The notes beneath the pieces are model-generated. The model was not told the DNA's origin, made no database searches, and was given only the letters and a program-made list of their open reading frames with translations. Below are positions 1 through 41,548 of a stretch of DNA of 41,548 nt, piece by piece (positions within the stretch are counted from its first letter, which is position 1; every line of letters begins with the position of its first letter). This stretch comes from a virus. The stretch covers positions 1 through 41,548 of the IMG/VR virus record IMGVR_UViG_3300030202_000338. One strand, given 5' to 3'. Made by a program: the position numbers and the translations under genes.

Positions 1-23
1 AGAAAAAAAAGAACTAAAAAGAC

Positions 24-53
24 TTGACATATATTTGTTAAGTATTATATACT
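24..53 (+). promoter_or_regulatory. sigma70-like early promoter
   Basis: A perfect -35 hexamer TTGACA (24-29) lies 18 bp from TATACT (48-53), with overlapping TATATA alternatives in the same AT-rich stretch. It sits 28 bp before the helicase start codon. It is the only promoter seen ahead of the + strand block, so it probably drives the whole early operon using host RNA polymerase. No phage RNA polymerase gene is visible in the window. Confidence 0.7.
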
Positions 54-80
54 ATATTTCCAACGATATGAGAGAGGAAT

Positions 81-1652
81 ATGGAATTAATAGACAATAA
101 AGCAGTTAAGGTAACTGTTTCTAACAAAGTTGCAAAATCTATTATAGAAAGTATAGATAATTCTGCAATTATAAAACAGCATAAACATTTAGTAGATGTT
201 TTAATTAAGTGGGACATTTTAGAAATGACTTACTTAAATCGTTTAGTTCGTTTTAAATCTCCTTTACCCTCTCCTATGACTAGAGATTATGAATGGCCTG
301 GTCTTTACCAACCTTTTGACCATCAAAAAGTAACCTCTGAATTTTTATCTCTTAACCCTAAAGCTTTTTGTTTTAATGAAGCTGGTACAGGCAAAACCTC
401 ATCCGTGTTGTGGTCAGCTGATTATCTTATGAATCTTGGATTTATTAAAAAAGTTTTAGTTATTTGCCCTTTATCAATTATGCAATCAGCATGGCAAAAC
501 GATATATTTAATACTTGTATGCATCGTACTTCTGCTGTTTGTCATGGGTCTGCTCACAAAAGAAAAACTATTGTTGAAGGGGATTATGATTTTGTAATTA
601 TAAATTATGATGGGGTAGGTATTATAAAAAAAGAAATTAAAGACGCTAAATTTGATTTGATAGTAATAGACGAAGCTAATGCATATAAGTCTACAAGCAC
701 GGCTAGATGGAAAATAATAAATAAAATACTTACTCTTGATACTAGATTATGGATGTTAACGGGAACACCAGCATCTCAATCTCCTATGGATGCCTACGGC
801 ATTGCTAAATTAGTAGCTCCTGAAAAAGTACCTAAATTTACTAACGCATGGAGAGATAGGGTTATGTATCAAGTATCTCGTTTTAAATGGCTACCAAGAC
901 CTGACTCTAAACATAAAGTGTTTGATGTATTGCAACCAGCTATTAGATTTTCTAAAAATGATTGTTTAGATTTACCTGATGTTATGTATCAAACAAGAGA
1001 GATACCTTTAACTACCCAAGCTCTTAACTATTATAAAGCTCTTAAAACAGAAATGTTAATTGAAACAGGAGGGGAGTCTGTAACAGCAGTCAATGCGGCG
1101 GCTGGATTAAATAAGTTATTACAAATATCAGGAGGGGCAGTTTATACAGACGATAGAAAAGTTATAGAGTTTGATATCAAACCAAGATTGAATGCTTTAA
1201 TGGAAACAATAGATGAGACTGAACATAAAGTTCTTGTGTTTGTACCATACCGACACACGATACAATTAGTACAGTCTTTTTTAACAGATAAAAATATAAC
1301 AACCGAATTAATACATGGTGATGTTACTGCAAATGACAGAGCCACCATAATTAATAGATTCCAAACTTCTGATAACCCTAGAGTATTAGTTGTACAACCT
1401 CAGTCTGCATCACACGGAGTAACTCTAACTAAAGCTAATGTAGTTGTGTTTTGGTCTCCTGTAATGTCAGTTGAGGTATACCTTCAATGCGTAGCTCGTA
1501 TTGATAGAGTAGGACAGAAAAATAAAATGACTGTCGTACACTTACAGGGTTCTGATGTAGAAAAAAGAATGTATGGAATGCTTCAGGGTAAGGTGGATTC
1601 CCACACAAAATTAGTAGACTTATACAGAGAGGAACTAGAAAATGGCAGTTAA
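81..1652 (+). CDS. SNF2-type DNA helicase/ATPase
   Basis: Superfamily 2 helicase of the SNF2/DEAD-like type that phages carry in replication modules. It should use ATP to remodel or translocate on DNA in the cytoplasm. Motifs run in order: Walker A AGTGKT (residues 101-106), Walker B DEAN (197-200), TGTP motif III near 227, motif V ASHGVTLTKA in the second RecA lobe, and the arginine-finger motif ARIDRVGQ near 472-479. At 523 aa it has both RecA lobes and no extra domain. The start at 81 is preceded by GAGAGG, and the gene overlaps the next one by 11 nt, so it is the first gene of the early operon. The family is clear; its exact substrate in this phage is not. Confidence 0.9.
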   Translation: MELIDNKAVKVTVSNKVAKSIIESIDNSAIIKQHKHLVDVLIKWDILEMTYLNRLVRFKSPLPSPMTRDYEWPGLYQPFDHQKVTSEFLSLNPKAFCFNEAGTGKTSSVLWSADYLMNLGFIKKVLVICPLSIMQSAWQNDIFNTCMHRTSAVCHGSAHKRKTIVEGDYDFVIINYDGVGIIKKEIKDAKFDLIVIDEANAYKSTSTARWKIINKILTLDTRLWMLTGTPASQSPMDAYGIAKLVAPEKVPKFTNAWRDRVMYQVSRFKWLPRPDSKHKVFDVLQPAIRFSKNDCLDLPDVMYQTREIPLTTQALNYYKALKTEMLIETGGESVTAVNAAAGLNKLLQISGGAVYTDDRKVIEFDIKPRLNALMETIDETEHKVLVFVPYRHTIQLVQSFLTDKNITTELIHGDVTANDRATIINRFQTSDNPRVLVVQPQSASHGVTLTKANVVVFWSPVMSVEVYLQCVARIDRVGQKNKMTVVHLQGSDVEKRMYGMLQGKVDSHTKLVDLYREELENGS

Positions 1653-2040
1653 ATTAGAAGAATTAGTCAAAGCGTATATTGCAATTCGTAATAAACGTGA
1701 CGCTAATGCAAGAGAGTTCAACGCTAAAGATGCTGAATTAAAAGCGGAGCTTGCACAATTAGACCAAGTTATGCTGAACTCGTGTAACGAAATCGACGCT
1801 GATAGTATTAAAACTAGCAGTGGAACAATCATAAAAACTATGAAAGAAAATTTTGTATGTGGTGATTGGGATAATTTTAAGCAGTACGTTATGCAAAATG
1901 ACGCAATCGAATTATTACAACAACGCTTACATCAGACTAATTTCAAAGAGTTTTTAAGCAACCGAACCGATGAAGGACTCCCTCCAGGGATTAGTAGTAT
2001 GAAAGAGTTCCAAATCGTAGTTCGCAAACCAAGTAAATAA
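1642..2040 (+). CDS. conserved phage protein with N-terminal coiled coil
   Basis: A 132-aa protein of unknown function. The first ~50 residues are heptad-like and rich in Ala, Glu, Lys and Leu, so probably a coiled coil. A compact C-terminal part follows, with a WDNFKQYVM...DAIELLQQRLHQ core and a final PPGI...VVRKPSK segment. From memory, proteins of this build often sit between helicase and SSB genes of T7-like and marine podophages, without a proven role. It overlaps the helicase stop, which suggests translational coupling. An accessory role in replication is inferred from position only. Confidence 0.75.
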   Translation: MAVKLEELVKAYIAIRNKRDANAREFNAKDAELKAELAQLDQVMLNSCNEIDADSIKTSSGTIIKTMKENFVCGDWDNFKQYVMQNDAIELLQQRLHQTNFKEFLSNRTDEGLPPGISSMKEFQIVVRKPSK

Positions 2041-2059
2041 CTTTAAGGAGATATAAATT

Positions 2060-2743
2060 ATGGCAACAACAGATACTACAATTACTACACCAAAAGGTAT
2101 TGCACAGTACCCTTGGTTATCTAAACCTGACACTAAGTTCAATCCTGACGGAGAGTACAAAGTAAATGTTATATTAGGTAAAGAAGAAGCAAAACCTATG
2201 ATTAATAAAATTAACGAGGTGTTTGCAGAACATGTTACAGAAGAAACTAAGAAGAATAAAGGCAAGGAAGTAAAGACTACTAACCCTCCGTATACAGATG
2301 AGTTAGATGACGATGGCAAGCCTACAGGTAATGTTATTCTTAAGTTTAAATCTTCTCATAAATATCCTCCATCTATTTTTGATTCTAAAGGTACTAAAAT
2401 GGAAGAGAGTAATATATGGGGAGGCTCAGAAGTTAGGGTCAATGGGTTTGTATATCCGTATAATGTAAACTCTAATGTTGGTGTTAACTTAAAACTAAGT
2501 GCAGTTCAAGTTATTAAATATGTAGAAGGTAGTCAAGGAGCAGAACGTTTTGGCTTTGCAGAAGAAGATGGTGGATTTGTACAGGCTGACCCTCAAAAAG
2601 CTCCTGAAACTTTTGATGAGTTTGAAGCTCCGAAAGACCTAGTACAAATAACAGAACCGACTGTAAGGAAAGAACCTGCTAGCAGTGTAGATAATTCTGA
2701 CGACATATCTAACATTATTGATAAATGGTCTGCTAAAGATTAG
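2060..2743 (+). CDS. single-stranded DNA-binding protein (gp2.5/DUF2815-like)
   Basis: A 227-aa SSB-type protein expected to coat single-stranded DNA during phage replication and recombination. It opens with a TPKGIAQYPWLSKPDTKF segment typical of the DUF2815/T7 gp2.5-like family. A lysine-rich OB-fold-like body follows (ILGKEEAKPMI, ILKFKSSHKYPP, VNGFVYPYNV, LSAVQVI). After about residue 160 the chain is acidic and low-complexity and ends in DDISNIIDKWSAKD. An acidic C-terminal tail that docks partner replication proteins is the family hallmark. AAGGAG lies upstream of the ATG. The tail resembles the end of the next gene product. Confidence 0.85.
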   Translation: MATTDTTITTPKGIAQYPWLSKPDTKFNPDGEYKVNVILGKEEAKPMINKINEVFAEHVTEETKKNKGKEVKTTNPPYTDELDDDGKPTGNVILKFKSSHKYPPSIFDSKGTKMEESNIWGGSEVRVNGFVYPYNVNSNVGVNLKLSAVQVIKYVEGSQGAERFGFAEEDGGFVQADPQKAPETFDEFEAPKDLVQITEPTVRKEPASSVDNSDDISNIIDKWSAKD

Positions 2744-2750
2744 GGCAGTC

Positions 2751-3593
2751 ATGGCAGATGAATTTAAAGACATACTTAAAAATAGTCAGACACCTTTAGA
2801 TGCAGATACATTAGCAGTATCAGGAGAATCTAGTAAACCTCTTCATCGTATATCATTGAACGGTAAGAAGTTTAGAAAAATGTTAGGCGGTGAAGAAGTT
2901 GCTGTAGCTCCTGATGAGCATTTAAAAGTAGTGATAGTTAAAATGGCTCATACCCCATCTCGTACTTACTATGATAAAGTGTATCAAGAGGGAGTTATTT
3001 CTAGTCCTGTGTGTTGGTCTTCTGATTCTAAAGTGGCAGACGAGAATGTACCTATCGCTCAAGCTAAATCATGTTCACAATGTAAGAACAGTATTCGAGG
3101 CTCAGGAGCAAACGGTATAGGCACTGCATGCAAATTGTCATGGAGGATAGCAGTAGTTTTAGCTAATGACTTAGAGGGTGATATTATTCAATTAGTATTA
3201 CCAGCAATGTCTTGTTTTGGAAAAGAGCGGAGTAGTAAGTGGCCGTTTAGACCTTATATTCAAATGCTTGCTAATAATAGCGTTAGTGCTGGTAGAGTGA
3301 TTACAAAATTAGAATTTGATAACGAAGTTAAAATACCAAAACTATTGTTTTCACCTGTCGCTGCGTTAAAAGAGCGTCAGTTAGAAAAGTTACAACAGTT
3401 GTCAGAAACACCTACCGCGCTTAGGGCTATCACGTTAGATGTAAAACTTTATAATGAAGTAGACTCTACGCGGCCGACGGTACAGTTTGATGTATTTCTT
3501 GACACACCGCCTGAACCTTCTTCAGAACAAATAAAGAGAGATGAAAAAGTTTTAGATATTATTGAACGATGGACAAATAAAAAAGGGAGTTAA
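2751..3593 (+). CDS. conserved replication-module protein with possible zinc site
   Basis: A 280-aa protein of unknown function, read from the ATG at 2751 (MADEFKD...). An earlier in-frame ATG at 2718 would overlap the SSB gene by 26 nt and adds an unconvincing N-terminus. Cysteines at 88, 108, 111 and 127 (C-x19-CxxC-x15-C) could bind zinc. The end, VLDIIERWTNKKGS, resembles the SSB tail NIIDKWSAKD. From memory this type of protein follows the SSB gene in many marine podophages. A second DNA-binding or SSB-partner role is inferred from position and the shared tail; no catalytic motif is visible. Confidence 0.75.
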   Translation: MADEFKDILKNSQTPLDADTLAVSGESSKPLHRISLNGKKFRKMLGGEEVAVAPDEHLKVVIVKMAHTPSRTYYDKVYQEGVISSPVCWSSDSKVADENVPIAQAKSCSQCKNSIRGSGANGIGTACKLSWRIAVVLANDLEGDIIQLVLPAMSCFGKERSSKWPFRPYIQMLANNSVSAGRVITKLEFDNEVKIPKLLFSPVAALKERQLEKLQQLSETPTALRAITLDVKLYNEVDSTRPTVQFDVFLDTPPEPSSEQIKRDEKVLDIIERWTNKKGS

Positions 3594-3594
3594 C

Positions 3595-3900
3595 ATGGCA
3601 CGACCTTATAGTGATAAATTTTTATTGGGACTACAGTATGCTGACCCAAACAAACTAGGCATACAATTAGCTCAATTATGTGTTAAGTCTAATTTACCCA
3701 CGATGTATTTAACAGACATTTTTGGAGTGAGTAGACAGAGTATACATAATTGGTTTAGAGGAAAACCTATTAGGAAAAAGCATCAAAAATTAATTTTAGA
3801 GTTTATGGATAAAGTTAAGCTGGATGTAGAGAGCGATATTTTGCCAGCTAATAATTTAGCTTCGGCTCGATTGTATACACACAATTGGTCGTTAAGATGA
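3595..3900 (+). CDS. small helix-turn-helix protein
   Basis: A 101-aa protein with a helix-turn-helix of the Cro/C1 or Xre-like type: LTDIFGVSRQSIHNWFRGKPI, roughly residues 42-62, where VSRQSIHNW would be the recognition helix. The start at 3595 (MARPYSDKF) is chosen over an upstream in-frame ATG at 3562 because AAGGGAG is well placed before it and the upstream codons lie in the previous gene. The TGA overlaps the primase start as ATGA. It may regulate early transcription or bind DNA at replication sites. Nothing suggests a lysogeny module. Confidence 0.8.
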   Translation: MARPYSDKFLLGLQYADPNKLGIQLAQLCVKSNLPTMYLTDIFGVSRQSIHNWFRGKPIRKKHQKLILEFMDKVKLDVESDILPANNLASARLYTHNWSLR

Positions 3901-6701
3901 TAGATGAATTCTATAAAAAAGTTTTACCTTCAGAGGGTGTTTATTGTATAGCTACAATTAAAGACAGGGTTAAACATTATTTTGTTGAATCTATTGAAGA
4001 AATACAACCTAAGATTGAAGAATTAAAAAGCAAAGAAGACTTAAATATATACATAGCCCTTGGTAGTTTTGATGGGTACAGTAGAAAAGCAGAGAATGCT
4101 TTGTATTTTAAATCTTTGTTTATTGATTTAGATGTAGGTGAACAAAAAGATTATGCTAGTAAAGACGAAGCTGAAAAAGCTTTAGATAAATTTATAGAAG
4201 ATAATAATTTTCCCACACCGTTAAAGCTAGATTCAGGTAGAGGCATTCATGCTTATTGGATTATGCAAGACAATATATCTATATCACAGTATGTAGCATA
4301 CTCAGAAAGGCTTAGAGATTATTGTTTAGAAAAAGAACTGCGAATAGATAGAGCTGTTATGGCTGACCCTGCAAGAATTATGAGGTGTCCTGATACTCTA
4401 AATATGAAAGATAACCCTCCAACACTTACGAAACTTATAAGCCGGGAAATACCTACGCATGATATAGAAAACTTCAAAACAAACTTAGGTGAAATTAAAA
4501 CTACTCTTGATGACATATTGGTTGAAGCTAAAGGTCCAATGAGTGAAGACCAAAAAAATATTTTAAAGTTAGATAACTTTCAGTCTAACTTTAAAACTAT
4601 AGCTATTAAAAGTTTAAAAGATAAAGGGTGTGCACATATAAAACGTATGATAACTCATCCCAATGACGTACCTGAGCCTTTATGGTATGCAGGACTATCT
4701 ATTGCTCAACATTGTGATGATAGAAACACAGCTATACATAGCTTATCTGAAGGACACAAAGATTATAATAAAGAAGTAACAGAGCGAAAGTCTAATCAGA
4801 CTCAAGACAAACCTCAATCATGTAAAGTTTTTAATGAGTTAGAAGGAGGAGTTTGTGATAAGTGTGAACATCAAGGAAAGATAACTAATCCACTAGCTTT
4901 AGGAAAGACTTTTAAATCTGCACCATCCACACAAGAAGTAGAAGTATTACCTAAAACAGGGTTAGTAAGTTTACCTAAAGACCTAGGTCCTTTTAGGTAT
5001 GGTAAGAATGGAGGTATATATTTTCAGCCACCAATTGTGTTTGACGAAGATGGAAATCCTCAGACTAAAGACCCTATATTAGTTTCTACTTATGATTTGT
5101 ATCCTGTAAAAAGAATTTACAGCGTGCATGATGGTGAATGTTTATTAATGAAAGTGCACTTACCAAACGACCCTGAAAGAGAGTTTATGTTACCTTTAAA
5201 AAACTTATACGCATTAGATAAATTTAGAGAGATTATAACTAGCGTAGGAATTATATATAATCCTAACAACCAACAAGGAAAATACTTGATGACTTATTTG
5301 TATGAGTGGGGACAATACCTCATAGCAAAAGACAGAGCTGAGATTATGCGTATGCAAATGGGGTGGACACCTGATAAAGATGCATTTGTTATTGGCTCAC
5401 AAGAAATAACTAGAAGGGGTGAAATATTAAATAGCCCTACGTCTCCTCTTTGTAGAGGCATTGCTAAACATTTAACTTCTGCTGGCTCTTACGAGGCATG
5501 GAAAGAAGCGGCTAATAAACTTAATACTCCTAGTTTAGAACTTCATGCTTTTACTTTATTAGCTGGTTTAGGTTCTGTACTTATGAGTCAAACACCTACT
5601 AGCGGAGTCACTATATCTTTGACAGGAGATTCAGGAGCCGCTAAAACAGGCTCGTTATATGGAAGTCTAAGTGTATGGGGAAACCCTAAAGACCTGTCAG
5701 TATTAGAGGCGACTGAAAATGGAATGACAGGTAGGTACTTGGGACTTCACAATATACCGTTTGGCCTGGACGAAGTGGGCAACATACACGGAAGAATTCT
5801 ATCTCAACTAATCCACAAAATATCACAAGGTAAATCTAAAATTCGTATGCAAGCCTCAGTTAATGCAGAACGAGAACACGAGATGTCAGCTTCTTTGATA
5901 GCTATCTTTACTTCTAATCATTCTTTGTATGACAAACTAAGTACTATAAAGAAAGACCCTAATGGTGAAGTAGCTAGGTTAATTGAGTTTAGCATGCGTA
6001 AACCTAAGTTGTTTATAGATAACCCTAGTAGTGGTAGAGAAATCTTTCATACATTCCTTACTAACTATGGGTGGGCAGGTCCAGACTTCATACAGAACTT
6101 TTTTAAATATAGTGAAACAGAACTAATTAGCAAGATGGACAAGTGGTCTAAGCAATTTAAAAAAGACTTTGGAGATGATACTGTATATAGATTTTATGAA
6201 AGTCTAGTGGTAGCTACTTTTACTGCCGGTGAGATTGCATTAAAAGCTAACATAATTAATTTAGATTTAGAAAGAATATACAAACGTGTAGTTGGCGAGA
6301 TGATTAACATAAGAGATAATGTTATTAGAATTAACAGTGTAGATTATGAAAGTGTATTGGGTGAATACATAAACGCACACCAGACAGGCATACTCGCACT
6401 AGAAAACAATCAGGTTACCATGGAGCCTAGAAGTAATTTAGTAGTGAGAGCAGACTTAGATAAGGCTTTAATCTACATAGAGAAGAAACATTTTAGAACT
6501 TATCTTACAGAGAATGGCGTAAGCACAAATGAATTTATATTTCAGATGAAAGAAAAAGGGTATCACATAAAAGATAAAAAACTAAGGATGGGTACAGGGT
6601 GGAAACCTGCTACAGGGTTTAGCCCCGTGACTGCAATAGAAATAGATACGACTAAGTTCTTAGATGATTTATTGAAGGAGCAGAACTCTGAATCTACATG
6701 A
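3897..6701 (+). CDS. PrimPol-helicase fusion (AEP primase plus P-loop ATPase)
   Basis: A 934-aa replication protein. The N-terminal third is an archaeo-eukaryotic-type primase domain: metal-binding motif FIDLDVG with D77 and D79, a SGRGIHAYW motif II near residue 118, and ADPARIMRCPDTLNMK as motif III. A Cys-rich segment (CKVFNELEGGVCDKC) follows near residue 310. The C-terminal half has Walker A GDSGAAKT (577-584) and Walker B LDEV (D625, E626), so it is a primase-associated helicase of the DUF927-like kind. The ATG at 3897 overlaps the previous stop as ATGA. It should prime and unwind DNA, and PrimPol domains can also extend primers. No separate DNA polymerase lies in the window. Confidence 0.88.
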   Translation: MIDEFYKKVLPSEGVYCIATIKDRVKHYFVESIEEIQPKIEELKSKEDLNIYIALGSFDGYSRKAENALYFKSLFIDLDVGEQKDYASKDEAEKALDKFIEDNNFPTPLKLDSGRGIHAYWIMQDNISISQYVAYSERLRDYCLEKELRIDRAVMADPARIMRCPDTLNMKDNPPTLTKLISREIPTHDIENFKTNLGEIKTTLDDILVEAKGPMSEDQKNILKLDNFQSNFKTIAIKSLKDKGCAHIKRMITHPNDVPEPLWYAGLSIAQHCDDRNTAIHSLSEGHKDYNKEVTERKSNQTQDKPQSCKVFNELEGGVCDKCEHQGKITNPLALGKTFKSAPSTQEVEVLPKTGLVSLPKDLGPFRYGKNGGIYFQPPIVFDEDGNPQTKDPILVSTYDLYPVKRIYSVHDGECLLMKVHLPNDPEREFMLPLKNLYALDKFREIITSVGIIYNPNNQQGKYLMTYLYEWGQYLIAKDRAEIMRMQMGWTPDKDAFVIGSQEITRRGEILNSPTSPLCRGIAKHLTSAGSYEAWKEAANKLNTPSLELHAFTLLAGLGSVLMSQTPTSGVTISLTGDSGAAKTGSLYGSLSVWGNPKDLSVLEATENGMTGRYLGLHNIPFGLDEVGNIHGRILSQLIHKISQGKSKIRMQASVNAEREHEMSASLIAIFTSNHSLYDKLSTIKKDPNGEVARLIEFSMRKPKLFIDNPSSGREIFHTFLTNYGWAGPDFIQNFFKYSETELISKMDKWSKQFKKDFGDDTVYRFYESLVVATFTAGEIALKANIINLDLERIYKRVVGEMINIRDNVIRINSVDYESVLGEYINAHQTGILALENNQVTMEPRSNLVVRADLDKALIYIEKKHFRTYLTENGVSTNEFIFQMKEKGYHIKDKKLRMGTGWKPATGFSPVTAIEIDTTKFLDDLLKEQNSEST

Positions 6702-6888
6702 TGAAATAGAGTGGGTATTTCCTTTTGAGAACATGAGTAAGGGGGAGAGTTTTTTTATACCTACTACTAAACCTTCTCCTATTTTGCATGCAATAGAATC
6801 AGGAGCTAAACGTGCTAACGTTAAAGTAAAAGTTTTTATTACTACTAAAAATAAATGTCTAGGAGTAAGAGCATGGAGACTTACTTAA
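6688..6888 (+). CDS. small conserved phage protein with CTG start
   Basis: A 66-codon frame overlaps the primase end by 14 nt. It reads DEIEWVFPFENMSKGESFFIP and ends GVRAWRLT, a pattern I recall from small phage proteins with an opening (W/F)-x-FPF, a G(E/D)SFFIP core and an R-(A/V)-WR end. Upstream of the first ATG (6733) the frame is open and the conserved-looking part is already present. CTG at 6688 has AAGGAG exactly 7 nt before it, so I choose that start. The stop overlaps by 8 nt the stop of the opposing 2295-aa gene. Function unknown. Confidence 0.65.
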   Translation: MNLHDEIEWVFPFENMSKGESFFIPTTKPSPILHAIESGAKRANVKVKVFITTKNKCLGVRAWRLT

Positions 6889-9800
6889 ATTTAAAATCAT
6901 AAAGAGGAACCCTTGCTTTTGTATCAGGGTCTATACCTTGAGAACGCACTAAATGTGGAGCCTTCGCTTCTAACTCCATAAGGATACGTCTTTTTTCTCT
7001 ATTAACTTCTTTTTTCTTTTCTTTTAATTGTTCATTTCTTTGTTTAGCATTTAGTCTTCTATCTTCTCTTATATTTCTTAATCCTTGTTGTAAGTCTCTA
7101 AGGTCTCCTCCTACGTTTTTATTCCATTCGTCTATTGCATCTTTAATAAACATGTTTTCAGGTTTAGCTAAAAATCTATCATATTTAAAATCAGATGGGT
7201 CGGTTTCTTGCATTTTTTTAAAAGTTTTTAATTTTTTTTCTGATGCATCTACTTTTTTTATTGCATCTGCCCAATCTCTAGGAGTTACTTCAGTTTGAGT
7301 AGATATAAAACTATCAAAAACCATACTAGCTTTTGACACACTATCTATGTTTTTTATTTGTTTACCTTTTATTATTAAATCAGCTTCATATAAATTTTGT
7401 AAAATTCTAGAGGGTCCATCTATAAAATTATTAGCAAGAAAATATAATACATCAGGGTTTATAGCATCTACAGTTTCGGTGCTGTCCGCGAACCATTTAG
7501 AAGCATCTTTATACATTTCAGGAGTATTGTCGCCGCCCGCGTAAGCTTGTCCGTATCTACTTGTTTCATTATAAATTCTAAAATCCATACCACTTACATT
7601 CATTTGTAATTCTATAAGAGGTCTTAAACTACTTGGCATAAGAGTATCAAAAGCAAAAGCTCCAGCTGATGCTGCATCTCTAGTAAAATCAATTCTAGAA
7701 ATTGGAATAGGCAAGAAAGAATCTAAAATAATTTCACCTATATTTCTTGCTACCTTTTTTCCTTCTGTATAACTAGAATCATCTAACGCTGCTAATTGAG
7801 CTCCTATAGATGCTAACCCTCCTAAACCAAAACCCCACGGAATTTGCAACATGTATTTACCTAAATCAAATCTTGAAAACCTTGTCCACCTTGCCATATC
7901 ATCAATATCTATTCTATTTCTTTCTTCTTCATCTTCTCCTCCCATAGCTTTAGACATATAATAAACAGCCGCTCCTAAACCCATAGTAGCCATAATTACT
8001 ATTGTGCCATTACGCATATCTCTTGTATAATTTTGTTCCCATGCAGCTAGCGCAGCCGGGTCATTTTTTATACTATCTGGAACTTGAGACTCCATCATTC
8101 CTCGCATTCCTCTAGCTCCTAATGGCATAGTTAAAGTTCTTAAAGCTGGACTAATTGCATCTAATGCTCTAACTGCACCTGTTGCTGCTGGTCTAAAGAA
8201 CATATAAAAAGCTCCTAACGTTTTACCCCATTCTCCAGTCTGTTCAAAATTTGCTAAATTTTTTGAATATGAAGCTGCTTCTTTTATAGCACTTTGTTCC
8301 GTGCTACCGTTAGCTATACGATTAGATTTAATAGCTTTGTATGCAGCTACTCTTACTGCTAACTCCATACTGTTTACAAATTTATCAAAAAAGTTTTTAA
8401 TACTATCTCTAGTTTGAAGTGTAATACCGCTTGGACCTTTGTTAGCTTTATTTACTATATCTTCAAGTTGAGTAGAGGTTGCAAGTGATTGTATGTAAGA
8501 AACATTTCCGCCTGCTTGTAAAAAATCAAACATATCTGCTGCTGTAGAACCTTTACCTTTTCTTTTTGCTAAAGACTCTAACTTTTTAATATCTCCATTT
8601 ACATATGCTCTTACTGCTTGATTTACTTGAGAAGCCTTTCCCATACCTATTATAAGTAAAGGGGATGATATAATTTGACCTGCAATTTCAAACGCATATC
8701 TAGGAACAGCTGCTGGATTTTCTGCGGCTATTATAAAAAAGTTAGTTAAAAAATCTCTTACAAAGTTTAAAACAGGAAAAGCTGGATTGTAACGAGTATG
8801 AAATTGACCAAATAAACTTGTAACACTATTCGCCCATTCTATTCCTCTTTCTATAACAGGACTCATTTGACTTATAGGTTCTCTAATAGCATTTAATAAT
8901 TTAGGATTATTTATTTGTACAATATCTACTGAACCATCATCTCGATAATGTAATATTTTATTTGTTCCTAATTTTTCTGGACTTAAAGCATCTTTATCTA
9001 TAAATTTATCTTTAAATTTAATATTTTCAACAACAGCGATACCATCAATATGACCTTGAGATATTGCATTTTGAATAGCTTCTGTTAAACCAGCTCTTCC
9101 TGCTCTAGCTGTTGAATGAATTGCATCCACAATAGTTTGAGTAACTCCATTTGCAGATTCGGATTGTCTACTTTCAAATCCTACAGGAACTTGTCGTAAA
9201 GCTGTACCTAATCTTTCTCCACTATAATTGTATTCTTCTAATAAAGCTTCTTGAGCTTCACTAGCTCCAGGCTTTCCTTTTAAAGGAATATAATTTTCAA
9301 ACCCATAAAACTCAATAATATTTTCTGAAAAGACATTACCATAATTACCCATTTTATTTAATTCTCTAGTTACTTTATGAACAGGTTGTTGAGCTGCTTG
9401 AACTGCATTAATTAATTCTTTTAGTTGAGGGTCAGCATTTATATAATCTCTTATATTTTGTTGAGTTTCAGATGGATATAAAGTTACATCATATAACTGA
9501 CTGTTTTTATTTAAAGCATCTGGGTTTCCTTTTACTTCAGCTCTAGGACTGGAACCATTTACATTTGCATACTGTGCAACAACAGTATTTAGATTATTTC
9601 TTAAAACCTTTATATCCGCCGCTGATAGATTAGAGTTACTACTTATTTCTTCAAGAGTATTTAATCTATATTGAGCAGGAGAAACTTTAGTTCCATCTAT
9701 CCAAGTTAAAATTTTACCTGTTGTTGTTTCGTCACCTAAAGGTACATTCTTAATAAAACTAATTTCTCTTCTTTCTGGTTCATGTAGGCTTTCTAAAAAT

Positions 9801-12800
9801 CTATGTAAGTCACTCATTGCTTCTGCTTCAGTTTTTCCTTGTGACTTTCTGTAGTTAAGATACTGACCAATAATTCTTTTATATGTATCTAATGCTGGTG
9901 CAAGGTCTTTTCGATATAAATAATCAGCTCTACCAAAAGTCATATCTAAAATAGTATTAACTGAATTTGTACCTTCTCCATCAAATATTAATTTATTAGC
10001 TCTTCGTAAAGAATCTTCTAATAATTTTAAAGGGGCTCTTTTATTTTGAAGTTTTTGTCGAGCAGTTTCTGCAACAGTTAATTGTCTTATTGCTGCAGTT
10101 AAAGGTTTTTCTTTTTCTAAATTTCTTTGTGCTTGTGTTTCATAAGTTTCTTGTAATATTTTTTCAACAGGTTTAGTAGTTGATTTTATTTTTTCCGCTT
10201 TTATTATTTCTTTTCGAGTATTTTTTTTACGGTTAGCTATCTCTTCTTTTGTTTTGCCTATATCTCTTTTTCTAAATACATCATCTCCATCGGCATCTTG
10301 TCCTTGTACTTTACGCTCTCTAAATCTAGTTTTTTCTCCTGCAATCCCTGCTAAACCAACTGCTTTATAATCAGCCCCTTTAAATCTTGCAGCGATAAAT
10401 TCATCAGGGTTTAATATAATATCTACTTGTGTAGCAATTGCGGCTAAACTAGAACTTGCATCTCTACTTTCAGTAAACCCTAAAGCCTTTATAAATGTAT
10501 TTTTTAAATTATCATAAATAGTTTGTAGTCTTTCAAAAAACCCTTGTTTCTTTTTAGCTTGGTTTTTTCTTACAGTAGGTGAAACTGTGCCATCTGCTCT
10601 TCTAGTTCTAAGTAATTGGTCTTGACTAATACCTCTTAATTTTTCTTGAAGAGATTCTTCTACAGTATTATTAAAACTTCCTTCAAAAATATATGCTACA
10701 AATTCATTAAGGTCATCTTCTTCTCTAAGACCAACAGGCATTTTTGCATTTAACGCTGCATCCTCTTGCCGTTTTTTAAATTCTTTTTCTGATTCTAAAG
10801 GAGCTTCTCTACGAACTACATTTCTACGAGCTTCTTGAGCATAAAATTTTCGTAGTTGATTGCGTATGTTTCTAATTTCTTTAACAGCTTTTCTTTGAGC
10901 AGGAGATATAGCTTGATTTATATCTTTCATTTCTGCTTTTTGTGCATTAGTTTTTGTTTTTAAATTACTTAAATAGTTATATCTAGAGGTGTTATCAATT
11001 ACATGGTCAAGCGAGGAGTGCATAGTTTCATGGAGTATAACGTTAGGTAAGTCTATTTTTTTAATATTAAAGTTACCATCAAGTAATTTAATATTAATTG
11101 TAATAAGATTGTTTGCTGGGTCAAATTGACCTGCTTCATTATTTTTTACATTTCCTGCTTGTATTTTAGTATTGCTATCTACAGCAAGTAATCTTTTAGC
11201 TATTGCTCCGTTAACTCCTAGCAAATTTGATATTTCATTTAACACTATTTTTATATCTATAGGAGGACCTGGGTTTCCATCATTATCTAGTAAAGCATTT
11301 AAAATATTACTAGCTGTTGTAACTTGGCGTTGTAAAACTGGGTCAACATTTTTCCCTTCTATATTTTTAATTCTTTGATTTGCTGACTCTTCATCTATTA
11401 AGTCTTGAGCATATTGTTCTACAGATAACCCAATTTGTGCAGCATAATCACGTTGAGTTTTTGTTAAATTTTTAATTTTTTTATTTAATTTTTTTCTATC
11501 TGTTGTCCCTTTTATTTCTTTAACTTCTTCTTTTATTTCTTCTTCATTTTTAACATCATCTATTCTTTGTTGTTTAGAAGTTTTTTTATCTACTGTAATT
11601 GTTTCAATTAATTTTTTGTTTTTATTTCTTTGAATTTTAAGTTTATTTTTAGCATTTTTGTCTAAAGTTTTTATGTATTCTTTTGCAGCTTTAACATCTT
11701 TCTTTATATTTTTATCTTTTAACTTTCCTTTGCCTTTAGCTTGTTTATATATTTTAGCTACTGTTTCTCTAAAACTTTTAGTTTGCAAAGCTTGAGGAAA
11801 AGTAATACCACTTTCTTGTTGTTTATCTCTTAAGTCTGGTCTTTGTCTATACAATACTGTTTTTAATTTTTTATCACTAAAAGTTTTATATTGAGGATTT
11901 TTAGGGTCGTTCTTAAGTTTTTTTAATTCTCTTTTTTGTTCTGCTGCTTTTTGTTTAAATATTTTATTTTCTTCTTTTTTAATTTTTTCATTAATTTTTG
12001 TTTCATCTATAGATTCAAAAGCTTCAAGCTCTAACATATAAGCTGCATCTTCAATTGCTTTTTGTTGAATTATTTCTTTGCTAGGTCTATCAGAAAAATT
12101 TATTTTTTTATCTTGTAAAGGACTTCTAGCAGCATATCTAGAACCAGATATTTCAAAGGGGTGTAATTTTAAATTATTATCTTTAGCATATTTTTTACCT
12201 TGAGCAGTTCTTTGTTCATATTCTACTGAAGGTATTTCATCAACAATTTCTTCTAGATTTAATGTATCAGACTCAGACTCTTCTGTTGTACTAAGTCGTC
12301 CAGTAACATCTGCAGGTGGTACCAATCCTCTTCCGTCAGATTGAGATTCAAGAGGCTGTCCGGGACCGGCTGCGCTATAGGGTCCTGACTGAGAAACTGT
12401 AGGGCTTGCTCCAGCTCCTGGAGCGACATCTGATTGAACACTGAGTTGCTCATCTTCGGTAATAACTGTTTCTTCTTGTCCATCTTGACCTCCTAATTTT
12501 TCTTGTAACTTACGTGCAAAATACTCACCCTGTGTTTCTCCTTGTAATTTATTTTTTTCATACTCTTTATCTAGTGCTTCAAACTCTTTTTCTTCTTTAG
12601 TTTTTTTAGCTTTAGGTTCAGCTTTAGGTTCAGCTTTAGGTTCAGCTTTAGCTTTAGGTTGTGATGCAGGTGGTACATTTATTTCAGGTATAGTAGAAGG
12701 TCCTGGTTCTCCTGTATCATCTATTTTATTTTGTTCTAATACTTCATCTATACGAGCTTGGTCTTCTTGTATAAATTGTCGTGACCTATTACTTACTAAA

Positions 12801-13768
12801 GTAGCACCACCACCCATTCCTATACCAGCTAATAGACCGGTAGCTGCTGATTCTCCTACCCCTTCCATAGGGTCTTTACCTAAAGCAACATTATTAAGAA
12901 TTTGTTCTTGCATAGACTGAGGCAGTTCCTCAAATACACCTTCAGTAACAGCAGCACGTACAGCATTATTTATAATGCCTCTTTTTGTGCCTTCTGCAAT
13001 ACCCTCTGCAAACAATACGTCAGCATCAATCACTCCTAATTTTTGAGCTACTTTAGCTCCAAAAGTACCAAGCACCCCAGTAAATATACCTGTTAAAGCA
13101 GAAAGTCCAGCTTGTTTACCACTTAAAGTTTGGTCTTCAGTTTGCCTTCTTATATCTGTAGCTTGTTGACCTGCTGATACAACTCCTTCTCCTACACCAG
13201 CACTTGCTGCATAATCAGCTACTTCTTTTCCATCTTTAGTTTTTCTTTTTAATTTGCCTAATTTAGTTAAACCTTGAGCAATCTTTGCTCCCCCTACCAT
13301 GCCAGGTATAGATTCAGCTACAGTACCTATTATAGTAGAAGGATTTCTAACCATAGCTTCAAAAGTTTCACCAAATCCTTCTGCTTCTGCAACTTCTTTT
13401 TCAGCTCTTAAACCTTGTTTTGAAGTGCCTTTATCTATAAATGCTTTAAGGTCTTCTGTAGTTCCTCCAAATAAATCTTCACTTACTGCATCAGCAGCTT
13501 TACCTACTCTACCTCCACTGACAATATCTCCTAGCCCAGTAACTGTGTCTACAAGACCAACAGCCCCTTTAGCTAAATCTATTCCTACGTCACTTATACG
13601 ACGAAAAGCAGAGTCATCTTCTTGTTGATTGGGTTCTATTTCGGGAGTTTGTTGTGATTTAAACTTAGGTAATATATCGTTAACAATAGCCGCTTCTATT
13701 TGTTGTGGTGTCATACCATCTTCAAATTCTACTATGCCCACTCCTTCAATGTTGACTGGTTGAGTCAT
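6881..13768 (-). CDS. giant internal virion polyprotein with zincin and LPD38-like domains
   Basis: A 2295-aa protein, by far the largest here. The N-terminus (VEFEDGMTPQQIEAAI...ILPKFK) is one I recall at the front of large phage virion proteins. Residues ~130-330 are Gly/Ala-rich and hydrophobic, then come a Pro/Ser/Glu linker (~350-520) and a long Lys-rich helical stretch. H913-E-T-M-H917 is an HExxH zinc-protease motif, and E1022 in LNEFVAYIF is a candidate third ligand. Residues ~1640-1950 (FHTRYNPAFPVLNFVRD ... FYMFFRPAATGAV) match the LPD38 polyvalent-protein type. The C-terminus is charged and helical. It is likely packaged in the capsid and ejected with the DNA to help cross the envelope. 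It is the last gene of the virion operon. Confidence 0.8.
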   Translation of the reverse strand: MTQPVNIEGVGIVEFEDGMTPQQIEAAIVNDILPKFKSQQTPEIEPNQQEDDSAFRRISDVGIDLAKGAVGLVDTVTGLGDIVSGGRVGKAADAVSEDLFGGTTEDLKAFIDKGTSKQGLRAEKEVAEAEGFGETFEAMVRNPSTIIGTVAESIPGMVGGAKIAQGLTKLGKLKRKTKDGKEVADYAASAGVGEGVVSAGQQATDIRRQTEDQTLSGKQAGLSALTGIFTGVLGTFGAKVAQKLGVIDADVLFAEGIAEGTKRGIINNAVRAAVTEGVFEELPQSMQEQILNNVALGKDPMEGVGESAATGLLAGIGMGGGATLVSNRSRQFIQEDQARIDEVLEQNKIDDTGEPGPSTIPEINVPPASQPKAKAEPKAEPKAEPKAKKTKEEKEFEALDKEYEKNKLQGETQGEYFARKLQEKLGGQDGQEETVITEDEQLSVQSDVAPGAGASPTVSQSGPYSAAGPGQPLESQSDGRGLVPPADVTGRLSTTEESESDTLNLEEIVDEIPSVEYEQRTAQGKKYAKDNNLKLHPFEISGSRYAARSPLQDKKINFSDRPSKEIIQQKAIEDAAYMLELEAFESIDETKINEKIKKEENKIFKQKAAEQKRELKKLKNDPKNPQYKTFSDKKLKTVLYRQRPDLRDKQQESGITFPQALQTKSFRETVAKIYKQAKGKGKLKDKNIKKDVKAAKEYIKTLDKNAKNKLKIQRNKNKKLIETITVDKKTSKQQRIDDVKNEEEIKEEVKEIKGTTDRKKLNKKIKNLTKTQRDYAAQIGLSVEQYAQDLIDEESANQRIKNIEGKNVDPVLQRQVTTASNILNALLDNDGNPGPPIDIKIVLNEISNLLGVNGAIAKRLLAVDSNTKIQAGNVKNNEAGQFDPANNLITINIKLLDGNFNIKKIDLPNVILHETMHSSLDHVIDNTSRYNYLSNLKTKTNAQKAEMKDINQAISPAQRKAVKEIRNIRNQLRKFYAQEARRNVVRREAPLESEKEFKKRQEDAALNAKMPVGLREEDDLNEFVAYIFEGSFNNTVEESLQEKLRGISQDQLLRTRRADGTVSPTVRKNQAKKKQGFFERLQTIYDNLKNTFIKALGFTESRDASSSLAAIATQVDIILNPDEFIAARFKGADYKAVGLAGIAGEKTRFRERKVQGQDADGDDVFRKRDIGKTKEEIANRKKNTRKEIIKAEKIKSTTKPVEKILQETYETQAQRNLEKEKPLTAAIRQLTVAETARQKLQNKRAPLKLLEDSLRRANKLIFDGEGTNSVNTILDMTFGRADYLYRKDLAPALDTYKRIIGQYLNYRKSQGKTEAEAMSDLHRFLESLHEPERREISFIKNVPLGDETTTGKILTWIDGTKVSPAQYRLNTLEEISSNSNLSAADIKVLRNNLNTVVAQYANVNGSSPRAEVKGNPDALNKNSQLYDVTLYPSETQQNIRDYINADPQLKELINAVQAAQQPVHKVTRELNKMGNYGNVFSENIIEFYGFENYIPLKGKPGASEAQEALLEEYNYSGERLGTALRQVPVGFESRQSESANGVTQTIVDAIHSTARAGRAGLTEAIQNAISQGHIDGIAVVENIKFKDKFIDKDALSPEKLGTNKILHYRDDGSVDIVQINNPKLLNAIREPISQMSPVIERGIEWANSVTSLFGQFHTRYNPAFPVLNFVRDFLTNFFIIAAENPAAVPRYAFEIAGQIISSPLLIIGMGKASQVNQAVRAYVNGDIKKLESLAKRKGKGSTAADMFDFLQAGGNVSYIQSLATSTQLEDIVNKANKGPSGITLQTRDSIKNFFDKFVNSMELAVRVAAYKAIKSNRIANGSTEQSAIKEAASYSKNLANFEQTGEWGKTLGAFYMFFRPAATGAVRALDAISPALRTLTMPLGARGMRGMMESQVPDSIKNDPAALAAWEQNYTRDMRNGTIVIMATMGLGAAVYYMSKAMGGEDEEERNRIDIDDMARWTRFSRFDLGKYMLQIPWGFGLGGLASIGAQLAALDDSSYTEGKKVARNIGEIILDSFLPIPISRIDFTRDAASAGAFAFDTLMPSSLRPLIELQMNVSGMDFRIYNETSRYGQAYAGGDNTPEMYKDASKWFADSTETVDAINPDVLYFLANNFIDGPSRILQNLYEADLIIKGKQIKNIDSVSKASMVFDSFISTQTEVTPRDWADAIKKVDASEKKLKTFKKMQETDPSDFKYDRFLAKPENMFIKDAIDEWNKNVGGDLRDLQQGLRNIREDRRLNAKQRNEQLKEKKKEVNREKRRILMELEAKAPHLVRSQGIDPDTKARVPLYDFKFK
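12259..12483 (-). CDS. possible nested (overprinted) 74-aa ORF
   Basis: Inside the 2295-aa gene, in another frame of the same strand, an ATG at 12483 is preceded by a perfect AGGAGG (12489-12494) with a 5-nt spacer. The product has leucine-rich amphipathic stretches (SLQELEQALQFL, EEDWYHLQMLLDDL) and looks like a folded small protein rather than a frame shadow. The host frame here is a Pro/Ser/Gly-rich linker, which tolerates overprinting. The AGGAGG also encodes Gly-Gly in the main frame, so the site may be coincidence. Confidence 0.28.
   Translation of the reverse strand: MDKKKQLLPKMSNSVFNQMSLQELEQALQFLSQDPIAQPVPDSLLNLNLTEEDWYHLQMLLDDLVQQKSLSLIH
12602..12655 (-). repeat. short tandem repeat (Ala-Glu-Pro-Lys coding)
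   Basis: Near-identical 12-bp units (TTTAGGTTCAGC on the + strand) encode a KAEPKAEPKAEPKA run in the linker of the 2295-aa protein. This looks like a slippage-generated flexible or charged hinge. Confidence 0.8.
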
Positions 13769-13773
13769 AGTGA

Positions 13774-15675
13774 TTATTTTATACCTGTTGTAAGGCCATC
13801 TCTTGGATTATATGTGCCAATAGCTTGAGGATTTGGACCAGGAGGTCTTACTCCTCCACCTCTATTTGCAAAATCTTGCATTAATTTTTGTCGTGTCATA
13901 TTAAGGTCATTATTATTTTGTATATGTGTTCGAGCAAGAATAGCACTGTCTTTACCAAACTTACTATAAAATTCTATAGCTGCCTCTTCATAAGGTATGT
14001 TTTTGCTAGTTTCTATGGCTCTAATTTGATTATCTCTTTTTCTCCAATTTGCAAATTCATTAGCCGAACCAAACACTTGTTCTACAGCTATTTCATATGA
14101 TTTATCAATTGCTCCGGTCTGAGCAGTACTATAAGCATCATAATATTTAGCTTCAGCTTTAGCTTTTACACCAAGAGCTTTATAATAAGGTCTTTTTATA
14201 TTTATTTCTTCTTGCTTTAACATATCTGCATTTTTCTGTAAGGTCTTTTTCATATTCATTAATTCTGTTTTTGCTTCAACATCTGCACCTAATTTAGCTT
14301 TATTAGTACGTTCAATATTATCTAGTTTAGCTATTTCAAATTCATGTTTTCTTTGTTGTTTTTTTAAGTTTTCTATTTTAGTCATGTCTGTGTTTACATC
14401 TTTACCTGCTGCTACAGCAGCATCACCAAGACGACCTGTTTTAGCTAACTCACTACCAAAGTTAAATATCATTCTACCCATCATAAATTTCTTACCATCT
14501 TCTATTTCTTGTCCGGTTTCTTCTTGAAATTTTTCAGCTATTGCTGTAAATGGGTTTACACCCATACGTCTTTCATAGGCTGCAACTGCTGCATCACCTT
14601 CCTCTATAGCTTCTTTAGGTTCATATACAGAAGTATCTACTACACCTGTATCAAATACAGCACCTTCAAAATCACGGTCTAATTCTTTATCATCTTTTTT
14701 AAAGGCTAGATTTTCTTGTTCTAAAAGTTTATTTATTTTATCTCTTTCTTTATTTTTATCTATTTCTATATCTTCTTCTGTAATATCTTTAATTTTAATA
14801 TCTTCTTCTGAACCTTTTTTAGTAGGCTCTTTTTTTAACTTTCCAGTAGATTCTTCAATTACACTATCTACATCTAACTTTTTACCTCCTACTCCTAAAT
14901 CTTCATCTGTCATTTTAAAAGCACTATATACATCCATATCCCCTGCTTCTAAATCTTTATCAACTCTAAAAGGACTAACTTCTTCTAGTGATGATTTAAA
15001 ATCTACGTCTTGTAATTTTTTAGGAGAAGCAGTTTTCATTTTATTTTGAAAGTCTAATCTTTTTATATAGTCCTCTCTTACACCGTCAGGTAATGCCATT
15101 ACTTGGTCTTTTGTTAAACTAAAATCGGTAAAGCTGTCTGTATAAGGTCTAGCGTCAGGGTCAAATCTATTTACAATCCCTCGTTCTTTATATCCAATAA
15201 TACCGCCGTCAGCGAAGTTAGGTACATACCCACCTGCTGCTGCCATCATAGGGATACCAGTTCCCATCCTCTGCTGAGGTGGAACTCTTCTAGGCATTGG
15301 AGGTTTTTGAAGTCCAGCCATTTGTCCTGGCATAGGTCTTGGCATAGGTCTTGGTTGACCTTGTTGAATACCTTGAGGCATCATAGGATTCATAGGAGGT
15401 CTCATAGCCATATCAGCTTCAGTAATAGTTTCTTCAAGTACAGATTGTTGTGGGCCTTGAGCTTCAGCTTGTTGCTTTTGTTCCCATTTTCTATGGTCAA
15501 GAGCAGCCAAAATACTTGTAGTGGGAAGTTGAGGGTTTACTCTTTCTTTTAAATACTTTTGCACCACCACTTCTGTAGGTATAGCATAGTTACCTGTACT
15601 AGGGTCTTTTGCATTTATATCTTCCATAGTTTCTTGTATGGATAAAACTTCTTCAATACCTTTACCGTAAGCCAT
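13774..15675 (-). CDS. internal virion protein, Pro/Met-rich N-terminal part
   Basis: A 633-aa protein of the virion operon. It starts with a small helical segment (GIEEVLSIQETMEDI), followed by a Pro/Met/Gln-rich tract at ~90-145 (RPMPRPMPGQM, PPMPRRVPPQQ) and a glycine motif AAGGYVPNFADGGIIGYKE near 150. The middle is very acidic and lysine-rich with predicted coiled coil (~270-340), and a long helical segment at ~440-510 follows. The glycine motif resembles one in the 616-aa protein (LVADGGYIKGYKGGG). Between an Ala/Gln-rich virion protein and the giant polyprotein, it is most likely a core or ejection protein. No enzymatic motif is visible. Confidence 0.65.
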   Translation of the reverse strand: MAYGKGIEEVLSIQETMEDINAKDPSTGNYAIPTEVVVQKYLKERVNPQLPTTSILAALDHRKWEQKQQAEAQGPQQSVLEETITEADMAMRPPMNPMMPQGIQQGQPRPMPRPMPGQMAGLQKPPMPRRVPPQQRMGTGIPMMAAAGGYVPNFADGGIIGYKERGIVNRFDPDARPYTDSFTDFSLTKDQVMALPDGVREDYIKRLDFQNKMKTASPKKLQDVDFKSSLEEVSPFRVDKDLEAGDMDVYSAFKMTDEDLGVGGKKLDVDSVIEESTGKLKKEPTKKGSEEDIKIKDITEEDIEIDKNKERDKINKLLEQENLAFKKDDKELDRDFEGAVFDTGVVDTSVYEPKEAIEEGDAAVAAYERRMGVNPFTAIAEKFQEETGQEIEDGKKFMMGRMIFNFGSELAKTGRLGDAAVAAGKDVNTDMTKIENLKKQQRKHEFEIAKLDNIERTNKAKLGADVEAKTELMNMKKTLQKNADMLKQEEINIKRPYYKALGVKAKAEAKYYDAYSTAQTGAIDKSYEIAVEQVFGSANEFANWRKRDNQIRAIETSKNIPYEEAAIEFYSKFGKDSAILARTHIQNNNDLNMTRQKLMQDFANRGGGVRPPGPNPQAIGTYNPRDGLTTGIK

Positions 15676-15678
15676 TAT

Positions 15679-16782
15679 TTATCCCCTACCTAACATGTTA
15701 TAAAGTCCTAATCCTGCTAGTCCCATACCACCAATTTGAGAAGCCATACTTGGTTGTGGAGCATAAGCTACTTGAGTAGAACCTAAAGCACCAGCTGTAC
15801 CACGAAGAATATTAGATTGATACTCTAACAGACCACGTTCATAATCTTGAGCTTCTTTAAACTGTTGATAAGCTAAGTTATCAATTTCTTGTTGTAATGC
15901 TTGTTGTTCAGCACCAGATGCTGATTGAGCTTTAAGTCTTTCTAAGTTAGCCATTTGTTCAGTAGCACCTAACGCTCCTGTAGCTTTAGCTCCTTCTAGT
16001 CCAGTAGCTAACCCTGCTAATCCTATATCTTTACTTACACCTGCTCCAAACTGTTGAGCTTGTTCAGCTAACTGTTGAGCTTGTAAATTAGCTGCTTGAT
16101 TTGCTTGCTGTTGTTGTAAAGCTCTTTGTTGGTCAGCTGTAAATGCTTGTTGTCCTCTTTGAAAAGCTTGTTGACTTCCTTCAGCTTGTATTTGTCCTAG
16201 CTGTGCAGCTAAGTTTCTATCAGCTTCACTTTCCATTAATGCTTGTCTACCACCACCAAAAGTTCCTCTACCTATAGAACCCATTCCTCTAGCCGATTTA
16301 GCAACATCTCCTTGTCTTCTAGCTTCAGCTAACTGTATATCTGTAACTTGCTTTTGATAAGGGTCCATGTATGCTTCAGCAACCCCTGGGTCAGTAAACC
16401 TTTCTGTAGTTATTCTTTCTTCAGCAAATGTTCCTGGTCCATACCCTAACGCCGAACCTATACCACTACGAGCAGTATCCGCTGCAATCCTAGTATCTCT
16501 TAATCCTGCACCTGCCTCAGCAAATTGACCAGGAGTAGCCATGCCTGCTACTTCAGACTGTACTGCTAGTTGTTCTGGAGTAAACCCTGCAAGCCTTTCA
16601 CCAGTATAAGGGTCAAAATCTTGTACGCCTGTTACATTACCCGCAGCATCAGTTTCATAAACTGCTTTACCCGATTGTTTTAACAGCTCTTCGTAAAAAG
16701 GCTGAGCGTATTCAGGTAAATTTGAAGAATACGAAGTAGTTTCTGTTGGTGCTGGTTTTCCGCCTCCGCCGCCGCCGCTCAT
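15679..16782 (-). CDS. Ala/Gln-rich internal virion protein
   Basis: A 367-aa protein with a Gly-rich start (SGGGGGGKPAP), then NLPEYAQPFYEELLK, a GFTPEQLAVQ segment, and a DPYQKQVTDIQLAEARRQGD...G(R)GTFGGGRQALMESEA core. A long Ala/Gln-rich helical region (~190-320, with QQQQANQAANLQAQQLAEQ) is followed by a glycine-rich end. From memory this type of protein is conserved next to giant ejection proteins in marine podophages. Strong helical character fits an internal core component. Its ATG overlaps the GNAT-like gene stop (ATGA). Confidence 0.7.
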   Translation of the reverse strand: MSGGGGGGKPAPTETTSYSSNLPEYAQPFYEELLKQSGKAVYETDAAGNVTGVQDFDPYTGERLAGFTPEQLAVQSEVAGMATPGQFAEAGAGLRDTRIAADTARSGIGSALGYGPGTFAEERITTERFTDPGVAEAYMDPYQKQVTDIQLAEARRQGDVAKSARGMGSIGRGTFGGGRQALMESEADRNLAAQLGQIQAEGSQQAFQRGQQAFTADQQRALQQQQANQAANLQAQQLAEQAQQFGAGVSKDIGLAGLATGLEGAKATGALGATEQMANLERLKAQSASGAEQQALQQEIDNLAYQQFKEAQDYERGLLEYQSNILRGTAGALGSTQVAYAPQPSMASQIGGMGLAGLGLYNMLGRG

Positions 16783-17189
16783 AATTTTTTCTCCATAACA
16801 TATCTCATTGTATTAAATCCTGCTTTTTGTGTATATAACCTTGCTTGACTTTCTTTAGCCCAAGCAGCTGATTTTGTAGCTCCTTGAGTTTTTGCCCAAT
16901 CTTCTACTTGACTAAATACTTCTTTACTTACTACTTGTTTACCACCTAATGCAGTAATAAACATAACTCTTTCATTAGGGTAATTAATAAATTCAACTGT
17001 CATTGCCCCTACTATTTTATTGTCTTGTATTCCTACAAGTAATTGTTGCTTTCCTTGTGTAAGAAGTAACTTTAATTGTTCTAGCGTACAATCACCTGTA
17101 CCTGTTTCAATTGAAGCCTCTAAAAAATCTTTTACTCCATTCCATACTTCATAAACTTTATCAAAGTTAACTCTTTGTACTGTTATCAC
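16779..17189 (-). CDS. GNAT-like acetyltransferase
   Basis: A 136-aa protein with the layout of a small GNAT domain: VGIQDNKIVGAMTVEF (beta2-beta4 around residues 52-67), a RVMFITALGG strand, a VFSQVEDWAKTQGATKSAAWA helix-strand unit, and a RLYTQKAGFNTMRYVMEKKL end, where YxxxGF is typical of GNAT C-termini. The canonical Q/RxxGxG/A acetyl-CoA loop is degenerate, so activity is uncertain. It overlaps neighbours at both ends (4 nt each), so it is translated with virion genes. It might modify a virion or host protein, or be a structural exaptation. Confidence 0.6.
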   Translation of the reverse strand: MITVQRVNFDKVYEVWNGVKDFLEASIETGTGDCTLEQLKLLLTQGKQQLLVGIQDNKIVGAMTVEFINYPNERVMFITALGGKQVVSKEVFSQVEDWAKTQGATKSAAWAKESQARLYTQKAGFNTMRYVMEKKL

Positions 17190-19036
17190 GCAGGCAAACG
17201 TCTTTCTGCGTTAGTGTCTACCGCAATGTTACCTTGTCCTGTTGTTCTTTCTCTATCTTTTTCTACTCTATCCATCATTGCATATAATCTATCTGCTCCT
17301 GCTTCTGAAGAACCATTACCAAGTTCTGAAACAATTCTAGCTGGTACTACAAATTCTCCATCGGATAAAGCTGCGGGTTGAGTTCCTTCAATACGAGCTG
17401 CTATACTATCACTTACACCATCACCAGGTCCTTGTAAGTATCCTCCATCATTTAATCCAGCTATACCCCCTCCAGATTTTACTTCCCCTACTCTTACAGG
17501 TGTAGCAGGAGTAAAATTACGGTTTAAATTAAAATATCTTTTAAATATTTCTTCAGGAGCCATTCCAGAAGTATCCATAACTTGACCTGTAGCGTTGTTA
17601 GTTATTTGTGCATTACCTAAAGCTGCCATTATACCTAAAGAACCTTGTCCTTGTCCTTGTCCTTGTCCTTGTCTTTGTCCTCCACCCATTGCTCCAGCTA
17701 CAGGAGTACCAGGGGCAAGCCCTCGTCCAGTTACACCACCACCAGTAGGATGAGCTACACCGCCTCCTTTATATCCTTTAATATAACCACCATCAGCTAC
17801 AAGTCTTAACCCAGTGCTACCAGATAAATTAAGTTGTCCTTGTGGTCCTCTAAACCTATTATCTTCTAAAGGACTACCAGAATAACCATCATATAAATCT
17901 TCATAATAACCTTCCATACCTGCCATAGCTATAGGAGCTCCAACTTTAGCTGCTCCATATCCAAAACTTCCTTTACCACCTTCATTAATTAATTTTCCAG
18001 TTGAATCATAATATTCTTTGCCACCTACTCTTTCAAAAAACTCTGTAGGGTCATCAAATGCTCCAGATATTCCTCTACCTGATGCTTGTAATTTATCTGG
18101 AACTCCAGCAGCTCTTTCTCCTATAGCTAAACCTTTTTCTAAAGGAGTTTGAGGGGTATATTTATATGCCTCATTTGCTGCTACAGGGGCAGACTCAAAA
18201 TTTGGTTGAAAACTTGTAGCATCATTAACAGACATATTAATTGAATCTATTGAACCACCATAAGCTGGACCTGTTGAAATCGTACTGCCCCCTGGTCCCA
18301 TTATACGACCTTCTGGTGTAGGTATTCTTGCATCAGCTGTAAAACCTGTATTAGATGTAAAATCTGGATATGGTTGAGAAGAAAAAGAACTTTTACCAAC
18401 TTCAGCAATTTTTGGAAGTGGTACTCTTGAATCTCCTAACATATCTAAAGTTGCCTGAGGACTAAACCCTTGACCAGTAGTTCCTTTAGCTAAATGTTGT
18501 AAATTATTAGTTTTGTTAGCAATTGCATTTAAACCTTGAGTTGTCATTCCTTGAGGAGCTGCTGCTGTAACTCCTGGAGCTAAATTTGCTCCCATTACAT
18601 TAGATACCGCAGGCTGTGAAGCTACTACATTAGCTGCTTCTGCACTAGCAGCTGTTGGAGTAACAGCTCCTGGCATACTACCCAAAGCACTACCTATTTG
18701 ACCACCACCGTATCCACTTAAACCACCCATAGCAATAGCTAAAGGGTCACGATTACCTTGAGCATATGATGTCAAAGCACCAGCTGCCGCTGCTCCCATA
18801 GGACCACCAAAAGCTCCACCTGCTACACCAGCAAATGTAGGTAATAAACTGCCTAAAAACCCACTTAGAAATGCTTCTGGCATTCCTGTTTCAGGATTTA
18901 CAGTAAGGGTGCTTCCTTGAGATTCAGCTAATTTTTGTAACCCAGCTACTTCATTAGGCTGCATATGCACTAACATAGTATCGCCGTATCTACCTAAAGA
19001 TGCTAAACCTTCAGCTTTTTTTTGTTGGTTTGCCAT
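17186..19036 (-). CDS. internal virion/tail protein with C-terminal DGEFVVPA domain
   Basis: A 616-aa protein. The N-terminus (SLGRYGDTMLVHMQPNEVAGLQ) is followed by a Gly/Ala-rich hydrophobic region (~55-130, with FAGVAGGAFGGPMGAAAAG) that could insert in a membrane. Low-complexity middle parts lead to glycine motifs (LVADGGYIKGYKGGG and GGGIAGLNDGGYLQGPGD). The last ~90 residues contain DGVSDSIAARIEGTQPAALS, DGEFVVPARIVSELGNGSSE and GADRLYAMMDRV, a module I recall from many marine phage tail or internal proteins. It follows a 58-nt gap after the 118-aa gene. A role in the ejected core or tail is inferred from context. Confidence 0.68.
   Translation of the reverse strand: MANQQKKAEGLASLGRYGDTMLVHMQPNEVAGLQKLAESQGSTLTVNPETGMPEAFLSGFLGSLLPTFAGVAGGAFGGPMGAAAAGALTSYAQGNRDPLAIAMGGLSGYGGGQIGSALGSMPGAVTPTAASAEAANVVASQPAVSNVMGANLAPGVTAAAPQGMTTQGLNAIANKTNNLQHLAKGTTGQGFSPQATLDMLGDSRVPLPKIAEVGKSSFSSQPYPDFTSNTGFTADARIPTPEGRIMGPGGSTISTGPAYGGSIDSINMSVNDATSFQPNFESAPVAANEAYKYTPQTPLEKGLAIGERAAGVPDKLQASGRGISGAFDDPTEFFERVGGKEYYDSTGKLINEGGKGSFGYGAAKVGAPIAMAGMEGYYEDLYDGYSGSPLEDNRFRGPQGQLNLSGSTGLRLVADGGYIKGYKGGGVAHPTGGGVTGRGLAPGTPVAGAMGGGQRQGQGQGQGQGSLGIMAALGNAQITNNATGQVMDTSGMAPEEIFKRYFNLNRNFTPATPVRVGEVKSGGGIAGLNDGGYLQGPGDGVSDSIAARIEGTQPAALSDGEFVVPARIVSELGNGSSEAGADRLYAMMDRVEKDRERTTGQGNIAVDTNAERRLPA
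17646..17678 (-). repeat. CCTTGT hexanucleotide tract
   Basis: About five tandem CCTTGT/CTTTGT units (+ strand) encode a GQRQGQGQGQGQG run in the 616-aa protein. Units change in whole codons, so slippage here would alter length without a frameshift. Confidence 0.85.
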
Positions 19037-19094
19037 TTAAATTCCTGTTTATTAAGTTGTATAATATCATGTAATGTGTTAGTTATAAACCGTT

Positions 19095-19436
19095 TTATAC
19101 GGCTTCTGCCCCTGATATAGTTATAGTAAGTCCTGTTGAACTACCTAAAACTTGTATTGTGTCTCCGGGGTTAGTTATCTGCAATCCTGACCATTGTAAA
19201 TACTCTTTTGTTGCTATTGTTTTGTTGTATATAAGTGCATTAGAAGTAGCTGCTGCACCTCCACTCGCAACAATATATATTTGCACATCAAGTGAACCGC
19301 CTGTAGTATTAGCTACCACAATATCTTTTATGTAAGTACGTGTATTAACAGGAGTTTCATACACAATAGCTGCAGATGCAGTAACCGCCGCTTGTGCTAA
19401 TTTAAGTCCTGTTAAATTTTGAAACTCTCCAGCCAT
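19095..19436 (-). CDS. small beta-rich virion protein
   Basis: A 113-aa protein, read from MAGEFQNLTGLKLAQ. The ATG at 19436 overlaps the previous stop as TAATG; an in-frame ATG at 19451 lies inside the previous gene. The sequence is a small beta-sandwich type: AAIVYETPVNTRTYIKDIVVANT, then SLDVQIYIV, and an ending GDTIQVLGSSTGLTITISG. No enzyme motif is present. It is probably a minor structural or decorating protein. The 58 nt after its stop hold a weak hairpin (CCGT/ACGG, 19090-19102) with no T-run, so not a convincing terminator. Confidence 0.65.
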   Translation of the reverse strand: MAGEFQNLTGLKLAQAAVTASAAIVYETPVNTRTYIKDIVVANTTGGSLDVQIYIVASGGAAATSNALIYNKTIATKEYLQWSGLQITNPGDTIQVLGSSTGLTITISGAEAV

Positions 19437-19618
19437 TATATGCCCATCCAATGCATTACATTATTAGTGTGTAAGTTAGTTATTTCGTCTAAGTGTGCCT
19501 TATCTAGTTGTGCAAAATATAATCTAAGTTGATTCTGTAATTGGTTCTGTTGGTCTTCACTATATTCTAGTTGAGGTAAAACTAAATTAGGAGCTTTAGG
19601 TTGTACAACGTGGGCCAT
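19436..19618 (-). CDS. small conserved virion-operon protein
   Basis: A 60-aa protein with a Pro-rich start (VVQPKAPNLVLPQLEY), then a helical QNQLQNQLRLYFAQLDKAH and a C-terminal TNNVMHWMGI. It overlaps neighbours by one base at each end (TAATG junctions), a mark of translational coupling. From memory this pattern recurs beside structural genes of marine phages. Function unknown. Confidence 0.65.
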   Translation of the reverse strand: MAHVVQPKAPNLVLPQLEYSEDQQNQLQNQLRLYFAQLDKAHLDEITNLHTNNVMHWMGI

Positions 19619-19953
19619 TATCTTATTTTTCCACGAGTCTTACCACGTTGAGCTATACCATCCCTGCATTTAGCTTTCTTCATTCTACCGTCTTTAGGTT
19701 TTTTAGCTTTAACCTTGCCACCTTTTTTCATACGACTTTCTATTTCTGCAAACTGTGGACCTGTACCAAATTTTCCTAATTTCATAAGTTTGCCAAGAAC
19801 TGCTGGCATTCCTTCTACATTTCCTTTAGATATTTGGTCAATAGAATGATAAAGCTTTGGTCTTTTTAAATATTCTTTAGGTGTTTGAGTACCTGTCTCA
19901 AGATTTAAACTTGTTAGTTTATCTAAATTTAATGGTTTTTTATTTTTAGCCAT
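19618..19953 (-). CDS. basic protein with DGIA-RGKTRG C-terminal tail
   Basis: A 111-aa lysine-rich protein. The N-terminal half (LTSLNLETGTQTPKEYLKRPKLYHS) could fold. The C-terminal third carries MKKGGKVKAKKPKDG and ends CRDGIAQRGKTRGKIR. The same tail closes the 117-aa protein (34007-34360) and, less exactly, the 212-aa protein (35668-36306). The charge suggests nucleic-acid contact or capsid packing, but the function is unknown. Confidence 0.65.
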   Translation of the reverse strand: MAKNKKPLNLDKLTSLNLETGTQTPKEYLKRPKLYHSIDQISKGNVEGMPAVLGKLMKLGKFGTGPQFAEIESRMKKGGKVKAKKPKDGRMKKAKCRDGIAQRGKTRGKIR

Positions 19954-19954
19954 A

Positions 19955-22135
19955 TTATCCCCTTAATCCATCTGGTTGAGCATCTACTCTAGCATCGCCT
20001 AACTGCCATTGAGTACCTACAGTATTAGATGATATTTTAAAATTCATTTGTCGTCCTCTTGCTCTTATAAATACTTGATTAGTATATTGGTCTATAGTTG
20101 CAGTAGATGTAGTTACTCCACGAGTCAATGTAGTTCCAGCTACATCTGTTGTAGAAGTGGCTGCTCCTGGAAACTTAGTAACTGCAACTGACATGTCTAC
20201 AGCTGGAGTTAACGTTGCTCCTGTTACCGGGTCTACTGTTTCTGAAGTTGCAAAGTCTACATCAGGTATTACTCGCTTAGTAAGCATATAAAATTCTCCT
20301 TCTGCAATATCCATAAATGCAGACTCAATAAATGAGTTAATAGCTAGTGGTGCTGCTCCTAAAGGTTGACCATCATTAGGTCCATTTTCATGTGAGTATA
20401 TATACCCCCCAGAGGTAGCAAGTGGAAAAGTATTAATACCTGCATCTACCCATGTAGTTCTGTTTAACTGTCCATAATACCAAACGTCATCACGATAATT
20501 ATATATTACATAGCGGTCAATAGTAGTTGATGGAGCTGCTCCACCAGAACAATAGAACCATATTACTTCATTAAATTCTTTGTTTGTGCCACCATATACA
20601 AGTTGTGCTTGTTCTCTATTAATATCATTAAACACATATCTTAACAATGGGCATTTAAGTACATTAACTCGACCATCATATACAAAGAAGTTGTCGGTTC
20701 CCATCCAATACATATTGTTATTAACACTTGCAAAAGCATTAGGTCCCATGATATTAGTATCAGAGGATAAAAGCTGCAATGAAAACACTTCTGCTGTACC
20801 TAAAAATTGTATAGTACTTAATGAAGTGTCAGTCCAAACAAGTGTTTCTTGTCGCACATTAGCACCGGTAACAATTTTAGAACCTTCTTTAACAAATAAA
20901 AACCCGGCAGTATTAGCAAGTTGAGGCTTCCACACTTCTGGTTTAGGACCAACATCTGCATTTACATCTGCCCACCTAATTAACATAGGGTTAAATGCAC
21001 CACCTGAATAATCTTGGACTGCATAAGTTCCAACCACAGATGCAGGTGATGTAGTAGCAGAAACTAAAGTGTATGTAAAAGTTGTAGTAGAAGTTACTGT
21101 AATCTGGTATTCTCCAGAGTAAGCAGTAGTAGTTTGACCTGATAACACTACATAATCACCAGTAGACAGTCCGTGTGCAGTTCCCGTAGTTACTGTAGCT
21201 GTTGTGCTTGTGCTGGTAATAGAACTAATTGTTTTTCCAGCAGTTGAAACTAAAGAAAATTCGCTAGCCCCTAAACACAACAAGTGTCCGCTTGGTGCAA
21301 ACAATGTTTTTTCCGTTTTTTGAGGGACTGCTATAGCGCCTGCTATTGATTCAAGTAATACTGCCCGATTACTAAAGGCAGCATCATATTCCCAAAAGAA
21401 AATTTGACCCTCGTTGTTTAGATTAAATATAAGGTCATTATTAAAGTTATCTATAAAGATAAGACGTACAGTTACAATAGCTGGAGTAGTTGCACCTGAA
21501 CTCCAACCTCCTCGTCCCCATGTACCTGCACCCCAACCATAACCAGCAACAGAAGAATCAGCACCAATATTTATTTGAAAAGCTGCAGTAATTCCAGTAC
21601 CACCACCTGTAGTAGCTGACGTAGCAGTGCCTGCAGTTTGAATAGTAAATGTATCTGCGGATAAAACAGTCACTTCAAACTCTAAATTAAGTTGTACGGC
21701 TGTGATACCACCGACTGCGACTGCCCCTGTAAAAGTTACAAAATCTCCTGTAGTTGCACCGTGACCAACTATGGTAACTAAAACTTGACCTTCTGTGCCT
21801 GCAGTAGTATTGGTAGTAAAACAATTATCGGTAGCAGTAGAAACAAACGTAGCTCTAATGGGTGTAATGTCATAAAGAGTTGTACCACCACGAACGTATA
21901 CTTTTTTGGTAGTAGCTAAACCTGCAAGTTCTGCACCATCTGCAGTTGAATAAACAAAAAGTTTAGTGGCTTCACCAACATATCTGTCAAAAGTTTCAGC
22001 TTGCCAGCCGCCTAATTTTTCAGGATAACCTTCACGAAAACGTATAAGATTACCATCATACCATCCACCCATCTGAGCTAAATCAGTACGGTCTCGATTT
22101 ATTCCCGGTTTAAATCTTAATTTACTAAGAGGCAT
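19955..22135 (-). CDS. phage stabilisation protein (P22 gp10-like role)
   Basis: A 726-aa structural protein opening with PLSKLRFKPGINRDRTDLAQ and GGWYDGNLIRFREGYPEKLGGW, a start I recall from tail-stabilisation proteins that close the head-tail channel in podophages. The body is rich in beta-propeller-like WxxxG and YxxDxxWYYG segments (YRDDVWYYGQLNR near 555). Two inserted modules resemble each other: GHGATTGDFVTFTGAV (~130) and AHGLSTGDYVVLSGQT (~320), each ending in a (T)FTIQT/TFTYTL strand. The end is RGRQMNFKISSNTVGTQWQ...DGLRG. It overlaps the lysozyme gene by 11 nt. The family role is known; its position in this virion is inferred. Confidence 0.75.
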   Translation of the reverse strand: MPLSKLRFKPGINRDRTDLAQMGGWYDGNLIRFREGYPEKLGGWQAETFDRYVGEATKLFVYSTADGAELAGLATTKKVYVRGGTTLYDITPIRATFVSTATDNCFTTNTTAGTEGQVLVTIVGHGATTGDFVTFTGAVAVGGITAVQLNLEFEVTVLSADTFTIQTAGTATSATTGGGTGITAAFQINIGADSSVAGYGWGAGTWGRGGWSSGATTPAIVTVRLIFIDNFNNDLIFNLNNEGQIFFWEYDAAFSNRAVLLESIAGAIAVPQKTEKTLFAPSGHLLCLGASEFSLVSTAGKTISSITSTSTTATVTTGTAHGLSTGDYVVLSGQTTTAYSGEYQITVTSTTTFTYTLVSATTSPASVVGTYAVQDYSGGAFNPMLIRWADVNADVGPKPEVWKPQLANTAGFLFVKEGSKIVTGANVRQETLVWTDTSLSTIQFLGTAEVFSLQLLSSDTNIMGPNAFASVNNNMYWMGTDNFFVYDGRVNVLKCPLLRYVFNDINREQAQLVYGGTNKEFNEVIWFYCSGGAAPSTTIDRYVIYNYRDDVWYYGQLNRTTWVDAGINTFPLATSGGYIYSHENGPNDGQPLGAAPLAINSFIESAFMDIAEGEFYMLTKRVIPDVDFATSETVDPVTGATLTPAVDMSVAVTKFPGAATSTTDVAGTTLTRGVTTSTATIDQYTNQVFIRARGRQMNFKISSNTVGTQWQLGDARVDAQPDGLRG

Positions 22136-22589
22136 GTGATTCCTTTGTCATTAGCATAGCATGTTCTGCTAACCGTCTTCTAATTAATCCTTTAAGTTTA
22201 CGTCCCCCTGCATAACAGTATTTTAAAAGAACTTCTCCAGCCCTTTTTTTATCACCGCGCTTAAACGCTGAACGAACTGTACTTCGTTGAAAGCATCCCA
22301 AACCAAGATTAAAGCTAAAGCTGACAAGAGCATCAAACTCAGATTGTGTTGGTTGTTTAGGATGTAATAACCGAAGGACTCCATTTTCAAATTTTTCTAA
22401 ATCTTTTTTTAATAACTCATCTATTTCATCAAGTTCCAATTTGCGATTCCATGTATTAGGTAACTCAGCATTGCGAGTGATAAGATGACCAACGCCCACA
22501 GTCCAATAACCTCCAGGACACTTATAAGGTCGCGCCAAAACTCCTTCAAAATACTTTATAAGGGCTATGCCCTTCTCCGATGTATTCAC
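22125..22589 (-). CDS. phage lysozyme, GH24 muramidase (endolysin)
   Basis: A 154-aa endolysin that should cleave N-acetylmuramyl-(1,4)-N-acetylglucosamine bonds in peptidoglycan at the end of infection. The catalytic block is KYFEGVLARPYKCPGGYWTVGVGH: E15 is the catalytic Glu, T30 matches T4 lysozyme Thr26, and C24 stands where T4 has Asp20. That Cys variant is common in GH24 enzymes, and as I recall Cys at this position keeps activity in T4 lysozyme. The helical domain contains QSEFDALVSFSFNLGLGCFQ and GLIRRRLAEHAM. No signal or SAR segment is seen, so release should need the holin encoded just upstream. Confidence 0.93.
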   Translation of the reverse strand: MNTSEKGIALIKYFEGVLARPYKCPGGYWTVGVGHLITRNAELPNTWNRKLELDEIDELLKKDLEKFENGVLRLLHPKQPTQSEFDALVSFSFNLGLGCFQRSTVRSAFKRGDKKRAGEVLLKYCYAGGRKLKGLIRRRLAEHAMLMTKESHAS

Positions 22590-23072
22590 TTATTTTTCCC
22601 AATGTCTAGACCCAAACCAAAAACCAATAATAGATGCTAGTATAGCCATTTCTTCATTACTAAACACTATATGCATAGCTTCTGCATAATTATGTCCTGA
22701 CTTTATAGCCCAATATAATCCTACGAAATCGACCACCAATAAAATAAAAACAAAAATATAGGTGATAATGGGGCGAACACTAGCACGGAGATTAATAACC
22801 CAAGTAGACGCGCCTTCTGCAACTTTTTCGTCGTGCTTGTATAACGCAACTCTTTCTTCCGCATACGTTTCCATTTCCACTTGGTCAGTTTTAAACTCTT
22901 CAATTTTTTCTTGAGACGCATAGCCAGCTTTTGCCAATTCCATAGCACGTTGTATTTCAAGTTTAGCCATTTCTTGTTCATGTTTTTGGTCATTCTTTTG
23001 TTCAAAAAACTTTAATACACTAGGTAACCCTGATGTAGCAAAGCCTAATATTCCTGATAAAATTGATAACAT
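22590..23072 (-). CDS. 3TM-type holin (GTA-holin family)
   Basis: A 160-aa membrane protein. A short hydrophobic N-terminus (MLSILSGILGFATSGLPSVL) is followed by a charged helix (~25-85), then RASVRPIITYIFVFILLVVDFVGLYWAI (~96-123) as a transmembrane segment, and a final MAILASIIGFWFGSRHWEK. The RP before the second segment and the GFWFGSR end are features of the GTA_holin_3TM family (PF11351). It directly precedes the lysozyme gene, a classic holin-endolysin pair, and should permeabilise the inner membrane. Confidence 0.88.
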   Translation of the reverse strand: MLSILSGILGFATSGLPSVLKFFEQKNDQKHEQEMAKLEIQRAMELAKAGYASQEKIEEFKTDQVEMETYAEERVALYKHDEKVAEGASTWVINLRASVRPIITYIFVFILLVVDFVGLYWAIKSGHNYAEAMHIVFSNEEMAILASIIGFWFGSRHWEK

Positions 23073-23075
23073 CTA

Positions 23076-25493
23076 TTACCTCGCAATTGAATTTTTAAAA
23101 GGGTTTTCTGCAAATGCCATATATATGTATGTATTACCTGATGAGTTTAAGTTAGTAAAAGTATTTTGTTGTTTAAATCCATTAGATAATATATCAATAC
23201 CATTAGCTTCAGTTCCTTCCGCGTCAGTAGTATTTGGTGCCATATATGAACCTGATAAATTATTTACATTTCTGCTTGTATCATATATTAACCAATCACC
23301 AGTATCTGTATCTTTCATCATAATCCAAACAGGTCTAAATCCTGTGTATATGAATGCCCCACTGCCAGCACCTGTAACTAAAGCCTGACCACCTGTACCT
23401 ACATAGCTACCAAATTTACTAAAACCTTCTATTGGTGCAAAACAATATAATATTTGATTATTTGTACCACTTAAATTAGTACCATGGTTTCCTAAAGTAA
23501 CTACAGTAGCACTAGGTGCAGTTCCGTTATATTTATTAGTTTCTACTCCTGCTGCAATATTTAAATTAAGAGTTAATACTTTTGTAGCATCTCCTATAGC
23601 AGTAGCATAAACAGACCAATCATAACCACCCGTATCTAAAGTTTTACCTATAACAATTTCAGGAGCGAGTCCTAACCCATGTCCTACTGTAGCACCTGAA
23701 GTAGCATTTCCAGAATATCTTACAACACTAAATCCTGCTTTTGTATTTACAGATACTGTAGATGTTATAGAACCATCGCCATTAGATGAGCCTGTGCCCC
23801 CTGCTAACCATTGCCAACCAACATAAGCATGTGCACTTTCATTATCTAAGTTACTATTACCTGCAACATTATAACCATCAGTAATAAACTCCATATCACC
23901 AAAAGAACCTTGTGCATTATTATTAGAAGTTTGTAAATGCAAATCGTCTCCTCTAACAATATCAGTCCATACGCCACCACTTGGGTCTGTTCTATTTCTA
24001 TACCATATTAACCCAGCATCCCAGCCTACATTTATATCTTGATTAGTACCATTACCTGTCCATAATTTATTATTCATATAATCACTACCTTTTGTAATAG
24101 TAGAGTCAGCTAAATTAAATGTATTCCATTTTTTATATCCTGTAGGTGGTGTATAAGTAAATGGTTGTTGCCCAAAGTTTACGGTTGCTCCTGTTTGATT
24201 AGCAAAAGCAGCTACAGCTGGTGCATAAGTATCAGCAACTATACTAGTAGCTGTATAAAGAAGTGAGTTATTTTTATACCAAGATATTGTATTACTATCT
24301 AAATCAACAGCAACACCAATAACATCTCCTGAAGTTGCCGTTGCTACTGTGGTTAAAACAGTAGCACTTGTTGAATTATATGGAATGTATCTTACTTCCC
24401 CATTATTAGCATAATATCTATATGTTAAATCTCCAGTAGGTATAGCACGAGTTGCTCTAATTCCCGCAGCATTATAATTTGTAACAACAGTTTCATAATA
24501 AAATTTACCACTATTAGATGCTACGGTAGCTACATTCATAGCCCCCTGAACAGTAGTTTCATATGTCAATCCACCATCACTAATATAAAAACCACCATTT
24601 TGCGTTAACCAATTTGTGCCATCTGCAGGATTTAATGTAGCAAAGTTACTTGTATCTTCATCTGTTAGCGTAGGTACATCTGACATTAAATCATAAGTAG
24701 CACCAGAAGTAAGGGATACATTGTTTACAGTCCAAGTATTACTGTTACCTGATGAGTCTGTACCAAGTGCAGCTACACTTGAGCTGTCAGAAAAGTTTAA
24801 TAAAAAACCATTTGTGCCATATGCAGCAATAGAAGAAGAATTATATTTTCTAGGTTGCCATACACCAGTATCTTCATTATATTCACCAAAGGCTGATGGT
24901 GTTAATGCTGTTCCATCTATTAAATTTACTTCTGTTATATATCCATCATAATATCTATCCGCAGAACCTTGTCGTCTAGCGATAGCATGAATACCTGTTG
25001 TGGCATTTACTTGTGTATCTGCATTTAAAGCGGGATAAGTCCCTGTACCTGCTGTTGTGCTTATTAACTCATTATTAACATATATTTTTATTCTATTTGT
25101 ATCAGTGGATTGAGTTGTATCAATAGCTATAACAAAATGATACCAAGCAGATGGGTCTCTAAAAACAGCAGTAGATGTTCTAATAGTTCTTGTACTATTA
25201 CTATCTAGTATGTCTATTTCAAATACATTGTTACCATTTAAAGTTACATCTAAAAATTGACTGTTAGCACTATTAGCTGCACCAAAAATAACTTGTGAAA
25301 CGCCACCAGCTGCGCCACTTGGATTAACAATATTTCCTCGTTTTGTCCAACAGCTAAATGTCCAAGTTTTTTGATTTCCCCCACTTGATGGAGTTCTACC
25401 TAAATAAGCATTAGCAGATGCGCGAAAGCGTAAGCTGTCATTTAAGGGGTACCCGCTTGCAACATTGGAGGCTGCTCCGACTAATAGAGACAT
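23076..25493 (-). CDS. LamG/SPRY-type tail adhesin
   Basis: An 805-aa protein likely to form part of the tail fibre or receptor-binding apparatus. The N-terminal ~190 residues are a concanavalin-like LamG fold (LRFRASANAYLGRTP, WTFSCWTKRG, WYHFVIAIDTTQ, IKIYVNNELIS, YYDGYITEVNLIDGTALTP). Residues ~285-450 resemble a SPRY/B30.2-type module (GKFYYETVV, DVIGVAVDLDSNTISWYKNN, PAVAAFANQTGATVNFGQ). The rest is a further large beta domain (VGWQWLAGGTGSSN, GHGLGLAPEIVIGK, FSKFGSYVGTG, RPVWIMMKDTDTGDWLIYD). Its place between small fibre proteins and the lysis pair supports host recognition. Confidence 0.75.
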   Translation of the reverse strand: MSLLVGAASNVASGYPLNDSLRFRASANAYLGRTPSSGGNQKTWTFSCWTKRGNIVNPSGAAGGVSQVIFGAANSANSQFLDVTLNGNNVFEIDILDSNSTRTIRTSTAVFRDPSAWYHFVIAIDTTQSTDTNRIKIYVNNELISTTAGTGTYPALNADTQVNATTGIHAIARRQGSADRYYDGYITEVNLIDGTALTPSAFGEYNEDTGVWQPRKYNSSSIAAYGTNGFLLNFSDSSSVAALGTDSSGNSNTWTVNNVSLTSGATYDLMSDVPTLTDEDTSNFATLNPADGTNWLTQNGGFYISDGGLTYETTVQGAMNVATVASNSGKFYYETVVTNYNAAGIRATRAIPTGDLTYRYYANNGEVRYIPYNSTSATVLTTVATATSGDVIGVAVDLDSNTISWYKNNSLLYTATSIVADTYAPAVAAFANQTGATVNFGQQPFTYTPPTGYKKWNTFNLADSTITKGSDYMNNKLWTGNGTNQDINVGWDAGLIWYRNRTDPSGGVWTDIVRGDDLHLQTSNNNAQGSFGDMEFITDGYNVAGNSNLDNESAHAYVGWQWLAGGTGSSNGDGSITSTVSVNTKAGFSVVRYSGNATSGATVGHGLGLAPEIVIGKTLDTGGYDWSVYATAIGDATKVLTLNLNIAAGVETNKYNGTAPSATVVTLGNHGTNLSGTNNQILYCFAPIEGFSKFGSYVGTGGQALVTGAGSGAFIYTGFRPVWIMMKDTDTGDWLIYDTSRNVNNLSGSYMAPNTTDAEGTEANGIDILSNGFKQQNTFTNLNSSGNTYIYMAFAENPFKNSIAR

Positions 25494-25873
25494 TATGAAA
25501 CTCCTAGAGTTTGACCTTGCTCGTAGAGATTTGTCCCGTCAGACCTAAAGTTAATAAAATCTGTTGCGCCAGCAGCTGTAGAAAGAGTAGGAGCAGAACC
25601 AGCAACAAACTTAAATACCGCGTTAAATGCTAGGGTTCTACTACCTGTACCATCTTGAATTACTCTAAGACCATAATAAGCACCGTCTTCTAAGTTAGTA
25701 GGTGCGGCCATAGTTCTGTTACCACCTAATGTAACTTTTGCTACTTGACCAGAATCTGTGTCCCAGTTAATAGTAGCGCCATCAGTAAGTGTAAGTGTTG
25801 GAGAATAACCTGTACCAGCAAAAGCAACATTTTCTCCGCTGAATGTTCCGTTTCCATTAATTGATAATGCCAT
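25493..25873 (-). CDS. small tail-fibre module protein
   Basis: A 126-aa beta-rich protein carrying, as an independent gene, a module usually fused to tail proteins: NWDTDSGQVAKVTLGGNRTM, YYGLRVIQDGTGSRTLAFN, VFKFVAGSAPTLSTAAGATD and a closing FRSDGTNLYEQ. It overlaps both neighbours by one base (ATG/stop junctions). Likely a fibre tip or collar subunit working with the LamG adhesin; the exact role is unknown. Confidence 0.7.
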   Translation of the reverse strand: MALSINGNGTFSGENVAFAGTGYSPTLTLTDGATINWDTDSGQVAKVTLGGNRTMAAPTNLEDGAYYGLRVIQDGTGSRTLAFNAVFKFVAGSAPTLSTAAGATDFINFRSDGTNLYEQGQTLGVS

Positions 25874-26412
25874 TAGTCATTCTCCCAATTCTGTTTGTTC
25901 ATTACTGCAATTAGTGCTTCTACATCTGCACATGCTGCAATAGCTGTTTCTAATCTTTCTGACTCAGCAACTACGTGAGCTCTTTCTGTAACAACGTCTG
26001 CAGGTATAGCTACTTCTCTTTCCATTTTACGTGTTACATACCAATCAGTTTGAGCTAAATAAGTACCTGCTGTATGTTTTACTTCTGCAATTTTTTGCGA
26101 TTTTAATCCTTTAGTTACTAACTTTTCTTCAGTATCTTCCATTGCTTCAGTTTCTGGATTATATTTTTGTACATACAACTGATTACCATCTTCATCTTTT
26201 TCATCTTTATCCTCCATAGCTTTAGGATTATCTACCTCACCATTCCAATAATATCTGTCATCAGCACGTACAGGGTCATCTTCCCATGTAATACCTAGAG
26301 CATCTCTATCTTCTTTAGTAGATAACTGTAACCAATTTCTTGGGTATTGTATTTGGTCGTGTGTAAAAGCTCTATCAACAGGAAGTGTTTTACCGTCTAA
26401 TTTATAAGCCAT
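25873..26412 (-). CDS. tail assembly-like protein (DUF4376-type)
   Basis: A 179-aa hydrophilic protein. It starts with AYKLDGKTLPVDRAFTHD and PRNWLQLSTKEDRDALGITW, a pattern seen in proteins that recognise a fibre sequence. An acidic middle (DKDEKDEDGNQLYVQKYNPE) and a C-terminal helical domain (YLAQTDWYVTRKMEREVAIP ... ERLETAIAACADVEALIAVM) resemble the DUF4376 fibre-assembly type, where DWYxxR is a signature. It forms a one-base-overlap chain with neighbouring fibre genes, so a chaperone or assembly role is inferred. Confidence 0.65.
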   Translation of the reverse strand: MAYKLDGKTLPVDRAFTHDQIQYPRNWLQLSTKEDRDALGITWEDDPVRADDRYYWNGEVDNPKAMEDKDEKDEDGNQLYVQKYNPETEAMEDTEEKLVTKGLKSQKIAEVKHTAGTYLAQTDWYVTRKMEREVAIPADVVTERAHVVAESERLETAIAACADVEALIAVMNKQNWEND

Positions 26413-26705
26413 TATTCATCTCCCTTCGGATGTGCAGCTTTAACTGCATCTATGTGTTCTTTCCAAGTATCAGTACCATTTACTTTATCCCAATACTGCA
26501 TATCTAATTGTTCAGCTAATGGTTTGTATGCTTTAGCTCTTTGCTCTTTATATTGTGTTGCTGCAAGATAATTATTATATTCAGCAGTCCATAAATCTTG
26601 GTCTTCTTGACTGGGTATGCCTCCAGGAAAGTCTACAATTTCACCGTCCTTTGTTCTCATACCTGCTTGGTCTTTAAACTTCCAACTTAATACTTCGGCT
26701 ATCAT
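26412..26705 (-). CDS. small tail assembly/chaperone-like protein
   Basis: A 97-aa protein read from the ATG at 26705 (MIAEVLSWKF), which overlaps the previous stop as ATGA; an in-frame ATG at 26753 lies inside the previous gene. The N-terminus has DGEIVDFPGGIPSQEDQDLW. The end, AYKPLAEQLDMQYWDKVNGT...WKEHIDAVKAAHP, matches the recurrent phage tail-assembly type (LDM.Y.D..NGT..W...I.AVK..HP; XkdW-like). It is probably a non-virion assembly factor for the fibres encoded beside it. Confidence 0.7.
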   Translation of the reverse strand: MIAEVLSWKFKDQAGMRTKDGEIVDFPGGIPSQEDQDLWTAEYNNYLAATQYKEQRAKAYKPLAEQLDMQYWDKVNGTDTWKEHIDAVKAAHPKGDE

Positions 26706-27262
26706 GTTGCATACTCCGTAATAGTTATAAATGATGCACCTACTCCACCCCATGATGCACTAGCAGTTCCGTTAAATGAAGTAGTTCCTGCTGAATTACA
26801 CCCTGCTCTAAATTTAAAAGTAGTGGCAGATGTAGTACCTGCTGTCATAGTATGACCACATACAAGATTTCTAGGTTGGTTTACAGCATCAGTTTGTATA
26901 ATTAAAGATGTTGCTAAAGCGTTTGCTGTTGTATCTTGAAAAATTGAGCCTGTAATAAATCCTGTAGCACTACAAGCTAACAATGCATTTACTTCAATAT
27001 ATAATTTATTTGAAGCAGAGGTTGGTGTAATAGCTAAACTTAAGTATTGGTCACCCTCTGTATTTTGCATAATAGTATTATCAATAGGGACTGTTGTAGT
27101 TCCTGTAGCATGAGAGCCATCTTGAGAATTTACTGTTTGAACAACACAAGTTGTTATTATACCTGTACTTGCAGGTAGCGTTAATGTATTTGTCCCTGCA
27201 ACTGCTGGGGCTGCAATAGTTAAAGTTCCGCTAGAACTTCCAGCTAATACGACTGAGCTCAT
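26702..27262 (-). CDS. tail fibre-type beta-rich protein
   Basis: A 186-aa protein with the opening common in phage fibre subunits: SSVVLAGSSSGTLTIAAPAV and AGTNTLTLPASTGII. A jelly-roll-like body follows, with ITPTSASNKLYIEVNALLA and TGSIFQDTTANALATSL, ending FNGTASASWGGVGASFITIT. It overlaps its neighbours by one to four bases. Likely a short receptor-binding or collar fibre subunit; no enzymatic motif is seen. Confidence 0.68.
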   Translation of the reverse strand: MSSVVLAGSSSGTLTIAAPAVAGTNTLTLPASTGIITTCVVQTVNSQDGSHATGTTTVPIDNTIMQNTEGDQYLSLAITPTSASNKLYIEVNALLACSATGFITGSIFQDTTANALATSLIIQTDAVNQPRNLVCGHTMTAGTTSATTFKFRAGCNSAGTTSFNGTASASWGGVGASFITITEYAT

Positions 27263-27441
27263 TATTCTGCCTCCTCTGGTGTGTTACCTTCTGCTACCCA
27301 TTTTAAATATTCTTTGTAGTCTGTGTTTGCATTATCAGCAGGAATTGAGATAGTAGAAGTTTCACCATTCTCAAGTTCTACTGTTTTATTTACTCCAACT
27401 ATTTCTTTTGATATAACACTTTTTACTAATTTATATACCAT
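27262..27441 (-). CDS. 59-aa tail assembly-like peptide
   Basis: A small gene between two fibre genes, starting with ATG at 27441 and ending in TAATG against the next start. The product (VYKLVKSVISKEIVGVNKTV..., then TISIPADNANTDYKEYLKW, VAEGNTPEEAE) has the IP-D..N.DY.EYL.WVAEGNTPE core recurrent in phage tail-assembly and fibre-associated proteins. It is probably an accessory of the assembly proteins just downstream. Confidence 0.72.
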   Translation of the reverse strand: MVYKLVKSVISKEIVGVNKTVELENGETSTISIPADNANTDYKEYLKWVAEGNTPEEAE

Positions 27442-27443
27442 AA

Positions 27444-28592
27444 TTACATCTCCGCACTAAAATTAAATCTTGCAGCTGTACTATTATTAACAAACATTAA
27501 TGCTGCATATCCTATTGTTGATGACCCACCACTAACAGTAGCTGAAAAACTGTATGTTTGTGTTGCAGATTGGTCAACAGAAAAAGATGCAGTTGCTAAA
27601 TTACTACTTCCTGCTTTAGTTAAAAAAGTACCTGATGTGCTTAATGTAGGAGCTGACCTCATTTTTACTGGTAGTTCTGCTCTTAATAACGGAGTAGTTG
27701 TTCCAGTAAACATTCCATGAGCAATAAATTCATAAGCAGCTGTACCACCTAAACTATAAAAATATCTTTGACACAAAAGCATTTGTTGTCCAAATTGTAA
27801 GTATTCAAAATTGCTAGCTCCTGAACCAGTTTGCAATTGCACTCCTGTAACATAAAAAGTTGCACTATTTGTAGCAATTACATTTGTTTGCCCAGTAACT
27901 CCTTCTTTTGCTGAGGAACCCCATGAGCCAGCAGATGCTAACAAAGTACTTCCTGCACCTAAACTAAAGTTTAGTCTTATTCCTATACTAGTGTTGGTAT
28001 ACCATGTTCCTGATGTATCCCCAGTAATAGTTACTGTTTTGTATTCCCAAGTGTCTGCTACTGATATAGTATAAGAAAATACATTAAATCTATCATAGTC
28101 ACCATTAGCTACTGAACCACCAAATGTTCCTGTTACACTTGAACGAACCCAAAAAGATAAAGTTACTGACTGTGCATCTGAAGTCCCCCAGTTAAGGTCT
28201 GCTATATTATTACCCTCAATCATTTGTTGGACTCTATAAGAAGACCCGCTAGCAATAGAGCTATCTGCTGTAGTAACTGTTGCTTTTAAAGAGTTTGTAA
28301 AATTTGCTGGTGAAGTTGTATCTTGAGCTAACGTAAATACTCCAGCAGAAGCAACTCCTCTACCTAACCATCTATCAACATTATAAGTAACACTTGTTGC
28401 ATTAATAGTAGCTGTACCATCTCTTTGGTCTACTCTCATATCACCATTAATAATTTTATTTAAAGCAGTTTGCGAAGCACTAGTAACAGTCATAACAGTT
28501 GTACCATTTGACTGAAACTCTAAGATTCCTGAAGAATCTCCTTCAATAGCTACTCCGCCAGAACCTGTTAATGCATTAATTTTTGAAGTCAT
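27444..28592 (-). CDS. tail fibre/carbohydrate-binding-like protein
   Basis: A 382-aa beta-rich protein. The first ~40 residues (TSKINALTGSGGVAIEGDSS, ILEFQSNGTTVMTVTSAS) are a fibre attachment motif. From ~45 (NKIINGDMRVDQRDGTATIN, VDRWLGRG) it reads as a carbohydrate-binding jelly-roll, with VTLSFWVRSSVTGTFGGSV, WEYKTVTITGDTSG, and FYVTGVQLQTGSGASNFEYL near 245-265; the last is a signature I recall from phage fibre receptor-binding modules. Probably a receptor-binding fibre. Confidence 0.72.
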   Translation of the reverse strand: MTSKINALTGSGGVAIEGDSSGILEFQSNGTTVMTVTSASQTALNKIINGDMRVDQRDGTATINATSVTYNVDRWLGRGVASAGVFTLAQDTTSPANFTNSLKATVTTADSSIASGSSYRVQQMIEGNNIADLNWGTSDAQSVTLSFWVRSSVTGTFGGSVANGDYDRFNVFSYTISVADTWEYKTVTITGDTSGTWYTNTSIGIRLNFSLGAGSTLLASAGSWGSSAKEGVTGQTNVIATNSATFYVTGVQLQTGSGASNFEYLQFGQQMLLCQRYFYSLGGTAAYEFIAHGMFTGTTTPLLRAELPVKMRSAPTLSTSGTFLTKAGSSNLATASFSVDQSATQTYSFSATVSGGSSTIGYAALMFVNNSTAARFNFSAEM

Positions 28593-28601
28593 AATTTATC
28601 C

Positions 28602-29621
28602 TTATAATACTACCCATCGTTGTCCTGAAGGTACAGTTACAGTAACACCTGACGCAATAGTCATAGGCCCTACTGACATACCGTTTGAACCAGAAGTTAT
28701 TGTATAGTCCGCTGTTATATCATCTACATTTTCATAAATAGCACCACCTGCTGAAGCACCGCCGCCAATCGAACCCCAAGCATCTGTGTAACCTTCAAAT
28801 GCTCCAGTAGTAGAGTTATATCTAAACATACCTGCCGCTGCTACTCCAGGTCTCTGCGCAGTTGTACCCACAGCTTGAGTTATAGCTCCAGTACCAGAGT
28901 ATATGAGGTCATTAGGGATGTTAACAGTCTTTGCGTTATGCGTTACTTCATCTACAGAAGCATTACCAAGTGTAACGTTGCCAGTGGTAGTCAAAGTTGT
29001 AAAAGCACCTGAGTCAGCTGAGGTATTACCAATTGGTCCAGGAGAAGCAAATCGAGCTGTAACTCCTGCTCCTGAAACTGCGCCTGAAGCTGCGAGTGTA
29101 GTAAATGAACCTGTGCTAGGAGTAGCTGCCCCAATTGCAGTACCATCAATTGCACCGCCATTAATATCTACATCACTTGAAAGAATGGTTCCACTAAGAT
29201 AATCAATCGCATAATCAACATTTGTACCGTCTGCATATACACACGCTGATTTACCAGCTGGAACTAATACTCCTGTACCAGAAGCAGTTTTAACTGTTAT
29301 AGCAGTAGTTGAAGCATTATTAATTATGTAATTTTTTTGGAATAAATTAGCACCACCTGCAGCGGTAGTAGGAATAATTAAATTACCAACGCCCCCCGCA
29401 CTTCCAGTAAGGTTAAGACGTAAGTGACGAACTACTTGTGTAGCATTAGAATCAACTGCTAAAGCAAGTGTCGTATCCCCTGTAGTAACAGCTTGGTCTA
29501 CAGTACCAACAATAGCTTCTTCCATTGCAGTGCCTAAATTGGTGTTGGTCGTTGTGCCCCAAGTACCTGACTGCTCTCCTGTTCCTATCAGTTCTATTGA
29601 TAAATTTGAATATGTTGACAT
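28602..29621 (-). CDS. tail fibre protein
   Basis: A 339-aa protein starting STYSNLSIELIGTGEQSGTW followed by GTTTNTNLGTAMEEAI, an opening I recall from many marine phage fibre genes. A Gly/Thr-rich shaft follows (ILSSDVDINGGAIDGTAIGA, TPSTGSFTTLAASGAVSG), then GTTAQRPGVAAAGMFRYNST with GAFEGYTDAWGSIGGG. That second element is the usual pre-tip motif of fibre proteins (RP...G.MRYNT.TG.FEGY...W..I). The C-terminus is a small beta domain. Likely a structural fibre subunit. Confidence 0.75.
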   Translation of the reverse strand: MSTYSNLSIELIGTGEQSGTWGTTTNTNLGTAMEEAIVGTVDQAVTTGDTTLALAVDSNATQVVRHLRLNLTGSAGGVGNLIIPTTAAGGANLFQKNYIINNASTTAITVKTASGTGVLVPAGKSACVYADGTNVDYAIDYLSGTILSSDVDINGGAIDGTAIGAATPSTGSFTTLAASGAVSGAGVTARFASPGPIGNTSADSGAFTTLTTTGNVTLGNASVDEVTHNAKTVNIPNDLIYSGTGAITQAVGTTAQRPGVAAAGMFRYNSTTGAFEGYTDAWGSIGGGASAGGAIYENVDDITADYTITSGSNGMSVGPMTIASGVTVTVPSGQRWVVL

Positions 29622-29636
29622 TTTTTAATCCTTATC

Positions 29637-30425
29637 CTATGTAGACGACCCTGTCGCTATCGGTTTCCAATCGGGTATCTGACTTGTATCTATTATAACC
29701 CAATTAGAGTTACTAATGATAGGGGCGTGCCCTGTTAAACTTAATGCGCCAGTGGCGGGTTCTCTTACTATGCCATCTAATATGGATGGCTCAATTCCTG
29801 TTAAAGTAACTGTTCCAGCAGTTGGAGTAATTACTGCTCCGTCTGTCGTGGATGGGGCTATACCCGCTAAAGATAAAGCTCCTACACCTGGTGTTATAAC
29901 TGTGCTACCAAATACAGTTGGTGCTGCACTCGCTATACTTAATGCTACAACGCCTGGCGTTTTAAATATATTATTCTGTTGTACAACTTGAGGGGCTATT
30001 CCCTGTAGTGCAAGGGCTCCAGCAGCAGGGAGAGCTATATCTCCTTCTATGGCTGATGGTGCTACACCTGCAAGGGTTAGTGCTCCTACGCTCGGTGTTA
30101 TTCTTGCATCTTCTATTGTACTTGGTGCTATTCCAGCTAATATCGCTGCTCCTACACCCGGAGTAATTACTTTTCCTTCAACTATACTTGGAGCTATTCC
30201 AGCCAATGCTAGAGCCCCTACACCTGGGGTAATTACCGCTCCATCTAATATGGTTGGTGCAACTCCTGCTAATGATAGCGCCCCTACACCTGGGGTAATT
30301 ACTTTTCCTTCAACTACACTAGGTACTACACCTGTTAATGCTAACGCATCAACTCCAGGTGTAACTACATCTCCTTCGCCCCATGGACCAGAGCTCCAGG
30401 TACTTCGTCCCCAGCCGGTAGCCAT
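29637..30425 (-). CDS. tail protein made of ten 22-residue repeats
   Basis: A 262-aa protein that is almost entirely tandem repeats. After GWGRSTWSSGPWGEGD come about ten units with the consensus VITPGVGALSLAGIAPSIxEGx; units 2, 3 and 8 are nearly identical and the sixth and seventh are degenerate. It ends with SNWVIIDTSQIPDWKPI. Regular hydrophobic turns suggest an elongated beta stack or solenoid. The position among fibre genes suggests a virion fibre or spacer; such repeats may change copy number by recombination. No catalytic motif is seen. Confidence 0.72.
   Translation of the reverse strand: MATGWGRSTWSSGPWGEGDVVTPGVDALALTGVVPSVVEGKVITPGVGALSLAGVAPTILDGAVITPGVGALALAGIAPSIVEGKVITPGVGAAILAGIAPSTIEDARITPSVGALTLAGVAPSAIEGDIALPAAGALALQGIAPQVVQQNNIFKTPGVVALSIASAAPTVFGSTVITPGVGALSLAGIAPSTTDGAVITPTAGTVTLTGIEPSILDGIVREPATGALSLTGHAPIISNSNWVIIDTSQIPDWKPIATGSST
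29716..30375 (-). repeat. 66-bp tandem repeats in the 262-aa gene
   Basis: About ten units of 66 bp each (22 codons), recognised by recurring CCTACACC(T/C)GG-GTAATTAC on the + strand followed by CTCC or TTCC. Several copies are nearly identical at the DNA level, pointing to recent duplication or gene conversion. Confidence 0.75.
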
Positions 30426-30435
30426 TACTAGCTCC

Positions 30436-30912
30436 TTAAGTTAAGGTAAATATGCCAGTAGCAGCAGGTAAAACAGTTAAAGTATTTGGCGAAGTTACCG
30501 TAAAATTAGAACTTGACAGCTGACAGAAACATAAAAGTTTTCCTGCACCTGCACCTGTAGAATTACGTATAATCGCATACTTAATATCAACTAAGTTAGC
30601 TCCAGAAGCAGTAAATGCTAAACCTACTGCAGACATAGTAAACTTCTGCTGTTTAGCTGATGCTCCTTCTACCCATTGAGCTGTAGCTGGTACTAAATTT
30701 CTACCACCTGCAACATATCCGCCTGCAGCTGCAATTTCATTAGTAACTGAAGTAAGAGCACCTCCGCCACCATAAGCTGATAACGTAAAAGTCGACGCAT
30801 TACTAGCTGCTTTTGCTAAAACCATTTTAAAAACACCGGCACCTAACGTTATGGTACCATTACCTATATATTTTTTGGCACTGTTGTATAGTTGCCATGC
30901 TGTTGCTGCCAT
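30436..30912 (-). CDS. virion/tail protein, beta-rich
   Basis: A 158-aa protein: AATAWQLYNSAKKYIGNGTI, then FKMVLAKAASNASTFTLSAY, GGYVAGGRNLVPATAQWVEG, a VDIKYAIIRNSTG segment, LLCFCQLSSSNFTV and a closing LTVLPAATGIFTLT. The order (N-terminal helix, FKM.L, GGYVAGG, IKYA.I, L.V.P...G) parallels the 142-aa product on the other side of the methyltransferase gene, suggesting the same fold. Probably a minor tail subunit. Confidence 0.62.
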   Translation of the reverse strand: MAATAWQLYNSAKKYIGNGTITLGAGVFKMVLAKAASNASTFTLSAYGGGGALTSVTNEIAAAGGYVAGGRNLVPATAQWVEGASAKQQKFTMSAVGLAFTASGANLVDIKYAIIRNSTGAGAGKLLCFCQLSSSNFTVTSPNTLTVLPAATGIFTLT

Positions 30913-30913
30913 G

Positions 30914-32341
30914 TTAAATCTCCTTAATATCGGCGTGTGACGCGCCGGATTCTAAAATATGACGTAATAACCCGCCGTATATCTCTAATTCAATCTCATC
31001 CCCTAGCATTTGTATCAAACTCATAAACTCTTGAGCTTGCGATACCATCCAAGGGTTACAGTTAAATATTTTTCCGCTCACGTTTACGGGCATAACTGCT
31101 TGTCCATCATTTTCTACTTGTTCATATGCGTGATGCTTATCGTCTTCACCTAAACATGAATCACAGCCAAATAAGTGAAAACGTTTAAATCCTAACATTC
31201 TAAACAATGGTATAGCTCTTAATAGTACAGTTGACCCTCCGGGAACTGACCACCATGTTTCATATTGCTTGTCTAGTATATCTTTTAATAATTCTGCTTG
31301 AGTGTGCCATACATAAGTTCTATCTTTTGGCAAACCCTTAAATACACTAGGATTGCATTGTGAAGCTATAAAATACTTACATTCCTCAACTACAGGTTCT
31401 GTAAATCTTGCATTAAATTCGCGTGCATCTACCATGACCATAGCAGAAGGAGTTAAACCATTGTCAATACACCATTTATAGGCGTTATTAATTGTTATAA
31501 GTTTAACACCATTTTGCCTCAATTGCTTGATTTTTTCAAGGTGTTCTGTTACAGATGGTCCACCTCCTACAATCATTACCTCAATATCATTAGTTGGATG
31601 AGGTTCTACTTGCGAATATCCTTGTTTTATATTGTGCTTAACATTCTTTTTTATTTGTTCATCATTAGTATTTACAGTGCCTGCATCCACTATTTCTTCG
31701 CCACTAGCCCAATTACTTACATAAAATAAACAAGTGTTTTTTGTTTTTTGTGACCAATGTATTACACATTTATGTTCTTTAAATTTTTGTAACCACCACT
31801 TATAAGGGTGCACACTTAAATGTAATTTATGCCCTACTAAAACTCCTGCTTTGTCATCAACTGTAGATATTTGAAAAAATACGTGTTGACAAGCAGATAA
31901 ACAATTATCTATAACTTGGTCTACATGATGTGGTCTTATGTGTTCCATCACGTCAGTACAAAAACCATAAGCTGCTTGAACAGGTAAAGGTTGAGATAAA
32001 TCAGCTTCTACAAACTTTAATGCATGCTTTTGTGTTTCTAGCATAGGAACTATATCTTTATCTAAGCAGTTATCTGCAAAGTCAACCATAGTTACATCTA
32101 GTCCACCAAAGAACGCTAAGTTTAATCCTCCACGTCCTGTACCACATCCTAAATCAAGAACTGTAGCGCCAGCTTTAGGTTTTGCTTGTTTTAAAAATTC
32201 ATGAGATATTTGTTCACCAGGAGCAACTTGTCTATACTCTGGTCTATCCCACATCATTTTATATAAATCTTTTTCTAAAGGTCTTACGCTATCTACTGTT
32301 ACTTCTGGTGCATCTGCAATAAGAGATGAAAATCCTGTCAT
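30914..32341 (-). CDS. methyltransferase-DUF115 (MptE/Maf-like) fusion
   Basis: A 475-aa two-domain protein. Residues ~45-215 form a class I SAM methyltransferase with motif I VLDLGCGTGR (61-70), an acidic residue in VTMVDF (D87), and a VMEHIRPHHVDQVI helix near 131-144. Residues ~250-470 are a DUF115/6-hydroxymethylpterin-diphosphokinase-like (MptE, Maf flagellin-glycosylation) domain: VMIVGGGPSV (255-264), LITINNAYKWCIDNGLTPSA, MVMVDAR, GSTVLLRAIPLFRMLGFKRF and FGCDSC. Maf relatives transfer sugars such as pseudaminic acid. Lying between two related virion genes, it might modify surface glycans or virion proteins. The domain calls are good; the substrate is unknown. Confidence 0.78.
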   Translation of the reverse strand: MTGFSSLIADAPEVTVDSVRPLEKDLYKMMWDRPEYRQVAPGEQISHEFLKQAKPKAGATVLDLGCGTGRGGLNLAFFGGLDVTMVDFADNCLDKDIVPMLETQKHALKFVEADLSQPLPVQAAYGFCTDVMEHIRPHHVDQVIDNCLSACQHVFFQISTVDDKAGVLVGHKLHLSVHPYKWWLQKFKEHKCVIHWSQKTKNTCLFYVSNWASGEEIVDAGTVNTNDEQIKKNVKHNIKQGYSQVEPHPTNDIEVMIVGGGPSVTEHLEKIKQLRQNGVKLITINNAYKWCIDNGLTPSAMVMVDAREFNARFTEPVVEECKYFIASQCNPSVFKGLPKDRTYVWHTQAELLKDILDKQYETWWSVPGGSTVLLRAIPLFRMLGFKRFHLFGCDSCLGEDDKHHAYEQVENDGQAVMPVNVSGKIFNCNPWMVSQAQEFMSLIQMLGDEIELEIYGGLLRHILESGASHADIKEI

Positions 32342-32352
32342 GTTAATCCTTT

Positions 32353-32781
32353 CTATTCAAATCGAATAAGTGCGGTTGTTGCCGTGTTATCTGGCAAAGT
32401 AACCGTTAATGTTTCTGAAGTTATAGTTTTTACTGCTCCAAAATCTAATACACATACTGAAAAATTACTAGAGCTACTATCATATATTAAAGCACCTCTA
32501 GCTGAAAATGTACCTGTCCACGTTGTAGGAGAATCAAATGTAATATATACCACATCTGCTGTATCATCTTGTGTAACCGTAGCTCCCGTCAATGTGTTAC
32601 CTCCAGCTACATATCCTGTACCTACTACTTCATTTGTTGTGGTGTAAGCAGAAGTTGATGGGTCTAATGTAGCATCATTAGTATATAAAGCTATTTTAAA
32701 TGTATCTGTGTCAAAATCTATATCACCAGCTAATGATTTAGCAACAAACGTATTAGTTATTCCTTGTACAATAGTTGCCAT
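32353..32781 (-). CDS. virion/tail protein, beta-rich
   Basis: A 142-aa protein: ATIVQGITNTFVAKSLAGDI, FDTDTFKIALYTNDATLDP, TTNEVVGTGYVAGGNTLTG, then VYITFDSPTTWTGTFSARGA and LTVTLPDN. This type (TFKIALYT...L...T..Y...NEV.GTGY.AGG..L) is one I recall from marine phage tail regions. It shares its segment order with the 158-aa product at 30436-30912. It starts one base beyond the SU10-like adaptor stop. Confidence 0.66.
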   Translation of the reverse strand: MATIVQGITNTFVAKSLAGDIDFDTDTFKIALYTNDATLDPSTSAYTTTNEVVGTGYVAGGNTLTGATVTQDDTADVVYITFDSPTTWTGTFSARGALIYDSSSSNFSVCVLDFGAVKTITSETLTVTLPDNTATTALIRFE

Positions 32782-33440
32782 TATCTTCTACCTCTTCCAG
32801 GTACTGGAATTCTTGCTTGCCCACTTCTGTAAGCGTCGCGTGTGTTTTTACCTTCAGCAAGACCTACTAACTCATTCATAGCTTCTTGGTAACGATTAGT
32901 GTAATTAGTTATAGTATCTGCATCAGATTTTAAGTACGTCGCTGCTTCCAACAATGAGCCATATAACAAGGCGGTAGGATAATTATCTCCCAACCAAGAC
33001 GTACCAGAAGCGGCAGTAGTAATAGAGACAGGATAATAAAAATAGTGCAGCTCAGCGCCATAATTGATATCAGGTGTAGGACCGAGTATAAATGTGTCAT
33101 CATCGAAGACAGCATAGTATTGTGGTTTTGCATAAAAAGGTGCGTCCGTGTCAGGAAAAGATTGTCGAATAAAATTAACGTCTTTATTTATAAGATAGCT
33201 ATACTCATTAGTCGTGTTATCAATTACTGCTAAACTATAAGTAGCAAGCCAATCATCAGGCAGGTCTAAATATTTATTGCCTCCAGTGATAGTACCTGTA
33301 AAATTAGCTCTTAAATCAGGTAAATTAACACCATTAAAAATACGGTTTTCCGCCTGCGTAATAAATGTATTTACGTCAACCGTAGTATATTCATTTTCAG
33401 TATATGACTCTATTTGAGCCACTAATTCTGTGTAAGTCAT
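32781..33440 (-). CDS. head-tail adaptor (SU10-adaptor-like)
   Basis: A 219-aa protein resembling the SU10-type adaptor family that joins the portal to the tail nozzle. Features: TYTELVAQIESYTENEYTTV and VNTFITQAENRIFNGVNLPD at the N-terminus, a beta insertion (YLDLPDDWLATYSLAVI), the PQYYAVFDDDTFILGPTPDI core, and a helical C-terminus (YPTALLYGSLLEAATYLKSD). Helical bundle plus beta insertion is the usual adaptor plan. It ends in basic RIPVPGRGRR. Confidence 0.75.
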   Translation of the reverse strand: MTYTELVAQIESYTENEYTTVDVNTFITQAENRIFNGVNLPDLRANFTGTITGGNKYLDLPDDWLATYSLAVIDNTTNEYSYLINKDVNFIRQSFPDTDAPFYAKPQYYAVFDDDTFILGPTPDINYGAELHYFYYPVSITTAASGTSWLGDNYPTALLYGSLLEAATYLKSDADTITNYTNRYQEAMNELVGLAEGKNTRDAYRSGQARIPVPGRGRR

Positions 33441-33449
33441 TATCTATCC

Positions 33450-33629
33450 TTACGCCATAGGACCGCGAGCTTTAGTGCCTTTAGTAGCTGCACCATTACC
33501 ACGAGTTTCTACACCTGTTGTCTTAATATCTTTTTCTGGATACCCAGCAAAGTTAGGTACAGGTACATCTTGTGGTTGTGCAAAGCCATCTACCATTTTA
33601 GCTTTTCTTTCTTTATTTTCTTTAGCCAT
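33450..33629 (-). CDS. 59-aa conserved basic peptide
   Basis: A small gene with a good AGGAG site before ATG at 33629. It reads AKENKERKAKMVDGF, then DVPVPNFAGYPEKDIKTTGV and ETRGNGAATKGTKARGPMA. The TTGVETRGNGAATKGTKARG end is one I recall in small proteins encoded among connector genes of marine phages. Function unknown; the Thr/Gly/Lys pattern suggests an extended, nucleic-acid- or virion-contacting tail. Confidence 0.75.
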   Translation of the reverse strand: MAKENKERKAKMVDGFAQPQDVPVPNFAGYPEKDIKTTGVETRGNGAATKGTKARGPMA

Positions 33630-33638
33630 CTTAATCTC

Positions 33639-34007
33639 CTAAGTTATTGTTATTGTAACAGTTCCTACTTTTACAGAACTTACTAAATTATTACCAGTAA
33701 ACTGATTAGCTGGAGGTCTTGCCCCACCTACAGGTTCCCATCCCCACTCTATATCTCTTGACCCTGTTTTATTATTTTCATTAAAACTTTGGTCGGGTCT
33801 TGGGTCTCTTACAGCCTGCGGGTCATCAACTGGATACATACCCTGCATATTCTGTGGTTGGTCTGGATTCCAACACTCTGGACAAGCTTTTATATGAGTA
33901 TTAGTTTGTCTTACATACAAATCTTTTAATTTTTTAAGCTTAAACTGAAAGCCACATATATCACAGTCTGCTATAGCATTTTTACTACTTGTATATTTAT
34001 TACTCAT
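33639..34007 (-). CDS. small zinc-ribbon-like protein
   Basis: A 122-aa protein with two CxxC pairs, C15/C18 (CDICGFQFK) and C42/C45 (CPECWNP), spaced as a treble-clef or rubredoxin-like zinc ribbon. The knuckle is followed by a Pro/Asp-rich linker (DPQAVRDPRPDQSFNENN), an IEWGWEPVGGARPP motif, and a short beta tail (SVKVGTVTITIT). Lying between adaptor genes it may be a connector or minor tail protein. No enzymatic motif is seen. Confidence 0.7.
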   Translation of the reverse strand: MSNKYTSSKNAIADCDICGFQFKLKKLKDLYVRQTNTHIKACPECWNPDQPQNMQGMYPVDDPQAVRDPRPDQSFNENNKTGSRDIEWGWEPVGGARPPANQFTGNNLVSSVKVGTVTITIT

Positions 34008-34360
34008 TATTTACTTCTTTGTTTAGCTCTAGTTTTACCACGAATAGCTATGCCATCCATTCTGCATTTCTTCATTTTTTTAGCTTTAATTTTACCACCA
34101 GCTTTTTTCTTAATTACACCGCGTCCTATTAACACATCTTTTTGTGTAACTTCACCATCACCACTAAGGTCAGGCATACTACCGCCTTTATTCATTTTAA
34201 TTCTGCCACCTACTTTCTTTTTATTTTTTTCTTTGAGTTTGTCTGCAGCTTTTTTAAAAAGTTTATTTACTGGACTATCATCAATTAGTTTTTCTTTTAT
34301 ATCTTTTCTAGCTCTATCTTCTTTCTCTTTTTGTTTTTTTTCTTCCGGGTTATATGACAT
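34007..34360 (-). CDS. basic protein with GGKIK motifs and DGIA-RGKTR tail
   Basis: A 117-aa, extremely lysine-rich protein. A charged helix (~1-50) is followed by KKVGGRIKMNKGGSMPDLSG, DGEVTQKDVLIGRGVIKKKA, an AGGKIKAKKMKKC motif and the end CRMDGIAIRGKTRAKQRSK. DLSGDGEVTQKDVLIGRGVI resembles a dockerin- or EF-like acidic loop. The tail repeats that of the 111-aa protein (19618-19953). Function unknown. Confidence 0.68.
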   Translation of the reverse strand: MSYNPEEKKQKEKEDRARKDIKEKLIDDSPVNKLFKKAADKLKEKNKKKVGGRIKMNKGGSMPDLSGDGEVTQKDVLIGRGVIKKKAGGKIKAKKMKKCRMDGIAIRGKTRAKQRSK

Positions 34361-34369
34361 ACTAATCTC

Positions 34370-35053
34370 CTATATGTATGAGTTTCTTGGTGCAATTATT
34401 TCAGTAGCTTTTTCTCTGTCTTCAGTTGAAGCAAGTAGCCACTGCTCTTCATATTCACCTTTTAAAAATTGTATTCTATCAGCTGCTTCTGGAATCTTAA
34501 GTGAAAGATAATATGCTAGTCCTGATACTAGACATGTTAAAAATCTAAATGGTATATCTTGTGTATTTACTCCAGTGCCTGCATCTGCCATTCGTTTTAA
34601 ATACCAATATACAAAAGTATAGCTTGCATCATTAGGAACAGGCCATACAGTAAATTGAGGTACTTCTGGACCTCGTCTATCTAAATAAATTTGTATCGGT
34701 CTGCCCGTGTCATTCTTACTTGGTATAGAAGCATAAGTAGGATTTGACACCCTAGTAATAGATATGTCTGACTGAGTTGTTCCCGTCCCAGTTCTTATGA
34801 CTTGGCTAATAAGGTCGATGGTAGTCGCGGGCAAATCGTAAGTGGCTGTACCGGCAACTAATGGAATAGAAGCTTCTTCTACTGTCCATAAATTTATACC
34901 TCGGTTAGCCCATTCAATAGTTAATAAGTTTAAGCTACGAGTAGCTGTTCTTAAATCATATCCTGTTCTTAACTCTGCTCCGCATCTTTCAAATGCTTCT
35001 TCTACGAGAAGGTTTAAGTCTAAATCAAAATTATGTGTTCCTGATGTAGCCAT
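34370..35053 (-). CDS. head-tail connector / tail accessory protein
   Basis: A 227-aa protein of a type I recall as a head-tail connector or tail-tubular-A-like factor: NFDLDLNLLVEEAFERCGAE, RTGYDLRTATRSLNLLTIEW, ANRGINLWTVEEASIPLV, TATYDLPATTIDLISQVIR, and QIYLDRRGPEVPQFTVWPVP. A helical C-terminus follows with ADRIQFLKGEYEEQWLLAS. The helix-beta-helix plan parallels the 219-aa adaptor, so the two may form successive rings under the portal. Confidence 0.72.
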   Translation of the reverse strand: MATSGTHNFDLDLNLLVEEAFERCGAELRTGYDLRTATRSLNLLTIEWANRGINLWTVEEASIPLVAGTATYDLPATTIDLISQVIRTGTGTTQSDISITRVSNPTYASIPSKNDTGRPIQIYLDRRGPEVPQFTVWPVPNDASYTFVYWYLKRMADAGTGVNTQDIPFRFLTCLVSGLAYYLSLKIPEAADRIQFLKGEYEEQWLLASTEDREKATEIIAPRNSYI

Positions 35054-35343
35054 TATGTTTTCCTTGTTGTCCTTTTACGTCTAAGAGATGCAACTCTTCT
35101 TGGTTTACCTGCTGGTTGTCCAAGTCTTTTCTTTTGTGCAATTCTAGACTTTTTCTGTGCTGCTGTCATTTCTCCAGATGTTTTTGGAGTTTTACTAGAT
35201 ACACGCTTACTAGGTCGGCAATAAGGAGTTCCTCTCCCATCACCTTTTTTTCTACCACAAGCTTTACCAGTCTTTACGTCTTTCCAATCTTCTTTGAACC
35301 AACGTTTTAAAGCTAGTCCCTTTTTGGTTTTACGTACAGCCAT
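35053..35343 (-). CDS. 96-aa basic conserved phage protein
   Basis: A small, strongly basic protein: GLALKRWFKEDWKDVKTGKA, CGRKKGDGRGTPYCRPSKRV and a lysine/arginine-rich end with SRIAQKKRLGQPAGKPRR. The W.KEDW.D...G..CGR...YC.PSKRV pattern with two cysteines recurs, as I recall, in marine phages and some giant viruses. It joins neighbours by TAATG at both ends. Function unknown; DNA or RNA binding is plausible from charge. Confidence 0.72.
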   Translation of the reverse strand: MAVRKTKKGLALKRWFKEDWKDVKTGKACGRKKGDGRGTPYCRPSKRVSSKTPKTSGEMTAAQKKSRIAQKKRLGQPAGKPRRVASLRRKRTTRKT

Positions 35344-35510
35344 TATTTCTTACCTTTCTTTTTCCTACATTTAGCAATAGCACCAGAAGCATAAGCACTA
35401 GGAAATACTTTATATGATGACTTTACTTTATGATAGCAAGCATCTTTTACGCTTCCACCTTTTTTAAAGTTAATATTTTTTATAATGCCCATACCTCTAG
35501 ATTTCATCAT
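35343..35510 (-). CDS. 55-aa basic conserved phage protein
   Basis: Small gene with overlapping junctions (ATGA at the start, TAATG at the end). It reads IIKNINFKKGGSVKDACYHK, VKSSYKVFPSAYASGAIAKC and RKKKGKK. The core DACYHKVK..YKV.PSAYASGA..KCRKK is highly conserved in my memory of marine phage genomes, with two cysteines. Unknown function; its pattern conservation argues strongly that it is a real gene despite its length. Confidence 0.78.
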   Translation of the reverse strand: MMKSRGMGIIKNINFKKGGSVKDACYHKVKSSYKVFPSAYASGAIAKCRKKKGKK

Positions 35511-35668
35511 GCTTTAGGTTTCCTGTGTCCATAGCCTTTTTTCTTAAGCTCTAAATGTTTAGCCATGGTAGGGGCTTTTACACCCTTACCAGTCTTTTTA
35601 TCATACATCATATGAGGTTTAAAAGCCGGTTTTTTAACTTTAGTTTTAGCTTTAGTTTTATTAACCAT
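35507..35668 (-). CDS. 53-aa basic conserved phage peptide
   Basis: Small gene starting with ATG at 35668 (TAATG against the 212-aa gene stop) and ending in ATGA with the 55-aa gene. It reads VNKTKAKTKVKKPAFKPHMM, YDKKTGKGVKAPTMAKHLEL and KKKGYGHRKPKA. The PHMMYDKKTGKG...A..HL.LKKKGYGH core recalls a recurrent small marine phage protein. Very basic; role unknown. Confidence 0.72.
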   Translation of the reverse strand: MVNKTKAKTKVKKPAFKPHMMYDKKTGKGVKAPTMAKHLELKKKGYGHRKPKA

Positions 35669-36306
35669 TAAACCATCCTACCTTTAGTACGCCCTTTTTT
35701 AGCAATACCATCTGCACGTTTAGATGCTGAACCTTGAGCTGATTTACGGTTACCTGAGTAAGCTTTTTTACCTGCTGCTTTCTTAGCACCTTTAGACTCA
35801 TCACGACGAGCTTTCATAGATTGTTTTTTCTTACCTTTTCTAGCTCCTAATGAATCATCAAGTCTAGCATTGTATCCTTGCTTTTTAACTTTACCGCCTT
35901 TTTTCATGCCAAGTTCGCCTCTAATACGGCTTTTTTCATCTTTAAGATTACGAGCTCCAGAAGCAGTATCGGCACGTTCATTATCAACTCTGCCTAACTC
36001 TTCTAATTTATTATCACGAGATGTATTACCACCCATCTTCATTTTTTTAACTTTACCGCCCATTTTCATCATAGCACGACCACCTGCGTCTGCACTCATG
36101 CGAGTCATAGCTCTACCTCTTTTATCTGCCATACCCCCACCCATCATTTTTTTAACTTTACCTCCACCCATGTAATTCTTTTTCATCCCATTCTCCTTAG
36201 TGAACTCTCGTCCAATTGATTGATTAACACCTACTTGTTTAGCAAACTTTGGATTATTAGCCACTGCTTGCATAAATTTTTCTTGCTTTTTACTTACTGT
36301 TGGCAT
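35668..36306 (-). CDS. basic protein with DUF3008-like start and GGKVKK repeats
   Basis: A 212-aa protein. The N-terminus (VSKKQEKFMQAVANNPKFAK, QVGVNQSIGREFTKENG) resembles the DUF3008 type. Next are three glycine-lysine elements (MGGGKVKKMMGGG, MGGKVKKMKMGG, MKKGGKVKKQG), then a positively charged tail ending RADGIAKKGRTKGRMV, a looser copy of the DGIA-RGKTRG tail. Isoelectric character is extreme. Possibly a DNA-condensing or capsid-packing protein, by composition only. Confidence 0.68.
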   Translation of the reverse strand: MPTVSKKQEKFMQAVANNPKFAKQVGVNQSIGREFTKENGMKKNYMGGGKVKKMMGGGMADKRGRAMTRMSADAGGRAMMKMGGKVKKMKMGGNTSRDNKLEELGRVDNERADTASGARNLKDEKSRIRGELGMKKGGKVKKQGYNARLDDSLGARKGKKKQSMKARRDESKGAKKAAGKKAYSGNRKSAQGSASKRADGIAKKGRTKGRMV

Positions 36307-36546
36307 TTACTTCTTCACCCTATTACTTGATGCTTGAGGTTTTCTTGGTTCTACCTTTGCAGCTTTAGGCTTTTTACTTACTAATCGTTGTACAGTTTTA
36401 GTTTCCCAAATGCGGATGCCCATCCAAATAATAGTAAACAATGAAGCCATATGAGGAAGCCATGAAAGCATAGTGCCCACAGCGGTAAAGATAGACGTAG
36501 CGTCTAGTAAGTGTTTCGTTGATTCATCCATTTTTAACATTTCCAT
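36307..36546 (-). CDS. small membrane protein, T7-holin-like
   Basis: A 79-aa protein with one clear hydrophobic region (SIFTAVGTMLSWLPHMASLF, TIIWMGIRIWETKTVQRLVS) followed by a lysine-rich tail, the plan of small class II/T7-type phage holins (short N-terminus, membrane core, charged C-terminus). Three in-frame ATGs lie close together; M6 (36531) gives a 74-aa form just after the previous stop and is a credible alternative start. It lies far from the lysozyme gene and is one of three holin candidates here. Confidence 0.62.
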   Translation of the reverse strand: MEMLKMDESTKHLLDATSIFTAVGTMLSWLPHMASLFTIIWMGIRIWETKTVQRLVSKKPKAAKVEPRKPQASSNRVKK

Positions 36547-36830
36547 CTTCTGCGTGCTTGTCGCAGTCTAGAGTTAGGGTTTTTAGCAGCTTTAGGAAAT
36601 TGTTTCATTTGACCTGCAGACCTTGCACAAAATGACTTACGTCTTTTTGAATCTTTAGAACCTTTTTTAACTTTTCCTGTTACAGCTGTTTTAAGTTTAG
36701 AACCTGGGTTTGCTCTACGATAGGCTGCTACGCCTTTCTTTGTCATTCCCGCTCCAGATTTAGTCTTTCTAAAATTACCAGACTTAACCGAAGTCTTGAT
36801 TCCCATTCCTTTTTTTCTAGTTGTTGCCAT
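36534..36830 (-). CDS. 98-aa basic conserved phage protein
   Basis: A lysine/arginine-rich protein: SGAGMTKKGVAAYRRANPGS, then KLKTAVTGKVKKGSKDSKR, RKSFCARSAGQMKQFPKAA and the end NPNSRLRQARRRWKC. The TKKGV..YRR.NPGSKLKTAVT ... SFCAR ... RWKC frame is one I recall as widely shared among marine phages and giant viruses (DUF6321-like, unverified). Cysteines sit in SFCAR and at the last residue. Function unknown. Confidence 0.72.
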   Translation of the reverse strand: MATTRKKGMGIKTSVKSGNFRKTKSGAGMTKKGVAAYRRANPGSKLKTAVTGKVKKGSKDSKRRKSFCARSAGQMKQFPKAAKNPNSRLRQARRRWKC

Positions 36831-36917
36831 TTACACACAATCTCCTAGTGATTCAAACCAACGCCTCAATTGCTCAAGGCGTTCTTCATTACTGATTGGT
36901 TTGGGCTCTTCATCCAT
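36831..36917 (-). CDS. possible 28-aa ORF
   Basis: Between the 203-aa gene and the 98-aa gene lies an ATG-TAA frame giving DEEPKPISNEERLEQLRRWF and ESLGDCV. It fills the gap almost exactly and reads as an acidic helix, but the ribosome-binding site (GTGGATAAG) is weak. An inverted repeat (36860-36866/36877-36883) lies inside it. It may be a real micro-gene or only spacer. Confidence 0.35.
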   Translation of the reverse strand: MDEEPKPISNEERLEQLRRWFESLGDCV

Positions 36918-36920
36918 AAC

Positions 36921-37532
36921 TTATCCACAGAATACCGTTAATGATGTCACAGCTGCTGTTTGAGTTACTACTCCAAACGTTGTTTGTGGCTCATTTCCGT
37001 TAATTAAAATTCCATCGCCTGGTAAAGCCATTTGTTGTGACTCTACATTAGCTGGAGTAGCTATACTTAATAAAACTCTATCTGATGCTGCATTACCATC
37101 TAAGGTTAATGTAACACTACCTGCTCCTGCAGAACCTACAAAATAGAATCCTTTCATTCTACTTCTAGGTAAAGCCATACCATCAGCAATAGCATTACCA
37201 ATACTTACATTAGTTGCTACCGCTGCATCTGATGAGATGCTAGTAATTTTAGAGTAGTAGTTTACGGAAGTTGCGGTGTCAGCATCAACACCAGCTACAG
37301 TTTCAGTGGTTACAGACTGAGATAAATCCCCAGCCACATATCCAGTGATAGTAAATGTAGCGGCAGTTGCATCGCCCGCACAAGTAAATAGAATCTTATA
37401 ACCAGCCCCATTATCTAGAGGCTGATTAGTGAGTAGTGTTATATCCCCTGCACCGCCAATAGAGGCAGCGGCTCGGAATAACGTAGCTGAATAGCTAGGA
37501 GTGACGGCCCATATATCTGTTGTTATAGCCAT
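36921..37532 (-). CDS. capsid/head-associated beta-rich protein
   Basis: A 203-aa protein: AITTDIWAVTPSYSATLFRA, then GDITLLTNQPLDNGAGYKIL, ATFTITGYVAGDLSQSVTTE and VNYYSKITSISSDAAVATNV, ending TTFGVVTQTAAVTSLTVFCG. It is Ala/Thr/Ser-rich and all-beta, like phage decoration or head-fibre proteins. It follows the 137-aa protein and precedes connector genes. The exact role is unknown. Confidence 0.6.
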   Translation of the reverse strand: MAITTDIWAVTPSYSATLFRAAASIGGAGDITLLTNQPLDNGAGYKILFTCAGDATAATFTITGYVAGDLSQSVTTETVAGVDADTATSVNYYSKITSISSDAAVATNVSIGNAIADGMALPRSRMKGFYFVGSAGAGSVTLTLDGNAASDRVLLSIATPANVESQQMALPGDGILINGNEPQTTFGVVTQTAAVTSLTVFCG

Positions 37533-37546
37533 TGTCTATTCTCCTA

Positions 37547-37960
37547 TTAAGCTGTACGTGTAATAGTATAAGCAGTAGCACTACTAAATAATAAAGTATA
37601 TCGTGCCATACCTCTAACGCCTGAGGCAATAGTTAAATCACCAAAAGAGGCTGCAGTAGTATTACCAGCGTCTGATACAATTGCGTTAGTACTAACAACC
37701 ATTGTTACTGTGTTAGCGCCACCGGTGTTATCAACTACTAAATCAAAAACTGTCCCTGCAGTTGCTTGTAATTCAGCGCCTAAAAGAGTCCCAGTTGGAA
37801 ATGTAATACTTGTTCCTGCTGCAGATGTTGATGTAATATATCCTGTAGCTACTTCGGCTGCGGTTGCTACTGCAGTTGCGTTAATAGCTGCGGAGGTAGC
37901 GTGGTCGGATAGAAAGCCGCTTTGTGATACGACTGGTCCCGAAAATGTGGTTCTTGCCAT
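37547..37960 (-). CDS. capsid decoration/head-fibre-like protein
   Basis: A 137-aa protein starting ARTTFSGPVVSQSGFLSD, an opening I recall from capsid-adjacent proteins of marine phages. The rest is Ala/Thr-rich and beta (GYITSTSAAGTSITFPTGTL, AELQATAGTVFDLVVDNTGG, ARYTLLFSSATAYTITRTA). GGAG lies 7 nt before the ATG. The ~120 nt upstream hold a candidate structured leader and then the pqqA terminator, so it begins a new transcription or regulation block. Confidence 0.62.
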   Translation of the reverse strand: MARTTFSGPVVSQSGFLSDHATSAAINATAVATAAEVATGYITSTSAAGTSITFPTGTLLGAELQATAGTVFDLVVDNTGGANTVTMVVSTNAIVSDAGNTTAASFGDLTIASGVRGMARYTLLFSSATAYTITRTA

Positions 37961-37983
37961 GATATTTCTCCATACAAAGTTTA

Positions 37984-38040
37984 AGCTTATCCGTCGTGTA
38001 TGCGTCTGCTGGGGCAGTCTGATAAGCTGGATGTTCCCAG
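37984..38040 (-). promoter_or_regulatory. candidate structured RNA leader
   Basis: Upstream of the 137-aa gene. A perfect 8-bp stem AGCTTATC/GATAAGCT (37984-37991 with 38021-38028) closes a 29-nt region that contains its own hairpin (CTGC/GCAG, 38006-38009 with 38014-38017, loop CCCA in RNA sense). A further hairpin CTGG/CCAG (38027-38030 with 38037-38040, six-base loop) abuts it. The stretch is far more GC-rich than its surroundings. A 25-codon ATG frame also runs through it but looks incidental. No known riboswitch class is recognised. Confidence 0.5.
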
Positions 38041-38067
38041 ATAATTAATATTACACGTTTTCATGTA

Positions 38068-38073
38068 ATTATA
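38068..38073 (-). promoter_or_regulatory. possible -10 box before the structured leader
   Basis: An exact TATAAT on the - strand lies just after the pqqA terminator and ahead of the leader of the 137-aa gene. No good -35 is visible, and such boxes occur by chance in AT-rich DNA. Confidence 0.3.
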
Positions 38074-38076
38074 CAA

Positions 38077-38099
38077 CAAAAAAGGGGCCGAAGCCCCTT
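38077..38099 (-). terminator. rho-independent terminator after pqqA
   Basis: On the - strand AAGGGGC-TTCG-GCCCCTT forms a 7-bp GC-rich stem with a UUCG tetraloop (38082-38099), followed by a six-T run (38078-38083 in + coordinates, overlapping the stem base). It begins 17 nt after the pqqA stop codon and is a textbook intrinsic terminator. Confidence 0.9.
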
Positions 38100-38115
38100 A
38101 GTTAAAATTAAACAA

Positions 38116-38190
38116 TTACTTGTTCATTACGTACATTGTTACTTCAAAACCGAAACGCATTTCAGTTGCTGATGGTTTAGTCCAAGCCAT
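38116..38190 (-). CDS. pqqA: PqqA, pyrroloquinoline quinone precursor peptide
   Basis: A 24-aa peptide, too short for normal ORF calling. Its sequence follows the PqqA family (PF08042) almost throughout: WTKP at residues 3-6, then RFGFEVTMY at 12-20. E16 and Y20 form the invariant Glu-x3-Tyr pair. In known PQQ biosynthesis PqqD presents PqqA to the radical-SAM enzyme PqqE, which joins Glu to Tyr; trimming and oxidation by other Pqq proteins make the redox cofactor of alcohol, methanol and sugar dehydrogenases. ATG at 38190 has AAGGAG (38198-38203) with a 7-nt spacer. No pqqB-F gene is in the window, so host enzymes would be needed. Confidence 0.88.
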   Translation of the reverse strand: MAWTKPSATEMRFGFEVTMYVMNK

Positions 38191-38214
38191 GGTGTTTCTC
38201 CTTTATATTAGATT

Positions 38215-38240
38215 TCAGCATTGCTGATACAAATATTATA
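38215..38240 (-). promoter_or_regulatory. putative pqqA promoter with operator-like palindrome
   Basis: Exact TATAAT (38235-38240, - strand) lies 45 nt before the pqqA ATG; the -35 region is weak. At the expected start of transcription is an interrupted palindrome TCAGCA-A-TGCTGA (38215-38227), which could be a repressor site or a short 5' hairpin. The gap between the holin-like gene and pqqA (38191-38279) contains nothing else recognisable. Confidence 0.45.
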
Positions 38241-38279
38241 TCTTTCAGTTACATTTGTGCACTAAGTAAATTCATGAGT

Positions 38280-38621
38280 TTATCCCAACTTATCAAGTGC
38301 TTGCGATACTTTGCGTTCCATCATAGGTATAAGTCTCATACCACTATATCCAATAAAGAAAGCTATGGCTGGTGAGAAGGTTATATGAAGACCAAATTGA
38401 TTAATAATAGGCGGTACAAAAAATTCAGCTGATATAGCTGCAATAAATACAGATAACATAAATTCTATACGAGCACGTTTACGTTCTACAAGCCAATTAA
38501 TATGCCCACCACGAGGCACTTTGCCTTTGGCTTTTTTAACATTATAATTACAGAAACCTCCTAATACAGACGCAACCATACATACAACGCTAACTCCAAA
38601 CATATCAATTAAATACTGCAT
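38280..38621 (-). CDS. small membrane protein, possible holin (LydA-like)
   Basis: A 113-aa protein with three hydrophobic segments: FGVSVVCMVASVLGGFCNY (~8-26), FMLSVFIAAISAEFFVPPI (~54-72) and ITFSPAIAFFIGYSGMRLIP (~80-99). A basic loop (KKAKGKVPRGGHINW, ~29-43) lies between the first two. The plan and the final FxGYSGMRL motif resemble superfamily III/LydA-type phage holins. It overlaps the lipoprotein gene by 17 nt, so the two are probably co-translated. It could time lysis together with, or antagonise, the 3TM holin. Confidence 0.62.
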   Translation of the reverse strand: MQYLIDMFGVSVVCMVASVLGGFCNYNVKKAKGKVPRGGHINWLVERKRARIEFMLSVFIAAISAEFFVPPIINQFGLHITFSPAIAFFIGYSGMRLIPMMERKVSQALDKLG

Positions 38622-38886
38622 ATCTGTCCTCGATTATAATACAGCCTTCGGCTTCCATGCATGGATAGTCAGAATACATTTTACCGCTACATGCATTGCC
38701 TGTTATTCTTCTTGGTCTAGATTTTAATGTATCTATTATTATTTCTGTACTAGATTTTTTATCAGCTATTAAAGCTCCAGCGTCATATATATTTTTGCTT
38801 CTGTCTATAAATTGATAATACTCATTGTGTATAAAATATGTACACCCTGATAAAAAGAAACTTAATAGTAATGCCCATTTAATCAT
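38605..38886 (-). CDS. small lipoprotein
   Basis: A 93-aa protein with a lipoprotein signal: IKWALLLSFFLSGC, lipobox LSGC with Cys15 as the predicted lipidation site. The mature part (TYFIHNEYYQFIDRSKNIYD ... NACSGKMYSDYPCMEAEGC) has three further cysteines and an acidic end. Together with the adjacent holin-like gene it suggests an envelope or lysis function (outer-membrane spanin subunit, superinfection block). It lacks the proline-rich body usual in Rz1 proteins. An exact TATAAT (38895-38900) sits 9 nt ahead. Confidence 0.65.
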   Translation of the reverse strand: MIKWALLLSFFLSGCTYFIHNEYYQFIDRSKNIYDAGALIADKKSSTEIIIDTLKSRPRRITGNACSGKMYSDYPCMEAEGCIIIEDRYAVFN

Positions 38887-38906
38887 TTACTCACATTATA
38901 CCTTAT

Positions 38907-38941
38907 AAAAAAGAAAACCCGACAAAGAGGAGCCGGGTTTT
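38907..38941 (-). terminator. terminator after the major capsid gene
   Basis: AAAACCCG (38914-38921) pairs with CGGGTTTT (38934-38941) around a 12-nt loop, followed on the - strand by a T-run (38907-38912). It starts about 17 nt after the capsid gene stop and closes the capsid transcript. The A-run on the other side gives it weak bidirectional character. Confidence 0.88.
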
Positions 38942-38958
38942 CAAGAGGAGTGCTTTAA

Positions 38959-39888
38959 TTAAGCACCTGGTGAACCCCACATACCTAAAGGGTCTGACCA
39001 ACCAAATGAATATCTTTCACGGGCTTTGTATCTTACATTACCTGTGTCAAAATCACCGTCCATAGATGTTGTTAAAGCAGTTCTTTCAAAATGCTTCATA
39101 CCATTAGGAACGTCGGTTGTTAAGAAATAAGCGTCAGCATCAGTTAAATAGTGGTTTATTGTATAACCTTCTGGAATTGCACCATTATTTCTCAATGCGT
39201 TAAGGTCGTTATCAGCTGTACCAACACGAAGTTGAGTATCTAATAAACGAGTAGCAACGAATTGTAATGCTGGTGGAATTACTAGCTTACGAGGTTTAGC
39301 TGCAATTAATAGACCTCTTTCATCTGTCCACGCTGCGATTTGAATCACTGCGTTTTCTAATGCTGTTTCGTTAAGGTCTGTTGCAACTGCTTGTACGTTA
39401 CTGTTAGTACCACCTGAAACTAATGGGTGGTTAGTAACTGCACCACCAGCGGCTGTACCAAATAGTGAACGTGCGTCACCACCTAAGAAAGCACCGTTGA
39501 AGCCATTGTTTAAAACGTTAGCTGCACGAACTTGCTTAGTATTTGCCATTGAACGAGCAAGAGCTTTAGTATAACGAGCTGAAAGACTATCATATAGATT
39601 ATCCTCAACCGCTTCTTCAGTTAAACTGAATCCTAAAGCAATTGTTACGTGATTATATCTAGCTGTAAAAGCTTCTTGTGCGTTGTCATACGCAATAGCT
39701 GCTCCCTCAGTTTTAAGAGGTGCACCTGCAAAGCCTGCTAGTTTTGTTTCTTCTTCAAAAGAACGGTCTGAAGACTCGGTCTCATAAAGTTCTTTATGCT
39801 CTTCGCCATATTTTTCATACTCTAAACCAAATAAAGCGTTAAGTCCTGGTAATAGCTCCTTAAGGAGCTGGGCTCTTGAAATTGCCAT
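38959..39888 (-). CDS. major capsid protein (HK97-fold)
   Basis: A 309-aa capsid subunit, expected to build the icosahedral shell. Recognisable blocks: LLKELLPGLNALFGLEYEKY at the N-terminus, SDRSFEEETKLAGFAGAPLK (~39-58), TARYNHVTIALGFSLTEEAV (~74-93), DNLYDSLSARYTKALARSMA (~95-114), KQVRAANVLNNGFNGAFLGG, and RKLVIPPALQFVATRLLDTQ (~200-220), finishing YSFGWSDPLGMWGSPGA. The order matches Mu gpT/HK97-like major head proteins of marine phages. No N-terminal protease domain is fused. It is followed directly by a terminator, consistent with high expression. Confidence 0.9.
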   Translation of the reverse strand: MAISRAQLLKELLPGLNALFGLEYEKYGEEHKELYETESSDRSFEEETKLAGFAGAPLKTEGAAIAYDNAQEAFTARYNHVTIALGFSLTEEAVEDNLYDSLSARYTKALARSMANTKQVRAANVLNNGFNGAFLGGDARSLFGTAAGGAVTNHPLVSGGTNSNVQAVATDLNETALENAVIQIAAWTDERGLLIAAKPRKLVIPPALQFVATRLLDTQLRVGTADNDLNALRNNGAIPEGYTINHYLTDADAYFLTTDVPNGMKHFERTALTTSMDGDFDTGNVRYKARERYSFGWSDPLGMWGSPGA

Positions 39889-39904
39889 GATTATTTCTCC
39901 TTAA

Positions 39905-40522
39905 TTAGATTCCAGTTGAGTTGTCATATGAGTGAACACCTGCATTAAACTTAATTAATAAGTCTGTGAATGCATCACCCACGGTTGAAGTTGGACTATC
40001 TACAAAATCAACAATACGGAAAGCAAAAGTGTTTGTCGTATTTGTTGTAGCTGTTACTGCAGAATTAGAGTTACCATTTGTAGTATCGCCTGTAGTTGTA
40101 GATTGCACTGCTGCTAAGTGAGTGTTCTGACCTAAGTCAGCTTGTGTCACTGCGCCGTCCGCTTGTGCTTGAAAGATTACATCTGGGTCATCAACAATAT
40201 ATGCTTGAATATCGTCTGCCACTGTACCTGTCGGGAAGTTTTGTCTAAACACTACTGTGCCTAGATTTGGGTCTGTGTAAGTAACACCTACAAAAACACC
40301 AATTGTTCCAGCTGGGAATGATGCGGCTGCTCCGCCACCTCCATTACCTGTAACTGTAACAATTTCAATAGTTCCCGCAGCTACGATTGAGACAATCGAG
40401 CCATTATATATGTTAGTTCCGTATCCAGAAGCAATCGGTAATAGACGTGTAGCACCCGCGTACGGAGTACCGCCTATATGGTTTACTGCTTTAAGCCCAT
40501 AGGGCGTAGCTGTAGTTGCCAT
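39905..40522 (-). CDS. capsid decoration-like protein
   Basis: A 205-aa protein encoded just before the capsid gene. Start ATTATPYGLKAVNHIGGTPY, then AGATRLLPIASGYGTNIYNG, IGVFVGVTYTDPNLGTVVFR, a DDIQAYIVDDPDVIFQAQAD segment and FAFRIVDFVDSPTSTVGDAF. The SYG/GxIV beta profile and the position match head cement or decoration proteins often found beside major capsid genes. No protease motif is evident. Confidence 0.7.
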   Translation of the reverse strand: MATTATPYGLKAVNHIGGTPYAGATRLLPIASGYGTNIYNGSIVSIVAAGTIEIVTVTGNGGGGAAASFPAGTIGVFVGVTYTDPNLGTVVFRQNFPTGTVADDIQAYIVDDPDVIFQAQADGAVTQADLGQNTHLAAVQSTTTGDTTNGNSNSAVTATTNTTNTFAFRIVDFVDSPTSTVGDAFTDLLIKFNAGVHSYDNSTGI

Positions 40523-40537
40523 GATTGTTTCTCCTAA

Positions 40538-40990
40538 TTATTTTTTCCCCTTTCCAAAACTTTGACCATTCTCTTGACCTTCAGCGAATTTAGGCATACG
40601 TGGGTCATTTTGATTCATGTATTGCGCATCCACTGCTTCAGTCTGTGCTCGTGTTTTTTCATTCACATAAGCTTTCCTCTGGTCTATCATTTCTTGAGGA
40701 GCTTTACAAAGTAATAGACCACCAATTTCTATGCCTTCTTTAAACTGGCTATTGGGGTCTGACTGTATTATGACTTCTGGGTGTTCCGAATGTTTTACCG
40801 GCTCCCAGCCTTCACGCATTTTTGAAGAGACGTTCATGTTATCAGATTCATTAAGTAAAGAAACTCTAACCCAACGATACGCCCATCCCGGTTGTTGTTT
40901 GAACTCCGGAAGAAGTGAGGCAGGTTGCCATTTTTTCGCTTCGTCTTGTCTTACTTCTGTTTCTCTTGATTCTCTTTTTACCTTATCCAT
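40538..40990 (-). CDS. conserved phage head-region protein
   Basis: A 150-aa hydrophilic protein: WQPASLLPEFKQQPGWAYRW, VRVSLLNESDNMNVSSKMRE, GWEPVKHSEHPEVIIQSDPN and EIGGLLLCKAPQEMIDQRKA, with a long charged helical end (ARQRK-like, ...EGQENGQSFGKGKK). From memory the P...GW.YRW...R..DN...R..EGW.PV pattern with GGL.L.K.P.E is common between scaffold and capsid genes of marine phages. It overlaps the scaffold-like gene by 8 nt. An assembly role is inferred from context. Confidence 0.7.
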   Translation of the reverse strand: MDKVKRESRETEVRQDEAKKWQPASLLPEFKQQPGWAYRWVRVSLLNESDNMNVSSKMREGWEPVKHSEHPEVIIQSDPNSQFKEGIEIGGLLLCKAPQEMIDQRKAYVNEKTRAQTEAVDAQYMNQNDPRMPKFAEGQENGQSFGKGKK

Positions 40991-41548
40991 TTGCGTTCTC
41001 CAATTTAATCATTTCTCGTGCATATTGCTCCGGTGTTAACTTAAGCTTTTTAGCAAAAGCAACTTGTGTTTTACTTAGGCGTACTTTTTTTGGCGCGGTA
41101 CTTCGCGTTGCCGGTGCAACTACATTCGAAGGTTTGCGTTGGGCGGGTTTCTCCGGTTCCAACGAATTATCCCCAAAGTTTTCAGGGAATCGTTTTTGCA
41201 TCGTTTCATCTATACGACGGTAGTATTCGTCAGTTGAAGGATTTACCCCACTTCTGACTAATTTTTCATGTAATCCTAAAGCTAATGAAGTCATTTCTTC
41301 ATCTGTACCAAACCAAGTATTTGCATCTTGCCATGCTTGGGCTTTTGCATCTGGTTTTGGTATATTAGGAACATTGTTTTGATTTAACTCTACACCACTT
41401 TCTTGAGTTTGTGAAGCCTTATATTGAGGTTTTAATACTTTAGCTTGTGCTAGTTTTAATTGAGCATCATTCATTTTAGCTTGTGCTTCAACTATTGCAT
41501 CAGTATCTCCACTATCGTAAGCTTCACGATAATCACGTTTAGCTATAT
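40983..41548 (-). CDS. scaffold-like head assembly protein (5' end outside window)
   Basis: Only the C-terminal ~188 residues are present; the frame stays open to the window edge (KRDYREAYDSGDTDAIVEAQ upstream of the internal Met at 41474), so that Met is not the true start. The visible part is helical and Gln/Lys-rich, then Pro/Asn-rich (PNIPKPDAKAQAWQD), with ANTWFGTDEEMTSLALGLHE and a basic end KTQVAFAKKLKLTPEQYARE. The LTPEQYARExxKLE end is typical of phage scaffold-like proteins encoded before the capsid gene. Confidence 0.68.
   Translation of the reverse strand, partial: IAKRDYREAYDSGDTDAIVEAQAKMNDAQLKLAQAKVLKPQYKASQTQESGVELNQNNVPNIPKPDAKAQAWQDANTWFGTDEEMTSLALGLHEKLVRSGVNPSTDEYYRRIDETMQKRFPENFGDNSLEPEKPAQRKPSNVVAPATRSTAPKKVRLSKTQVAFAKKLKLTPEQYAREMIKLENANG

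Follow-up and report, generated by a model that had tools for sequence, protein, structure and literature searches.

A stand-alone pqqA gene in a podovirus of putative Methylophilaceae hosts and its probable role in supplying the PQQ precursor peptide

Why should a virus encode the precursor peptide of PQQ and none of the enzymes that act on it? The question is raised by a frame of 24 codons and a TAA stop (38116-38190, minus strand) in a 41,548-nucleotide stretch of viral DNA, referred to here as the window, which with a further 1.1 kb makes up the 42,689-bp IMG/VR virus record IMGVR_UViG_3300030202_000338. The translation, MAWTKPSATEMRFGFEVTMYVMNK, had been assigned to PqqA in a first-pass annotation made from the DNA alone, and hmmscan confirms that it is a true PqqA, with scores against PF08042 (E = 2.8e-11, 43.5 bits, cut-off 21.1) and the equivalog model TIGR02107 (E = 2.7e-10, 39.8 bits, cut-off 20) that are about twice the cut-offs and far from noise level. 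At 24 aa and with the ribosome binding site AAAGGAG, the frame falls within the size range of PqqA (about 22-29 aa, with a ribosome binding site). The E-x-x-x-Y motif is present as E16-V-T-M-Y20, with Glu and Tyr three residues apart and numbered as previously assigned, and this is the pair described, as established biochemistry, as being joined by PqqE (PMC7936290, PMC9851590). A chance frame was rejected on the basis of the two model scores and of a loose PqqA-like pattern, which matched once in the window and in none of 200 Markov-simulated windows. The peptide has no family in PHROGs and no similar chain in the PDB.

The gene appears to form a self-contained cassette, as read from the signals around it. 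The Shine-Dalgarno sequence (38198-38204, minus strand) lies just before the ATG, and an intrinsic terminator (AAGGGGC-TTCG-GCCCCTT plus a T-run; 38078-38099, minus strand) follows directly after the gene, its GC-rich hairpin of 7 bp (38099-38082) lying 16 nt past the stop. A TATAAT hexamer 45-50 nt upstream (38235-38240, minus strand), with no clear -35 element, is the candidate -10 of what is probably the cassette's own promoter. Similar signals recur among the viral pqqA genes described below. A terminator occurs within 110 nt in 70 of the 143 genes listed, where about one is expected from shuffled sequences, and TATAAT is found no more than 120 nt upstream in 54 of the 142 listed (28 expected), mostly at 35-60 nt. 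Sigma-70 promoters with a -35 element showed no clear excess over shuffles, and the TATAAT cluster alone stands out.

The window virus is a podovirus. Its record encodes a major head protein, tail fibres, a holin-like protein, a helicase, a ssDNA-binding protein and a primase/helicase, and pqqA sits among genes of this kind (capsid, tail fibre, holin-like, helicase). Immediately upstream is a 113-aa membrane protein with a weak holin match (38280-38621, minus strand), followed by a 93-aa protein (38605-38886, minus strand) and the major head protein (38959-39888, minus strand), and on the far side of pqqA relatives also conserve the downstream neighbour, a protein beginning MARTTFSGPV (37547-37960, minus strand). 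Mis-binned host DNA was rejected as an explanation for both the window and the phage isolates, in which phage genes surround pqqA. The head protein shares 61-63% identity with those of the Pelagibacter phages HTVC023P and HTVC027P and 53% with those of the Roseobacter phages CRP-901/902. These phages share the capsid lineage of the window virus, infect hosts outside the Methylophilaceae and have no pqqA found in their records. Since the genomes of these capsid relatives measure 52-61 kb, the 42,689-bp record may be incomplete. Elsewhere in the window, a 2295-aa protein (6881-13768, minus strand), occupying one sixth of the record, shows weak similarity to DarB-like antirestriction proteins, and a 475-aa protein near the tail genes (30914-32341, minus strand) combines a methyltransferase domain with an MptE-like domain (PF01973).

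A position next to pqqBCDE, which is common for pqqA but does not define it, is not seen for the window gene. Queries with the PqqB, C, D, E and XoxF proteins of OM43 returned no match, either in the window or in the 1.1 kb with which the record ends, and pqqE was not found in the whole 42,689-bp record. Given its possible incompleteness, the absence of other pqq genes rests also on complete relatives, and a search of 37 virus records with pqqA, each taken whole and with complete isolates among them, gave no pqqE above the cut-off; three weak matches in virus records (17-28 bits) lie far below the cut-off. Nor do PqqB-E or XoxF occur beside any viral pqqA, with the exception of one Acinetobacter contig. 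The earlier reading of a peptide gene carried without any other pqq gene is thus borne out by the window record and by the pqqE result for all 37.

The tail fibre of the window (27444-28592, minus strand) provides a link to the host, as 0.7 kb of it (27755-28461) shares 81% DNA identity with the tail fibre gene of Venkman, a phage isolated on the OM43 strain H5P1. A tblastn search for PqqA across 50,697 phage records identified pqqA in nine records of Methylophilaceae phages (Venkman, P19250A, MEP301, MEP401, MEP402 and four Melnitz records), the other matches being one spring-water podovirus contig and two Acinetobacter contigs. These OM43/LD28 phages share the orphan pqqA with the window virus, while belonging to other phage lineages in which the gene occurs in other contexts. 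The evidence thus points to Methylophilaceae (OM43 and relatives) as hosts of the window virus; the methylotroph part of the original host suggestion stands, and its SAR116/roseobacter part does not. A Pseudomonas-type PqqA query retrieved the same twelve records, and the queries matched no phage isolate of a non-methylotroph; phages of other PQQ makers therefore lack pqqA at this sensitivity. The Acinetobacter contig that was opened, 'Acinetobacter phage MD-2021a' (CAKLQF020000010.1), carries a complete, chromosomal pqqABCDE operon and a polyphosphate kinase, and was rejected as a phage. In the nine isolate records the gene is either unannotated or overlapped by an annotated opposite-strand ORF, none being annotated as pqqA, and no pqq gene is mentioned in the publications that describe Venkman, MEP301, Melnitz and MEP401/402.

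Metagenomic viruses extend this distribution considerably. Two DNA pattern scans of IMG/VR, the second specifying only the N-terminal half of the peptide, gave at least 120 matches each, and pqqA was found on more than 120 IMG/VR contigs, most viral pqqA contigs having no recorded host. After dereplication, at least 146 distinct viral genes coding for 72 different peptides remained. The window peptide is nearly identical to PqqA of the Methylophilaceae (OM43, Methylopumilus, Methylotenera), with which it shares length, the Glu and Tyr residues, the GFEVTMY core and the VMNK end. With this host metabolic homologue and its place among virus genes, the window gene is a candidate phage auxiliary metabolic gene. 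The peptide MWTTPAATEMRFGFEVTMYVMNK is the commonest PqqA peptide in hosts and in phages among the matches listed.

All 120 Methylophilaceae genomes examined contain the gene, 113 of them in 2-12 copies, in keeping with an earlier report of multi-copy pqqA in this family (PMC4109929); twelve copies were counted in a single genome (G038, G120). When the PQQ pathway was looked for in candidate hosts, as had been recommended, OM43 LSUCC0665 was found to encode a pqqBCDE operon that lacks pqqA, with three pqqA copies at a distance. As the host gene is itself unlinked from pqqBCDE, the stand-alone phage gene copies the host arrangement; it differs from the host gene in its phage neighbours, in often having its own terminator and in residing in a genome without pqqBCDE. 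In the methanotroph OB3b, expression of a stand-alone pqqA reached 11857-13927 as against 161-372 for pqqBCDE, some 30-85 times as much (PMC3615186), so that a high dosage of the peptide is usual in a methylotroph, and a study cited in PMC9851590 describes one dominant pqqA among several in Methylovorus.

With pqqA so short and so abundant in the hosts, the phage gene could be a chance passenger, acquired from the host, that persists neutrally, or a homology patch serving attachment or recombination in the multi-copy host genes. The identity of phage and host peptides would fit such an origin, as would the presence or absence of the gene in the same slot among relatives. The pattern of divergence speaks for a maintained protein instead. 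Glu and Tyr are retained in all 145 aligned viral pqqA genes, and in 120 of 120 chosen on the N-terminal half alone among the matches listed, so that the loss of E16 or Y20 in phage relatives that had been proposed as a check was not observed. Across the 145, invariance extends to the core residues W, P, R, G, F, E, T and Y. For the same genes pN/pS is about 0.19 and dN/dS about 0.11, the latter being a rough value, as dS is near saturation, and one that leans low, as part of the set was found by a pattern fixing GFEVTMY. The frames are intact, with 23-25 codons and a Shine-Dalgarno-like motif, in all 146 viral genes listed. Selection, judged from these alignments, is keeping the peptide while the DNA is not kept, and this divergence of the synonymous sites speaks against a relic, an attachment site, which would conserve DNA and not codons, and an RNA role. 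A passenger or patch is consequently very unlikely, and the earlier view of the gene as a conserved working substrate, not a relic, is upheld by the invariant Glu/Tyr pair and the low dN/dS.

The gene also appears to have moved between phages. When 3.9-kb stretches were compared, MEP301 matched MEP401/402, P19250A or the spring-water contig only in the pqqA region, over 70-80 nt at 81-84% identity. Loci were grouped by neighbour families, single-linkage clustering by shared proteins being uninformative since it joined nearly all of them. Among the loci listed, 63 families occur upstream of viral pqqA and 68 downstream, with both neighbours antiparallel to it in 42 of 122 cases. In the lineage of the window virus, most relatives that have pqqA carry it 150-200 nt downstream of the major head gene, this slot being empty or otherwise filled in other relatives; in the window, two small genes intervene between head gene and pqqA. 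From such a position next to the capsid gene, pqqA may be strongly expressed late in infection. Prevalence by TerL lineage ranges from five of six (Venkman) through six of 16 (MEP301) to one of nine (MEP402), and in the window-capsid lineage three of 15 carry the gene. Among relatives of the window helicase, it is present in all three sizeable records with at least 70% identity and absent from the 34 that are more distant. The gene is also missing from a 42.8-kb record whose TerL is 95% identical to that of MEP402. This close relative and the lineage-variable prevalence indicate that pqqA is not essential, and universal carriage by relatives of the Methylophilaceae phage isolates is not supported, given that some close relatives lack it.

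The first-pass annotation had offered a boost to PQQ-dependent methanol oxidation through peptide supply, a decoy, or the start of another modified product as possible roles, and the first of these is favoured. It is considered likely that the window carries a functional phage pqqA, a self-contained cassette in a Methylophilaceae podovirus, whose peptide would sustain host PQQ and methanol dehydrogenase. During infection, extra PqqA would be made from the phage gene, host PqqD would present it to host PqqE, which would join Glu16 to Tyr20, and a host protease, PqqB and PqqC would complete PQQ. One PqqA is spent for each PQQ, while PqqB-E are catalytic and would still be there once transcription is under phage control, and this difference would explain why the phage brings the peptide alone: once host transcription is shut down, the peptide would be the first component lost. 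The PQQ so formed would keep methanol dehydrogenase (XoxF), and hence the energy supply, going during phage replication. Cyanophages that carry psbA replace only the fast-turning D1 protein. By analogy, the pqqA phages would deliver just the one component with the fastest consumption in the host, the two cases involving different pathways and non-homologous genes. A counterpoint is that the hosts already hold several pqqA copies, so that the need for a phage copy is not obvious. In Acetobacter, overexpression of pqqAB raised PQQ by only 29% and that of the full operon eightfold (PMC7936290); the peptide alone need not be limiting, and the limit may differ by host.

The decoy, in which the phage peptide would occupy PqqD/PqqE and block or drain PQQ synthesis to the harm of the host or of rival phages, could account for a lone peptide without enzymes, as expected of a competitor. 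An inhibitor would have no reason to retain both reacting residues, which are invariant, and the commonest phage peptides are host peptides, which makes them substrates; a decoy is accordingly very unlikely. PqqA is a RiPP precursor that another radical SAM enzyme could in principle use, but a different modified product is scarcely credible, as the phages bring no enzyme for the modification (nothing of the PqqE radical SAM type exceeds the cut-off in the 37 records), the two residues that react do not vary, and the agreement with host PqqA spans the full length, C-terminus included. A gene acting mainly as RNA, such as a short regulatory or sponge transcript, would suit the very short, strongly terminated unit and the upstream TATAAT cluster, and is equally hard to credit in view of the selection on the peptide through wide synonymous change and the Shine-Dalgarno motif in every copy listed.

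Peptide supply as the favoured role invites a broader reading, towards which we lean with less assurance, in which stand-alone pqqA would be the metabolic gene that methylotroph phages commonly carry: a unit of promoter, gene and terminator spanning little over 100 nt, mobile between unrelated phages and placed in highly expressed spots, for instance after the capsid gene, that feeds host PQQ by replacing only the consumed peptide and forms the methylotroph counterpart of cyanophage psbA. Under this reading the gene would have been overlooked because gene callers skip 23-codon frames. Phage pqqA is not new as an idea. The Lake Baikal phage population VP_266, a T4-like Methylophilaceae phage, encodes PqqA together with methanol dehydrogenase, and its authors proposed a boost to PQQ and methanol oxidation (PMC7678222); a reservoir study listed viral pqqA among P-cycling genes (PMC13188868). 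The window virus shares an encoded PqqA with VP_266, a single metagenomic case, but is a podovirus in which neither mdh nor another pqq gene was found. What appears unreported in searchable papers is the occurrence of pqqA, in the absence of mdh, across unrelated groups of phages, all Methylophilaceae isolates found among them, together with its self-contained form, invariant reacting residues, host link and match to the multi-copy layout of the hosts.

If the broader reading is correct, a large share of the phages that kill the main methanol users of seas and lakes would bring a cofactor substrate rather than an enzyme, and phage infection would be tied to methanol turnover. Peptide supply may be the shared limit to which both the many pqqA copies of the hosts and those of the phages respond, and very short, mostly unannotated genes could be recurrent phage metabolic genes. 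Cultured phage-host pairs (Venkman and Melnitz on H5P1; MEP301; MEP401/402) make a direct test possible. Viral PqqA peptides of a different type (MWTKPTYE.IRLGFEVTMYFKN., MKWETP...) were observed at the loci L011, L020, L025, L031, L032, L035 and L086, and possibly belong to phages of hosts outside the Methylophilaceae. Five IMG/VR contigs (L694-L698) encode an orphan pqqA of alphaproteobacterial type, MKWSAPIVQEVCVGMEVTSYDSAEIDTFN being one such peptide, and no pqqB-E lies in its vicinity; phages of other methylotrophs may carry orphan pqqA likewise.
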